Source of the DNA: Auricularia sp. M13
Taxonomy: Eukaryota; Basidiomycota; Agaricomycetes; Auriculariales; Auriculariaceae
Assembly (NCBI GenBank): GCA_037042915.1
Contig: CM073203.1
Location: 3,152,105-3,216,104 of the forward strand
Reading direction: 5' to 3'
Length of the DNA stretch: 64,000 nt
A model generated the notes under the pieces. The model ran no database searches. It was not told the origin of the DNA and saw nothing but the letters and a program-made list of their open reading frames with translations. The position numbers and the translations under genes are program-made. Shown piece after piece: positions 1-64,000 of the stretch. Numbering within the stretch: position 1 is the first letter of the stretch; each line of letters opens with the position of its first letter.

Positions 1-740
1 ACATTTCAGGATGAGCTTCGAGCGCGCGATGCATAGGACGAGTGCGACTGCAAAGCGAGCACGCACTGGCATGGAGATCTGTACCAGCGGCCGCTGGACG
101 CATGTATACGCGTCAAACGCGATGCACACGTGTCAATGGCCAAGCAGCACTCGTTGCGCATGTCGGTGATCCTGCAGGCCCGCCGTCCGCCGCTGGACTC
201 TGGCTCGTAGCTGTCTAATCTTATGTAAGTATATGGTTGTGGCCGCAGAATGAGCTTTATTATGCCCATCGCAAACCTGAGCAAGAGCTGCGTACCGGGT
301 ATGCTGGTGTTGACGTCGGGAACCAGAGGCAAAGATCGCGTTTATCCAGGCGATATGGGCGGCGGCGAGGTAAGACGAACAGCAGCAAGCCGCACCGAGG
401 GGCAGGCGGTGGGCGGGATGCGGTGGCGGCAGCGGCGGCAGCGGCGGCGGCGGCAGCGGCGGCAGCGGCGGCAGCGGCAGCGTGTAGAGCGGCCGTTCGC
501 GCGTCAGAGTCGCGGTCGGGGAGAAGAGACGCCAGTGCCTGCGGCGTCTGCCGCGGCGACCGTGACCGCGGCCGAAGTGAGCACCGGTAACAATAAGCTG
601 AGGTACATGCCACCAGCCCTTTGCATTGACATTATCGTGCAATACCAGGCTGATTTGGACTGGCACTGGCATTGTAGTGCACGGTCATGCTGGTTTGGAA
701 CAGCAAGGGCATTGCAAATCTACACCATCTGGAATGCTAT
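1..740. other. Gene-poor leader with a triplet repeat
   Basis: No convincing gene is seen. Open frames here overlap on both strands and arise mainly from high GC. The one clear structure is a GGC/AGC triplet tract at about 421-482, which reads as poly-Gly/Ser, poly-Ala or poly-Arg/Gln depending on frame. It is listed separately. Confidence 0.5.
421..482. repeat. GGC/AGC triplet microsatellite
   Basis: About 60 bases made almost only of GGC and AGC triplets. The tract is open in several frames on both strands and generates spurious homopolymer-rich ORFs. No supported coding sequence contains it. Confidence 0.85.
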
Positions 741-1170
741 TCACTGCTGGGAACCATGATTTTTCCGAGCTCATGGAATAGGTCAAATTTTGCAAGGCTT
801 GGAAAACTCTGTTCAAGATTCCACATTTTGCGAAGCCACAACCATTCGGGCCCTTACCGATGGCAAAAGTTCAAAATTTCCGAAACTCGGAGAATTGACC
901 CGGATTGTCCGAATCAGGCACAACATTGAATTTTGCGAACCGTAAAAGCCGCCTGAGCCGGAATTTTGCGAACACAAACATCCTGTTATGTCCGTCGCCG
1001 GGAAAATCCCGCGGGCTTCTCCGAGTTTCGGAAAATTTGAACTTCTGCCATCAGTAAGGGCCCAAATGGTTGTGGCTTCGCAAAATGTGGAATCTTGAAC
1101 AGAGTTTTCCAAGCCTTGCAAAATTTGACCTATTCCATGAGCTCGGAAAAATCATGGTTCCCAGCAGTGA
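741..1170. mobile_element. Fold-back element (430 bp) with 154-bp inverted arms
   Basis: Bases 741-894 and 1017-1170 are near-perfect reverse complements: both arms contain the TCACTGCTGGGAACC end, the GGAATAGGTCAAATTTTGC block and the CGAAACTCGGAGAA inner end. They are separated by a 122-bp loop containing two copies of GAATTTTGCGAAC. There is no coding capacity. The layout is that of a fold-back or MITE-like non-autonomous DNA element. AATGCT occurs just outside both ends (733-738 and 1175-1180) and could be a target duplication, but it does not abut the arms exactly, so the true termini are uncertain. Confidence 0.75.
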
Positions 1171-1870
1171 TTGCAATGCTGATACAATGCTCGCACCATA
1201 TGATGCGGCTTTGTCATGCCATGACGAAGGACACAATGTCCGCAATGTCCGCAATGCCGATAGCGGGCTGACGGGAATTCCCCGATGTCCGCTCTTGCCT
1301 CCGCTCGCGCTCTCGTCTAACGCTACGCTGTTCAGCACGCGCACGTACAGACATTGGGGCCATTTTAACCACTCCAGGACTTGATGTATTTGAGGGCGAG
1401 GCGCACAATCGGCGCTATGCACACACGACACAAAAACTGCTACTGCGTAGGTTGCTCTCTGGATGTCTTCGCGCAACTGTCTGCTGAATACTATGCCTGG
1501 CCTTTTGAATATGATGGGAAAAGCACGCGCATCCTCTTGTCCCGCCTTCGACACCACCCTGCTCATCCTCTGATGCCACGCAGCAATGCGGACCGCACAG
1601 TGACAACGCAGATATTCCATCGCATTCCCGGGACGCCGCACTACCTCTGTGCTGTGATGCGCTATTACGCTTCATGCTTGCTTCGACGACGAGCCTGCTG
1701 CTTGTGAACAAGATCGGCTATCCCGGTGCGCTTCCACCTTGACTTGAGCATACACTGGTAGCTCTTCTTCCCCGCATGAGCACGCCCGGAGCGCGGCCTG
1801 CATGTGGACTCTGGATGCGGGCCCGCCGTGCAAAGTTCGACTTGGCGGCTGACTCTGCTCGCGCGCGCCA
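1171..1870. other. No recognisable gene
   Basis: Only short overlapping frames without recognisable domains are seen. The last ~200 bases resemble the region upstream of the paralogous gene at 9.1-10.5 kb; for example GATCGGCTATCCCGGTGCGC near 1711 resembles the minus strand near 10.44 kb. They probably belong to the same duplicated unit. Confidence 0.4.
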
Positions 1871-2900
1871 TTGCGGACGCACGGATGCTACAGCACCGAG
1901 CGCGACTGCCCCAGTCGGGGTCAATGGCTTGCGGATGAACAGCTGCGTCTACCTCTCGACTATTGCCTGGATATCTGCTGCTTCCCGCTCGACTGTTTGC
2001 TGACGGCGGGCTTTGCGAGCGGCGCCACTGATGCCCTGCACCTGTTACCGACTGCCACGACGCCTCCTCTCTATGATTTCCACTGTACGGACTGCACATC
2101 TGCATACGATGCGGCCGTGTATGGACGTTACGCCGCGGCCGGCGGACGGCGACATCAATGCCGCGAGTGTTGGCGTTATTGTAAATGCCTTCCCGTCTGC
2201 TCTACTTGAAGACTTTGACAACCACGGTGGACCGCCCCCCTTCGTCGGAGACAGCTACGATGCCATGCTCGTCTTCAGGGATGCCGGCGCCGTTCCCGGT
2301 CCGAACGATGACTACTGTGACGCCATTCCGCCTCCCACGACCAATGCGCCACCGTTTCCGCCACCCACAACGAGCGCCTCCCCCCGAACTTCCGGCCAAG
2401 CACCATGTGCGTCCGCACCCGCCAATTCCATTTCCAACCCAGTTTCCCTCGTCCGCATCTAATGTTCCTCCGGCTCCATCTACAACTCTGCCCACGCCGC
2501 ACACTCCTACAACCGAGCCTTTTCCTCCGTGGCCACCTTCGTCTTCGTTCCTCACGCCCTCGATCCCCACTGTCGCGCCGTCTGCACCTATCTCTAATTA
2601 TCCAAGAGCTTCACGCAAAGGCCAGCACGCGCGCCCGCTCAGATCATCGGCCTATTTGCCAGTGTGCTCGTCCTCCTGGGCATCGTCTGCGGTATCTTTA
2701 TTTACAGACTCATCGCCCGCACCGGTCCCACGCTCCTCCCACGCTGAAGTCACCGGTCAGACTCGACTCGGAGCTGGGTACTCAGCCTGCGCGGGATGAA
2801 CCAGACGGGGGACGTTCTCCGGTTCGCTGTACCAGCGTAGGCGCTGGTTTTCAGAGTGCGGTGAGGACGGGGTTTGAGGAGGAGGTGGTGATGGTGTAGA
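1871..2900 (+). pseudogene. Decayed single-pass membrane protein gene, paralogue of the 9.1-10.4 kb gene
   Basis: Three parts align with the minus-strand gene at 9.1-10.4 kb. They are a Cys-containing outer domain (about 2040-2330), a Pro/Thr/Ser-rich stalk (about 2460-2590) and a membrane segment beginning AQIIGLFASVLVLL (about 2640-2735) followed by a basic flank and a tail with SWVLSLRG. The parts do not share one frame. The outer domain and membrane segment are in one frame, with a stop at 2460-2462, while the stalk is open in another. A stop follows the membrane segment, and a run of five G at 2807-2811 shifts the tail relative to the paralogue (removing one G restores TGTFSGSLY, against TGTFAGSLY). 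Several independent lesions argue for a pseudogene rather than unusual introns. The function of the family is unknown; the shape suggests a surface or sensor protein. Confidence 0.6.
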
Positions 2901-3097
2901 CCGAGGCGGAACTTGGAGGGTGCTTTCAGTATCGTTGTATTCGGACGCGTATCGTGAGATGGCGCAGGATCTTTGAGCGCCCGACTGCGCACATAACAAC
3001 TGTGAGATGACATGGCACAGCCGTTGCTCTAAACATTCTCCTCCATATCTGTATCCGCGTTGCAGACTACTTCGTCGAACGGCAAGGCGCTCTTGAT

Positions 3098-3558
3098 GGT
3101 GAACTAGGCCCCCGGCTTATGCCATCTGAGCCTTCATCCAGGAAGCTGCCCATGTGTGGAGTACCAAAATCGCCAATCTCGGCGGCAGATGTGGAGTTTT
3201 GGATGAAACATCGGGTCTTTCCGGATGTTGCCGATAAGTCCGAAGGCTCTCAGACTGCTAGCAACTTCCCTGATAGTTTAAGCTGCATGAACGAGCATTG
3301 GAAATTGTAAATTTAAAGCATATATAGATGCTGAGCCCATTATTTCTCAAAAGTTTACTCTCCATGATGTTTTGCTTGTCATGATAGCATACTCGTTGCC
3401 CAAATTGGGTCGCTGGTGTGGAGTTTTGGATGAGACATTACTCCCAATTGGGTCCACACGTGTGGACTTTTGGATGGGACGTTGAGCCTCAAAAGTGCCG
3501 TCATGTGTGGAGCTTTGGATGAATGATCTATAGGAATAAGCCGGGGGCCTGGTGAACT
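3098..3558. mobile_element. hAT-like MITE with 8-bp target-site duplication
   Basis: The element is 3106-3550 (445 bp). Its ends are perfect 15-bp inverted repeats, AGGCCCCCGGCTTAT and its complement. The flanks 3098-3105 and 3551-3558 are the same 8 bases, GGTGAACT. An 8-bp duplication is the hallmark of hAT transposition. Inside are four direct copies of a TGTGGAGTTTTGGATGA-like motif (about 3190, 3416, 3461, 3502), matching the subterminal transposase-binding repeats known from hAT elements. It encodes no transposase, so it would be non-autonomous. Confidence 0.8.
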
Positions 3559-4054
3559 AGGACAGAGGTGATCGACCACAGAGATATTCCAGCTCTAATT
3601 GCAGGCAAATATGCCGCTATGTATCTGTTTCTCAGGCGTACAAGGAACCGGGGGAAGCTTCGAAGCGCAGGTTGGAGCGCAGGTTGGCCGGGGTAGAGAC
3701 TCGGAGTTAAACGCCACATGGCGGAGTTTGGAAGAACACGCGCTCTTTGCTCTCGACGCTCGACACAAGCTAGCGCTTCCCACATCGCGCGCACACGCGC
3801 AAATTCCCTCGTGCGGGTCAGGAACAGATTTTCGGCCGCGCGAATCTTCACGGTGCTTGAACGCCGTGCTCAGCAGGAGCTCCCTGGCGGTGCACATTCG
3901 CTCCGGGCGCGCTACAACGAAATTCACGCCATTCCATGCTGATGAAATCGTGCGTTTTGCACTTTTAATTATTGCTGAACCGTAGCAACTCACGATCGGC
4001 CTTTCCTTGAGGATCACTGCAATGATTCATGGATCACCGATCCGCATGCTCGGG
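3559..4054. other. No recognisable gene
   Basis: Two overlapping open frames on opposite strands cover about 3595-4017, but neither shows a domain, a plausible start context or a splice pattern. Nothing else is recognised. Confidence 0.4.
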
Positions 4055-4078
4055 GGTAGGTAGGTAGGTAGGTAGGTA
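4055..4078. repeat. (TAGG)n microsatellite, possible LINE 3' tail
   Basis: Six uninterrupted TAGG/GTAG tetranucleotides. They lie at the 3' side of the LINE fragment on the minus strand, where non-LTR elements carry their poly(A) or short-repeat tail. Confidence 0.8.
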
Positions 4079-4715
4079 CAGGAACTATGGGCCTATGTAG
4101 ACGCGTCCCGCTTCAGGAAAAACCCGGCACTCCAGCTCCATCCTGCGCGGTACTTTATTCAAGCCCATACGCCATCTGAGAGCTGGCGGCTGCTCCATAC
4201 GGTGGCAGCCCGTACCGCTTCCTACCAGCCCGCCAACACGATATCATGACGACATCGTGCTAGTGGGCCGCAGGGATTGCAGCCGCATGATCGTTATGCA
4301 GCGGCAAGCAGTCAAACACTTCCACCATCCGTAAGACCAAGTCTCCCAGAATCCTTGAGAGCCCTTTGTGATTAATCATTGTCAGAAAGGCTCGTGTGGG
4401 TAACATGTGTCGAAGATCAGCATATGAGATGCCTGGCACAGGCAATCCATGTTGGTTTTCCATTGTAGCCTCGCATAGGCGCCAGAACTCTGCACGTGCA
4501 TCCAGCAGCGCCTGAGAGCCTGTACACTGAAATAGTACATGAATAGGTTCCTCTACCGCTCGAGCGCATAGGCGGCATAAACGATCCGCAGGCGCAAAGT
4601 GGTTGTGTTCCCTGCGTGCCAGTTCCAGTGCTAGGCGATGGTCTGAGACCACCAGTTTAGTCAATTCCCGTCTTGCCTCCTTGTTTGGGATCTTGCCTGT
4701 CCCTTGCTCCTACAA
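4055..4715 (-). pseudogene. 5'-truncated LINE (non-LTR retrotransposon) 3' end
   Basis: The minus-strand frame from about 4712 to the stop at 4260-4262 is open. It carries the Cys/His zinc-binding motif typical of the far C-terminus of non-LTR polyproteins (CRLCARAVEEPIHVLFQC), preceded by a conserved basic stretch. The reverse transcriptase and endonuclease are absent and a stop lies upstream, so this is the usual 5'-truncated copy. On the minus strand the sequence ends in a (CCTA)n tract at 4055-4078, which may be the element's 3' simple-repeat tail. The fungal Tad1-like clade is the likeliest source, but that is inference. Confidence 0.65.
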
Positions 4716-5487
4716 CCGGCGCCAATCGGCGACCGCACAACACGGATAGGCTAAGGCCAACAGCTGTTCATGCTGTCAGGGAAGACGGACGTTCTGCTCT
4801 ACGATTCGTGCGTTCAATACTCGCGCTGATTATCATTCTTCAACTGACAACGTCGACAGGCAGAGATGTCCAATCGATCTAACACCTCCATTTGGACCGC
4901 AACCCATCTCAATCAACGATTTTCCACCGTGTCATTCGGGGGCGCCTTCTTGCCCGCCCCTGGCAGTGCCGCACGCGCACACCTGGCCGACACGCCGACG
5001 CACCGAGTCGCGTGCGGCCACGCGCATCGCTGCCCGGCGCTCCACTCTTCCGTCCCGAACGCGCGCATGGTCAGCGCGCGACCCGTCCCTTGGCTCGTCA
5101 TCGCTGGCGTCCGTCTGCTCGTCACACGCACGCACTTGGCTCAGCACGCGCCGCCCTATCGGGTCCAGACATACTGCGTTACCACGCCCACCGCCAGCAG
5201 AAGAGATTCTCCTCGTGCATACGGGCTAAGAATAGCGCGTGCACACCGCCCGGGTCACCATCGAAGATTGATTTTGCACCGCAGAGTAAATCGCCCAACC
5301 CCGGCGTCATGCCAACATCGTCATCAGCGCGCACACAGCATACATATATACCCCAGGCCAGCCGACCAAGCGCGCCCTCCAACCTGATCCTCTTTCTCTT
5401 CAGGGAAGCCAGCTCTTCCTTTTCTCTTCCAGGCTTTCTTCACCGTTCACCGTTCACATACCCCTTGACGACCGCCGTTTCTCGATT
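4716..5487. other. Upstream region of the sedolisin gene
   Basis: GC-rich, with several overlapping open frames that show no domain. The last ~150 bases hold a TATA-like box and a pyrimidine-rich stretch (about 5390-5450), as expected for a fungal promoter and 5' leader. Confidence 0.45.
5343..5350 (+). promoter_or_regulatory. TATA-like box of the sedolisin gene
   Basis: CATATATA lies 138-145 bases before the ATG at 5488 and is followed by a CT-rich leader. Position and sequence fit a fungal core promoter. The transcription start cannot be set from sequence alone. Confidence 0.45.
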
Positions 5488-8400
5488 ATGGTCGCATTCT
5501 CCCTCGTCGTCGCGCTGCCGTTCCTCGGTGCGGTAGCCAGCGCCAAGTTCACCGCGCCCTCGTCCAGCAAGCTGGTGCTGCACGACCAGCGCATCGCGCC
5601 CGCGGCGGGCTTCGCGCCGCTCCGGGCTGCGGGCGACGCGCACGTGCTCGACATGCGCGTGCGCCTTGCACAGGGCAACCCTAACGGCCTGCGCGACGCG
5701 CTCATGGCCGTCAGCACGCCCGGCAACCCGCGCTATGGGCAGCATTTGACTAAGGAGGAGGTGCGTTCCTTGCACATTCGCCATTTACCGCGTGCTCTGT
5801 TCGCTCTTGACGCCGTTCGCTAACATCCCGCTCTGCAGGTCGCCGCCTTCACGCGCCCGAACCCCGAGTCCACGCGCGCGGTGCAGGCCTTCTTCGCCGC
5901 GCACGGCCTGAATGCCACCGCGGCGTCCTCCGCTGGCGACTGGCTGCGCGTGCGCGTGCCCGCGCCGACGGCCAACGCGCTCTTCGCGGCCGACTACCGC
6001 GTGTTCGCGCACCAGACTTCCGGGAAGGAGCTCGTGCGCACGCTGCAGTACTCGCTGCCGGAGGACTTGAAGGAGCATGTCAGGATGATTTATCCCAGTA
6101 CTTCGTACGTACCGTCTTTGTTCTTGCGCGCTCTTTCTGTTTGATTCGGTTTTGCGTGCGATGGCTGATGCGAGTTTGCGATCGTTGTAGGTTCTTCAGC
6201 GCGCGCTCGCTGCCCATCAAGACCTCGTCCAGCGTCATCACCTCCCGCTCCTCCACAAAGCGCGGCGACCTGAGCGGGCTGTACAAGCGGCTGCACGGCG
6301 CCGCCAACCTCGGCGACGTGCTCGACGTGCTCAACAGCACATTCGGCACCGCGCTGCCGGCGCTCGACGCCGGCGCCGCGCGCGTGTACGGCCAGCTGTC
6401 CGACCTCGCGCACTCTTCTTCCCCATCCTCTTCCTCCAAGACCTTCAACGTCTCGTCGTTCGCCTCATCAGACTTCCACGGCGGGCACCACGAGGCGATG
6501 GGCGGCGTCAGCCTGCCGGACTTGGGCGACCTCGACTTGAGCGCGCTGCCGGACTGGCTGCGCCGTTTGTTGGAGGAGATCTTCAAGCATATTGGTGGCG
6601 GAGGTGGCGGTAGTGGCGGTGACGAGCCCGCGCCTCTCCCGCCGGTCCCGACTGACGTACCGCTGCCGCCCGGCGGCGGCGGCGGCGAGGTGCGTTGGAT
6701 GTTACGTCTCGTGCGCGCGTGTTGATGTGTTTGCGTCCATAGGAGCCCGAGCCCACTGCGCCTGAGGACCCGAGCCCGTTCCCCACTGAGTTCCCGCCTG
6801 GCGGCGAGGTGCGTTAGACGTTTGAGCTGAATGCGAGCTGATTGATTAGTGTGCTTAGGACCCGCTGCCGTTCCCTACTGATATCCCCACGGACCCACTG
6901 CCGTTCCCTACTGATATCCCCACGGACCCGCTGCCGTTCCCGACTGACATCCCGACGGAGCCGTTGCCGACCGAGCCGTTGCCAACTGATATCCCGACGC
7001 CGCTCCCGACGGACGTCCCCACTGAGCTCCCGCCCGTACGTTCATTATCTCTGCTCGTTCGTGTGGTCTATCTGACATGACACGCGCGCGCTGCAGTCGC
7101 CCATCCCCACTGAAGACCCCATCCCCTCGCCCATCCCGACTGAAGACCCGCTCCCATCGCCCGTGCCAACGTCCGACCCCGCGCCCTCTCCCGCACCGAC
7201 GTCCGACCCCGCGCCCCCGTCCGAGCCGCCGACTACGGGCACGCCCGACGCCGACTGCGCTAAGTTCATCTCGCCCAAGTGCCTGCAGCAGCTCTACGGC
7301 ATCCCGACGGCGCCTGCGACGCAGGCGAGCAACAAGCTGCTCGTGACGGGATATATTGGCCAGTACGCGCAGACGAGCGACTTGAAGACGTTCTTGGAGC
7401 AGTTCCGGCCGGATATCGGTGCGCGCTTGTCCTCTATTTGTGGATGGGCCCGTTTCGTTGACGCAAGATGATGTAGATTCTTCGACGACGTTTGAGGTGC
7501 AGACGCTCGACGGCGGCAAGAACCCGCAGGGCGCAAAACAGGCGGGCGTTGAGGCGGTATGCCACACCCTTGGCGCACCTGCTATTCGTTGGATGCTGAC
7601 AGTGTTCGCGCGCCGGTAGAACTTGGACGTGCAGTACACCATCGGCATCGCGACGGGCGTCCCGACGACGTTCATCTCCGTCGGCGACGATGGCCCGCAG
7701 GACGGCTTCCTGGACACGATCACGACGCTGCTCGACGCGGACGCGCCGCCGCAGGTCATGACGACGTCGTACGGCGAGGGCGAGGACGATGCCGGCGCTG
7801 ATCTCGCAGAGTACGTCGCGCTTACTCTTCGAGTCCTCGCGCGCAGTTTGTGCTGATGAATCTGTTTGTGCAGCGCGCTGTGCAACGCGTACATGCAGCT
7901 CGGCGCGCGCGGCGTGTCCATCCTCTTCGCGTCCGGCGACTCGGGCGTCGGCGACGCGCAGGGCCAGTGCCGTGACAAGTTCGCGCCGACCTTCCCCTCC
8001 GGCTGCCCATAGTACGCCCCCCGCTCTTCCCATTTCCGCACCCAATAATGCTCACGCGCGCCGCGCAACAGCATCACCTCGGTCGGCTCGACGCAGGGCT
8101 TCGCGCCGGAGACCGCGGCGGACTTCTCGTCCGGCGGGTTCAGCAACACGTTCGACATGCCGGACTACCAGTCCGCCGCTGTCGCGCAGTACCTCGAGCA
8201 GCTGGGCGACAAGTACAGCGGCAAGTTCAACCCCAAGGGCCGCGCGTTCCCCGACGTCGCGACGCAGGGCGTCAACTTCGCCGTCGTCAACGCCGGCGAG
8301 ACCATCGGCGTGCAGGGCACCAGCGCGAGCTCGCCGCTGTTCGCCAGCATGATCGCGCTGGTGAACGACGAGCTTGCTGCCGCGGGTAAGCCGCCGCTGG

Positions 8401-8636
8401 GTTTCCTCAACCCGTGGCTGTACAAGGAGGCCGCGAACGCGTTTGTGGACGTCACGAGTGGAAGCAACCCCGGATGTGGGACGGACGGCTTCGAGGCGCT
8501 GCCTGGTTGGGACCCGGTGCGTTCCGTTTATGCCTGCTTCTGCACAACGCCGCGTGCTTACACCGATGGATTGTAGGTTACTGGTCTCGGCACGCCCAGC
8601 TACGCTGCGCTGCGCAAGGCGGCTGGTCTGGCGTAA
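5488..8636 (+). CDS. Secreted sedolisin (S53 serine-carboxyl peptidase, TPP-like) with long Pro-rich linker
   Basis: Eleven exons join in frame: 5488-5760, 5839-6104, 6191-6689, 6743-6808, 6859-7035, 7097-7418, 7477-7556, 7620-7810, 7874-8011, 8072-8516 and 8577-8636, giving 838 residues. A signal peptide (about 1-19) is followed by the pro-kumamolisin prodomain (about 25-230). The catalytic domain starts near Cys481 ([16 protein letters not shown]). The Glu-Asp pair sits in VEANLD (E560, D564), the oxyanion Asp in SGDSG (D647) and the nucleophile in GTSAS (S755). The C-terminal calcium-site region with GLGTP is present. Sedolisins are acid endo- or tripeptidyl-peptidases secreted by fungi for protein digestion. 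Unusual is the ~240-residue linker (about 240-478): Ser-rich, then Gly-rich, then repeats of [11 protein letters not shown] and SPIPTEDP type spread over four exons. Typical fungal sedolisins are 550-650 residues. All active-site residues are present, so the gene is probably functional. Endo- versus tripeptidyl specificity cannot be told from sequence. Confidence 0.92.
6859..7216 (+). repeat. Coding tandem repeats in the sedolisin linker
   Basis: Exon 5 encodes three near-identical [11 protein letters not shown] units followed by shorter [11 protein letters not shown] variants. Exon 6 opens with 10-residue units of the form SPxPTxDPxP. The DNA repeats almost exactly within each array, so unit number probably varies between strains by slippage or unequal crossing-over. 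Confidence 0.85.
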
Positions 8637-9099
8637 ATGCTGGAACAATTTGAATGAACGCGCTGCACGCGACGATCCTTTTGTGTCTTACGCACATTTT
8701 CTTTATACCTTTTGCTTTCTTTGTGAGACTGCACGATGCTTATTCCCCTTATACACTTCCTTTTCGTGCACATGAGATAGCGTGAGGCAACGTTGACTTC
8801 ATAGTATCTTGAGTTTCCGCATTGTGTGAGCTTCCTTACATAGGTCGCCATCGCCGCGTCCTTGTTGGTGCCGCAAGCTGACTCTGAGCGTCGTGGGTTG
8901 CGGTTGCCGTTTTGATTTATTCGCGTCCCTGAGATAATGAGGAATGGTAGACGATTTACGCATGCTCAATCTCGAGCGCATGTCGGCAAAATATTCGATA
9001 GATCTCACTCATTTAGCGCGAGTCATCGGGATGGATCGTGCGTATTTTACTTTCGCCGCAGCGGACCCGGAGCCCGAACTCGAACCTGTCGAATTCAAT
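8637..9099. other. Convergent intergenic region
   Basis: Lies between the 3' ends of the plus-strand sedolisin gene and the minus-strand membrane-protein gene. It has lower GC than the genes. No hairpin terminator is expected in a eukaryote, and no gene is seen. Confidence 0.5.
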
Positions 9100-10428
9100 T
9101 CAAACCATCGCAGACGACTCCTCGGCCTCTGAGCCAGGCCTCCGAGTCACCCCGCTCTGAACGCTCATCCCACGCTCGATCCGCCGATAAAGCGAGCCGG
9201 CGAACGTCCCCGTCCCGCTCACCCCGCGCAGGCTGAGCACCCAGCTCGCGTCTGATCTGCGATCCGTTCTGCCATCGAGTTGCGGCGTAATCAGTGCGCG
9301 TTCGCGCATGGCGCGTCTGGACAGGACGATGCCCCAGATGATGAACGAAAGGACGAGCGCGCCGGCGAAAATGCCGATTATTTGCGCGGGGGCGAGCGCG
9401 GGCGGGCGTGCGGGAGTTTGGACGGTGGGTGGTGCGCTCGGGCTGGTAGAGATCGATGTTTTTGGCGGACATGGAAGCGGTGCTGTGAAGAAAGAAGAAA
9501 CGGATGTAGAGGGCGCGGCAGTGGGAAGCGTCAGCGACGGCGGCGGTGTCAATGTGGGAGACGGCGAGGGCGGAAACGGAGGGAAAGGCGCGATGGTCGG
9601 AGGAGGCGACGTTGGTAGAGTCGAGGATGGCAGAGGGGGCGCGGAAGAAGGAAAGTCTGTTGGGACGGGGCGTGGCGCGCACAGACAGCAACTAATGCAT
9701 ATCGACGGACAGGGAAAGGGCGGCAGAATGGTCGTGGGCAGCGGAAATGGTGGTACTATAGTCGTAATGGGAGGAGGGAACGACAGCGTGGGCGTCGCAA
9801 GAATGGGAAATGGCGGTGGGGGCGGGGATGGCGCTGGCAGTGTTGCAGATGAGCATGACCTGGTCTCCGTTGCAGAGCACGGGGCGTGGTAGGCGGTCGT
9901 CGGCGACGTCATCCCAGAACAGCACGCGGCGACGCATTTGCAATAGCGCCAGCACTCGTGCTGCCGATGATGTCGTTCACCGTCCACGTCGTAGTATCCA
10001 CATAGCGTAGCGTCGCACGCAGATGTGCATTGCGTGCAGCAGAAGAGACGGCGCGGCAGCGGCGGAGACATGCCCGTTGGGAGCTCTGCCTTTTTTACGC
10101 CGCTCGCAGAGCGCGCCGTCAGATCACAATCCAGCGGCAGGCGGTCAAACGGCTCTGGCCCAATGCAGAGGCAAATACACGGGCATTGGCGCAGTGGAAG
10201 ATGCAGCTCTTCAGCCGCGGTTTGTGCATCTAGATCGAGTGATACGGACGCGCTCGCGTGGCCCAGCGATAGTGATGTAGCATCCGCGCCGCGGTAATGG
10301 CGCTCGAGGCGGGCGGGCGCAGGACCAGCCTCGCGGTGCCGCCAGAGTCCAGACCACGCGCGAGGCGCGCCCATGAGGCGAAGAAGGAGTGGACACAAGG
10401 TCGGCTTGTAGTCAAGGATGAAGCGCAC
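9100..10428 (-). CDS. Putative single-pass membrane protein with Pro-rich stalk (gene model incomplete)
   Basis: The frame ending at 9100-9102 is open for over 400 codons and holds, in order, a long Pro/Ser/Thr stalk (about 9400-9840), a membrane segment starting AQIIGIFAGALVLSFIIWGI (about 9320-9395), a basic stop-transfer flank and a ~70-residue tail with SWVLSLRG. Upstream, the outer domain appears split between frames: TWTVNDIIGSTSAGAIANASP in one and VLFWDDVADDRLPRPVLCNGDQVMLICN in another, so at least one unrecognised intron or frameshift lies near 9900-9940. The N-terminus is therefore unknown. The order (outer domain, stalk, membrane helix, basic tail) fits a large group of uncharacterised basidiomycete surface proteins. 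It is the paralogue of the pseudogene at 1.9-2.9 kb, in opposite orientation. Function unknown. Confidence 0.55.
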   Translation of the reverse strand: MRFILDYKPTLCPLLLRLMGAPRAWSGLWRHREAGPAPARLERHYRGADATSLSLGHASASVSLDLDAQTAAEELHLPLRQCPCICLCIGPEPFDRLPLDCDLTARSASGVKKAELPTGMSPPLPRRLFCCTQCTSACDATLCGYYDVDGERHHRQHECWRYCKCVAACCSGMTSPTTAYHAPCSATETRSCSSATLPAPSPPPPPFPILATPTLSFPPPITTIVPPFPLPTTILPPFPCPSICISCCLCAPRPVPTDFPSSAPPLPSSTLPTSPPPTIAPFPPFPPSPSPTLTPPPSLTLPTAAPSTSVSSFFTAPLPCPPKTSISTSPSAPPTVQTPARPPALAPAQIIGIFAGALVLSFIIWGIVLSRRAMRERALITPQLDGRTDRRSDASWVLSLRGVSGTGTFAGSLYRRIERGMSVQSGVTRRPGSEAEESSAMV

Positions 10429-11437
10429 TGGATTAGCCGATCTTCTTCAGACAGCGGGCCCGTCGTCGAAGCAAAACAGCGCAACACAGCATAGGGGTCC
10501 TGAGGCGAAGTGCGGTGTCCAGGGAGAGGATCGAGGCGAACTGCTACATAGCATTGGACGATGAGCCGAGTGGTATCAGAGGCGCGGGAGGAGAACGCGC
10601 GCGGTGCAGACTATGCAGTGCCCGAAACTGCAGAGCCCATGGAGACTGTACTCGGAAGCCATTGCGTAGCCTTGCAGCAGTCTCTCACGCGCACTTCAAG
10701 ATATAACTGCGCGCGCTGAACGACGGGTTCAGACTGGAACGCGCCGCGCTGCGGCCAGAGACAAGAGACGTTTGCTCCCGAGCGTCTATCACCAACTGCG
10801 ACGACAAATTTAAGGTCCGTCGTGTGCCTCTTGTCTGTCCTCCTATCCTGAATCTCCGGAGAATGGCGGCGCTTTTGCGGCGCTATCCTTACTCGAGCTC
10901 ATATACGTGACCGGCGCCTGCTGCAAGGTTCACGCGCACACGTCATCTGCGAACTGCGCTGCGCTCGCATCAGGGCGCCGCGCGCCCGCTTGCGCTGCTC
11001 TTCGAGTGCTTCCTGCGTCACCGCTATCTGCGGACGCAATACACCATACTTCGTCTGCGAGCACGCTAGACCGCGTCACGCCCTATGCGGGGATTTCTGC
11101 AGTATTCCGACCGCCAGCTGCTCACGCGCCCGCTTGACTGAACGCTCGCTGCCCGCCCGCTTCATTCGGCGGCGCTTTCAGCCTCGCTCCCAGAGCTAGA
11201 GATACCCCGAGCGCTACCTTCGGGCCGAGCCCGCTACATTTTGACTTCGTTGCTATGCGCTCAACCCACTGTGTACCGAGAATCTCCCCACACGAATGCC
11301 GTTTGCCTCCGTCTCTTGTCGCCGCTGTCTCAATCAACTTGTCCCCGGCTCCGCTCGCTCATGCATCTGCCTAGCAGCGGATATGACCAACGCGACGCTC
11401 TAACGGCATGTTACGCGCACCTCAGCAGTTGTTTGCA
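10429..11437. other. No recognisable gene
   Basis: The part nearest 10.5 kb is probably the 5' region of the minus-strand membrane-protein gene. From about 10.7 kb to the transposon at 11,447 there are only short overlapping frames and no domain is recognised. Confidence 0.4.
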
Positions 11438-11446
11438 ATTTCACGG

Positions 11447-12206
11447 CAAAAATCTGTTTCCTCACGTTCAATTTCCCATCCCACACGTTGACTTTCCCTT
11501 CCTGCACGATCTTTGTAATTACCCTTCTTACACGTCTCTACATACCCTTCCTGCACGATCTTTATGCCTTCCTGCACGCGCAGTATGCCTTCCCACACGT
11601 CCATTATTACCCTTCCCACACGGTCCAATAACCCTTCTGACACGCTCCAATAACCCTTCTAACACGTCCTTATAACCCTTCCTACACGCTGGTATTACCC
11701 TTCTTACACGTCCTTATAACCCTTCCTGCACGTTCTAGTATCCCTTCCTGCACGCTCCCAGGGAGAACTCTAGTACACATCAAAGGAGTGCTCAGAAAAT
11801 TCTGGAAACTGGATGACAAATACCCATAATCCAAAAGAAAAATATTGGGATACTTACCGTAAACCCTGGATGCTGTGCTTGATTTGATATTGAGCATTCT
11901 TTCCTTTTTGGACGCACATGTCAGACGTCAAACTGTACAGCACCAGAACCAGACCCCCATAAATCTTGGTGAGCTTTTCATAAATCATAAGAATGCTAAC
12001 AAAAAATATTTACAAAGTTTCGGAGTCCAAATGCTATTTCCCAATTTGGTATGATGTCGCTTATCCGCTCACAGTGCGGCACACACAGTGCCACGGTGGA
12101 TCGGTGATAAATTGAGTTTGGGGTCTTGAAAATCTCGATCATCATTACTAAACATTATGATGCAGAAAGGTACAATTATTTCATTGAAAACGAGCTTCAA
12201 ATCACA
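11447..12206 (+). repeat. Left terminal inverted repeat of the MULE element
   Basis: Pairs with 18,867-19,578. The outer ~310 bases are a degenerate tandem array of a ~20-bp unit containing CCCTTCCTGCACG. The inner ~440 bases are a unique sequence nearly identical to the other arm. The match stops at GCTTCAAATCACA (about 12,194-12,206). Confidence 0.9.
11480..11765. repeat. Subterminal minisatellite array, left arm
   Basis: Roughly 14-16 units of 19-23 bp with consensus CCCTTCYNRCACG plus a short variable spacer such as TCCTTATAA or CTCCAATAA. The mirror array is at 19,313-19,560. Repeated short subterminal motifs in DNA transposons usually serve as transposase-binding sites. This is not a CRISPR: units are too short and lack unique spacers. 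Confidence 0.85.
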
Positions 12207-12599
12207 GTTTCACTCAATAAACTTGCAAAAAATGCATTAAATTCGCGAAAATGCTGTTTATTTAGGTTCCACAGTTTCAGACTCCGAAACCTTGCATCTT
12301 GGCTCTGTACCACCATCATCACCGCCTGTGCTGGTAATTATGTTCCTTTCTCTCTGTTCTCTTCCTTCACTAGTTGTGTTTGATTCTTCATCATTTTCTG
12401 GTCATTCTCGTCATCATTCCTATATACATTGTGATTATTATGATGATTCCTAGGAATCATTGAAATAATCATGATATATATTGTCTACTGCACTCTCTGG
12501 TGTGCCTTTTGCCGCCTAGAGCACGAGTTTGGCGCTAGGACGAGTCAGTGGTGTCGCTTGTTCGTCCAAAGCGTTCAAATATGTAGATCAGTTGAATGA

Positions 12600-12960
12600 T
12601 GACCAGAATGATACCTGGTATCATGATTATCATGATGACGATCATTGTGATGATCATTGTCGTCGACAATAGTACTCATCATCATCATCAATGATGATAC
12701 TTGGTATCATCATCATCTATGATGATGATCCCAGGAATCATCTTAATAATCATGATGAATATCATTATTGATTCCGATATTTAATATTAAATTAATTGCA
12801 ATAAAATAATTATAATTATTTCTTTTAATTGCAATAAAATAATTATAATTATTTCTTTTAATTCGTCTTCAAATCAATTATTCAATTTATATTCAAACAC
12901 GCTAATATCATTTTTGCAGAATCCTTTTGTGTTGTTTCTTTTCTACGCTTCCTTACAAGA
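12600..12960. promoter_or_regulatory. AT-rich upstream region of the transposase gene with palindromes and a 33-bp tandem repeat
   Basis: Between about 12,600 and 12,780 lie several palindromes built on ATGATACC/GGTATCAT within a GAT/ATC-rich tract. Then a 33-bp unit starting AATTGCAATAAAATAATT is repeated twice without a gap (12,794-12,826 and 12,827-12,859). The transposase ATG follows at 12,961. This is probably the promoter region, but no defined box can be assigned. Confidence 0.45.
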
Positions 12961-15900
12961 ATGTCTGACAAAACCGGTGGACGAGGGGGACGACCTCCTC
13001 GCCCACGTGCTCAACTGCCTTCGTCTGCTCCCCGTGGGCGTGCTTCGGCTACTACCTCCGCCAATGCTTCTACCGCTTCGTCTGTAAATCCATCTCGTGC
13101 TCCTTCGACCGATCGTGGCTCTCTTGGCTCTGATTTGCCTCCTGCAACTCCCATTCCCGACGAAACACCTGCTACTCTCAGCCTGTTGGATTTTCACCGC
13201 TCTGGCCGTAGGGCGCTCCTTCCCACCACCCAGGCAGCTCTTGAGCCTGCATCGCGCAGTGTTTCCCGCACACGCTCATCGCACTCTGCGTCTCGCACAC
13301 GTAACAGTCGCAAGCTCCACAAAATTTCCCATGAGGAAAAGGATGGTCTTTCGTGGACCTGTGTTGGAAAGTTTCCTCTTGCTCGACTCTGGCATCAGAT
13401 TGAAGCTTTGGTGTGTAATCCATGTTTTCGTTCTTTCTAATCATTATTTATCATGTTACCAGCCACACGACTACGTTAATCCAGAATATGCGCATCATCC
13501 GGAGCTTGATGTGCACTTTGTCGGTCATCCTCTTGATCGACCACAAGATATCCGTGCACGTGACTTCATGGTTTCGTGGAAGAACGAGCGTCCAGCATTT
13601 GTGAAGCCAGACGAACCTGTCTTTCGTGTTTCCTACAATTGCCTAGGCAGTTGCGCTTGGCCCGAAGACACTGCCGAGGAAGCAGATGCAGAGCTTCATG
13701 ACGAGGAAGCTGCTCCAGAGGATGCTCCCTCAGGCACTACACCTGTAGATGAATCTGGACCCCCACGCGGCGTCGGCGTGCTCGCATTTTATGCCCGTGC
13801 AAAGGACGCCTCCAGGTTTGTAAATGTCTATGTGCAGAATATTTTTACTCATAGATCATATAGGTGGAGATTCTGGCTGGAAATCTCGAGTTGGCTTCAA
13901 TTTGGACCCAAGCGCTTGAGGACCACCATCATCCTGCTGAGAAGCACAGTGTAAAATCCCACTATGTTCGCCAGCAGATCATGGACTGTGCATCTTTGGG
14001 ACTTACTGCAGGCATCATCAAGCAGCGTAAGTACCGGAAAATACCATGTATGATCAATGATGCTAAATGTTGGCTTAGGCCTCATGACAACCTACCAGAC
14101 TTACAAGATTTTGCCACGCCGCCAGCATACTGCAAGACAAGTTGCTGATATTGTTCAAGGATGGCGTAGGCATGGGCGTGCCGACCATGATCCCATACGT
14201 GCTATTGGCACTCTGGCAGAGAACAAGCCTCAGTCCATCTACATGTGAGTAGTGAATAGCCCACATGTGTGGGTTTTAATCTATATTACAGGTTCAAGAA
14301 TCACGATCCTGATGCGACGCCTCCCACCAAATTCTCTGTCGCCATTTCTGATGCTTTCGCCATGGAGAACCTGATCATCAATGCTCCAGAGCTTGGCTGC
14401 GCTCTTGATTCGTCCTGGAGAAACAAGAATGAAAATCGAGCGCCTCTTACTTTCCTGGTTACTGTCAATAAGGAGACGCATTGTCTGCCTGGTGAGTTCT
14501 ATTTGATCAGGTGCGCTCTAATGCTTATAAAAAATTAAGGCGCAGCAATGCTCTCTGAGGATGTTCAAGCAGAAACCTTGGAGGAATTCCTGAGGGAAAC
14601 GAAGGCTCGCATTGAGGATTATGCTTTGAAAATCTCATCTGGTCAGAGGGATGCTCCTTTGCTGAGCTCGATACTAACAGTTTTATTAGGAAATGTCGAA
14701 GTTCAGCACAAGGATGCTGCAGACATCAAGAAGCTGCAAGCATCTGCGCTGTACATTGTGGCGCATGGGTGGAAACCTGCCTGGGTCATGATTGACAAAA
14801 GCCGAGCTGAAGCAAATGCCATTCGTGCAGGCACGATTATTCAAATCTTGCAGAAGGTCATCACACTAACTGAAGTCTAGTTTGGCCAGATATGATAATC
14901 CGCCTGTGCCAGTTCCACGTTATCCAGGCCATTCTAAGGTTTGACGGCGAAGGATCCCCAGGCGAGCGACCTTCGCTGTCTGTGCCACAAAAGCGACTTC
15001 TTTGTGTTGCTTTTCGCTCCTTGCAGCGTTGCGATTCAATGGATAAATGGCAGGCAGCTATTGGAACCTTCAAAAAGCAGCTCGAGTCCATTGTTCTAGA
15101 TGCGCAACTACGCCTGAAAACCTGGAGATACTTTGAGAAGAATTGGTTTGTTTCGTTCTGGCGAGGTATGAATTATTTTCCATAACACAATGTCACTAAA
15201 ATCCTGCAGATATGTGGACAGACATTGGCTTGCCTGCAGGGCACAACCGCGATGGAATGCTCAATACAAACAATTGGATTGAGCGTTCTTTCAAGACGTT
15301 TGATCAGTTGTTCCTGCACTGTCGTGCAAACAAAAGGTAGGGGTCTAAATTTTAACTATGGACAGGATTTCTGAACATCATTCTAGGCTTGATCGTCTTG
15401 TAATCATCCTGGCCAACGAGTTCTTCCCTTTCTTCCAGCAGTGGGAGCCGAAGGGACCTGTTCGCAACACCGAATTGCTAGGCGAGATCCAAGAAGGTCA
15501 CTATATTTGGAGCGAGCCCCATATGCTACGGAAACTTGATGGTGACGCTTGGAGGGTCTCAGAGTTTAAGTAAATGGGTTTGAGTGAATCAATGGTCATC
15601 AGGCTAATATTTTATTCCAGATCTGAGGAGCGGTTTATGGTGACCAAGTCCCAAAGCAGCACTCTACGTTGTAGCTGCAAGGCATTTGACCAGACGGGCA
15701 GATCATGCTGCCATATCTGGGCAATCCGCCTGCTGTTGGGGAATGGCGATGCCAAGAGCTGGGTTGGTACGTATACTCCAGATAGTCATGATGCACAGCT
15801 ATATCTAATAAAATGGTAGCGAATGAGTCTGTGCGCGAGATGCAAGGGGCCACAAAGCAGGGCTTCAAAGCGTCTGCTCCAAAGCCACCTCCCGGAAGCA

Positions 15901-18734
15901 AGGCGCCCCCTCGTCCTTTGCGAGATAGCAAGATTGCAGAGACTCTTGACCTTGTGGTTGAAGACGCAGCCAAGAACACCACTTTTGATTCGCTCGCACG
16001 TCGCCTGCTTCACAAGATGGAAGAGCAGGACTCCGATTCAGATACATCTATGGCTAATGCTCCCCTACACTTTGACGCTCAACAGCCTGAGCTTCATCCT
16101 CGAGCTCAATTTGGTATGCACATTTCTAATAACGATCACATGCACAAAAACTAATGCTATTTGAGGAGGATCTACTCCTGGCCATCCAGGGAAAATCAAG
16201 CCAATGCAGTCCTGGCGAAGTGAATCTGGGAAGCAGAGCTCTTCTCATCTTCGATTTTCAGAGCGTCCTGGGCGTCCAGCAGGCCCACAAAACAGCCTGC
16301 TTCCTGCCAAGACGATTGCAGAGCAATCACAGGTATGCTTTATTCCATAGTGTCTCCAATTGATATATTCGTCTAATATATTTATGACGAAGGAGGGTCA
16401 GGGAAAACCTGTTGACAAAGGAAAAGGAAAGCAGCTGGACATGGTGTGTGAACTCAGTGCAGTTGGATATGTATTCTTAACATTTCTTGGTAACAGACGG
16501 ACAACTCCTCATTCGAAACTCCAATGGACAGCTTCCAGATTGTTCGCATTCTCTCGGCCTTCCTCAGCTGCCTCAGCGAAGAGCTGGAACTTGGGATACT
16601 ATTTGTGCCTGGCGAGTACAATGCTGAAAAGCAGGCTGCCGAGTTTGCCAAGCTTCGACAGGATCCAGGCGCACCACAGGTATAAATTCATTGATTTGAT
16701 GCGGGCATCAGTGTCTGATGATAATGTAGAACCTCGTAGGGTTGTGGGAAACTCTTCATCTCGCCTTTCACAAGCAGGCCATCAAGCGAATTATTTTCTT
16801 CCATTTCAGTGTGGCTTCGCAGCACTGGTACCTCTGCGAATGGAGGCCCAAGTCGCCTGTGGTTCCCTTCGTCTATGGTGTTCAACATCAGCACAACGTG
16901 CAAGATGGAGATCGTGCAACACAGCTCACCATTATGCGCCACTGGATGCCAGTCGATGATCCAGCCCAGGTTTGTTTTAGCACGTCTTCATGCAACACAC
17001 ATTCTCATCAAGGTCGTAGCCGATGTACAAACAATTCGCACTCCCTGCATCTGGACAGGAAGATTGTGAAAGTGCACTTCTAATGGCTGGGCTGGCGTTC
17101 TTTATTCTCTTCAACAAGCGTCCTTATGGATCGACAGCCAATGTCTTCGGTGACATCGCACCTCAAACAATCATCTCAGCTTTCCAGCAACTTCTTACTG
17201 CTTTCCCTGCTTCGCCAATCTCAAAATCCGAAATGACTACCTGGATTGCACCACTTGGACTCCAGCTTCCAGAGGCTTTCCCCGACCTCTTGCGCCCACA
17301 GAGCAGGTACTTTTTGTGATGGGAGACTACGAGGCTCTGGATATGGTACGTTGCAAAATCGGTCTATCATATGTACTCATGTCTTCTAGGAAATTGATGA
17401 ATCCGCTGCAAAAGCGATCATCCATGTGGAAATGGTACAAATACGTCTCTATACTATCTACACCAATTAACCTTCCTTCAGAAGGACGTCGTCACCAATC
17501 CGGTTGTGCCAGTCACTGCTACACAGACTGACATTCACACTGTTCATGAGGTTTGTACTCGCATCCAACGCTTATCAGGCACTAACTTGATATAAGCTCC
17601 TTGCCTGGACAGGAGACCAGTCAACTCGACTTCTTACAATTGGGCGCCAGTTCATCACTGGGCGAGAAGTCTCCATTCTTCGCCGTGATGATGCCTGGTT
17701 CAATGATGAGATCATCAATGCTTGGGCAGTCCTACACGGTGGCAGTTTTGACAAAGGAAGCTGGCACAATGTGTCTTCCTTCTTTTTTGCAAAGCTGATG
17801 GAATACATCAAGATCAGAGACGATGGTGTAGAGACTTTTGCCGCTTTACCAGCACAGGAGAGACAGAGACGTCAAGTTTTGTTTTCTGCTCAGACTACTC
17901 AACTGCACAAGTGGTTCAAAAAGGTGAGTGTATTCTTTAGGAGCACCAGAATTTTAAATTGATTTGATCAGTGCGACACTCTGTTTGCCTTGTCTCACCT
18001 GAACATTCCAATCAACATCAACAATAATCACTGGGCGTTGGCAGTCATCGATTTTCAGAAGCACACCATTTCTTATATGGACTCTCTCTCTACCCATTCC
18101 AAGGATAGAGGTGATGTCAAAAAAACACACTCTCGCGACACAGTTATGCTGGTGCGTCATGCTTACCTGCTGCCCCTCATATATGAAGCTGAAATTCTTA
18201 TAGCACCTCCTGGACTACCTCGAAGAATATGCGATATATAAACGCATGGAGTTTCCACAGCGTGCTGCTGATTTCCCCTTCAAGCGTTCCCAATGGATTG
18301 TGCACCTACCAGTAAGCTGAACATACAGGGTTAACCTGTTTGCCTATTTGCTAAATACTTCCCAACAGGCAGTGCAGCAGCAGAATGATGGCCATAGTTG
18401 TGGCCCATTCACCTGCTTTTTCCTTGAAAAGCTGTCTACCCAGACACGGCCTTCGTCTTGGAAGCAATTTGAGATCAATCCAGTTGAATACCGGCACACC
18501 ATTGCAGAGCAATTGGTCGCATTCCACATCAAAAACAAAAATGTTATGCAAGTAGAGTGAGTTGTTGGATTAAGAACAGAATTAGGCACTAAAAAATCTA
18601 AACATAGGTCTCCACCACCCTCAACACCTCCACAAATCCATCAATCTCAGGCGCAGATGCCGCACACACCACCAACTCCACACACCGCACAGCAGCCCAA
18701 ACGAGCACGCCGTGAAGGTGTTTCGTATCGTTGA
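12961..18734 (+). CDS. MULE transposase with SWIM finger and C-terminal Ulp1-like (C48) protease
   Basis: Exons that join in frame: 12961-13410, 13463-13819, 13864-14026, 14079-14244, 14292-14491, 14540-14641, 14690-14824, 14881-15165, 15210-15336, 15387-15569, 15621-15766, 15820-16113, 16166-16332, 16393-16443, 16497-16679, 16730-16969; then, after an unresolved stretch, to 17345, 17390-17434, 17482-17550, 17597-17923, 17972-18151, 18204-18311, 18369-18556 and 18608-18734. DDE residues are D418 (ALDSSW), D~515 (MIDKSRAE) and E~644 (NNWIERSFK), with LCQFH between. The SWIM finger is C740-S-C742...C752-C-H754. The C-terminal part has a Ulp1-like entry DDAWFNDEIINAW and triad His (NNNHWAL, codon 18029), Asp (YMDSL, 18080) and Cys (QQNDGHSCGPF, 18399). 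The transposase moves the element; Ulp1 domains cleave SUMO-like modifiers. Between 16,970 and 17,306 two frames look coding and I could not connect them, so this copy may carry a frameshift or the region may be two genes. Confidence 0.8.
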
Positions 18735-18858
18735 AAGCTGATGACCTGTAATACTCTCTGTTCTTGTACTCATCAGAATATCTGTGGCTCAGAAAATGAT
18801 GTGAATGTACTGTGAAGCCTCACATCGTGTTCGCTTGCACAGATTATAGGAAAACTGC

Positions 18859-18864
18859 AATAAA
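18859..18864 (+). promoter_or_regulatory. Polyadenylation-like signal of the transposase gene
   Basis: AATAAA lies 125 bases after the stop codon at 18,732-18,734 and immediately before the inner edge of the right inverted repeat. Confidence 0.4.
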
Positions 18865-18866
18865 AT

Positions 18867-19578
18867 TGTGATTTGAAGCTCGTTTTCAATGAAATAATTG
18901 TACCTTTCTGCATCATAATGTTTAGTAATGATGATCGAGATTTTCAAGACCCCAAACTCAATTTATCACCGATCCACCGTGGCACTGTGTGTGCCGCACT
19001 GTGAGCGGATAAGCGACATCATACCAAATTGGGAAATAGCATTTGGACTCCGAAACTTTGTAAATATTTTTTGTTAGCATTCTTATGATTTATGAAAAGC
19101 TCACCAAGATTTATGGGGGTCTGGTTCTGGTGCTGTACAGTTTGACGTCTGACATGTGCGTCCAAAAAGGAAAGAATGCTCAATATCAAATCAAGCACAG
19201 CATCCAGGGTTACGGTAAGTATCCCAATATTTTTCTTTTGGATTATGGGTATTTGTCATCCAGTTTCCAGAATTTTCTGAGCACTCCTTTGATGTGTACT
19301 AGAGTTCTCCCTGGGAGCGTGCAGGAAGGGATACTAGAACGTGCAGGAAGGGTTATAAGGACGTGTAAGAAGGGTAATACCAGCGTGTAGGAAGGGTTAT
19401 AAGGACGTGTTAGAAGGGTTATTGGAGCGTGTAGGAAGGCATACTGCACGTGTAGGAAGGGATAAAGATCGTGCGGGAAGGGATAAAGATCGTGCAGGAA
19501 GGGTGACTGGAGACGTGTAAGATGGGTAATCGGCCAGCGTGTGGGAAGGGAAGATGAACGTGCACAAACCTATCTTGC
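18867..19578 (-). repeat. Right terminal inverted repeat of the MULE element
   Basis: Reverse complement of 11,447-12,206. The inner part is almost identical to the left arm. The outer minisatellite (19,313-19,560) has fewer and partly different units, so the array has changed in unit number since the arms were last equal. Confidence 0.9.
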
Positions 19579-19587
19579 ATTTCACGG

Positions 19588-21069
19588 GGCTCATAGAGCC
19601 TTGCTTGCCGTTTTTCACATTATTTTAGGCGCGAAGACACTGCTGGTACTTATTCCCTGCATATCCCAGGGCACTTAAATAGCCCGCGGTCAACACTAGC
19701 AGTCATTACAAGTGCCACGTCCCGCGGGCCCGCCAGTACCTATGCCTTCGGAATCATCGACCGTGCTTGCTTCGCGCGCTTCTGCATCACGACTTGAGCG
19801 ATCTTGCTTCGTATCGAGTGCTGATCTGCCAGTGACTGCTGCTACGCTGCGTCCATCCCCTTGCTCTCGTATCTGCAATTCTCTCTCATTTCGTTTCCAC
19901 AACGCTACTGTTTTAGGTTCACCGTCAACCTCATCTCGCGCACAAATCTGGGAGCAGCGTGCCGCGGCGCTCGGTTATTCATTCAAATCCCGGTCTCGCG
20001 CGCTTCAGTTTGGCCTCCGATTCTTCTCTCTCCGTTCGTCCGCGAGCACCCGCGCATTTGATTCATCGGCACAAAGTTAAACAAGGCTGGCGCTGGCTCT
20101 TGCAGACTGGCAGCGCATCCGCGTCGTGCTGCAGAAAAACGGCCGTCAGAAAAGCACTGAGAAGCAGCGCTGGATGTAGGGAACGTTGCGTACCAGATGG
20201 ACCGTCAACTGTGGTGTATCCATTCAGCATCTCGTACATAAGTAACCGGGCGAAGGTGGGCATGACACCTGTCCGAGCCCGTCGCAATTATTCCGTCGTC
20301 ACAGCTGTCGCCAGATCTGCTACTTGCGGCGCCGGTGTCCGGCTTCCAAAGCAAATGTATCATCTGCGGCCTGCCCATTACTGGACTCTGTTCCTATTCG
20401 ATTTTCTCTTGTCTACTCCTTCCGCCTGGCTCCCTCCATGTCCAACCACGGAATCTTTGTCTTCCTTAACCAGAGCGTGTGCATATTGAACTTGCGGCTG
20501 GGCATCAAGATTCGGATTACTGGCGCTTAGCACGGGTTCCGCTGACGCGCTCGCCATAATTGCAATCATATTGCCACACCATTCGATGTGCTGAACTGTG
20601 GCTTGTTGTTATGCCACCAAATATCTTGGCCTGAGTCCACGGCGAACTCGCGTTCGTGCGTACTTTCATGACGCCCAAACCACTTTGCGCACAATCTCCT
20701 TCGCCACGTTTCATCCGCCGATCTGCACTACGCGGGCAGATCGCGCCTGCGCTAGCGCGGGTTCGTGGTCAAGCTCTACTGGAGCGCGGGACCGTAGCAT
20801 CGACCAACCGCTCTGCCAGATGAGGAATCGAAGAACTCGAAAAGCGCAGCAGATCCGGAGGGCGAACGCCCTGCCAGTGTCCAGCGTCGCCATTCCTTGA
20901 CAGTGCATACGTTTGGTCTCCTTGCGCGGCAACGCGTGTGACAGTGCCATGCGCATTGCCTGCGCGTCTTGATGGAGTGCGTGCCGCAGGCTTCGGAGAG
21001 TGCCCAGGGAACAGCACGATTTCGCGCGGAGACCGGCAGATATTCCGCAACGCGCGCGTCGCCCGTGCC
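19588..21069. other. No recognisable intact gene
   Basis: Open frames at 19,712-20,080 and 19,959-20,489 are Ser/Ala/Arg-rich and overlap in different phases, with no domain. From about 20.7 kb minus-strand frames may be the decayed C-terminal part of the F-box relic that starts at 21,456, but the similarity is too weak to annotate. Confidence 0.4.
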
Positions 21070-21456
21070 GCAATCATTCGCCAGGGCGACTCTACCGTTA
21101 CGCCAGGCGCGGGAGACATGCAAGACGGCGGTCCGATCGGCGAGATTGTCCAGCGGCACGACGATAGCGCCGAACAGCTCGACAGGGAGATGTATTATTG
21201 GGTCTGGATTAATGTCGTTCCAATGCTCGTAGAATCCCGCAAGGGCTTCGCTGATAACGGATCGAACAGCGGCACCGGCAGCCTGGACTAGATCCAGCCT
21301 GTTGGTGCACAGCGTATTTTCAGACAGTACATATTCGAGTGTTCAATAGCCGGGCTACCTCTCGATCTCATCCTGATCCTGGTGCAAAGTATCCCAGAGG
21401 GAGCCCATTGCGCATTCGTGCAGCTTGCGGCTGTGAAACGGAGAGAGGGAGACCAT
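21070..21456 (-). pseudogene. F-box gene relic (N-terminal part)
   Basis: Exon 1 runs from the ATG at 21,454-21,456 to 21,359 and starts MVSLSP. A 60-nt intron (21,299-21,358) follows, then exon 2 continues in frame through a coil-like region into an F-box: LPVELFGAIVVPLDNLADRT followed by AVLHVSRAWRNGRVAL. Exon 1 length (98 nt), intron phase and protein layout match the intact F-box gene at 26,841 and the one at 31,952. After the F-box the frame loses similarity and no leucine-rich C-terminus is found, so this is probably a decayed gene. It stands head-to-head with the 26,841 gene, from which the Copia insertion now separates it. F-box proteins recruit substrates to SCF ubiquitin ligases. 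Confidence 0.65.
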
Positions 21457-21489
21457 CGCGCTATATTTGCGCGTGTTGACTGCCTCTTG

Positions 21490-21721
21490 TGTGAGCGCAC
21501 GTAGGGGAGACCGCGACCTGGAGTCCGCGACGATGAGCACGAAAGGGCAATATATTGCAGTGAGTGCGAGTACACATACCTGGAGTCCGCGACGATGAGC
21601 ACGAAAGGGCAAGAGTGCCACATCGCCGCGGACCCAGACTATATAGCGCGGAACCAATCCGGGCGTACAATCTAAGTCCGTAGGATACCAGTCCGTACCG
21701 CGTCACAATACAACATCAACA
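21490..21721 (-). repeat. 3' LTR of the Copia element
   Basis: Equal in length and apparently in sequence to 26,583-26,814. It contains an internal near-duplication of the block CCTGGAGTCCGCGACGATG and a TATATAGCGCGG box on the plus strand. Confidence 0.92.
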
Positions 21722-21722
21722 C

Positions 21723-21730
21723 ACCCCCCT
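21723..21730 (-). promoter_or_regulatory. Polypurine tract of the Copia element
   Basis: On the minus strand a purine run, AGGGGGG then TG, lies directly before the 3' LTR, where plus-strand DNA synthesis is primed in LTR retrotransposons. Confidence 0.7.
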
Positions 21731-21803
21731 GACCCGGTACGGGGCAAACATGCAGTAGAAATCAAAGAGAGTAGGGAAAATAAGACCAGAAAAGAGAAAG
21801 CCA

Positions 21804-24800
21804 TCAAGTAAAATCGAGCGGGTTCTTCGAGAGACCGAGAAGGCGGCGCATGACGTCCATCTTGACACGAGCGAGACGCTTGGTCATAATGTCCGCGGGC
21901 ATCTCTGCGGTGGGCACGTGCGCGATGCGAATTGTCTTGCGCTCAGAGATCTCGTGGCGCAGCCAGTAGTAGCGCAAATCCAAGTGCTTCATGCGCCCAT
22001 GATGCTCTGGATTCTTCGCCACTGAGACGGCAGACATGTTGTCCACACCAAGAGACGACGGCGCAGAGAGATCGTAGCCAAAGCACGTGAGCAAGTTCCG
22101 CATCCAGAGCATCTCCTGGCCAGTGGCACAAGCAGCAACGTACTCGGCTTCCGTGGTCGAGAGCGTGACAAACGGCTGGAGACGACTGTGCCAGCTGACG
22201 GCGCCGGAACCCATCTTGATCACCATGCCAGATGTGGAGCGTCCGTTGTCGGGATTGCCGCCATGATCGGCATCGCTGAAAGCGCGGAAGAGCTCGGAAT
22301 CCGGGGTAGGTGGCGGTGCGTAGACCAGCTTCTCGTCGATAGTGCCAGCGAGGTAGCGCAGCAGATGCTTACACGCCTTCCAATGCTCGGGTCCGGGATT
22401 GGCGCTGAAGCGAGCGAGAACACCGACCGGGAACGCGAGATCAGGACGAGTTGCGATCGCGAGGTACGCCAGAGAGCCAACAGCCTGGAGATAAGGGACG
22501 TTTGCCATGTAGGCGCGTTCCTCATCATTCTGCGGTCCCATCTCGGCGGTGAGCGGCGTGTCGGGCAGAGACGTAGTGACCGGGCTGCAGTTCTCCATGC
22601 CGAAGCGGCGGAGGACATCAAGCGCGTACTGCCGTTGAGACAGCGAGATAATCCGCTTATCGCGGTCACGAATGACTTCCACACCAAGCAGCCACTTTGT
22701 GGGCCCGAGGTCGCGAAGTTTGAAGCGCTTTCCGAGCTCCTTACGCAAGCGTTCAGATGCCTCTTTAGACTTGGTGGCGATTGTCATGTCATCGACGAAT
22801 ACGGGTACAATGACGCGCGCATCCGAACGACGATAAATCCACACACTGTTGTCCACGAGGATCTTGTCGAAGCCCATCTCAGTGAGCGCTTTGTCGAGCG
22901 TCTCATGCCATATACGGCTAGCTTGCTTGAGGCCGTATAACGACTTCAGCAGCTTCAAAACCCATTCCGGCCCTCCATGTTCAAAGCCTGGCGGCTGTTT
23001 CATGTACACATCCTCGGTCAGCTCTCCGTTGAGGAAAGCCGACGAGATGTCGATGCTGTCTAACTCGAGGTCCTCGAAAGCCGCGAGAGCAATAACGATA
23101 CGGATCGACGCCCACTTGGGAGTAGGTGCGAATGTCTCCGTAAAGTCAAACCCCGGCCGTTGAGAGAAACCTTGAGCGACCAGTCGAGCTTTGTATCGCT
23201 CGACAGTGCCATCTGGGTTGCGCTTGACCTTGAAGACCCAGCGCGACCCAATAGCTCGCCGACCCTTTGGCAGACGCACGAGACTGAAAGTCTGATTGTC
23301 CGCTAGACTACTGAGCTCCTCAAGCGTAGCTCTGAGCCACTGAGAAGCCTCTTCGTCGGGTCGGTTCATAGCTTCTTCAAATGTGCGCGGCTCGTTGCTA
23401 TGGGCTCCAGCCTTCAATGCTCTCTGGTCGTAGGCGAACTCGAGTGCATCCCCGAGATCGCACTCCTGACCGTCAAAAAGCATGAATTCCAGGCCGGCCG
23501 CTAACGCAGATTCCAGCGCAGACAAATGAAAGGCATGGTTCGCCTGCGCCTCAGGGGGATCGGCCCCGTCTGGCGCAGGAGGATCGACTTGAGGAGCGGG
23601 CGGTGCAGCGCTGCCGATTGGCGGCGCTACGGGATACTGAGAGGTTTTGCGCAAATCAGGCTCGCGTAGGCTAGCCTGCGGCCGACTGGCACGCCCGGGG
23701 GCGCGGCGCAGTTCAGCCTGCGCGGCGGGCTGAGGAATCTCGGGCGGAGGAGCAATTGGTGGGGGCTCGGCGACTGGAGCAATATCAGCAACAACTTCAT
23801 CCGCCAGCTCGCGCCAGAAGACGTCGTCATCACCAGCATCGCTGTCACCATCCAGCGTTTCGACTGGTTCACCCCCCGCATCTGCCACATCCCCATCCTC
23901 GATCTCAGCCTCGAGAGAGAGCAACTGCAGTGTCCGAGGAGAGTTACCTGGGAAGTACCTCTCGTCGAACACCGCGTGGCTACTCTCAACGAACACGCGT
24001 GCGTTAGGGTCCCAGAAGCGCCACGCCTTCTTGCCCTGGGGATACCCAACAAAAATGCACTTGCGAGAGTGGGAGTCAAACGCACCTCGCCGATTCTTGA
24101 GCAGCAGCACGTAAGCCAGACAACCGAAGGCGCGGAAATAGTCGATCTCCGGCTTCTTGCCATAGAAGACGGTATACGGCGTGAGGTGCGACTCGAGCGC
24201 AGAAGTCACTGAGCGATTTCGCGTGTGAGTATGCGTGGCGAGCGCTTCGACCCAGAAGATGCCGGGCAACTTAGCCTGGTTTAACAGCGCAGTTGCATGC
24301 TCGATGCCGTCTCGATTCGCGCGCTCCGCGACGCCGTTTTGATGCGGCTCCGCGGTCTCCGTGTGCTGGCGTTCGATCCCTTCCCGTTGGCAATACTCGT
24401 CCCAAGCCTTCAGCATAAACTCCCCTCCCTTATCGTCACGCGTCTTCTTGATCTTCTTGCCGGTTTTCTTCTCCGCCCAGGCCTTGAACAGAAGGAAAGC
24501 GGCGAACGCCTCGCTCTTCTTGCGCAGCGGCATGTCGACACGAAGGCGCGAATGGTCATCAATGATAACCATGTTATACCGGAAGCCCTGGTGCGAACGC
24601 GGGAGTGGCCCTTTGAGATCCATGTGCACGAGACCGAGCACCTCTGACGCGCGCGCTGCAGGTCCGCGAGGAATCGCGTGGCGGTGCTGCTTCCCTGCAA
24701 GGCACGGCTCACAGATCGGATCGACAGGGTCCGTGCAAGTGACGTCCATGCCGATCACAGATTCGTGGCGGTGCATAGCGCGCAGGTCGCGTTGGTTGAT

Positions 24801-26324
24801 GTGCGACAGGCGTTCATGCCAGAGAGCAAAGTCGAGAGTGCGCGTGGACACCGCGTTGGCAGAAGCGATCGGGTGCTCGACAGTGGCGCCGTCCAGGTAG
24901 CCGACGTTGGCGGAATTGACAGACGCAGTGCAAGCAAGAGTCCCAGAATGAAAGAAGCCGACTTTATCGCCCTGAGCAAGCACGGTGTAGCCCTTGTTCC
25001 GAGTCAAGTCAAAAACCGAGAGTAGATTAACGGCGAGTTTCGGGACATGTAGCACATCATGGAAGACAATCATAGCGCTCTCCTTTCCGTCCACCAACGG
25101 CTGAAACTCGACAGAGCCCATGCCCTCCGAGTAAATGCACGTGTTGTCAGCGAGATGGATTGGCTGGCGGTGTGGCGAGTACGAGCGGAAGTAGGAACGA
25201 TGCGGGCTCATGTGTGCAGTGCAGCCTGTGTCAGTATTCCAGTCAGCACGCGGTTGCGAGCCAGAAGCACAGAGAGCGGAAAGGGGGAGGCGATAATCAT
25301 CACTTGCATTGAGCGACCGAACGGTGGCGGCGAGAGCAGCAGCAGAACTAGTAGCAGGCGCGGCGGACGCGGCGTTGGCGTTGGCGGCGTTCGAGTTCGA
25401 CGACCCCGACTTGGAATCATCTTTGCCATCCTTCTTCTTGTTCTTCTTCTTGTTGCGATCGCGGCGAGCGTTGGTGGCCTTTTCGCGAATGGAGTCTTTC
25501 TGCGGACAGTCGGGAATGAGGTGGTCGGGACTGCCGCAAATCCAGCAGGTCTTGTGGCCAGCGTTGGTAGCGAAAGCGTGGAGCGCGTCCTCCTCAGAGA
25601 CAACAGAGGCAGCTGGCGTCGACGGCGAGGTAGCGGGAGTCGAGGTGGAGGTGCGCATAGCGAGGGAAGCTGGGTTGTGGCGACCGATGCGGTGCGAGTT
25701 CTCGTTGGCGAAAGTCGTGCGCAGCGTCTCCATGTTCATGGTCTTGCCGCTGATTTTGATCGTGTGGACGACGTTAGACGCGAAAGACTCGTTCTCGGGG
25801 AGCAAACCGCGAATGGTGCACCAGCACCCAAGTTCCTCCTTCATCTCCGCAATCGTGTACTTCGTGGGTAGCAGCGCGCCCCACTCAGCGACAGCGCTCT
25901 TGCAGCGCGCGTGGTACGCAAGGAGGTTCTCCTCGGCGTCTTGCTGCAGCGCGATGATGCTGCCAAGCGCACTGAAACGGTCGCTGGGCTTCTTCTGCGC
26001 ACCGCATTTGGCCAACGTAGCCCACATGGCGGCGGGATCGCCCTTCTCATGGTCGTCGTCGATGTCCTTGCGGATGTCTTCGTGGACGGCCATATAGATG
26101 TCGCCGGCGGCCTTCTGGCGGTCCGAATCCCACTCCTTCGCCTCGCGGCGCTCAGCAGCGGTGACTTTGTTCGGATCTGCGGGGCTGGGCTTGACGACGG
26201 TGGGGTCGATGGTCCAACGAAGGCCGCGACTGCCAAGCGTAGCGAGCATGACCGGTTTCCATTTGTCGTAGTTGGTTTCGGTCAGTGTGGGTAGGCGTTT
26301 AGGTGTGTTCTCGACTTCAGACAT
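21804..26324 (-). CDS. Copia gag-pol polyprotein
   Basis: The frame is open from upstream of the LTR-proximal leader to the stop at 21,804-21,806. The first ATG with a gag-like start (MSEVENTPKRLPTLTETNYDKW) is at 26,322-26,324, giving 1,506 residues. Gag ends with a CCHC knuckle, CWICGSPDHLIPDC, near residue 260. The aspartic protease has DTG near 365 (NTDTGCTAHM). Integrase shows its HHCC finger (HERLSHINQ...CEPCLAGK) and catalytic region (HMDLKGPL, DDKGGEF, ETAEPHQNGVAE). Reverse transcriptase has KQPPGFEHGGPEWVLKLLKS and the active-site FVDDMTIA near 1175. RNase H ends the protein with SDADHGG, STTEAEYVAA and the HLDLRYYWLRHEI tail. The order PR-IN-RT-RH defines Copia. No stop or frameshift is seen. 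Confidence 0.95.
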   Translation of the reverse strand: MSEVENTPKRLPTLTETNYDKWKPVMLATLGSRGLRWTIDPTVVKPSPADPNKVTAAERREAKEWDSDRQKAAGDIYMAVHEDIRKDIDDDHEKGDPAAMWATLAKCGAQKKPSDRFSALGSIIALQQDAEENLLAYHARCKSAVAEWGALLPTKYTIAEMKEELGCWCTIRGLLPENESFASNVVHTIKISGKTMNMETLRTTFANENSHRIGRHNPASLAMRTSTSTPATSPSTPAASVVSEEDALHAFATNAGHKTCWICGSPDHLIPDCPQKDSIREKATNARRDRNKKKNKKKDGKDDSKSGSSNSNAANANAASAAPATSSAAALAATVRSLNASDDYRLPLSALCASGSQPRADWNTDTGCTAHMSPHRSYFRSYSPHRQPIHLADNTCIYSEGMGSVEFQPLVDGKESAMIVFHDVLHVPKLAVNLLSVFDLTRNKGYTVLAQGDKVGFFHSGTLACTASVNSANVGYLDGATVEHPIASANAVSTRTLDFALWHERLSHINQRDLRAMHRHESVIGMDVTCTDPVDPICEPCLAGKQHRHAIPRGPAARASEVLGLVHMDLKGPLPRSHQGFRYNMVIIDDHSRLRVDMPLRKKSEAFAAFLLFKAWAEKKTGKKIKKTRDDKGGEFMLKAWDEYCQREGIERQHTETAEPHQNGVAERANRDGIEHATALLNQAKLPGIFWVEALATHTHTRNRSVTSALESHLTPYTVFYGKKPEIDYFRAFGCLAYVLLLKNRRGAFDSHSRKCIFVGYPQGKKAWRFWDPNARVFVESSHAVFDERYFPGNSPRTLQLLSLEAEIEDGDVADAGGEPVETLDGDSDAGDDDVFWRELADEVVADIAPVAEPPPIAPPPEIPQPAAQAELRRAPGRASRPQASLREPDLRKTSQYPVAPPIGSAAPPAPQVDPPAPDGADPPEAQANHAFHLSALESALAAGLEFMLFDGQECDLGDALEFAYDQRALKAGAHSNEPRTFEEAMNRPDEEASQWLRATLEELSSLADNQTFSLVRLPKGRRAIGSRWVFKVKRNPDGTVERYKARLVAQGFSQRPGFDFTETFAPTPKWASIRIVIALAAFEDLELDSIDISSAFLNGELTEDVYMKQPPGFEHGGPEWVLKLLKSLYGLKQASRIWHETLDKALTEMGFDKILVDNSVWIYRRSDARVIVPVFVDDMTIATKSKEASERLRKELGKRFKLRDLGPTKWLLGVEVIRDRDKRIISLSQRQYALDVLRRFGMENCSPVTTSLPDTPLTAEMGPQNDEERAYMANVPYLQAVGSLAYLAIATRPDLAFPVGVLARFSANPGPEHWKACKHLLRYLAGTIDEKLVYAPPPTPDSELFRAFSDADHGGNPDNGRSTSGMVIKMGSGAVSWHSRLQPFVTLSTTEAEYVAACATGQEMLWMRNLLTCFGYDLSAPSSLGVDNMSAVSVAKNPEHHGRMKHLDLRYYWLRHEISERKTIRIAHVPTAEMPADIMTKRLARVKMDVMRRLLGLSKNPLDFT

Positions 26325-26570
26325 CGTAGACGGCGTAGCGAATGCGGGGCGGCGGCGACGGGTGGCACGACGAGAACAAAGGGTAGATAATGCAGCACTT
26401 CGGTAACTGCCGGATGAGCGCGGTGCGCGGCGAGCGACGAGGCGTAGCGGGCGCGCGAGCACTGGGATGGCTTAGAACCGAAAGAGCGTGAGGACGGGTG
26501 AGGTCCCTGCAGAGGTGGCGCAAATGTGGTATCGCGAGGCAGACAGTGGTAACGGTCTCAGGCGAGCGCG

Positions 26571-26582
26571 GGGCTCATAACC
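26571..26582 (-). promoter_or_regulatory. Primer-binding site, initiator tRNA-Met half-molecule type
   Basis: The plus strand reads GGGCTCATAACC directly next to the 5' LTR. This is the anticodon-arm sequence of initiator tRNA-Met, so the element's RNA (minus strand) would pair with the internal cut end of a half-tRNA rather than with a tRNA 3' end. Copia-type elements are known to use such half-molecules. Confidence 0.7.
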
Positions 26583-26814
26583 TGTGAGCGCACGTAGGGG
26601 AGACCGCGACCTGGAGTCCGCGACGATGAGCACGAAAGGGCAATATATTGCAGTGAGTGCGAGTACACATACCTGGAGTCCGCGACGATGAGCACGAAAG
26701 GGCAAGAGTGCCACATCGCCGCGGACCCAGACTATATAGCGCGGAACCAATCCGGGCGTACAATCTAAGTCCGTAGGATACCAGTCCGTACCGCGTCACA
26801 ATACAACATCAACA
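26583..26814 (-). repeat. 5' LTR of the Copia element
   Basis: Identical by eye to the 3' LTR. Its outer end lies 26 bases from the ATG of the F-box gene at 26,841, so the LTR has replaced that gene's native upstream region. Confidence 0.92.
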
Positions 26815-26840
26815 TCTTGGTCCCGCGTCAACCTCTCCGC

Positions 26841-28496
26841 ATGGTCGCTCTTTCGCCACAACGCCGCCAGACTGTGCGCGACTGCTTGTTTCCGTTGCTG
26901 CAGGACCTCCTCGACGAATCGATTGGGGAGTTGCAAATGTAAAGTCCCCGCCCTGCGCTGACGACGCTGTCTGACGATATGCTCAGCAAAACACTGCAGT
27001 CGCGCGCTGAATGCGCCGCCTCGGTCATTTCAGCGTTCATTAATGCCGTTAATTCAGTCGTCAGTGACTTTGCTCAAGACTGGAATGCGGCCAACGGTAG
27101 TTCTTTGCCAACCGAACTGGCTCGGAAATGCTTCGCGCAGCTCAATCTCCGGGGACGCATCACCGTCTCGCATGTCTCGCGCGGCTGGCGTACAGTCGCC
27201 CTGGAAGATGGTACCCTGTGGAATGAGTATACTGTTGGCCTCCAGTCTGGCTCTGTGTTGCTGGATGCAGTTTCAACGCTGCTATCACGATCACGGCCCT
27301 TTCCATTCCGAGTCTCGATGGATCGCAGCATTTACGATATTCCAAATTCTGTGGTCGATGTTATCACTCGGAATATGGATATTATGGGCGCGCTGCACAT
27401 AGGCGACAACTTTTCGCCGCTGGCGCATCTCAACGCCCCGGTGCTGAAACATTTGACTTACGACTACCGCCATAACACTCGGCGACATACGCTTGAATTT
27501 CCGAAGGACTGGGGCGCAAAACATGCACCAGGTCTAGAAACCCTCGACCTGCTAGGCGTCAAATTGCCTGCCGATCTTTTGCCATTCCCGGCTCTTCGTA
27601 CACTTCACGTGTCCGTTCCATCCCAGACAACACTAAACGCGCCATTCTTCGAGCTTTTCCCGAAGCTGACGAGGCTGGAGCTCTCTGGAATCACTCAGAA
27701 CTCGCTATCGATGCTGCTTCAGCTGCCGTCGTCTCTCAATACCATCCTCCTGAGCTGCGCTTCTCCGATCATCGACTATGCCCAATTCCTACAGAATCTC
27801 GAATCCTCGAGAATACGGGAGCTTTCTATCAGTGGCGCGGTGACATGTACCAATGCCCTTGAAACATTCATACAAGAGCCGTCAGATGTCCGGACGCTGG
27901 ACACAGGCTGGGGCTACCAACTACATCTGCGGGATACCGAGCGACATTGGACCATATCTTGCGGTACGACCTTTATCACTCTGAGGTCATATGCCGGCAA
28001 TCTGGACCTCCTGCGCCACTTCACCGCCCTGGAGCTCCCGCTGGCAGATATCTGGCGACTTCATCAAGAGATGAGAGGCTGGGATAGGCGGCTTCCCGCG
28101 CTGCGTTCTCTCACGCTGTCGCTCAACTACCCAGATGCTCTGCTCCTCATTGACAGCTATAGGGACATCGGCATATCAGGAATCCACATGCCCGTCTTGG
28201 AGTCCCTCACGTTCAACCTGATAAAGTGCGGGCCAGTCGACTCGCTTGTGTACATCATCTCGCGCATTGCGCCGATTCTGCTGCCCCCGCTGCTTTCGAA
28301 CGCACTGCGCCCGCTTCCGAGCATTTACATCCAGCACGACCGCTGGGACAGCTGGTCGCGTGCGGACGTTGCGCAGCTCCTTCCTCTCGCAGAGCGCGTC
28401 GTTGTGGGCAATGAGTATGTTCCTGCGTCGCCCTCGCGAGTATTCACGGCGGAAATGGAGCCTGCAGATATTGATGACACCAATGTATCTATTTGA
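26841..28496 (+). CDS. F-box protein (535 aa) with leucine-rich C-terminal region
   Basis: Exons 26,841-26,938 and 26,987-28,496 (48-nt intron, phase 2) give 535 residues starting MVALSPQRR. A coil-like N-terminus is followed by an F-box at about residues 70-115 (LPTELARKCFAQLNLRGRIT then VSHVSRGWRTVAL). The rest has irregular leucine-rich repeats (for example LPFPALRTLHV, FPKLTRLELSGI, LPALRSLTLSL) typical of large basidiomycete F-box/LRR families that bind substrates for SCF ubiquitin ligases. The ATG and 98-nt first exon are conserved in two paralogues in the window. The Copia LTR ends 26 bases upstream. The 3' end converges on the gene at 28,671-29,717, 174 bases away. Everything after 27,380 is duplicated at 45,282-46,398. 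Confidence 0.82.
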
Positions 28497-28670
28497 ATTT
28501 GTTCCTAGAAAGCTGCCGTTCACTGTATTTTCTCAGTTGCACCGCAGAACAAAAAAGCGCGGCAACGGCTGCGATTTGCTGGCCCATCGCGGACACGACG
28601 ACGGGCGCGCGCTTCTTCCGAGAACGCGACGTACCGTACGGCGCGCTTAGATTCACCTGGGCGCAGCACA

Positions 28671-29717
28671 TCAATGATCAAGCTCAAGAACTGAAAGGAA
28701 GAGTCTGGACGTACGTGGTTGCTCATCTCCGTCGACAAGGTCGACGATAACGTCCCTTGTACACCGGTCTGCGATCTGCACTCGCCTTGCCAACCGCGTG
28801 AGTCGCCGAAAGTCGACCTCCTGGTCGCGGAGACGTTCAGCGTGATCCAACTCCATCCGAAAAACGTCGAGCCGCGGCCGAGGGAGCAGGAGCGGGATGG
28901 CGGTAGGGAGCGTGGTTGCAATGCACGTCGCCTCAAGCGGCAGGCTCCCCTTCACGGTCAGCGTCGTCAGCTGCGCGGCGTGGATGGGCGAATGATGCGT
29001 GAGGTGTTCAGGTTGCACGCTGCAGAGATCGGCGTCTCTGTAAGTCGTGGCGGTGAGATGGCGGAGCGACGGGAGGGCCCTATCCCAGACGAGGTTGTCG
29101 GCGCAGAGATTGACAAGGTCGGACATCGGTATCGTGAGGGACGCAAGCCGATCCAGCGAGCGCAGAAACGGATGATACTGCGCGTCCCACCATGCACTGT
29201 GTTTGTAGTGAAGGTCGTACATCATGCTGCTGTCGGGCGCTTCGAGCGTTACGATGCGGCTGGGTGAGCAGGTCAGAGACCATGTCCCTGAGACCTTCGT
29301 CGCAAAAGCTTGGACGGTATTTGGGATTCCCAGCGCGCCATGGCCGACGAAGTTCAGACTCGCATGGCCCGTCCGGTTCATCAGGAACGCGGAGAAGTCG
29401 ACAGCGGCCCGGAGCACAATGTCGGTAACGGTGGGAGGCAAACCGGGGAGGAGAGACGGTGTTTCGTCGCTGAGGTCACGGAGCTCCAGCGATACGAGGC
29501 ATGGGAATACCTCGAACAGGCGGGAAAGCCCAACACGGCTGGAAGCGCCGATGGCCTCCGCATGATGAACACTCCCGCACAACTTGCGCACGGAGGGAAG
29601 CGGGCCGACCTCGCGAGGGATAGCGAATATAGATATTTTCACAGACTCGGGACGAGGTGCATACTCGCTCCAGTTTCCGGGTAAGCAGAAAAACGAGTAG
29701 TGGATGGTCAAGTGCAT
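28671..29717 (-). CDS. F-box-family paralogue without visible F-box (348 aa)
   Basis: A single open frame from the ATG at 29,715-29,717 to the stop at 28,671-28,673. The C-terminal half aligns with the leucine-rich part of the convergent F-box protein: DRALPSLRHLTATTYRDADL against DRRLPALRSLTLSLNYPDAL, then similar spacing to a Pro/Leu-rich AIPLLLPRPRLD segment. No F-box is present. An upstream exon may have been missed, or the gene lost it. It may be a substrate-binding half only, or a pseudogene kept open by chance. A near-identical, interrupted copy lies at 46,573-47,653. Confidence 0.6.
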   Translation of the reverse strand: MHLTIHYSFFCLPGNWSEYAPRPESVKISIFAIPREVGPLPSVRKLCGSVHHAEAIGASSRVGLSRLFEVFPCLVSLELRDLSDETPSLLPGLPPTVTDIVLRAAVDFSAFLMNRTGHASLNFVGHGALGIPNTVQAFATKVSGTWSLTCSPSRIVTLEAPDSSMMYDLHYKHSAWWDAQYHPFLRSLDRLASLTIPMSDLVNLCADNLVWDRALPSLRHLTATTYRDADLCSVQPEHLTHHSPIHAAQLTTLTVKGSLPLEATCIATTLPTAIPLLLPRPRLDVFRMELDHAERLRDQEVDFRRLTRLARRVQIADRCTRDVIVDLVDGDEQPRTSRLFLSVLELDH

Positions 29718-31155
29718 CAGGAAAACGGGGGATGAGGTTTGGCTGGTTTCAGAGCTCTGGGCACCTCCTGGAGCAAATAAGCGTGTAAACCGCTGAGAGC
29801 TCTAAATATGTTAGGTATTATCGTCTTTCTTTCGAAACCAGCTGGAGCGGCCGGAGCTCTGGCTGCTCCCATCACTCTGACGTCTCGGACCCGCATGGCA
29901 CTCCTTTTCATTTGCCTTTATAATTCTTCTGAAGACACGAAAATGCAAAAACAGACTATATTGACGTAACGATACAAAGTACTACTGAAACTACACTACT
30001 AATGGACGACAAGGCAGAATAGTCGACGGGGGAACATCGATGTTGGAGGGGACTGAGGAGGCGGAGGCAAGAATGAGAAAGGGAAGTGGGGCGGGACGCG
30101 GGGAAAGAGACGGGACAGGGGAAAATATCCAGGGCTGCCACCGGTGTGTGCTGCTCAGGTGTGGATGAGGATGGTGTCGTTATGTAGCTAAGCTGCGCTC
30201 ACCAGCTGCTGCGTGCACGAGACGGTGGCAAAATGTGTCGAGATGGCACGGTCGAGTGGCCGAATCAGCCACGTACGTTGAATGGGGCCGCACGCAGTGG
30301 GTGTATTCCTCAAAGTGATCCATCAGTGTAGCATGCGAGGGCGCAAATGATTCACCGTTTGTACGATTGAAAACTTTCGATGGCACTCCGGTCCGATGGT
30401 GCTTGGGTTTGAGGGCCTACAATTCAATGATTAGTGCTTGATGACGCTTGCGAAGCCAGCGCGAGAGACAATGCTAGCCAGGAGAAACAGAGCCAGGAGA
30501 GACCACACCAAATAGAGCAGATAACCAAGTAATCAAGAAAGATAGAATCATGCAGTAAAACCGGCCGCAGAGTGACACGGACCGCGCAGAGCAGAGCAAG
30601 GACCAGACAAGAACGCAGCCACAAGCCCATAGAGCCAGACCGACACTCAGAAGGAGCAGCCGTGGTAATGCAATGGTCTTGCGCGCTACGGCAAGGGCGG
30701 GGTACTGCCAGGGCCGAGCATCGACCAGACGGTTGAGAGGAAAAAAGCGCAAAGTCCCGTCGGCCGCAGCCGATCTCTTGGCGACTCGCGCCGAAGCCCA
30801 AGTTCAGATTCAAGTTCTGTGCACGAAATTGCAAACCTTTCCTATTTCTATTCTAGAGGGGGTGCTTTATCACATCCACCTTCATGATAGAAACCCAAGT
30901 TGCCGCGGTGGTGCTGTCTCTGTCAATTCAAGTGGTGATTCGCCCCGCATACATTGATAAAAGTCGGGGAAAGTCGTCCCCTTCGTATCACAGTAATAAT
31001 CCAATATGAATTTAAGAGCAAGTTTATCGGAGACGCAGGAACATCATAAAGCTGTGATATTGGACTCTTCGAGGGCTCTCGACACTTAGGATACGCCCGG
31101 CGCAATCTGCAGCTAATGACTAGCATCTTCCCGGCACAAAGATCTCATTTCAAAT
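29718..31155. other. No recognisable gene
   Basis: AT-richer than its surroundings. Minus-strand frames at 30,424-30,834 and 30,474-30,752 contain hydrophobic stretches but overlap in different phases and lack ATG starts or splice support. They are not annotated as genes. Confidence 0.4.
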
Positions 31156-31952
31156 TCATTTCGAATGCGTCAAGGACACGGCAAGGTCGTCTTTACAAGA
31201 TTTGATCGCTCCAATTGCTATGAGAAGTTGGCAAAAGGCCCGCAGCTCCGAAAACTTGCCAGAGCAGTCTGAGCTTCCAGAGCACACACTTAATCCAGCC
31301 CCCGTTTTCCTGATGTGTTGCAGCAATGGGGCGGGGCGGTCGAAGATCTCGATCAAGGCGTCGTCGGGAACATCCTTAAACAAGATGTACTGAATCCTGC
31401 TCATATGCTGAGCAAGAATTTGCGTGATATGGGGCACGGCGTCGTCGCGGGAACCGGAGGTATACCAGCTTAAGCGGAAGGGTAGTGGCGAGGACCGCGA
31501 TAGAAAAACCGATAACTTCGTTGCATTGGATCGTTGGTGACCTATGATGCAAGCTTCTGTCCACAAGCGACGGTCGGCGATGGCAATTCGACGCCAGGCG
31601 CGGGATACCTGCGAGACAGCGATGCGTTCCTCGATGCGCAAAGACCGGAAGCACTCCCGGAGAATTTCGGCGGGCAGGCGTCGTAATGGGTCAGGATGCA
31701 CGTCGTTGAACCGCTCCATAAAATCGGCACAGGCTTCGTTGGCGGCAGTCTCTATGGCAGCAGCGACGGCGACGACAATGGCGTGCAAATCTTGTCCTGC
31801 TTTACTGCCACGTTGTCAATATGAAAAGTTTTTAGACTGTGCGTGTAGCGCTACCTCTGACTTGCATCCCCGGCCTCCTTCAGAGCAGCGCAGAGCGCAT
31901 CTGTGGCGCACGCGTACACCTTGTCGCGGTAGAGCGGAGAGAAGGAGACCAT
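31156..31952 (-). CDS. Short F-box protein (243 aa)
   Basis: Exon 1, 31,952-31,862 (MVSFSPLYRDKVY...), and exon 2, 31,796-31,156, joined over a 65-nt intron, give 243 residues. The F-box is at about residues 65-110 (LPAEILRECFRSLRIEERIA then VSQVSRAWRRIAIADRRLW). The remainder is shorter than in the 535-residue paralogue and ends without the full repeat region, so it may be truncated. Upstream bases 31,953-31,996 closely match those before the relic at 21,456 (CATCGCGCT-T/A-TATTTGCGC then GTTGACYGCCTCTTG), so the promoter is conserved. A decayed plus-strand start lies about 60 bases away. Confidence 0.65.
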
Positions 31953-32008
31953 CGCGCTTTATTTGCGCTTGTTGACCGCCTCTTGAACCCGTATCTGAAT
32001 CAGCGCTT

Positions 32009-32060
32009 GCAACTGTCATTATCTCGCCACAACGTCGCCAGATCATGCGCGACTTCAATT
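32009..32060 (+). pseudogene. Decayed start of a head-to-head F-box partner
   Basis: Bases 32,013-32,054 resemble the first ~45 bases of the F-box gene at 26,841: ATCTCGCCACAACGTCGCC against CTTTCGCCACAACGCCGCC, then AGATCATGCGCGAC against AGACTGTGCGCGAC. The ATG is lost and no continuing frame follows. This mirrors the arrangement at 21.4/26.8 kb. Confidence 0.5.
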
Positions 32061-34199
32061 TATCTGCGTTAAATGGCTCCATCAATTAATCGTTAACCGC
32101 GGTAATTTTCTGATCTTGCGCTGTCGGCCCTGTCTTATCCGCGCGCAGCAAAACTCGAGAGTCGTGCTCGGGATGCGCTCCACTCTTCGTCTCTACCTTC
32201 ATTCCTACTGTTAATTCAGCCGTTAAAAATCTGCTGAATGACGGAATGCTGCGAACGGGGATCCGCTCATTTGGTTACCCACCGAAGCCGACGCTGAATA
32301 CCGTGTTCGAGTCAAGCGCGCGACGGTGCGTGAGCTTTATCCACAGCGCATAGATTGTCTGTGTTTAGAAGCGCTCAGGGCTCCCGAGCGTAATATTGCA
32401 CGGGGTCCGCGTTACGCGCGACTGGCATGCAGGATCTTCCGTTCCACACTCAAAATCTGCGCCGATACATCCACCAGCGCACCAGGAGATACCCTTCAGT
32501 GAAAGCTTTCGCGCGTTACGCATTGATTTTGCTCCCGCGCGCCGCTGGTTGTGTCAATATATCGCCTGGATCCCCTCGACGGAACGGAATGCGGAGCGGC
32601 AATGCTGGATGGCGCGCGCGACAGCACCTCTATCGTCCAACTCTTTATCGCACTGGAATGCGCAACTTATAGCCCGCTTCAGCGGCATCAGACAGGCTGC
32701 GTCGATTCTCCGAGCTCGTCGGTACGACCGCATCCTATTTATTTCCTGTTACGCGCTACGATCGGCCTCGTTCCCCTCAATGGTCAAGATTCCAACCCGC
32801 GTCTGCCCGCATGGCCTCCGTACTTACTTCACCGCGCGCTCATGCTCCCGCTTTCAGAATGCGACTTACACGAGGCTGCCGCCAGCCCGCACGTCGACTA
32901 TGCCAGCACGCCCTGTCCACTTCATTCGGGATCGTCAGTGTCCGGTTACCACACGCAACACTCGGCCCGTGCTGGCCAGCTGATACAGCATCGTCTGCGC
33001 CTGGTTGCGTTGCGCGCGTCCGATCATGGCGACGCCAAACTGCGATGCGGAGGGTCGGTTCACGCGACAGACGCCGTCTGCGCCTGCTTCTCGTCTCGCG
33101 CACCTCTGACCTGTGCGCACGCTGGCGACCAACGCTCCGGGCGCTCCTCTTCCGACTTCTCGATCCTGCTCTGGCGTCCGGTCCCACGCGCGACACAGGG
33201 ATTCACGGGCGCTATTGAGCTCGGTCGAAGCTGCCCACGCCAATCCTGCTCAGGGTTGTCGGCGCCGCCATCACTCTTACCCGCGCCCTCGTCCGTCTGC
33301 CAGTGTCTCGTAGTGCTCGGCTGCTCACGCGAAGAGGGAGCCACACCGCGATCCGCACGTCAGCCTTCCGGACACGACGGCCCAAGCATCAGCGTCGGTG
33401 TGCTCGAATCAAACCCTGGGCGCCCGAACAGCTCTGCATCGGCTCGCGCAGCCAGGAGGCGGCGAGTATAGGTGCCCAAACGCACTCCCGCCCGTGCGAT
33501 TCGAGCCTGCGGGATGGCGCGCGCGAGTTGCCTCGGTAGACGCAGGGCCATCTGGCTAGCGTCAACGCTCGCAACGCTCGCAGTACCGAGCGCGTGTGGT
33601 ACGCCGCATCGGAACGATCAAAAAGCAGCTTTACTGTACAGTCTCGACAGCTTGCTCTCAAGCGCGCGCTTGGTGCAACTCAACTGCGGGGACCTACGAA
33701 GGTGCGCTCTGTTTCCGTTTTTATTTAGATGTTTTCTGACGCGATACGACGCCAGATTTGGATTCTGTGCTGTCCGAGAATAGTGCAGGCTTGCGTAGAG
33801 TCGTGTGCCAGGTGCTGTTGAGCGCGGGGGATGCAGTATTTTGCGGTAGCCGAGTCGAACAGTGTCGGGCGGCGCGAACCTCCCTTTATTGATAGCCAAC
33901 GAAGCGCACCCGCCGCCATCAAGTGGACGTCGCCGCCCCCCCAGAGGTTGAGCGGTACAATATTATATCTCGCTGAGCATTGTATATTCCCTGTGCAGAG
34001 GGCTTGGACATGAGCTACAAATGTTCCGGTAGTAAACGCAAGAGATCAAGCGAGAAAGCACTGGGATCCTGTCTGTGTGTATTTGGTGTACCGATGAGCG
34101 GAACTCACGAAATCCTGGAGAACAGCTGCGTCACGCACCACATGTAACTGCGTTCACCTCGCGCTGAGCGCGACACATCACGCTCAATCTCAGGAATCT
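32061..34199. other. No recognisable gene
   Basis: Long open frames (for example 32,551-33,471) exist on both strands, but their compositions are Arg/Ser/Pro-rich, they overlap, they start at non-ATG codons and show no domain. They are best explained by high GC. Confidence 0.4.
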
Positions 34200-37100
34200 C
34201 CAGGACGCCGACGCCGTAGCTTGCGCGTCGCGCTCGGACGCGGCCGCGCCTTTGCCTGCCCCCAGAGTCCTTGAAAGGTCGAGTTCGACGCGCCACCCAG
34301 GACGCGCGCGCGCCGCCCAGGATGAGCGCGCGATGGCGCAGCGCCCTCGACGGGATTGGCACACCCATAAACGCGCATCCGCGGGCAACGCGCCTGTATC
34401 TTTTTCGCATGGCGAAAGCGAACGCCAGAGCAGGCGTGCGCGGTATCAAATGCCAGAGATCGTGCGTGCAGCAGCGGGCGATGGAGCAAGCGCGAGAATT
34501 TGAACGAGCAACCTGCGCCGCGGCGAAAGCAGCGGCCTCGGCGGTGCACGCGCAGGCCAGAAGTTGGCGGCGCCGGGCGCGATGAAGTGGGCGCAGTGGC
34601 GTAGGACGATGTGTGTTTAGAGGTACGTTCGCCGCGTCGAGATATCACGGTCGTGCCGCTGACGCCGCGCGCGCCCGGCTCGGTGACCCGCGTCGCTAGC
34701 TGCGCGCCGAGGGTATAAGTTTCAGAGCGATGTCGTCGGTTCCAGTGTATCGGAGGCGATGGGCAAGAGCAGCGGAGGCGCGGGCAGACGAGTAATATGG
34801 CGCGCGTGTGGGCGCCTTCCGTCCGCGAGGGTCAGAACGCCTGGCTGGCAGTCTGGGGGGCGTATGTTTCGAAGTTACGACGGCGGGCAGAAGCGCCCTG
34901 CATTACAACACACCGCGGGTCGACCGAACTGCCGTGCGCGATATTAGCGATCTGCCCGAGGGCAGGTTGCGTGCGCGCCCACGTAGATTTGCTGCATCCA
35001 AGGAGCAGCGCCTGCAACCCCTTAGCAATTGGACATCGCGGCGCGACAAACTGCTGGACGACCGCGGGCGTATCGACGTTCTATGCGTTGTCGAGCACGA
35101 GTTGGGAGGGCAGTGGACCGGACGGATGGATCAGAACGGTCGAGGGCGACGACAGCCGCGCGCGCGCGCCGAGTTCAGGCGCAGCGCGCGCGGTCATGAC
35201 TATGCCTCGCGCGCGGGCGTCGCTGGGCGGACGCAGGGATGAATACGTCTCTGCCAAAGACGCAATCCCGGCGTGCGAGCAGTGTGCGTGGCACAATATT
35301 GAGAGCCTGGGCGTCAGTACGAACGGTTTCGCAAGATGTAGACGGACCGCACGCACCTTCGCGCGCTCAAGCGCTATATTCTACATCGGCGACCAGGCAG
35401 CATGGCATCGAGGGCCGTAGAGCGCGAAGGGTTGTAAGGCCTGCATGGACTGCGCAAGTTTTTAGAATTAAATCTTGTAGGGTGCAAAGTAACACGACGT
35501 TCGAGGCGCGCAACACCGAACTTCAAGGGCTGGTTCGAACGATCTGGTCTTCTGGCAGGGCGAAGCTGGCAATAGGCCGGCACCAGAACGCGTTTTCATA
35601 ACTGGGATGGCCGTGCGAGCCCGTCTGGGCACCCGTTGAGGCGCGACGAGCCGTTCATATTGCAAAGTCGCGTTCGCAGTCGCCTGAAATGTAGGAATAT
35701 TATAATTAGTAACCGGTAACGCGCCTAACGCCAGAAAAACGGACAGAAGGCATAAATGCTTCGATGGGGCGAGCGGCGCGCCGGTCGCTGTCCTGCGCGT
35801 CGCGGTCCGAGACAAGATGTGCAGCGGAGTTTCGGCCCGGGACGCGAGCCGCAAACGCGAACCGCGTCAATAATTATAACACTACCCAATCCATGTCTGC
35901 CTCGAAAGCAAATGTGGATCGTGCTCTGCGATTTAAGCATCTTTGTCTATTGAAAATTGCACTCAAGGTAAAACCGCGTTTCGGGGCATTCCTGTCAGGA
36001 CTCAGCGGTTCAGCTCGCTGACCATTGGATTTGATGACTTTCCACCAGGCGCATGCTTAGATCGCTTCTCAGCGTCCCGTAGGCTCTATGGAGTAATGTG
36101 TTCCGTTTTTTTCTACCATTCAGCAGACAACTGCAGTCCCGGACGTACTAGTTGCGAGAGGGCGTGCCGACGAAGCATCGGAGGGTACCAGTACAGCGCT
36201 TCGTAACTCCCGCCACTGAGGATAAGCTCAGCTCCGAGGAGGAGCGGCCTGCGGACTGCGAGGAGAAGATGTGGGCAGATGATGAGAGCCAAGAAGGAAG
36301 TTCTACTCCTTTGCGCCTGATCACTAGTACAAAATCTAAATTCAGGCCCTGGTATCACCAAAGCAGGTCGCTCTCAAGCTGCCAGTCTGCAGTGACAAAG
36401 CGCACGAGCGAACGCCCGAACAGGACGCAGGAGCGCAGCCCTCTGTCGCAAGTGCTCGTCCTGAGCGCTGCGGAACTCGCGGCGACTCTGGAAAATCTGG
36501 CTGACCGCGGGTTCACAGTTGGGAAAACCGGCAATGAAAAAACGGCGATAAAACGCACCCTCGTAGTTCAGTTGCGCGGTTGCGAGCTTGCGGACGAGAG
36601 GGCGGTGTCGAGGAGCGCGGGATGATAGACAGGATGCGCGCTGCTGGTTGGGAAGCACATCTGCGTTCCTTGTGCGGCGTGGTCGTCCCTCGTCGTGTCG
36701 AGCATCCGCTGCAATGACGAGGGAACCTCTGCTCATGCTCACCATCGTCGACCAGCTTAAAGAGGGCTGCATCTAGAAGCGTGGGAGCACGCGCAGCTAG
36801 GCCGCGAAGCACGCGGCCACGACCCCTTTCGCTGCGCCGAGCATCTGGTGCAATGAATCGTCGACCATCTTGAAGTCCCGGATGCGCGATAGCACGATGT
36901 TTCGGGCACGGGCTCGTCGCAATTGCTGCGTTTGGCACCATGGTGCCGTGGTCCTCGTCTCTCAGGAATCAGGAAACGTACTCAAAATCCGGGACAGCGC
37001 GCCCTGGTATGGTCGGCTAGAGCGAGCCCTTGATTCCTGCGTATCGCGCGTCGCTGGAACGGTCGGGCGACCAATGGCTGACCTGTACGCGTCGACGCGC

Positions 37101-40100
37101 TGCGCCAGCCCTTCATAGTTGGCCACTGGCACTGCGGCCGCGCGAGCAGAAGGTGGTGTCTGATGCACGCACGGGGCAGCGTTAGCATTTCCAGCGAACG
37201 ACCACCGCGCGCCGCGGCGTTGGGAGGATCCCGGGCGCGAACGAACCCCCGGCTGCGCAAGAAGGGTACGCGACGCTGGCTAGTAGGTCGACGCACCGTG
37301 CAGCAGCTGGTCCAATGTACTGGCGGGTCGATGACTCGCAGCCAGAGATGAGCGGGCGGGGATGGCGGTTGCGCGCAGGCCGTGGGTGGGATCTGACGCG
37401 GATCCGGAGAACGTCAGCGCGCTGCTCTTCGCGCGGAGTGCGAATGGCGCCAAGGCAGGGGCAGAGCGTTTCCTGATGCACAGGGACGGCGCGTCCGGCG
37501 CAACGAGTGCGTCGCGACCTCTGTCAGTGAAACGGTAGGACGGCGCGGCATCCTATCCGACTCGCGGCGTCGCTCTTGGCGCTGTCAGGTTGACGCGCAA
37601 GACTATAAAATGTCCAGTGACGAGCGCGCCTCCCGCGGCGTGACGAGATAGCCTTGTCGGCCGTGCCATATACGGACAATCAGACGGCTCTGCCGCGGCG
37701 AGACGCCGTCAAAGTACGAGTAGACGAGCACAACGAACTGCGCGTGTAGGCGGGCCAGTCTTCGACAACTGAAGTCGGTGTGGAGCATGTCTACTACGGG
37801 GGTACGTGGGCGAAAGTGCCTCAGCGTGTTGTCTGGACGGAATACGCGTCCAGAAGCAGTCGCGATGGCGCCGCTGCAGCGCTGACGACCGAAGTCTAGA
37901 GCGGGTGGGAGGAGGCCGAGCGCGAACAATGCGCCAGTAATCGCGGTTACTTAGTCGTGGTCACTAGTCAGAGCCAAGAACCGCGAAGCGGAGTTTTGGT
38001 TGGAGCGTTGTCTGATCTCTGGACCTGGTCAACCATCTGCGTGCGCCCTTACAGTAAATTGTCGCACCCCTCCCAGCCAGTGATCAGTTTGTCTTTTAAG
38101 TCCATGAGTGTACGACCGACAAAACGGATGCTGTGCGCGCTCGCTCGACTGCCGCGTGGGTTACACCTCCCAATCCCATGAGTGATAAGTATACCCCGTC
38201 CAGCTGACAGAGTCGGGTCACGAAGGCATCGAATTTGTGTGCCTATTGCAATAGCATAGGATCCACAGTCTCGAGCAGTGGGGAATTTCAGGGATGGAGG
38301 TACTCGTTTCCCGTTGCTTAGCAGATAATGAGGGCGAGGAAAAATGGGAATTCCTCCCAGCTAGGTCGTCCCCGTGTGCTTATATATGCCAGGGCAGATG
38401 GTCCGCAAGCCGAGGGTACTCGCTGCGGCATTCCGCGCGGTTCATCATCTCAATCTCATGGGCTATTTCGTCATCTCGAATCCGCTGGAACAATATGTGT
38501 TTGATCGATACGCTGATCGCCGCGACTCACGTTTGTCAATTGCTCTCGGCGGAACAGGAGTGGCCAAACCGAAATTCCGCGAAATATGTGCGGGTCTCAA
38601 CACTATATAGAATTCCCAATGGGCATTGAGCTCGCTCCGGTGCGGGAAGCATGTTTTCCAGGCGGGCTCAACGTCGAGAACGTCCGCAATGTGCGTAAGG
38701 GCAACACATCATAGATCCCGGCGTTCCTCATGTTGCGCTGGGCGCGTTGCTGCTGTGATAACCGCGGTCCTTCCGGCGCTGCACTTCCCATGATCTGCGC
38801 GTCCCCAGGGAATTGCGCCCTCTGCCTGTGCGATTGGAGCGGGTTAGAAAACAGGGGATTAGACAACGGCAATCGAGCGCAACTCACAGTCCGCCGAGGC
38901 AGAGAACACCGTGGCCAGTCCTCGTGGGCGGCGCGGACGATTAGCAATACGGCCGTAATTGCCAAGGTGTGTACGGACGCGATGAAGACGCAGCGAGTGA
39001 ATTATTATAACAGCGCAATAATCTGCGCGCATATGTTGTCATTCTTGAAGCGCGAGCACCCAATCAGCCCGCGGCACCGACATCCCAGGAAAGCGCACGG
39101 GAGCTGCGCACAGCTATGCGCTCGGCGCGCCGCATCGAAGTCAGGGCCCCCGCGGAGCGGGTTCGTCGTCGCGCGACTCGACACGCATCAGAGCAGCGGT
39201 CGCGTCCAGCACGTCAGTCCTCGATTGGAAGACAATGTCATGCAGAGCCGCGACATGCGGGCTTCCAGTGGCTGCTGAAGGACCAACAGCCCCGATGCGC
39301 CGCTCTGGCTCTGAGCGCGCCGCCCGCCATGTATGGGCGCCTTGGACCATCGGCACGCGCGCGCCTGACATAGAGCGGCTCACAAATAAGGAGAGCAGGC
39401 AATTTGCGCGTAATGTAGCAGGCGGAAAAGGATGGCTGGGCGCGGGCGCTGGGGAATCGGATGGTGCGAAGATTCCGGCGCGAGCAGCGCGCGTCAGACG
39501 TTCATGCCGGGATGATGCCGTCGAACGACGGCGCAGGAAGTATTCGACCCCAGAAACGTCGGTTGGGCGAGACATTATCAGAGCACCAGCAACAGGCGCG
39601 TCGTTCGTGCAGTGGGTGGGCCGCAGTGTCAGGCAATGATATTCCAGAGCGCGGGTATTGCCCACGCTGTAGCGTTCACGTGGAGTCGACGGGGCGCTGT
39701 TGGCGAGCCCGTAATGCGCGCGTGCAAGGACGCGCGGCTTGGCTCTTGAACAGTTTCGAGACAAAGTGCGTTCGCGGCCCGAAACTCCGCTGCGCGCTCT
39801 TGGCTCTGACCGCCATGTACCAAGTTCAACACGCGACGACGCGGGCGCCGATGTGCACGCAGCCGCTGCTGCTGCGTCTTTCCGTGAAATGTCAGTGCGC
39901 CTTGTCTTTGCCGCGTTCCTGCGTGCTCACTGGTATCGGACAGAGTCGGCGAGCACAACGGTCGTTCTGCAGCGCGTCAGATGGTGTATAGTGGCTCAAA
40001 GCTTCTCCGTTGACGCGTAGAAATTCTGCGCGTCGAACGCAGACCTGCATGATCATAGGTGGCCTGAAGAATCGTCGCGCAGCCGCGCACGTACGTCTGG

Positions 40101-43100
40101 TTACTTTGCGGTCCAGATAATTCACTCACATTGCTGTAACGCTAGAGCCCTTCTCGCACGCGTTCCGAGCGGATGCCAGGTTGTGCAGAATGCCGCGCCT
40201 GATGCATCGAAGGTGCGTCTGCTTCTGCAGCATACCGCGATCAGCTCGCGCTAACGCCACCGCGCTCAGCTCTCTTCGGGCTCGCTCGCGCGGTTCATCA
40301 GCGTCCCAACCGGCGCGCTGCGTACTGAAGAGGCGATATAGACCTCTGGCTTGCGTGCACGCCGCCGAGAGGGCCGCTGGGGTACAACTTCGATCGCACC
40401 CGCGGATGCTCTGGAGTCCGCTTCCCCGCGAGAATGAGGTGCACACGACGCCGGCGCTTGCGCGGTGCCCGCGAATATACGGCTTGGGCTTGCCGCGCGC
40501 CGGCCGCTCGTGATTCCGCTGCACCGTCGCCCTCCCCGCGTCCAACTCTGGCGGCACCTCCGTGTACCGCGCTCGTGCAACGCCACTGCCGCACGTCTCC
40601 TCACGGGCTGCGGGCGCGCGCTTTCCGAATGCAACGCTCAAGCCGTGCCCCCGCTATGGACTGCGGGGTGCTCGAGATAAAGGTGTACTGGTGCGCCCTC
40701 AGTTTTACTGCCCGCTCGGCACCGTGCTCATTGCGGCTTCGTCCAGCGTGCAGCTTGTGCGCTAGACACCCGTGCATGTCAGCGACTGTCAACCTCGGAG
40801 ATGCCCTAGCGCGCGCTCTGCGCCCGCGGATGCACGCGCGCCGTGTAATTCCGTCGACGCGCCCGAAGGAGAACGAGCAGGCCGACTCCACACCCGTCGT
40901 TCCGGACGCACTTCGCTCTGGATTGACCACTTTCCGTCCCCTGAGCGAGCAATGCTGGTCCAATATGGGTGCAATAACCTGATGTGTAAAGTGGTTTAAC
41001 CAGCACGTCTCTAAGTAAGACCGTCAGCCAATCTGTGTGAGTTGTAGACGGGCAGACGGCGGGTGTAGCAGATGACGAGAGCGAGGTAGCGAGGGTGAGC
41101 GTCGTCCCTGCGGAAGACACTAGGCTCCTTTATAGTCGTTCTGCTGGATAATTTCGCGGCCCGAGAACTCATTGCCAACGCTGCGCTGGGATGACGTTCG
41201 CGCAATCTGGGTGCAGTAGAAATTACGCCGCTCCGCTCGATTATGAGGCATCATCTTTGAGACCCCCCCAATCTCATCATCAGTCATCTCTTTGAACTGA
41301 AATCATAAACTGTACAGTCTCCGCAAAGGTGACCTCTGACCAACGGCTGCCCGGGATCGGACCGAGGCGCCCGCTCCGCTTTTCTGCTTTCGACCACGAC
41401 GCGCGCGCTGTGCCGTCCGTTCACCACCAGCCGGCTGAGCCTGCGCACGCGATTGTCTGTGCGGGTAGGCTTGCGCACTTTAATCAGAGTCCAAGCTGAC
41501 GCGTTTCGAGCAGGACTCGCGTTCATGATTTTGCTGAGCTCGGACGCCGCTTGGATGGTATTATGCAATAACCGATGGTGTGTGCTCTACATCGACGCGC
41601 GCTTGGGTGGGTCTGACTCCTTGGCTACCTTGTAGGCTCTACCGAGACGCGCGGCGCCGTGCACGGCGTCTGACCTGTGCGTTGCCCCCGCCGTGCCGCT
41701 CGTCGGCTACCGGCGCTGAATTCACAGCCTAAAAACGTACGTACTCGTGCATTGCGTTGTGCGAGTTAGAACGTGTCAGGATGCTGACTGCTCGTTTTAT
41801 ATAATAGTCTGTCGGACCTCGTCGTGTCGGACGGTCAAACGAGCTTATGCCGCTTCACCGACACCTCGCTGCTGTCACTACAGCAGCCCCAAGCGCGGTC
41901 TCGTAGAGGTCGCCGCTCAGTCTACCCCGGCGTCGCCCACAACCACCGCAAGCTCGTGCGCGAAGCAAGAGACATGCGCTGCATGCGCAGTCTGCATATG
42001 CCGTTCAGCTCGCGCGGCAACGAACTTCTACACCGCTACAGACCGCATCGCATGTAGCGCCGCCACGCGGCGCCTACGCAGGTGTCGTGGCGCTGCCATT
42101 CAGCATCAGCCTCGTCCGCGCCGGCGCACGTTTCGAAGGCCATGGCAGCGCCGCCGTCGATAACACCCGTTGGGGCTTCACCCCGTCCCTCGGTGCTACC
42201 TACGACGCGGCATGCTCACCACGCGCCCGCCTCTCGCGCAATAACGACGGTGCCGTCATTGGCCGCGCGCGCGTGCAACTTCCCACGGCGCGCAACGACA
42301 TCGCGGCGCGCAGGAGGCGATGCAGTCTCCAGCGCTGTGCGTAACCCCGGCGCGCGTGTCGCTGCCCCGTCCACGGTGCTGAACGTCGGCATTGGCGCTG
42401 CCCCCTCGCTCGCTCCGTCCATGCTCAGTTCGACCGTCGACAAGGGCCCTGCCCGCGCGCGAGTACCCTCGCATCGTGCTTCCTCTTCTCCACCTCTGTC
42501 TCGCGCGCCCGTGCTACCCGGCTGGCAGCTGCTCAGAAAGAGTGCGCCGTGCTGCAAACCACAGCCGCGCGCGCTCCTGCTGTGTGCCGCGCTCTATCTG
42601 CTGGTCCGCGCTTGCCTCTGAATCCAGCGCCGTTGGATCGAACGACGCGGATGTACTTTCGCCCAGCGCCCGGCAGCCAACCGCGGGTTGGATGGCACGT
42701 GCGCGCGCGCGACGTGCTCGTTCGTCAACATCGCGACCAACCAGCCCCATCGAGAGCTTCTTCAACGGCGCGCGCCGTCCCCGCGCCCAGCAGCATCAAC
42801 TTCATCGCCAACCGCGGCGCCTGCATTATAACACGCTCGCTCGTCACCAGCGCCGTCGTCGCTGGAGTACAGACAACTGCTGCTGGCGACGACCCGAACT
42901 AGTGCGCCCTGGCACTGCGGTGCGCTGTGCGCTCCCCATCCGCTGGTCACGCAAGGTCGAGCGCGCGCACACATAGGCGTCCACGGTCCAGGCGCGACCG
43001 CCAGCGCGCGGGCGGTGACGTTGGCTCCAGAAGGCCGTACTGGTCCGGAGTCGTGACTGCGTCGCCGACTCTGCGAACCACAACCGCAACCTGCGCGCCG

Positions 43101-44000
43101 GCTCTGTGCTAACCGCTCTCGTCACCGTCGTCGTCGTCGTTGGCCCGTTACTATTTGATTCCACGCCCAGTGCGCTTGCAAGCCAGCCACACGGACAGCA
43201 AGACGTAGGCTCGGGCGGTGGTCACTTCGTGGTCCAGTGCACGCAGTCGCCGTCCGTGGAGTGGACTGCGCGCTGGGCTTTGTGTCTGTGTGTGTGTATC
43301 TGCGCGCGCTGAAGCTCTGCCATCCGCTGCGGCCAACGCGTCCGTTTGCGTGCGTCGACGTGCGGCGGGTGTCGGATAGGATTGTTTCGCGCTGCCCGGG
43401 CGTACTGCCCACCGTCGGGCTCTATGGAGCCGGGGAGCGTACGGCGCAGCAGCCATCGTACCGAGTCCGGCGGCATCTGGTAGCGAACGTCTTGTGCGTG
43501 GGCGGTATAGCTATGCTCTGCAGTCTGGGAGAGATTGGTTTTGTGGCCTTGTGGCCTCGGTTCCTGCGCGTGTAGTGTGATAGATGGTAGCATGTGACGG
43601 TCCGGCTACAGTCCGGCTTAGGTTAGCGAGCCGGTCCGGGTGAATGAACTTGACCTCGTACCACCACCACCCCCGCCGTGGTTGTCGTTGTCCGATGCTG
43701 CCTTGTTGGTTCTCTCTGCTGTCTAAGCCGACCGCATATGTGTGTATGCTGTATGTATCCCAGTGCCATGTGACTTGCAGGTCTACTGGCTGACAAGTGG
43801 GTTTGATGAAGCCCCGACAGTTTATTCGCCATTGCCGGCTCGTCCCATGGCCTTGCGGCTTGCTATCCATGTTTGCAGATGCATCCATGCTGTCCACACC
43901 GACCGCCTCTGCGTCACTATCAGCCTGTGCGGGGGCCTGGTCATATGTGCTGCATTGTTCGAGTACCGGCCACACGTCATGTGTGGGCAACACAAAGTTA
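34200..44000 (+). repeat. GC-rich segmental duplication, copy 1
   Basis: Aligns in the same orientation with about 48,600-63,180 minus the Ngaro-like insertion. Anchors include 34,610/49,016, 35,312/49,787, 36,320/56,395, 38,325/58,459, 39,460/58,875, 41,000/60,250 and 43,990/63,170. Similarity is patchy: very high from about 39.4 to 43.6 kb and visibly lower from about 36 to 38 kb. The common right end is the sequence CAACACAAAGTTA (43,988-44,000 and 63,168-63,180). Copy 1 holds blocks absent from copy 2: about 38,597-39,267, 40,017-40,165 and 43,706-43,762. No protein domain was recognised in any frame. It may be an old, non-coding or decayed large element. Confidence 0.8.
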
Positions 44001-44028
44001 AATCTCCTCGCGCTCGCAACCGGACAGC

Positions 44029-44655
44029 ATGAGCTTTGTCATCGGCAGGAATTCGCAGTCTCAGCACTCTCTTGTGGTCTTGCCGGATGCGCAGACTAAC
44101 TGCGGCGAGATGCTGGAGGTGGACGAGGCCTCTGATGGTTCGCTGTACGAGCAGAACCTGCAGAGCGGGCCCATCTTCGACAATGAGGTGGTGACAGTGG
44201 CAGTGGTGGCAGAGCAAGGCCGGTACACTCATACGTCGTCTGGGATTAGCACGGAGGAGGCCCAGGAGCGCTATCCCGGGACTTGCAGATCTGGCAGGTC
44301 GCGCCGCACCTCCGCGTCTGTTGCTAGCGTGGATGCTGGAGGCTCCGAATACTCCTGGTACGTGCAGCCCGCTCTCTTCCATGGCCATGCATCAATGTTC
44401 GCGATGCTCCAGAAGATGTTCGTGGACACCAACAGGGCTGCCAAGTACGATGGTGGCAACTACCTGTTCATGATCGAGACCTCCAGATGGGTGACGCTAG
44501 AGTCTTCCGAGGCTATGGGTAATGTGGTGGGGCTCTGCGACATCAATGCCCCTGTCAATTACTTCATGGCCATGAAGCCATACCTGTCGTTTCTGCGCAA
44601 CATATGCGGCAGGAACCCAGTGCCCTGGAGCTTCTGCATGTCCGGATGCCGCTAG
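44029..44655 (+). CDS. Hypothetical protein (208 aa), unrecognised
   Basis: An ATG-initiated single frame starting MSFVIGRNSQSQHS, with moderate codon bias and a balanced, soluble-looking composition, unlike the Arg/Ser/Pro-rich noise frames nearby. The C-terminal third (YLFMIETSRWVTLESSEAMGN then VVGLCDINAPVNYF) looks protein-like. No known domain is recognised. It starts 29 bases after the right end of the duplicated block, where copy 2 has a different sequence. It could be a fragment of a transposon gene. Confidence 0.35.
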   Translation: MSFVIGRNSQSQHSLVVLPDAQTNCGEMLEVDEASDGSLYEQNLQSGPIFDNEVVTVAVVAEQGRYTHTSSGISTEEAQERYPGTCRSGRSRRTSASVASVDAGGSEYSWYVQPALFHGHASMFAMLQKMFVDTNRAAKYDGGNYLFMIETSRWVTLESSEAMGNVVGLCDINAPVNYFMAMKPYLSFLRNICGRNPVPWSFCMSGCR

Positions 44656-44689
44656 CTTGTGTTTGTGGGGAGCTCGCCGAATCTCTTAC

Positions 44690-44718
44690 TATGTCGCCCG
44701 GCTTGATACCATCAGGCC
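44690..44718. repeat. Leader-hairpin repeat 1
   Basis: ATGTCGCCC leader followed by GGCTTGAT-ACC-ATCAGGCC, an 8-bp arm pair with one T/G wobble (44,700-44,718). Confidence 0.6.
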
Positions 44719-44870
44719 CGTTTGCTTCCTGAGCGCCATCTACTGCACTTACCGTCAAAATCCCGTGCCGGAGGCCTTCCCTCCGGAGGCAGGATATCGA
44801 TCTTCTCGTCCCGTGACTTCAGGGGCAGAACTGAGCGCTGCACGGAGGTCCATCGTTTGGACTTACCTAT

Positions 44871-44904
44871 TAATATGTCGCCCGGATCTCATGGTATGAG
44901 ATCC
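44871..44904. repeat. Leader-hairpin repeat 2
   Basis: TTAATATGTCGCC leader followed by GGATCTCAT-GGT-ATGAGATCC, a perfect 9-bp arm pair (44,884-44,904). Confidence 0.7.
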
Positions 44905-45048
44905 AAAAGGTTCCTGCGCCACGGAAACGAGGAAGGGGGGCTCGGCGCTGACTCGCAAAATTATGTTGGGCCCGGCAGTTCGATTGAGGGTTGGTGCCGG
45001 AATTTTGCGAGCCCCACGGCACTCTGCGTGCAAAGCGCGTTTTGGCCT

Positions 45049-45112
45049 TGTCCATCACTTGCCCATCATTTGTCCATCACTTGTCCGCGATTTGTCCATC
45101 ATTTGTCCGACA
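45049..45112. repeat. Minisatellite with TTTGTCCATC unit
   Basis: About six 10-11-bp units (TTGTCCATCAC, TTGCCCATCAT, TTGTCCGCGAT and variants) in direct tandem. They follow a segment that is also present near 63,730, where only one unit occurs. Confidence 0.75.
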
Positions 45113-45281
45113 AGAGACCGTCAAGAGCTTCCAGGGACTCCAAATGAGAGCAGACACCCCGACACCCATATATCTCCGGAAGGCTGACGATCGTGGCTAC
45201 GCGATGGTGTCGCTACCTCGGCCGTCCGTTGCCAAAGCAACCCGGAATACCTGCCGATGTCACGAAATTCCGCAAACTGGG

Positions 45282-46398
45282 TATTATGGGCGCGCTGCAC
45301 ATAGGCGACAACTTTTCGCCGGTGGCGCATCTCAACGCCCCGGCGCTGAAACATTTGACTTACGACTGCCGCCATAACACTCGGCGACATACGCTTGAAT
45401 TTCCGAAGGACTGGGGCGCAAAACATGCACCAGGTCTAGAAACCCTCGACCTGCTAGGCGTCAAATTGCCTGCCGATCTTTTGCCATTCCCGGCTCTTCG
45501 TACACTTCACGTGTCCGTTCCATCCCAGACAACACTAAACGCGCCATTCTTCGAGCTTTTCCCGAAGCTGACGAGGCTGGAGCTCTCTGGAATCACTCAG
45601 AACTCGCTATCGATGCTGCTTCAGCTGCCGTCGTCTCTCAATACCATCCTCCTGAGCTGCGCTTCTCTGATCATCGACTATGCCCAATTCCTACAGAATC
45701 TCGAATCCTCGAGAATACGGGAGCTTTCTATCGGTGGCGCGGTGACATGTACCAACGCCCTTGAAACATTCATACAAGAGCCGTCAGATGTCCGGACGCT
45801 GGACACAGGCTGGGGCTACCAACTACATCTGCGGGATACCGAGCGACATTGGACCATATCTTGCGGTACGACCTTTATCACTCTGAGGTCATATGCCGGC
45901 AATCTGGACCTCCTGCGCCACTTCACCGCCCTGGAGCTCCCGCTGGCAGATATCTGGCGACTTCATCAAGAGATGAGAGGCTGGGATAGGCGGCTTCCCG
46001 CGCTGCGTTCTCTCACGCTGTCGCTCAACTACCCAGATGCTCTGCTCCTCATTGACAGCTATAGGGACATCGGCATATCAGGAATCCACATGCCCGTCTT
46101 GGAGTCCCACACGTTCAACCTGATAAAGTGCGGGCCAGTCGACTCGCTTGTGTACATCATCTCGCGCATTGTGCCGATTCTGCTGCCCCCGCTGCTTTCG
46201 AACGCACTGCGCCCGCTTCCGAGCATTTACATCCAGCACGACCGCTGGGACAGCTGGTCGCGTGCGGACGTCGCGCAGCTCCTTCCTCTCGCAGAGCGCG
46301 TCGTTGTGGGCAATGAGTATGTTCCTGCGTCGCCCTCGCGAGTATTCACGGCGGAAATGGAGCCTGCAGATATTGATGACACCAATGTATCTATTTGA
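45282..46398 (+). pseudogene. 5'-truncated duplicate of the F-box gene
   Basis: Copies 27,380-28,496 with only scattered substitutions (a few change amino acids, for example Leu to His near 46,109) and no frameshift. It begins inside the gene at about residue 164, so the start, the intron and the F-box are missing. An in-frame extension to about 45,193 exists but comes from unrelated DNA. Without an F-box it cannot act as an SCF adaptor; treat it as a duplicated fragment. Confidence 0.85.
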
Positions 46399-46572
46399 AT
46401 TTGTTCCTAGAAAGCTGCCGTTCACTGTATTTTCTCAATTGCACCGCAGAACAAAAAAGCGCGGCAACGGCTGCGATTTGCTGGCCCATCGCGGACACGA
46501 CGACGGGCGCGCGCTTCTTCCGAGAACGCGACGTACCGTACGGCGCGCTAAGATTCACCTGGGCGCAGCACA

Positions 46573-47653
46573 TCAATGATCAAGCTCAAGAACGGAAAGG
46601 AAGAGTCTGGACGTACGTGGTTGCTCATCTCCGTCGACAAGGTCAACGATAACGTCCCTTGTACACCGGTCTGCGATCTGCACTCGCCTTGCCAACCGCG
46701 TGAGTCCCCGCAAGTCGACCTCCTGGTCGCGGAGACGTTCAGCGTGATTCAACTCCATCCGAAAAACGTCGAGCCGCGGCCGAGGGAGCAGGAGCGGGAT
46801 GGCGGTAGGGAGCGTGGTTGCAATGCACGTCGCCTCAAGCGGCAGGCTCCCCTTCACGGTCAGCGTCGTCAGCTGCGCGGCGTGGATGGGCGAATGATGC
46901 GTGAGATGTTCAGGTTGCACGCTGCGGAGGTCCGCGTCTCTGTAAGTCGTGGCGGTGAGATGGCGGAGCGACGGGAGTGCCCTATCCCAGGCGAGGGTGT
47001 CGGCGCAGAGATTGACAAGGTCGGACATCGTTATCGTGAGGGACGCAAGCCGATCCAGGGAGCGCAGAAACGGATGATACTGCGCGTCCCACCATGCACT
47101 GTGTTTGTAGTGAAGGTCGTACATCATGCTGCTGTCAGGCGCTTCGAGCGTTACGATGCCGCTGGGTGAGACGGTCAGAGACCATGTCCCTGAGACCTTC
47201 GTCGCAAAAGCTTGGACGGTGTGGGCGGCTGGCCCAACGAGAGGAGTCGGAGGGACTCGCGGCGGGAGGTGCACGATGGCGGGAGGCAACCAATGTATAA
47301 CAACGGGACCAATACATGCCTTGTGTATCCTACGGTGGGAGCGGCCCGACTAATGCTCCCGGGCCGCTCACAACGGTATTTGGGATTTCCAGCGCGCCAT
47401 GGCCGACGAAGTTCAGACTCGCATGGCCCGTCCGGTTCATCAGGAACGCGGAGAAGTCGACAGCGGCCCGGAGCACAACGTCGGTAACGGTGGGAGGCAA
47501 ACCGGGGAGGAGAGACAGAGTTTCATCGCTGAGGCCCTGGAGCTCCAGCGATACGAGGCATGGAAATACCTCGAACAGGCGGGAAAGCCCAACACGGCTG
47601 GAAGCGCCGATGGCCTCCGCATGATGAACACTCCCGCACAACTTGCGCACGGA
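46573..47653 (-). pseudogene. Duplicate of the 348-aa F-box-family gene, interrupted by a 153-bp insertion
   Basis: Matches 28,671-29,594 with high identity. At 47,220 the frame is broken by an inserted 153-bp element and resumes at 47,377. Similarity to copy 1 stops at 47,653, within the N-terminal coding region, so the original start is also lost. Confidence 0.85.
47216..47376. mobile_element. 153-bp insertion with target duplication (solo-LTR- or MITE-like)
   Basis: Present in the duplicate gene but absent from the matching place in copy 1 (near 29,318), which gives an empty-site comparison. The insert 47,220-47,372 begins TGTGGGCGGC and ends GCCGCTCACA (inverted ends), and ACGG flanks it on both sides (47,216-47,219 and 47,373-47,376). 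Read with a 5-bp duplication (ACGGT), the insert is 152 bp. TG...CA ends fit a very short solo LTR; a MITE is the alternative. Confidence 0.8.
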
Positions 47654-48599
47654 TACAGCGCGTCCTTGAACCGGCGAGCGGGCGGACGCGCTGTGTGCTG
47701 CATCTTCGTCACATACAGACTGTGCTATCGCGTACAGCAAATCAGTTGGTGCGCGCGCGGTGAAAAAGTAGCGAGCGCTGTAGTGATGGTTACGGACAAG
47801 GAGAGGAGCGGAGTTCCGACGCGCGTCCAACCTGAGCTCCGAGTGCGGGAGGAGTTTCCGCAATGTGACAGACATTAGTTTCGTTGATGGAATGCTGACT
47901 CGCGCAGCCTCTCGCGCAGCCGTTGTAGCATTTCTTGGATTCCTACAGCGGCATCTCACCAAAATGCCGTTGCCTCCCACAACTCGACGTTTTGATTAGC
48001 AATAGGTAGCACTGCCCCGTTTATCGAGCTCTGATACATATAAACATACAGTCACGCGCAGTGGCGCACCGTCTCGGATGTTTGGCTCTGAAAGACGATT
48101 TTGTAGTGCGTCCGGGCGGTCGCGCAGGACCGCCGCATCGCATGCGGAGGCGACTGCAAGCGATGCAAGGAAAATGATAACCGCATCTTGCAGCTGGAGG
48201 CTACCGTCGAGGCTTTGAATGCGAGGATGAGGTCGAGAGCGCTCGCCGGCGGGATGTAGCGTCGCCCGAAGGATTCGCGCGCGCGCCGTCCCGTCTTATC
48301 CAACCTCGCGCAGGATGCCGCGTTGCGAGGCGATGCCATTTCAGACTGGTGCAACAGTCAGCAGGAAGTTTAAAAGAGAAGAAGAAGAGGCATACCTGGC
48401 AACCCGGCATAATCTCGCAGTGCATCCTCCGCCGCGCGCGCCCAAGCCAGGCTCGGGTATCCGAGAGCAAGTCCAGCGCGAGGTGCGCTGGAGCGCCCAT
48501 GTTCCGCAAGTCCAGACCGACGTCTTGAAGGTCAGGCGACAGGCGACTCGACGCGCGCGTCAGATGTACGCCCGCAGAGCGGATCGAGCGTCCAAAACT
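47654..48599. other. Spacer between duplicated blocks, no recognised gene
   Basis: Corresponds in position to 29,595-34,199 of copy 1 but is only ~0.95 kb and not similar to it. An open plus-strand frame, 48,315-49,010, is Arg/Ala-rich with no domain and continues into the repeat. Confidence 0.45.
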
Positions 48600-50786
48600 C
48601 GAGGCTGCAGACGCCGTCGATTGCGCGGCGCGCTCGGACGCGGTTGCGCCTTCGCCTGCTCCCACAGTCGTTGGAAGCTCGAGTTCGACGTGCCACCCAA
48701 GGCGCGCGCGCGACGGAGCGCCGCCCAGGACCAGCGCGCGATGGCGGAGGTTCGACGAGACTGGCACACGCCCTTGCCACGCACCCGCGGGCAATGCACC
48801 TGCATCTCTTTCGCGCGGCGAAAGCGAACGCCAGAGCAGGCGCGGGCGGTAGCGAATGCCGGAGATCGCGCGTGCAGCAGCGGGCGATGGAGCGAGCGCG
48901 AGAATTTGAACGAGCAACCTGCGCCGCGGCCAAAGCAGCGACCTCGGCGGTGCACGCGCAGGCAAGAAGTTGGCGGCGCCGGGCGCGATGAAGTGGGCGC
49001 AGTGGCGTAGGACGATGTGTGTTTAGAGGTACGTTCGCCGCGTCGAGATATCACGGCCGTGCCGCTGACGCCGCGCGCGCCCGGCTCGGTGACCCGCGTC
49101 GCTAGCTGCGCGCCGAGGGTAGAAGTGTCAGAGCAATGTCGTCGGTCCCGCTGTATCGGAGGCGATGAGCAAGAGCAGCGGAGGCGCGGGCAGACGATTG
49201 ATATGGCGCGCGTGTAGGCGCGTTCCGTCCAAAAGGGTCAGAACGCCTGGCTCGCAGTCTGGGGGGCGTATGGGTCGCAGTTACGACGGCGGGCAGGAGC
49301 GCCCTGCATTATGACACGGCTTGACCAGACGGCCGTTGGCCATTAAAGCGAGCGGGCGAAGGGCAGATCGCGTGCGCGCCCACGTAGATTTGATGCATCA
49401 CTGCTGCTGCGCCTGCAGAGCTCCTGAAATTTGGCATCGCGGCCCAACCAACTGCTGGACGATCGCGGTGCCGTCGCGGGTGTATGAACGTTGTATACGA
49501 CGTCGAGCTGTTCTGACCTATCCGCCTGGTCTGCCACCCGCCCAACTCGTGCCGAGGACGACGACAACGGCGCGCGAGCGCAGATTTTACGGGAAGATCG
49601 CGCAATCACGACGCGGCATCACGCGTGGGTGTCCCTGGGCGGACGCAGGGACGAATACGTCTCTGCCAAAGACGCAAGCCCGGCGTGCGCGCAGTGTGCA
49701 TGGCACAATCTAGCCAGGAACGTGCACCGCGGCTGTATGGGCGTCTAGAAGTCGCGCGCAGGAGCCTGACGAGATCTGGGCGCATGGGCGTCAGTACGAA
49801 CGGTTTCGCGAGATGTAGACGGACCGCACGCACCTTCGCGCGCTCAAGCGCTATATTCTACATCGGCAACCAGGCAGCATGGCATCGAGGGCCGTAGAGT
49901 GCGAAGCGTTGTAAGGCCTGCATGGACTGCGCAAGTTTTTAGAATTAAATCTTGTAGGGTGCAAAGTAACCCGACGTACGAGGCGCGCAACACCGAACTT
50001 CAAGGGCTGGTTTAAACGATCTGGTCCTCTGGCCGGGCGAAGCTGGTAATAGGCCAGCACCATAACGCGCATGACTGGGATGGCCGTGCGAGCCCGTCTG
50101 GGCACCCGTTGAGGCGCGACGAGCCGTTCATATTGCAAAGTCGCGTTCGCAGTCGCCTGAACTGTAGGAATACTATAATTAGTAACGGTAACGCGCCTAA
50201 CGCCAACAAAACGGACAGTAGGTAGAAATGCTTCGATGGGGCGAGTACGCGCGCCGGTCGTTGTCCTGCTCGTCACGGTCAGAGCCAAGATGCGCAGCGG
50301 AGTTTCGGCCCGGGACGCGCCAGCCTCGAACGCGTCTTACAACACCGTCCCGACTCCCGCTCATGCAAAAATCATATATAAAACTTATGCAAGCTCGGAA
50401 TCGTGCTCTGCATTCCAATCGAAGCATTGCAAATTGGACTGAAGTTGGAACCGCGTTTCGGGCATTCCTGTCAGCAGCTCAGCTCGCCGACCATTGAATC
50501 TTGATGACTTTCCACAAGGGGCATGCTTAGATCGCTTCTCAGCGTCCAGTAAGCAGTATGGCGTGATGGGTGCCGTTTTTCATACGAATCGGCAGACAAC
50601 TGGGTTAATCGGACTGCGGACGCATTAGTTGCGAGAGGGCGTGCCGAAGAAGTATCAGAGTGCACCAGTTGAGCGGTTCATGACTTCCGCGTGTAGCACG
50701 CTACTGAGGGTCCGCTCCGAGGAGGAGCGCCCTGTAGACCGCGAGGAGACGATGTGAGCAGATGATGAGAGCGAAGGCGGCAGTGC
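48600..50786 (+). repeat. GC-rich segmental duplication, copy 2, left part
   Basis: Matches about 34,200-36,300 of copy 1, ending near the shared GATGATGAGAGC (50,761-50,772). The Ngaro-like element begins at 50,787. Confidence 0.8.
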
Positions 50787-50958
50787 CGCGGGTCTGCAGT
50801 GAAGTGAGGGACGAGTGTAGCTGCAGAGCTAGGTCTGCGTTAGAGTGGTAATTTAGCGTTGTTCTTCTCTCATCGCGACCGCCACTTCCGCAACTGTCAG
50901 AAGCATTGTCTCACAGCCTGACTGTTCTGCCAGTGCTCAGCTCCATCAAATTTGCAAC
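50787..50958 (+). repeat. Split direct repeat A1
   Basis: Runs from GCGGGTCTGCAG to CATCAAATTTGCAAC. The second copy is 55,755-55,926, with a G/C difference seen near the TGTTCTSCCAG position. The Gag ATG follows 3 bases later, so A1 probably carries the promoter. Confidence 0.9.
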
Positions 50959-50961
50959 ATT

Positions 50962-52332
50962 ATGTCGGACATACAGCCAGAGATGCCAAATCTCGGACTG
51001 GACCCTCGACTGGAGCCTGAGCCGAACTACGGCCACATTCGCTACTCAGACATGCTTACGGCGCACGGAGGTACTCGCGAAGGCGCTATCGAGCACTTCC
51101 TGGCCCTTTGGCGCGAGGACCGCGACGAGCGCGCCGCTGAATGGGACGCCCAGAAGGCCGCAGCGGAAGAGGAGCGCCTAGCTCGTGAGGACGCCCGCCG
51201 ACGGGAGGAATCGGACGCTAGAGCTCGTCAGGAGGCGGAGGCGGGGGCCGAGCGTCTACAAGCCGAGAAGAAACGTCCGAAGGCACCCGAGATGGTCACC
51301 AACGCCCTGGCACCGGCGGCAGTGCAAGTCGCGCCGTCTACCTACGCGCGCAAGAAGCTCCGAGAATATGAGTACATCGAGTTGTACTGGTTTCATCCAC
51401 TCAAGTGTGCGGAAGCGACTTTTTCCGCTCGGGACTCGGACAAGACATTCGATCTCATTTCCAACGCGGACGGCCATATCTCCTTCGCTCCCGCGACCCT
51501 GAAAGGCAGCAAGACGCCTGTGAAGGGAGACCACGAGCTCACGTGGTCTGAGGTCTCGCTCATTAAGCCTATATTCCTCCGAACTGCGGCAGAGGTTGGA
51601 TGGAAGGACGACTTGATCCAGGCTCACATCAACCTTTTCACTGCTCTGGAGGTCGACCCGGAGCGCTACAAGGAGTACGGGGACGAGATCATTGTCCGAT
51701 ACCTGGCAGACGTCTGCAAGGAATGGCACCGACTGCATGAGGAGAAGAAGCCGGTCTTCAATCTCGGCGTGATCGTCGAGGAGCGCATGCGTAACGCTGA
51801 TTGGGCCGTGCTTCGCAAACATATCGTGGCTGAAGGCTCCGGCAGGGCTGCCCCGCCCCCACCGATAGTCGAGCGCCGCTCAGAGCGCAGGGGCTACCGC
51901 TCGAGGTCGCGCTCGGCATCACCTGAGCGCCGGCGGTCCGGTTCATCATCGCGAGGCTCTCGCGGGACCAGATATGATGTGCGCGATGACCGCCGGTCGT
52001 CCGGCCAGTCTTTTCGCGACGACGCACGCTCGGAGCGGGGCCGTGGAGCCTGCGTCGTATGCCTTGGCCGCCACCAGCACGATGTTCGTCGCTGCAACGG
52101 GCCAACTTTCCACGGCAGCGCGCAGCCCACTCTCTGCTTTCGCACAGGGCAGCGTTTCGACCAGCTGCTCGCTCGCATTACCGGCGACCTCATCTGCTTG
52201 CATTTCAACCTTGAACGAGGCTGCAACGAGCACGCCCGGACCGGCACCCGCCCTCACGGGGCTCACAGGTGCTCCGGTTGCGGCAAGGCCGATCACGGCG
52301 CTCAGAAATGCACTCTTGCAGCGTCAGCATAA
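50962..52332 (+). CDS. Ngaro-like Gag protein (456 aa)
   Basis: ATG at 50,962 directly after repeat A1. The N-terminal third is Glu/Arg-rich with a predicted coiled coil (about residues 45-110). The middle is a compact domain with aromatic residues (YEYIELYWFHPL onward). An Arg/Ser-rich stretch at about 300-350 precedes a CCHC-type knuckle, CSGCGKADHGAQKC, near the C-terminus. These are the expected parts of a retrotransposon nucleocapsid-like protein. The reverse-transcriptase frame overlaps the end in the +1 phase. Confidence 0.8.
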   Translation: MSDIQPEMPNLGLDPRLEPEPNYGHIRYSDMLTAHGGTREGAIEHFLALWREDRDERAAEWDAQKAAAEEERLAREDARRREESDARARQEAEAGAERLQAEKKRPKAPEMVTNALAPAAVQVAPSTYARKKLREYEYIELYWFHPLKCAEATFSARDSDKTFDLISNADGHISFAPATLKGSKTPVKGDHELTWSEVSLIKPIFLRTAAEVGWKDDLIQAHINLFTALEVDPERYKEYGDEIIVRYLADVCKEWHRLHEEKKPVFNLGVIVEERMRNADWAVLRKHIVAEGSGRAAPPPPIVERRSERRGYRSRSRSASPERRRSGSSSRGSRGTRYDVRDDRRSSGQSFRDDARSERGRGACVVCLGRHQHDVRRCNGPTFHGSAQPTLCFRTGQRFDQLLARITGDLICLHFNLERGCNEHARTGTRPHGAHRCSGCGKADHGAQKCTLAASA

Positions 52333-54349
52333 ACCACACACTCCCCTCATCGCAGACGAGTGGGACAGCCTTCTTCATTCATCAGGACTCATCCGCTCCT
52401 ACCCATTTATTCCTAATGGCATCCGTTTTGGTTTCTCGCTCGGTATACAGCCTATCTCGCGTACTTTCACACCCGTTAATAGTGCAACTATTGCACTGCA
52501 CGCAGCTCACTTTGATGCCATTGTGGCGAAGGAGTTTGAGCGGGAGCGTTACCTCGGCCCATATACGAAGGCCGAGGTTGAATCTCTCATTGGTCCCTTT
52601 CAATCCTCGCCTCTTTCCCTTGTACCAAAGCCCCATAAACCAGATTCACTTCGGCTCGTCCAAAACCTATCCTTTCCATATCACCCTCACGACGGCATCT
52701 CATCTATCAATTCCACCATTGACTCATCTCTCTTTCCATGTACTTGGGGTTCATTCACTGTCGTCTGTCTCATCATTTCTATGCTTCCTCCTGGGTCCCA
52801 AGTTGCGTGCCGCGATATCAGCGAGGCCTTTCGTACCATCCCGCTGCATCCTTCGCAGTGGAACGGATGTGTCGTGCGGTTGTCCAACGACCATGACCTC
52901 TATGCCGTCGACACTTGCGCTATGTTTGGCTCGAGTTCATGCCCAGGCGTTCACGGCCATGTTGCAGACGCCGGTGCAGATCTCATGCGCTCAGCTGGCA
53001 TTGGCCCACTCACAAAGTGGGTCGATGATCACTGCTTCTTCCGCATACAGCGGCAGCACATTGACGATGTCAATCACCGCCGCCAGTCCGCGCGCGCGCG
53101 AATCTCTGGCCGGCAGCATGTCCGGGGACGTATCTGGTTCGCCGGTGGTACGCTCCCAGATGACACGGTGGAAGAGTTCGTCGAAGATTTCGCTTTTCCC
53201 TTGCTCGACCTTTCGTCTACCTCGCCGCGCTCGGAGGAGGATGCGTGCTTCTCGTACTGCTTCGCAGACATCGACGCCCTTTCCCACCGTCTGGGCTACG
53301 TCTGGAATACAGACAAAGACCTGCCCTTCGGTGCCTTGACCGTGTATGCGGGACTTCAGTGGGATCTGGAAGCACGCACAGTTGCTCTGCCGGCGGCCAA
53401 GCGGGAGAAGTACATCGCTGCTCTCTCCGTGTTCCGCGAGTCGCGGCGCCATGTCCTCAGTGACGTGGAGAAGCTGTACGGGAAGTTACTGCACGCATGC
53501 ACTGTCATTCCTGTGGGACGTGCCTACCTCACCCACCTGGAGGGCTTCCTTTCCCTCGCACACGACAGTCCTCATGTTCCACGCACCCCACACCGGGACA
53601 CACCCGAGGACCTTGACTGGTGGCTTGAACGCCTCTCAGACTCAGCCAGGTGCCAGCGGCGCATCCCCGTGCCCATCACTGTCCGTGACTTTAGCGCTTT
53701 CTCAGACGCAAGCTCGGGCTTTGGGGTCGCAGTCGTCATCGGAGGTTACTGGCGCGCCTGGCGCCTCATCGGCGCCTGGAAGTCCCAGGGACGAGATATT
53801 CAATGGGCAGAGGCTGTTGGCTTCGAGCTACTCGTCCGCGCTGTCACGTCTGGTTGCACGGAACCCTGCAGCTTCAAGGTCTTTGGCGATAATCAAGCCG
53901 TCGTCGAGGGTTGGCGCAAATACTCCAGCCACAACGTCGCTGTCAACCGCGTCTTCCGAAGGCTACATGAACATCTTGATGAAACACAGTTCAACGTCCA
54001 CGCTAGGTGTGTATGCACCGTGTCGAGCGCTCGTCGCTAACGGTGTGCAATGATACAAAGATACGTCGAGTGTATCTCAAACCCAGCGGACGGTCCCTCC
54101 CGTGGTCGCTGCCCTCCACTCTCAAAACTACTCCCTCCCATTGAGCTACCTGTCCAGCTCCAGCCCTTCCTCGCAGATATCAACGGCTCGGACGGCGGCA
54201 TTGTTCCCTGTATCACAGCTGAGCAGAAGCGGTTTGACACCACCGAGCTCAAGCGACGTGCAGAGTTCAACATTGCAACGGAACGCTGCGCGGACGCATG
54301 GCTCAACGACGAGCGATATTGGTGGACCGCCGACGCTGCGGACTGCTGA
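51974..54349 (+). CDS. Ngaro-like reverse transcriptase-RNase H (one intron)
   Basis: The frame is open from an ATG at 51,974, inside gag, but RT similarity begins only after the gag stop (about 52,340), so the true start is unknown. Motifs: LVPKPHKPDSLRLVQNLS, SQVACRDISEAFRTIPLHP, and the active site KWVDDHCFF. RNase H motifs FSDASSGFG, ELLVRAV and VFGDNQAVVEGW follow. The frame would stop near 54,040, but a 54-nt intron (54,007-54,060, GTGTGT...CTAAC...AAAG) restores HAR-YVECISNPADGPSRG, the usual end of this domain. A ~90-residue tail runs to the stop at 54,349 and overlaps the recombinase frame. Confidence 0.82.
54007..54060 (+). other. Intron 1 of the Ngaro-like element (RNase H region)
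   Basis: Donor GTGTGT, branch-like GCTAAC at 54,036-54,041, acceptor AAAG. Removing it joins the phase-2 codon AG|A and continues a conserved RNase H end. Unspliced, the protein stops at 54,040. Confidence 0.7.
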
Positions 54350-55568
54350 TATAGGTCCTCGCTTTGCACCCTACCCCACCAACCGTCCGCGCCCATACAG
54401 GCCGGGCCTCGTGCCTCTCCCATCGACCCTCCGTCCACACTGCACTGCACATGAGCGACTTCTGTCATGGAAGCCAGCCGTCTCTCCTCTGTTCCCGCAT
54501 GAGTCGCCTGAGGACCGCAAACGCATCCTGGACTTGCTCGCGCTGGGATTCAGTGACAGTACACTACAGACCTATGGCTCGGGCCTCCTCATCTACCACG
54601 TATTCTGTGACAGCCGCACTATCTCAGAGCCGCTCCGTGCACCTGCTTCGCGAGCGCTGATCTCGCTGTTCATCTCTGCCCTGGCCGGCGCCTACTCAGC
54701 CTCCGCCATTGGCAACTACATCTCTGGGCTGCGCGCTTGGCACACTATCAATCGCCTTGACTGGCAGGCAAACGACAGGGAGGTCGAGTTGCTAATCCGC
54801 GGTGCAACTGCTGCCGCTCCACCGTCCAAAGCACCTCGCCCGCCATTCACCGTTGACTTACTCCGCACGGTTCTGCAGCATCTCGACATGTCCAAACCGC
54901 TCGATGTGGCTGTCGCTGCCGCACTGACGTCTTGCTTCTGGGGAACAGCTCGTTTGGGCGAAATCGTGGTACCTAACGCGAAGATCGTGTTCCGCGCGAC
55001 CGAACATCTGACTCCCAACAACGTCACCAACCGTGTCGACCAGTATGGCAACGCGGTGACGGTGCTGCACCATCCCAGCACCAAATGCGCTCGTCTCCAT
55101 GGCGAAGACATTTACTTTGCTCCCCAGCCAGGTATCAAAGGCCTCGCCGTTTTTGTGCCGCTTGCGGCTGATTCTTAATTCCTGCTAGGTATCATCGACC
55201 CTTGCGCGGCGCTTCAGCGCCAGCTAGATGTGAACAGCCCACCCGTGGGCGTTCATCTCTTCGCCTATAAGGCATCGAAGAACAAGATGCTCCCTCTCAC
55301 GAGGGAGAAGTTTCTGTCCTGCCTCCGGAAGGCGGGTGCCGCTGCGGGTGTGGTCATTCCTCCCACTCATAGCATTAGGATTGGTTCAACGACGGAATAT
55401 CTACTCCGCGGTATGCCCTTTGATGTCATGCGCGCAAAAGGACGCTGGGCAAGCGACGCGTTCCTCAAGTACCTACGCAAGCACGCCGAGATCATGGCAC
55501 CTTACATCCATGCCAATCCGGACGTCCATTCTGAATTCACTAGGCTGGCAATGCCTCCTGTGCGATAG
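54102..55568 (+). CDS. Tyrosine recombinase of the Ngaro-like element (one intron)
   Basis: Two open stretches, to 55,178 and from about 55,190 to 55,568, join if a 57-nt intron (55,132-55,188) is removed, giving QPG-IIDPCAALQRQLDV. A core-binding domain (about 54,500-54,850) is followed by the catalytic domain: first Arg in WGTARLGEI, the H-x-x-R box in THSIRIG, and the nucleophile Tyr in IMAPYIHANP. All four catalytic residues are present. The enzyme would insert the circular DNA intermediate without a target duplication. No ATG opens the frame before the domain, so it may be translated as a fusion with the upstream ORF through another splice or shift; the start given is nominal. Confidence 0.8.
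55132..55188 (+). other. Intron 2 of the Ngaro-like element (recombinase)
   Basis: Donor GTATCA, acceptor GCTAG, phase 1. The unspliced frame has a stop at 55,176-55,178, and the H-x-x-R-Y half of the active site lies in the next exon. Splicing would therefore be required for an active enzyme. Confidence 0.65.
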
Positions 55569-55636
55569 TACGTCGCCCGCTCCTTCCTATTTGGGGGCTC
55601 TCGCTCGCTCGATGCGTCGCGTTGCTCCTTCATGTC

Positions 55637-55754
55637 GGGGAATCTTCGCTCACTATGCACATTGTTCCCCATAGATGCTCGCGGGCGAGCCGGAAAACCG
55701 CTTTGCGGTTTTCTCCCACACTGATGATTGGAGCGATGAGAACGGAAACACAGA
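55637..55754 (+). repeat. Split direct repeat B1
   Basis: Contains a strong hairpin, AAAACCGC-TTT-GCGGTTTT, and a GGGGAA...TTCCCC pair. It abuts A2 at 55,755. The second copy is 56,014-56,131. Confidence 0.9.
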
Positions 55755-55926
55755 CGCGGGTCTGCAGTGAAGTGAGGGACGAGTGTAGCTGCAGAGCTAG
55801 GTCTGCGTTAGAGTGGTAATTTAGCGTTGTTCTTCTCTCATCGCGACCGCCACTTCCGCAACTGTCAGAAGCATTGTCTCACAGCCTGACTGTTCTCCCA
55901 GTGCTCAGCTCCATCAAATTTGCAAC
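55755..55926 (+). repeat. Split direct repeat A2
   Basis: Second copy of A1. The direct B1-A2 junction is the sequence expected at the closed circle of the DNA intermediate. Confidence 0.9.
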
Positions 55927-56013
55927 CCACCCTCCGCTCCCCTCGCAAGTTTGATTCATCTGAGGTTTTGATTCTATTCTCACCGCTCAACGGGTTCCGA
56001 TGCGAGCCTCTAT

Positions 56014-56131
56014 GGGGAATCTTCGCTCACTATGCACATTGTTCCCCATAGATGCTCGCGGGCGAGCCGGAAAACCGCTTTGCGGTTTTCTCCCACACTG
56101 ATGATTGGAGCGATGAGAACGGAAACACAGA
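56014..56131 (+). repeat. Split direct repeat B2
   Basis: Second copy of B1 and the right end of the element. The 87 bases between A2 and B2 are unique. Confidence 0.9.
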
Positions 56132-59100
56132 TACTCTTTTGTGGTACGGTCGTGAGTATTTTATATATGTACCTGGCCGGATACTGTAGTTCTCGCGGAC
56201 CGCAACCTCGCAGCCTGAGCGGCTCCTAGCATCTGCAAGAAGCCCACATCGTGCTCCATGTCATCATCTCCACTCGCTGTAAATTCAGTTCACTGCTGTC
56301 TGACATGCGAAGTGATCCCCCTCATAGCTTAACGCTAATGTAAATGAATCATTGCTGAGACTCGGACATACAGCAGCCCCGGTGAAGCTTGATCGCCAGT
56401 ACAAAATCTGAATTGAGGCCCTGGCAACACCAAAGCAGGCCGATCGCGAGCTACCAGTTTTTACAAAGCGCGCGAGCGAGCGCCAGAATCGAACGAGGGA
56501 GCGCAGCCCGCCATTGCAAGCTCGTTCTGAGCGCTGCGGAACTCGCGGCGAATCGGGAAAATTTGGCCGCCGGCGAGCGGTGGGGGAAACCGGCATTGAA
56601 ACAACGGCGATAAAACGCACCCTTATAGTTTGAGTTGCGCGGTTGCGAGCTTGTCACGGACGAGAGAGCGGCGTCGCTAAGCGTGGAATTATAGGCGGAT
56701 CGCGCGCTGCTCGCTCGCGAAGTACTGCGCGGGCCCTACGCGCATCGTCTCATCTCGAGCCGAAGCCGAGCGTCTGGTGAAATGGCGAGCGAACATGAGG
56801 CCCATGGTGACCATCTTCGACCGGCTTGGAGTCCCGCGCACTCGATCGCGGACTGTTTCGGGTGCGGGCGCGTCGCAAATGCTGCGTTTGGCACCGCGGT
56901 GCTGCAGTCGTCGTCTCGTCTGGTTCGGCAAACTTCAGCGCGGGATCAATGACAAGAACTGAGGAAACGTACTCGAGACCCACGACAGCGTGCCTCGATA
57001 CCGCGGGCGTGAGCCCCTTGATTCCTGCGCGACGCGCGTCGCTGGAACGGTCGAGCAATAATGCGTGAGCTGCACACGGCAACGCGACGCAGACCCGTTC
57101 ACAATAGAAGTTGCTGACGCTGCGGCCGCGCGAGCAGAAGGCGGGGTCCGATGCGCACAGAGGAATGCGTCAGCATTTCCTGCGAACGATCACTGCGCGC
57201 CGCGGCGTTGGGAGGATCCCGGGCGCGAACGAACCCCCGGCTGCGCAAGAAGGGTACGCGACGCTGGCTAGTAGGTCGACGCACCGTGCAGCAGCTGGTC
57301 CAATGTACTGGCGGGTCGATGACTGCGCAGCCACAGATGAGCGGGCGGGGATGGCGGTTGCGCGCAGGCCGTGGGTGGGATCTGACGCGGATCCGGAGAA
57401 CGTCAGCGCGCTGCTCTTCGCGCGGGATGCAAATGGCGCCAAGGCAGGGCCAGAGCGTTGTATGATGCACAGGGACAGCGCGTCCGGCGCAACGAGTGCG
57501 TCGCGACCTCTGCCGGTGACACGGTATGACAGCGCGGTATCCTATCCGAGCAGTTTTGGCGCTGTTGTCGTTGCCGCTCAGGTTGACGGGCAAGACTATA
57601 GAATGTCCAATGGCGAGCGCGCCTCCCGCGGCGTGCCAAGACGCATGCGCAGGAGATAGCCCTGTCGGTCGTGCCGTAGACGGACAATCAGACGGCTCTG
57701 CCGCGGCGAGACGCCGTCAAAGTATGCGTAGACGAGCACAACGAGCTGCGCGTGTAGGAGGAACAGCCTGCGACAACTGAAGACGGCGTGGAGCATGTCG
57801 ACTATGGGGGTACGTGGGCGAGCGCGTGCGAGCGTTGTGGAGGACTGATAAGTTTCGCGATGACAACGAAGAACAGGCGCAGCCCCGCGAGTCCAGCTGC
57901 TCAGCGCTGCGCATCTTCGCGCGGTACAACAGGCCGCCGGACAACGACGGTGCTACCCGTGCCTCGGCGCGTTGTCTAGACCGAAAACACGTCCAGGTGG
58001 ACGCAATCGCGATGAAGACCGAAGTCTGGAGCGGGCGAGAGGATGCCGAGCGCGAAAGTGCGCCCGCGCCTGTCGCTGGCCAGTATTCGCGGTTTGGCGT
58101 GGTCACTGGTCAGAGCCAAAAACTGCGAAGCGGAGTTTGGGTCGGACGCCCATCTACAGCGTAATCTGATCTCCGGCGAATTGTCGCACCCTGCCAGCCA
58201 GTAATCAGTTATATTTTGAGTCCATGAGTGTACGACCGATGAATCGGAAGCTGTGCACGCTCGCTGGAATGCCGAGGGAACATACATCTCCCATGAGTGA
58301 TATGTATACCCTGTGCAGCTGACCGAACCGTCAGGGCATCAGAGTCGGGTCACGAAGGCATAGAACTGGTGTGCCTATTGCAATAGCATAGGATCCTCAG
58401 CCTTAAGGAGCGCGCCATTTCGGGCAACGAAGTACTCGCATCCCGTTGCTTAGCAGATAATGAGGGCGAGGAAAAATGGGAATTCCTCCCAGCTAAGTCG
58501 TCCCCGTGTGCTTATATATGCCAGGGCAGATGGTCCGCAAGCCGAGGGTATTCGCTGCGGCATTCCGCGCGGTTCATCATCTCAATCTCATGGGCTATAC
58601 TAGGTTTTCGTCATCTCGAATCCGCTGGAACAATATGTGTTCGATCGATATAATGGGCTCCAGGGTGGCACGGCGCCCGCGCGACTCAGGTTTGTCAATT
58701 GCTCTCTGCGTAACAGGGGTTGCCACACCGACATTTCGCCCGCGAAAGATGTGCGGGTCTCTTCCAGTGACTGATGAAGGACCAGCGGCCCCAAGGCGCC
58801 GCTCAGGCTTTGATGCGCGGAATGCAGCAGGCGCGAAAGGATGGCTGGGCGCGGGCGCTGGGGAATCGGATGGTGCGAAGTTTCCGGCGCGAGCAGCGCG
58901 CGTCAGACGTTCATGCCGGGATGATGCCGTCGAACGACGGCGCAGGAAGTATTCGACCCCAGAAACGTCGGTTGGGCGAGACATTATCAGAGCACCAGTA
59001 ACAGGCGCGTCGTTCGTGGAGTGGGTGGGCCGCAGTGTCAGGCAATGATATTCCAGAGCGCGGGTATTGCCCACGCCGTAGCGTTCACGTGGAGTCGACG

Positions 59101-62100
59101 GGGCGCTGTTGGTGAGCCCGTAATGCGCGCGTGCAAGGACGCGCGGCTTGGCTCTTGAATAGTTTCGAGACAAAGTGCGTTCGCGGCCCGAAACTCCGCT
59201 GCGCGCTCTTGGCTCTGACCGCCATGTACCAAGTTCAACACGCGACGACGCGGGCGCCGAGTGCACGCAGCCGCTGCTGCTGCGTCTTTCCGCGAAATGT
59301 CAGTGCGGCTTGTCTTTGCCGCGTTCCTGCGTGCTCACTGGTATCGGACAGAGTCGGCGAGCACAACGGTCGTTCTGCAGCGCGTCAGGTGGTGTATAGT
59401 GGCTCAAAGCTTCTCCGTTGACGCGTCAGGTTGTGCAGAATGCCGCGCCTGATGCATCGAAGGTGCGTCTGCTTCTGCAGCATACCGCGATCAGCTCGCG
59501 CTAACGCCACCGCGCTCAGCTCTCTTCGGGCTCGCTCGCGCGGTTCATCAACGTCCCAACCGGCGCGCTGCGCACTGAAGAGGCGATATAGACCTCTGGC
59601 TTGCGTGCACGCCGCCGAGAGGGCCGCTGGGGTACAACTTCGATCGCACCCGCGGATGCTCTGGAGTCCGCTTCCCCGCGAGAATGAGGTGCACACGACG
59701 CCGGCGCTTGCGCGGTGCCCGCGAATATACGGCTTGGGCTTGCCGCGCGCCGGCCGCTCGTGATTCCGCTGCACCGTCGCCCTCCCCGCGTTCAACTCTG
59801 GCGGCACCTCCGTGTACCGCGCTCGTGCAACGCCACTGCCGCACGTCTCCTCACGGGCTGCGGGCGCGCGCTTTCCGAATGCAACGCTCAAGCCGTGCCC
59901 CCGCTATGGACTGCGGGCTGCTCGAGATAAAGGTGTACTGGTGCGCCCTTAGTTTTACTGCCCGCTCGGCACTGTGCTCATTGCGGCTTCGTCCAGCGTG
60001 CAGCTTGTGCGCTAGACACCCGTGCGTGTCAGCGACTGTCGACCTCGGCGATGCCCTAGCGCGCGCTCTGCGCCCGCGGATGCACGCACGCCGTGTAATT
60101 CCGTCGACGCGCCCGAAGGAGAACGAGCAGGCCGACTCCACACCCGTCGTTCCGGACGCACTTCGCTCTGGATTGACCACTTTCCGTCCCCTGAGCGAGC
60201 AATGCTGGTCCAATATGGGTGCAATAACCTGATGTGTAAAGTGGTTTAACCAGCACGTCTCCAAGTAAGACCGTCAGCCAATCTGTGTGAGTTGTAGACG
60301 GGCAGACGGCGGGTGTAGCAGATGACGAGAGCGAGGTAGCGAGGGTGAGCGTCGTCCCTGCGGAAGACACTAGGCTCCTTTATAGTCGTTCTGCTGGATA
60401 ATTTCGCGGCCCGAGAACTCATTGCCAACGCTGCGCTGGGATGACGTTCGCGCAATCTGGGTGCAGTAGAAATCACGCCGCTCCGCTCGATTATGAGGCA
60501 TCATCTTTGAGACCCCCCAATCTCATCATCAGTCATCTCTTTGAACTGAAACCATAAACTGTACAGTCGCCGCAAAGGTGACCTCTGACCAACAGCTGCC
60601 CGGGATCGGACCGAGGCGCCCGCTCCGCTTTTCTGCTTTCGACCACGACGCGCGCGCTGTGCCGTCCGTTCACCACCAGCCGGCTGAGCCTGCGCACGCG
60701 ATTGTCTGTGCGGGTAGGCTTGCGCACTTTAATCAGAGTCCAAGCTGACGCGTTTCGAGCAGGACTCGCGCTCATGATTTTGCTGAGCTCGGACGCCGCC
60801 TGGATGGTATTATGCAATTACCGTTGGTGTGTGCTCTACATCGACGCGCGCTTGGGTGGGTCTGACTCCTTGGCTGCCTTGTAGGCTCTACCGAGACGCG
60901 CGGCGCCGTGCACGGCGTCTGACCTGTGCGTTGCCCCCGCCGTGCCGCTCGTCGTCTACCGGCGCTGAATTCACAGCCTAAAAACGTACGTACTCGTGCA
61001 TTGCGTTGTGCGAGTCAGAACGTGTCAGGATGCTCATTGCTCGTTTTATATAATCGTCTGTCGGACCTCGTCGTGTCGGACGGTCAAACGAGCTTATGCC
61101 GCTTCACCGACACCCCGCTGCTGTCACTACAGCAGCCCCAAGCGCGGCCTCGTCGATCAGCCTACCCCGGCGTCGCCCACAACCACCGCGAGCTCGTGCG
61201 CGAAGCAAGAGATACACACCGCTCGCGCAATGCGCATATGCCGTTCAGTTCGCGCGGCAACGAACTTCTACACCACTACAGACCGCATCGCATGTAGCGC
61301 CGCCACGCGGCGCCTACGCAGGTGTCGTGGCGCTGCCATTCAGCATCAGCCTCGTCGGCGCCGGCGCACGTTTCGAAGGCCATCGCAGCGCCGCCGTCGA
61401 TAACACCCGTTGGGGCTGCACCCCGTCCCTCTGTGCTGCCTACGACGCGGCGTGCCCACCACGCGCGCGTCTTTCGCGCAATAACAAGGTCGTCGTCGCT
61501 CAGCCTCGCGCTTGGCCGCGCGCGTGTCACTTCGTACTGCCCGCAACGACGGAGTCTGCGGCGACGTGCGCAGCCGCGAGGGCTCGCTCCGCCGCCGCGT
61601 CAACAGAGCTGAACGTCGGCATTGGCGCTGCCCCCTCGCTCGCTCCGTCCATGGCCAGTTCGACCGTCGACAAGGGCCCTGCCCGCGCCAGAGTACGCTC
61701 ACATCCCTCTTCCGCTTCTCCGCCTCCGTCTCGCGCGCCCGTGCTGCCCGGCTGGCAGCGGGTCGGGAAGAGTGCGCCGTGCCGTAAACCACTAAGGCGG
61801 AGCGCCTAAAAAATCTGGGTGGTGTGCCGCTACCGTCTACCGCGCTGGTCCGCGCTCGCCTCTGAATCCAGCACCGTTGGATCGAACGATGCGGATGCAC
61901 TTTCGCCCAGCGCTCGGCAGCCAACCGCGGGTTGGATGGCGCGTGCGCCCGCGCGGCGTGCTCGTTCGTCAACATCGTGACCAACCAGTCCATCGAGTGC
62001 TTCTTCAACGGCGCGCGCCGTCCCCGCGCCCAGCAGCATCAACTTCATCGCCGACCGCGGCGCCTGCATTATAACACGCTCGCTCGTCACCAGCGCCGTC

Positions 62101-63180
62101 GTCGCTGGAGTACAGACGACCGCTACTGGCGACGACCCGAACTAGTGCGCCCTGGCACTGCGGTGCGCTGTGCGCTCCCCATCCGCTGGTCACGCAAGGT
62201 CGAGCGCACGCACATATAGGCGTCCACGGTCCAGGCGCGACCACCAGCGCGCGGGCGGTGACGTTGGCTCCAGAAGGCCGTACTGGTCCGGGGTCGTGAC
62301 TGCGTCGCCGACTCTGCGAACCACAACCGCAACCTGCGCGCCGGCTCTGTGCTAACCGCTCTCGTCACCGTCGTCGTCGTCGTTGGCCCGTTACCACTTG
62401 ATTCCACGCCCAGTGCGACTCGCAAGCCAGCGCACGGACAGAAAGACGTAGGCGCGGGCAGTGGTCACTTTGAGGTCCCGTGCACGCAGTCGCCGTCCGT
62501 GGAGTGGACTGCGCGCTGGGCTTTGTGTCTGTGTGTGTGTATCTGCGCGCGCACTGAAGCTCTGCCATCCGCTGCGGCCAACGCGTCCGTTTGCGTGCGT
62601 CGACGTGCGGCGGGTGTCGGATAGGATTGTTTCGCGCTGCCCGGGCGTACTGCCCACCGTCGGGCTCTATGGAGCCGGGGAGCGTACGGCGCAGCAGCCA
62701 TCGTACCGAGTCCGGCGGCATCTGGTAGCGAACGTCTTGTGCGTGGGCGGTATAGCTATGCTCTGGAGTCTGGGAGACATCGGTTCTGTGGCCTGGGGGC
62801 CTCGGTTCCTGCGCGTGTAGTGTGTTAGATGTGAGCATGTGACGGTCCGGCTACAGTCCGGCTTAGGTTAGCGAGCCGGTCCGGGTGAATGAACTTGACC
62901 TCGTACCACCACCCCCGCCGCGGTTGTCGTTGTCCGATGCTGGTGCCATGTGACTTGCAGGTCTACTGGCTGACAAGTGGGTTTGATGAAGCCCCGACAG
63001 TTTATTCGCCATTGCCGGCCCCTCCCATGGCCTTTCGGCTTGCTATCCGTGTTTGCACATGCATCCACGCTGTCCACACCGACCGCCTCTGCATCACTAT
63101 CAGCCTGCCTGGGGGCCTAGTCATATGGGCTGCATTGTTCGAGTACCGGCCACACGTCATGTGTGGGCAACACAAAGTTA
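56132..63180 (+). repeat. GC-rich segmental duplication, copy 2, right part
   Basis: From about 56,380 it matches 36,300-44,000 of copy 1; 56,132-56,379 has no counterpart there. It shares its right edge CAACACAAAGTTA with copy 1 and lacks three blocks present in copy 1. No gene is recognised. Long open frames recur at the same places in both copies on both strands, which reflects base composition and shared ancestry rather than selection. Confidence 0.8.
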
Positions 63181-63526
63181 CCCTTGGGTATCTGGGCAAG
63201 ACGCCTGATGAGTGACGACACCGAATACCTACTGCTTCAACCAGTGGGTTAGCTATGACGAGCTGCTGCCCACCGTCCTGTCTCTGCTGAACAACTGGGA
63301 GAAAAACTTGTTCATCGAGGTGTTGCAAGTGCACCCAAATCACACCAAAGATATTCCTCGCCATGCGCGCCTTAATGAAGGCGAGCATATGAACATGGGC
63401 CGGACTGGCTATGACTGCAATGGCATCCATCGTCATACAGCCCTGGCTTGTGCGCGGGTTGTACTGCGGATCTGAGCTGCCAGATCCTATCCTCCAACTG
63501 CGAACCGAATCCCAGAAATACTACCT

Positions 63527-63582
63527 CTTAATATGTCGCCTGATCCTCTTAATATGTCACTCGATCCTGATGGTATCAGGAT
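63527..63582. repeat. Leader-hairpin repeat 3 (tandem leaders)
   Basis: Two leaders in a row (TTAATATGTCGCC, then TTAATATGTCACTC) followed by ATCCTGAT-GGT-ATCAGGAT, a perfect 8-bp arm pair at 63,564-63,582. Confidence 0.7.
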
Positions 63583-63762
63583 GAAAAGCTTCCAGGGGAC
63601 GCAATATCGGAGATAGCCGCTCGGCAGAACGACAGAAAATTATCGACGCCCTCAGGAACCATTCCGGAGTTGGTGCCGGAATTTTGTGTGGCCCGCGGCA
63701 GGCTGCGTGCAAAGCGCCTTTCGGCCTTGTCCATCAGGGTTAGGTTAATGCTCATAGATGCC

Positions 63763-63800
63763 TATTAATATGTCGCCTTTCTTTGATGACATCAAAGAAA
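63763..63800. repeat. Leader-hairpin repeat 4
   Basis: TTAATATGTCGCC leader followed by TTTCTTTGAT-GAC-ATCAAAGAAA, a perfect 10-bp arm pair (63,778-63,800). Confidence 0.7.
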
Positions 63801-63956
63801 ATCGCTGCTGGAGGGGGGGTATCACACGCTATGACCTAGAATAAAAAGTTCCCATATAGCGCAAGGTCTTAAGAAACTTCTGTAGTTGGTCCGAGAATTT
63901 TCTGATGAATATATATCTCAGGGGAAAATGGCGAAAATAATGGTGTATTCTGGCCA

Positions 63957-64000
63957 GCTCCAGCAAACCAGCAAACCAGCAAACCAGCAAACCAGCAAAT
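63957..64000. repeat. CCAGCAAA microsatellite at the window edge
   Basis: About five direct copies of the 8-bp unit CCAGCAAA. The array continues to, and probably past, the end of the window. Confidence 0.85.

What the first reader, a model, noticed from the sequence alone, without database searches (positions are those of the whole stretch)
11438..19587. A fungal Mutator-like transposon whose transposase frame runs on into a Ulp1-type deSUMOylase
Seen: an 8,132-bp element with long inverted repeats, a perfect 9-bp target duplication, DDE residues, a SWIM finger and a C-terminal His-Asp-Cys Ulp1-like triad, linked through an exon chain that stays in phase except for one ~330-bp stretch. Known: Ulp1-like domains occur in some plant MULE groups. 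Inference: in this fungus the element may carry its own SUMO protease, perhaps to counter SUMO-dependent silencing or to process transposase complexes. I am not aware of a well-described fungal family of this build, but could not search.
Basis: partly seen in the sequence, partly recalled or inferred. Interest (0 to 1): 0.8.

Follow-up and report, generated by a model that had tools for sequence, protein, structure and literature searches.

The report
Fungal jumping gene with SUMO protease
A recently active fungal transposon carries, in the same predicted protein as its DNA-cutting enzyme, a protease of the kind that strips SUMO tags from other proteins; a diverged sister element in the same genome has the same build, so the joint enzyme is old and maintained.

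Summary
Confirmed, and stronger than reported. Window 11447-19578 is a complete 8,132-bp Mutator-like element (MULE) with ~0.7-kb inverted repeats and a perfect 9-bp target duplication. Two more full copies in the genome, each with its own 9-bp duplication, differ from it by 0 substitutions and 9 and 7 differences of 1-2 nt in length. One 24-exon gene predicts 1,526-1,528 aa: MULE transposase (28.4 bits, cut-off 27.6), SWIM finger (19.8, cut-off 19.6), an unknown middle region, and Ulp1/C48 protease (82 bits) with intact His-Asp-Gln-Cys. A sister element (50% protein identity) has the same order, 20 of 23 introns in place, and pN well below pS in both halves. The protease resembles the host's cellular Ulp1 and SENP1 more than a C48 domain lying beside a KDZ transposase. 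Ulp1-bearing MULEs are known in plants and some animals; the rows I saw of ten literature searches name none in fungi, but Repbase and fungal genomes were out of reach. New variant of a known kind; SUMO-protease function is inferred.

The parts
11438..11446 (.). left target-site duplication ATTTCACGG
   Evidence: 10 of 10 copies with both ends in hand have a perfect 9-bp duplication
11447..12210 (+). left terminal inverted repeat (about 764 bp)
11447..11760 (+). subterminal array of 13 units like TAACCCTTCCTACACG, spaced 21-26 bp, mostly 21-22; probable transposase binding sites (inferred)
   Evidence: degenerate pattern chosen by eye
12961..18731 (+). single 24-exon gene, 1,526 aa (1,528 aa with a GC-AG intron at 14831-14880)
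   Evidence: shuffle control
14292..15304 (+). MULE DDE transposase core (D 14407, D 14794, E 15281)
   Evidence: PF10551 28.4 bits, cut-off 27.6
15667..15720 (+). SWIM zinc finger CxCx9CxH
   Evidence: PF04434 19.8 bits, cut-off 19.6
16497..17345 (+). middle region of unknown type, conserved in the sister element (36% over 271 columns; 39% in the alignment)
   Evidence: no Pfam match
17020..17345 (+). exon that appears out of phase in the window copy; one T-run is a base longer in copy L032
17597..18556 (+). Ulp1/Peptidase_C48 domain: WFNDEIIN, H 18029, D 18080, Q 18381, C 18399
   Evidence: PF02902 82.3 bits, E 5.8e-23; SENP1 and Ulp1 structures
18863..19578 (-). right terminal inverted repeat, with 11 array units
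19579..19587 (.). right target-site duplication ATTTCACGG

Best explanation
An autonomous, recently mobile Mutator-like DNA transposon of a fungus. Its single gene makes a transposase (DDE core plus SWIM finger) that runs on, in one polypeptide, into a Ulp1/SENP-type cysteine protease. Likely working: the transposase part binds the 21-22-bp repeat arrays in the inverted repeats and moves the element, leaving 9-bp duplications on insertion (duplications shown, binding inferred). The tethered protease removes SUMO at the element's ends, from the transposase itself or from host repair and chromatin proteins gathered there, favouring excision or reinsertion (inferred). The protease module resembles the host's cellular Ulp1, so it was probably acquired from a Ulp1-type gene before the two families here split (inferred).
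For: Ends, duplications and copies. Same protein in a diverged element (C4:4330758-4341941, 11,184 bp, TSD GAATGCGAG, inverted repeats 98% alike) with the same domain order, 50% identity (DDE 67%, Ulp1 46%), 20 of 23 introns shared, pN 0.23 against pS 0.82 in the DDE part and pN 0.39 against pS 0.86 in the Ulp1 part. Pfam MULE, SWIM and C48 over cut-off for the window element; C48 81.9 bits in the sister. Catalytic set conserved in both families; nearest solved structures SENP1 (E 1.5e-14), then SENP2 and Ulp1. Closer to the host Ulp1 (hhalign E 1e-18, 39% identity) than to the one KDZ-linked C48 compared (E 2e-4, 26%).
Against: No transcript, protein or activity data. MULE and SWIM matches pass their cut-offs by less than one bit, and only for the splice-refined protein; in the sister both stay below (MULE 26.5 against 27.6, SWIM 12.9 against 19.6). 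The genome-wide PF10551 search did not list the element itself among its 7 matches, and profile comparison with one other MULE of this genome gave nothing. By the places of the differences none of the three assembled copies is open throughout: the window copy has the one frame break, and L031 and L032 differ from it at 6 exon places each, one of the latter being the base that restores that frame. Differences without any substitution, 11 of 16 at runs of three or more of one base, point to sequencing error but do not prove it. SUMO specificity is from homology; related folds act on ubiquitin or NEDD8.
Confidence: 0.65

Rival explanations
1. The protease is an anti-silencing device: it strips SUMO from host silencing factors at the element's chromatin so that the element stays expressed, as VANC-type proteins act against DNA methylation in plants.
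For: C48 domains are repeatedly tied to transposons in this genome: 20 of 40 C48 matches lie 2.0-2.5 kb downstream of a KDZ transposase match on the same strand. Ulp1-carrying Vandal elements of Arabidopsis are reported to induce hypomethylation of their own kind (PMC13317346, passages).
Against: Nothing here shows that silencing in this fungus needs SUMO; [quoted passage not shown]
Confidence: 0.25
2. The protease acts on the element's own polypeptide, cutting transposase from protease.
For: One long polypeptide with a less conserved linker (39% identity).
Against: The element's protein has Gly-Gly only at residues 6, 9 and 1267, none in the stretch between SWIM and Ulp1 domain, so no such site is shared with the sister; that Ulp1-type enzymes cut after Gly-Gly is recalled, not from a call.
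Confidence: 0.06
3. Two neighbouring genes inside one element, a transposase and a separate Ulp1-like protease.
For: In the window copy and in L031 the frame breaks at exon 17020-17345.
Against: Copy L032 has the base that keeps the frame there, and the sister element reads through; spliced models have no stop between the domains in either family and share introns across the linker. The models were chosen to avoid stops, which weakens this last point; the shuffles show how far chance goes.
Confidence: 0.04
4. The Ulp1 part is a captured passenger without function.
For: MULEs often carry host gene pieces (PMC6446971, abstract).
Against: Catalytic residues intact and pN well under pS between two families long diverged.
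Confidence: 0.03

Closest known systems
KI-MULEs / KIU genes of Arabidopsis (Vandal group)
   Same: Mutator-like element with an Ulp1/C48 domain
   Different: Arabidopsis elements are non-TIR MULEs with the Ulp1 domain in reverse orientation to mudrA (PMC2528002 and PMC13317346, passages); here long inverted repeats and one fused gene
Ulp1-containing MULEs of melon, rice and grapevine
   Same: Ulp1 domain in MULEs, in melon also in TIR-MULEs; direct and reverse orientations described
   Different: plant hosts; fusion and transposase clade not compared here (papers seen as passages only)
Mutator elements of hydra and lancelet with Ulp1; Ginger1 transposases with C-terminal Ulp1 or OTU
   Same: for Ginger1, protease C-terminal to a DDE transposase, the nearest in build that I saw described; for the Mutator ones, an Ulp1 domain in Mutator transposases
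   Different: animal hosts; Ginger1 core is Gypsy-integrase-like (PMC2836005, passages)
Fungal MULE groups (Hop, Mutyl, Phantom-Ca)
   Same: fungal Mutator superfamily, 9-10-bp duplications where given
   Different: in the rows that I saw of a table of MULE groups no fungal group lists a protease; 'protease', 'peptidase' and 'C48' occur 0 times in the main text (PMC6446971, passages)
KDZ transposons with a C48 domain in this same genome
   Same: C48 domain downstream of the transposase, same strand
   Different: other transposase family; the one C48 compared is far from the one here
CryptonF/CryptonS of oomycetes with C48 peptidase
   Same: mobile element with a C48 peptidase
   Different: tyrosine recombinase, oomycete hosts (PMC3212892, passages)

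Membership tests
Mutator-like elements (MULE) | 8-11-bp, usually 9-bp target duplication | tested here: met
   perfect 9 bp in 10 of 10 copies with both ends in hand; also in the sister element
Mutator-like elements (MULE) | long terminal inverted repeats (common, not universal) | tested here: met
   sister 98% over about 0.92 kb
Mutator-like elements (MULE) | MULE DDE domain PF10551 | tested here: met
Mutator-like elements (MULE) | SWIM finger after the DDE core (frequent) | tested here: met
   19.8 bits against 19.6; sister 12.9, below, but the C-C-C-H residues are conserved
Mutator-like elements (MULE) | place within the MULE transposase tree | not tested
   no reference transposase set held; one other MULE of this genome gave no profile match
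Peptidase C48 / Ulp1 | PF02902 catalytic domain over cut-off | tested here: met
   82.3 bits, cut-off 20.7; sister 81.9
Peptidase C48 / Ulp1 | His-Asp-Gln-Cys active site | tested here: met
   aligned to SENP1; conserved in sister; the role of these residues is recalled
Peptidase C48 / Ulp1 | SUMO isopeptidase activity | not testable with these tools
   needs an enzyme assay
KDZ transposons | KDZ transposase domain PF18758 | tested here: not met
   not among the Pfam matches of the protein; none of the listed KDZ places coincides with the three copies or the sister (list cut)
KI-MULE / Vandal | no terminal inverted repeats, Ulp1 domain in reverse orientation | tested here: not met
   long inverted repeats, same strand, one gene

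The most novel reading that the evidence does not exclude
In this fungus at least two unrelated DNA transposon superfamilies (MULE and KDZ) independently took up Ulp1-like proteases because SUMO on chromatin or on transposition proteins is a main brake on DNA transposons; the MULE fusion tethers the deSUMOylase to its own ends, a SUMO counterpart of the TET/JBP enzymes that fungal transposons are thought to use against DNA methylation.
Probability: 0.25. Interest if true: 0.8.

Novelty: new variant of a known kind. Interest (0 to 1): 0.55.

Why it matters
Why transposons of plants, animals and oomycetes acquired Ulp1-like proteases is an open question: the review that I saw in passages calls the function unknown in plants, and the Ginger paper offers only a suggestion, help with DNA repair. 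Here is a young fungal element with the protease fused to its transposase, copies with zero substitutions, a diverged sister that shows constraint on both halves, and defined ends with repeat arrays. If the real copies are open, it is a compact system in which active-site mutants can show whether SUMO removal helps excision, insertion or escape from silencing.

Tried and rejected
Two-gene reading: rejected. KDZ membership: rejected. Common origin of the protease with the KDZ-linked C48 domains: not supported (one KDZ-linked sequence compared). Self-cutting at a Gly-Gly in the linker: no such site in the element's linker. Middle region as a second, dead Ulp1-like domain, suggested by eye: no support by profile comparison, no Pfam match. 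Relatives elsewhere: none in IMG/VR (52 pattern matches, 0 confirmed) or GTDB contigs (107 pattern matches, 0 confirmed); those collections are not fungal. Solved structure for the DDE part: 0 matches. Other MULEs of this genome with a protease: by my reading of the lists, the nearest of the 7 PF10551 matches to a C48 match is about 20 kb away; both lists are lower bounds. Structure prediction was not used: the domains are split by introns, so no contiguous DNA gives them. Two papers asked for by identifier were not held. The NCBIfam match to XopD is far under its cut-off (19 against 700 bits) and shows only the shared protease fold. Searches used the right flank of the sister element in the wrong orientation; corrected, exons unaffected.
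Full report
Observation. The element spans 11447-19578 (8,132 bp) between perfect copies of ATTTCACGG. Its inverted repeats are about 0.7 kb: an inner part of 349 nt at 100%, a next part of 243 nt at 97%, and towards the ends an array of 21-22-bp units that varies between the two sides. The left end begins CAAAAATC and the right end, reverse-complemented, GCAAGATA.

Copies. The window is G000:C11:3152105-3216104 of a 52-Mb genome in 14 contigs. A DNA search with the left repeat gave 30 matches. Two further full copies lie at C3:1990517-1998640 and C3:4239774-4247903. Against the window copy they show 0 substitutions and 9 and 7 length differences of 1-2 nt; 11 of these 16 are at runs of three or more of one base. 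Decay would bring substitutions too, so I take most of them as sequencing errors; this is inference. Six of the differences of each copy fall in exons. Seven non-autonomous elements of 3.5-6.1 kb share the ends. All 10 copies with both ends in hand (3 full, 7 non-autonomous) have perfect 9-bp duplications; the partial matches in L036, L037, L040, L041 and L044 were not judged. In none of these 12 loci did a search find a match to the element's protein (E up to 1e-3), so they depend on an autonomous copy.

Gene. A splice model with short introns reads 12961-18731 as one gene. In the window copy, exon 17020-17345 shifts the frame; with the longer T-run of copy L032 the chain stays in phase. With it the score is 253, without it 247; 0 of 60 dinucleotide shuffles reached either (mean 130, maximum 164; 16 of 60 gave no open chain). 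Comparison with the sister element then split off one more intron and moved the edge of another, giving 24 exons and 1,526 aa, or 1,528 aa if a GC-AG intron is used.

Sister element. Searches of the own genome with either half found, apart from the three copies, one place on C4 that encodes both halves (only the best candidates are scored there). The element runs from C4:4330758 to 4341941 (11,184 bp), has inverted repeats 98% alike over about 0.92 kb, and is flanked by GAATGCGAG. Its gene is open over 24 exons and 1,492 aa without any base added. The proteins align end to end: 50% identity over 1,436 columns; N-terminal 400 residues 52%, DDE 67%, SWIM 61%, linker 39%, middle 36%, Ulp1 46%. 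Of 23 introns, 20 share position and phase (17 of 22 at an earlier stage). Synonymous sites look saturated (pS 0.79) while pN is 0.36 overall, 0.23 in the DDE part and 0.39 in the Ulp1 part. Both halves are thus constrained and the fusion predates the split. Some introns of both genes were chosen by hand with the other in view, so the intron count leans towards agreement.

Domains. First Pfam scan: C48 82.3 bits; SWIM 18.2 and MULE 13.8 bits, both under cut-off. With refined splicing MULE reaches 28.4 (cut-off 27.6) and SWIM 19.8 (cut-off 19.6). In the sister MULE stays at 26.5 and SWIM at 12.9, both below, and C48 is 81.9. The genome-wide PF10551 search lists 7 places, not the element. So the MULE call rests on duplications, inverted repeats, the D-D-E and SWIM residues and a marginal profile match together. 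The nearest solved structures of the protease are SENP1, then SENP2 and yeast Ulp1, with bacterial deubiquitinases weaker. The WFNDEIIN stretch and the His, Asp, Gln and Cys positions are conserved in both families. The middle region has no Pfam match and no profile likeness to C48.

Context in the genome. A search for C48 gave 40 matches. Seven belong to the element family. Twenty lie 2,004-2,453 bp downstream, on the same strand, of a KDZ transposase match; two of them are one locus, so 19 loci. One, at C5:1624565, looks like the host's cellular Ulp1. By profile comparison the element's protease is closer to that one (E 1e-18, 39% identity) than to a KDZ-linked one (E 2e-4, 26%). So two transposon superfamilies in this genome seem to carry C48 proteases, probably from separate uptakes; only one KDZ-linked sequence was compared, and I did not show that C48 and KDZ transposase form one gene.

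Inverted-repeat arrays. The element has 13 and 11 units like TAACCCTTCCTACACG at mostly 21-22-bp spacing; the sister has 9 and 8 units like TTACCCTTCTGAAAC at 21-22 bp or multiples (patterns chosen by eye). The families share the core CCCTTC and the spacing, though by DNA search their inverted repeats share only an 82-bp patch at 79%. A spacing of two helical turns suits rows of bound transposase on one face; long MULE repeats are said to hold transposase binding sites (PMC3310237, abstract start in a search listing). This is inference.

Known and new. Ulp1 domains in Mutator elements are recorded for Arabidopsis, maize, rice, melon, hydra and lancelet (PMC2836005, passages) and grapevine (PMC13317346, PMC2528002, passages). 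In a survey of MULE groups, the table rows that I saw name no protease in fungal groups (PMC6446971, passages). A 2025 paper on TET/JBP genes in fungal transposons has 0 occurrences of 'protease', 'C48' or 'SUMO' (PMC12730594; abstract, passages and section 3.2.1). Ten literature searches showed no title or abstract start about a fungal MULE with Ulp1; of each I saw at most the first 10-20 rows. Passages of PMC10799480, PMC8290104, PMC12062965 and PMC12810828 named none either. Repbase, most subscription papers and fungal genome collections were out of reach, so absence from print is not shown. I file it as a new variant of a known kind.

Mechanism. Shown: recent movement, 9-bp duplications, conserved catalytic residues, constraint on the fusion. 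Inferred: SUMO specificity, tethering of the protease to the element's ends, effect on transposition. Favoured: deSUMOylation at the transposition complex; main rival: relief of silencing.

Noticed in passing
G000, e.g. C8:1726988-1730193, C10:3313604-3316832, C1:2668406-2671266: 20 of 40 C48 matches lie 2.0-2.5 kb downstream of a KDZ transposase match on the same strand: KDZ transposons of this fungus seem to carry their own C48 protease.
   Followed up: partly
G000 C9:128559, C2:5118607, C12:225304, C2:3836263, C10:3475674: Further C48 matches in long open frames (352-500 aa) with no KDZ match close upstream; carrier not identified.
   Followed up: no
window 11447-11760 and 19316-19540; sister element ends: Inverted repeats built of 21-22-bp unit arrays with a core shared between two families whose DNA is otherwise diverged.
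   Followed up: partly
G000, 14 element places: 8 of 14 family places lie within 250 kb of a contig end (13% expected; binomial P 1.5e-4; threshold chosen after seeing the data, ends not shown to be telomeres).
   Followed up: partly
non-autonomous element in L033, element coordinates 2077-3671: It holds a foreign 437-aa open frame, followed by a frame that by eye resembles a tyrosine-recombinase end; possibly a nested element.
   Followed up: no
window 12792-12857: Perfect head-to-tail duplication of a 33-bp A+T-rich unit about 100 bp upstream of the predicted start codon.
   Followed up: no
window 41341-41435 and 60590-60684: Two tRNA-Arg (gcg) predictions of equal length on the minus strand, perhaps a duplication.
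   Followed up: no
window 63960-63999: The contig ends in five copies of CCAGCAAA; no TTAGGG or CCCTAA in the last 2 kb.
   Followed up: no
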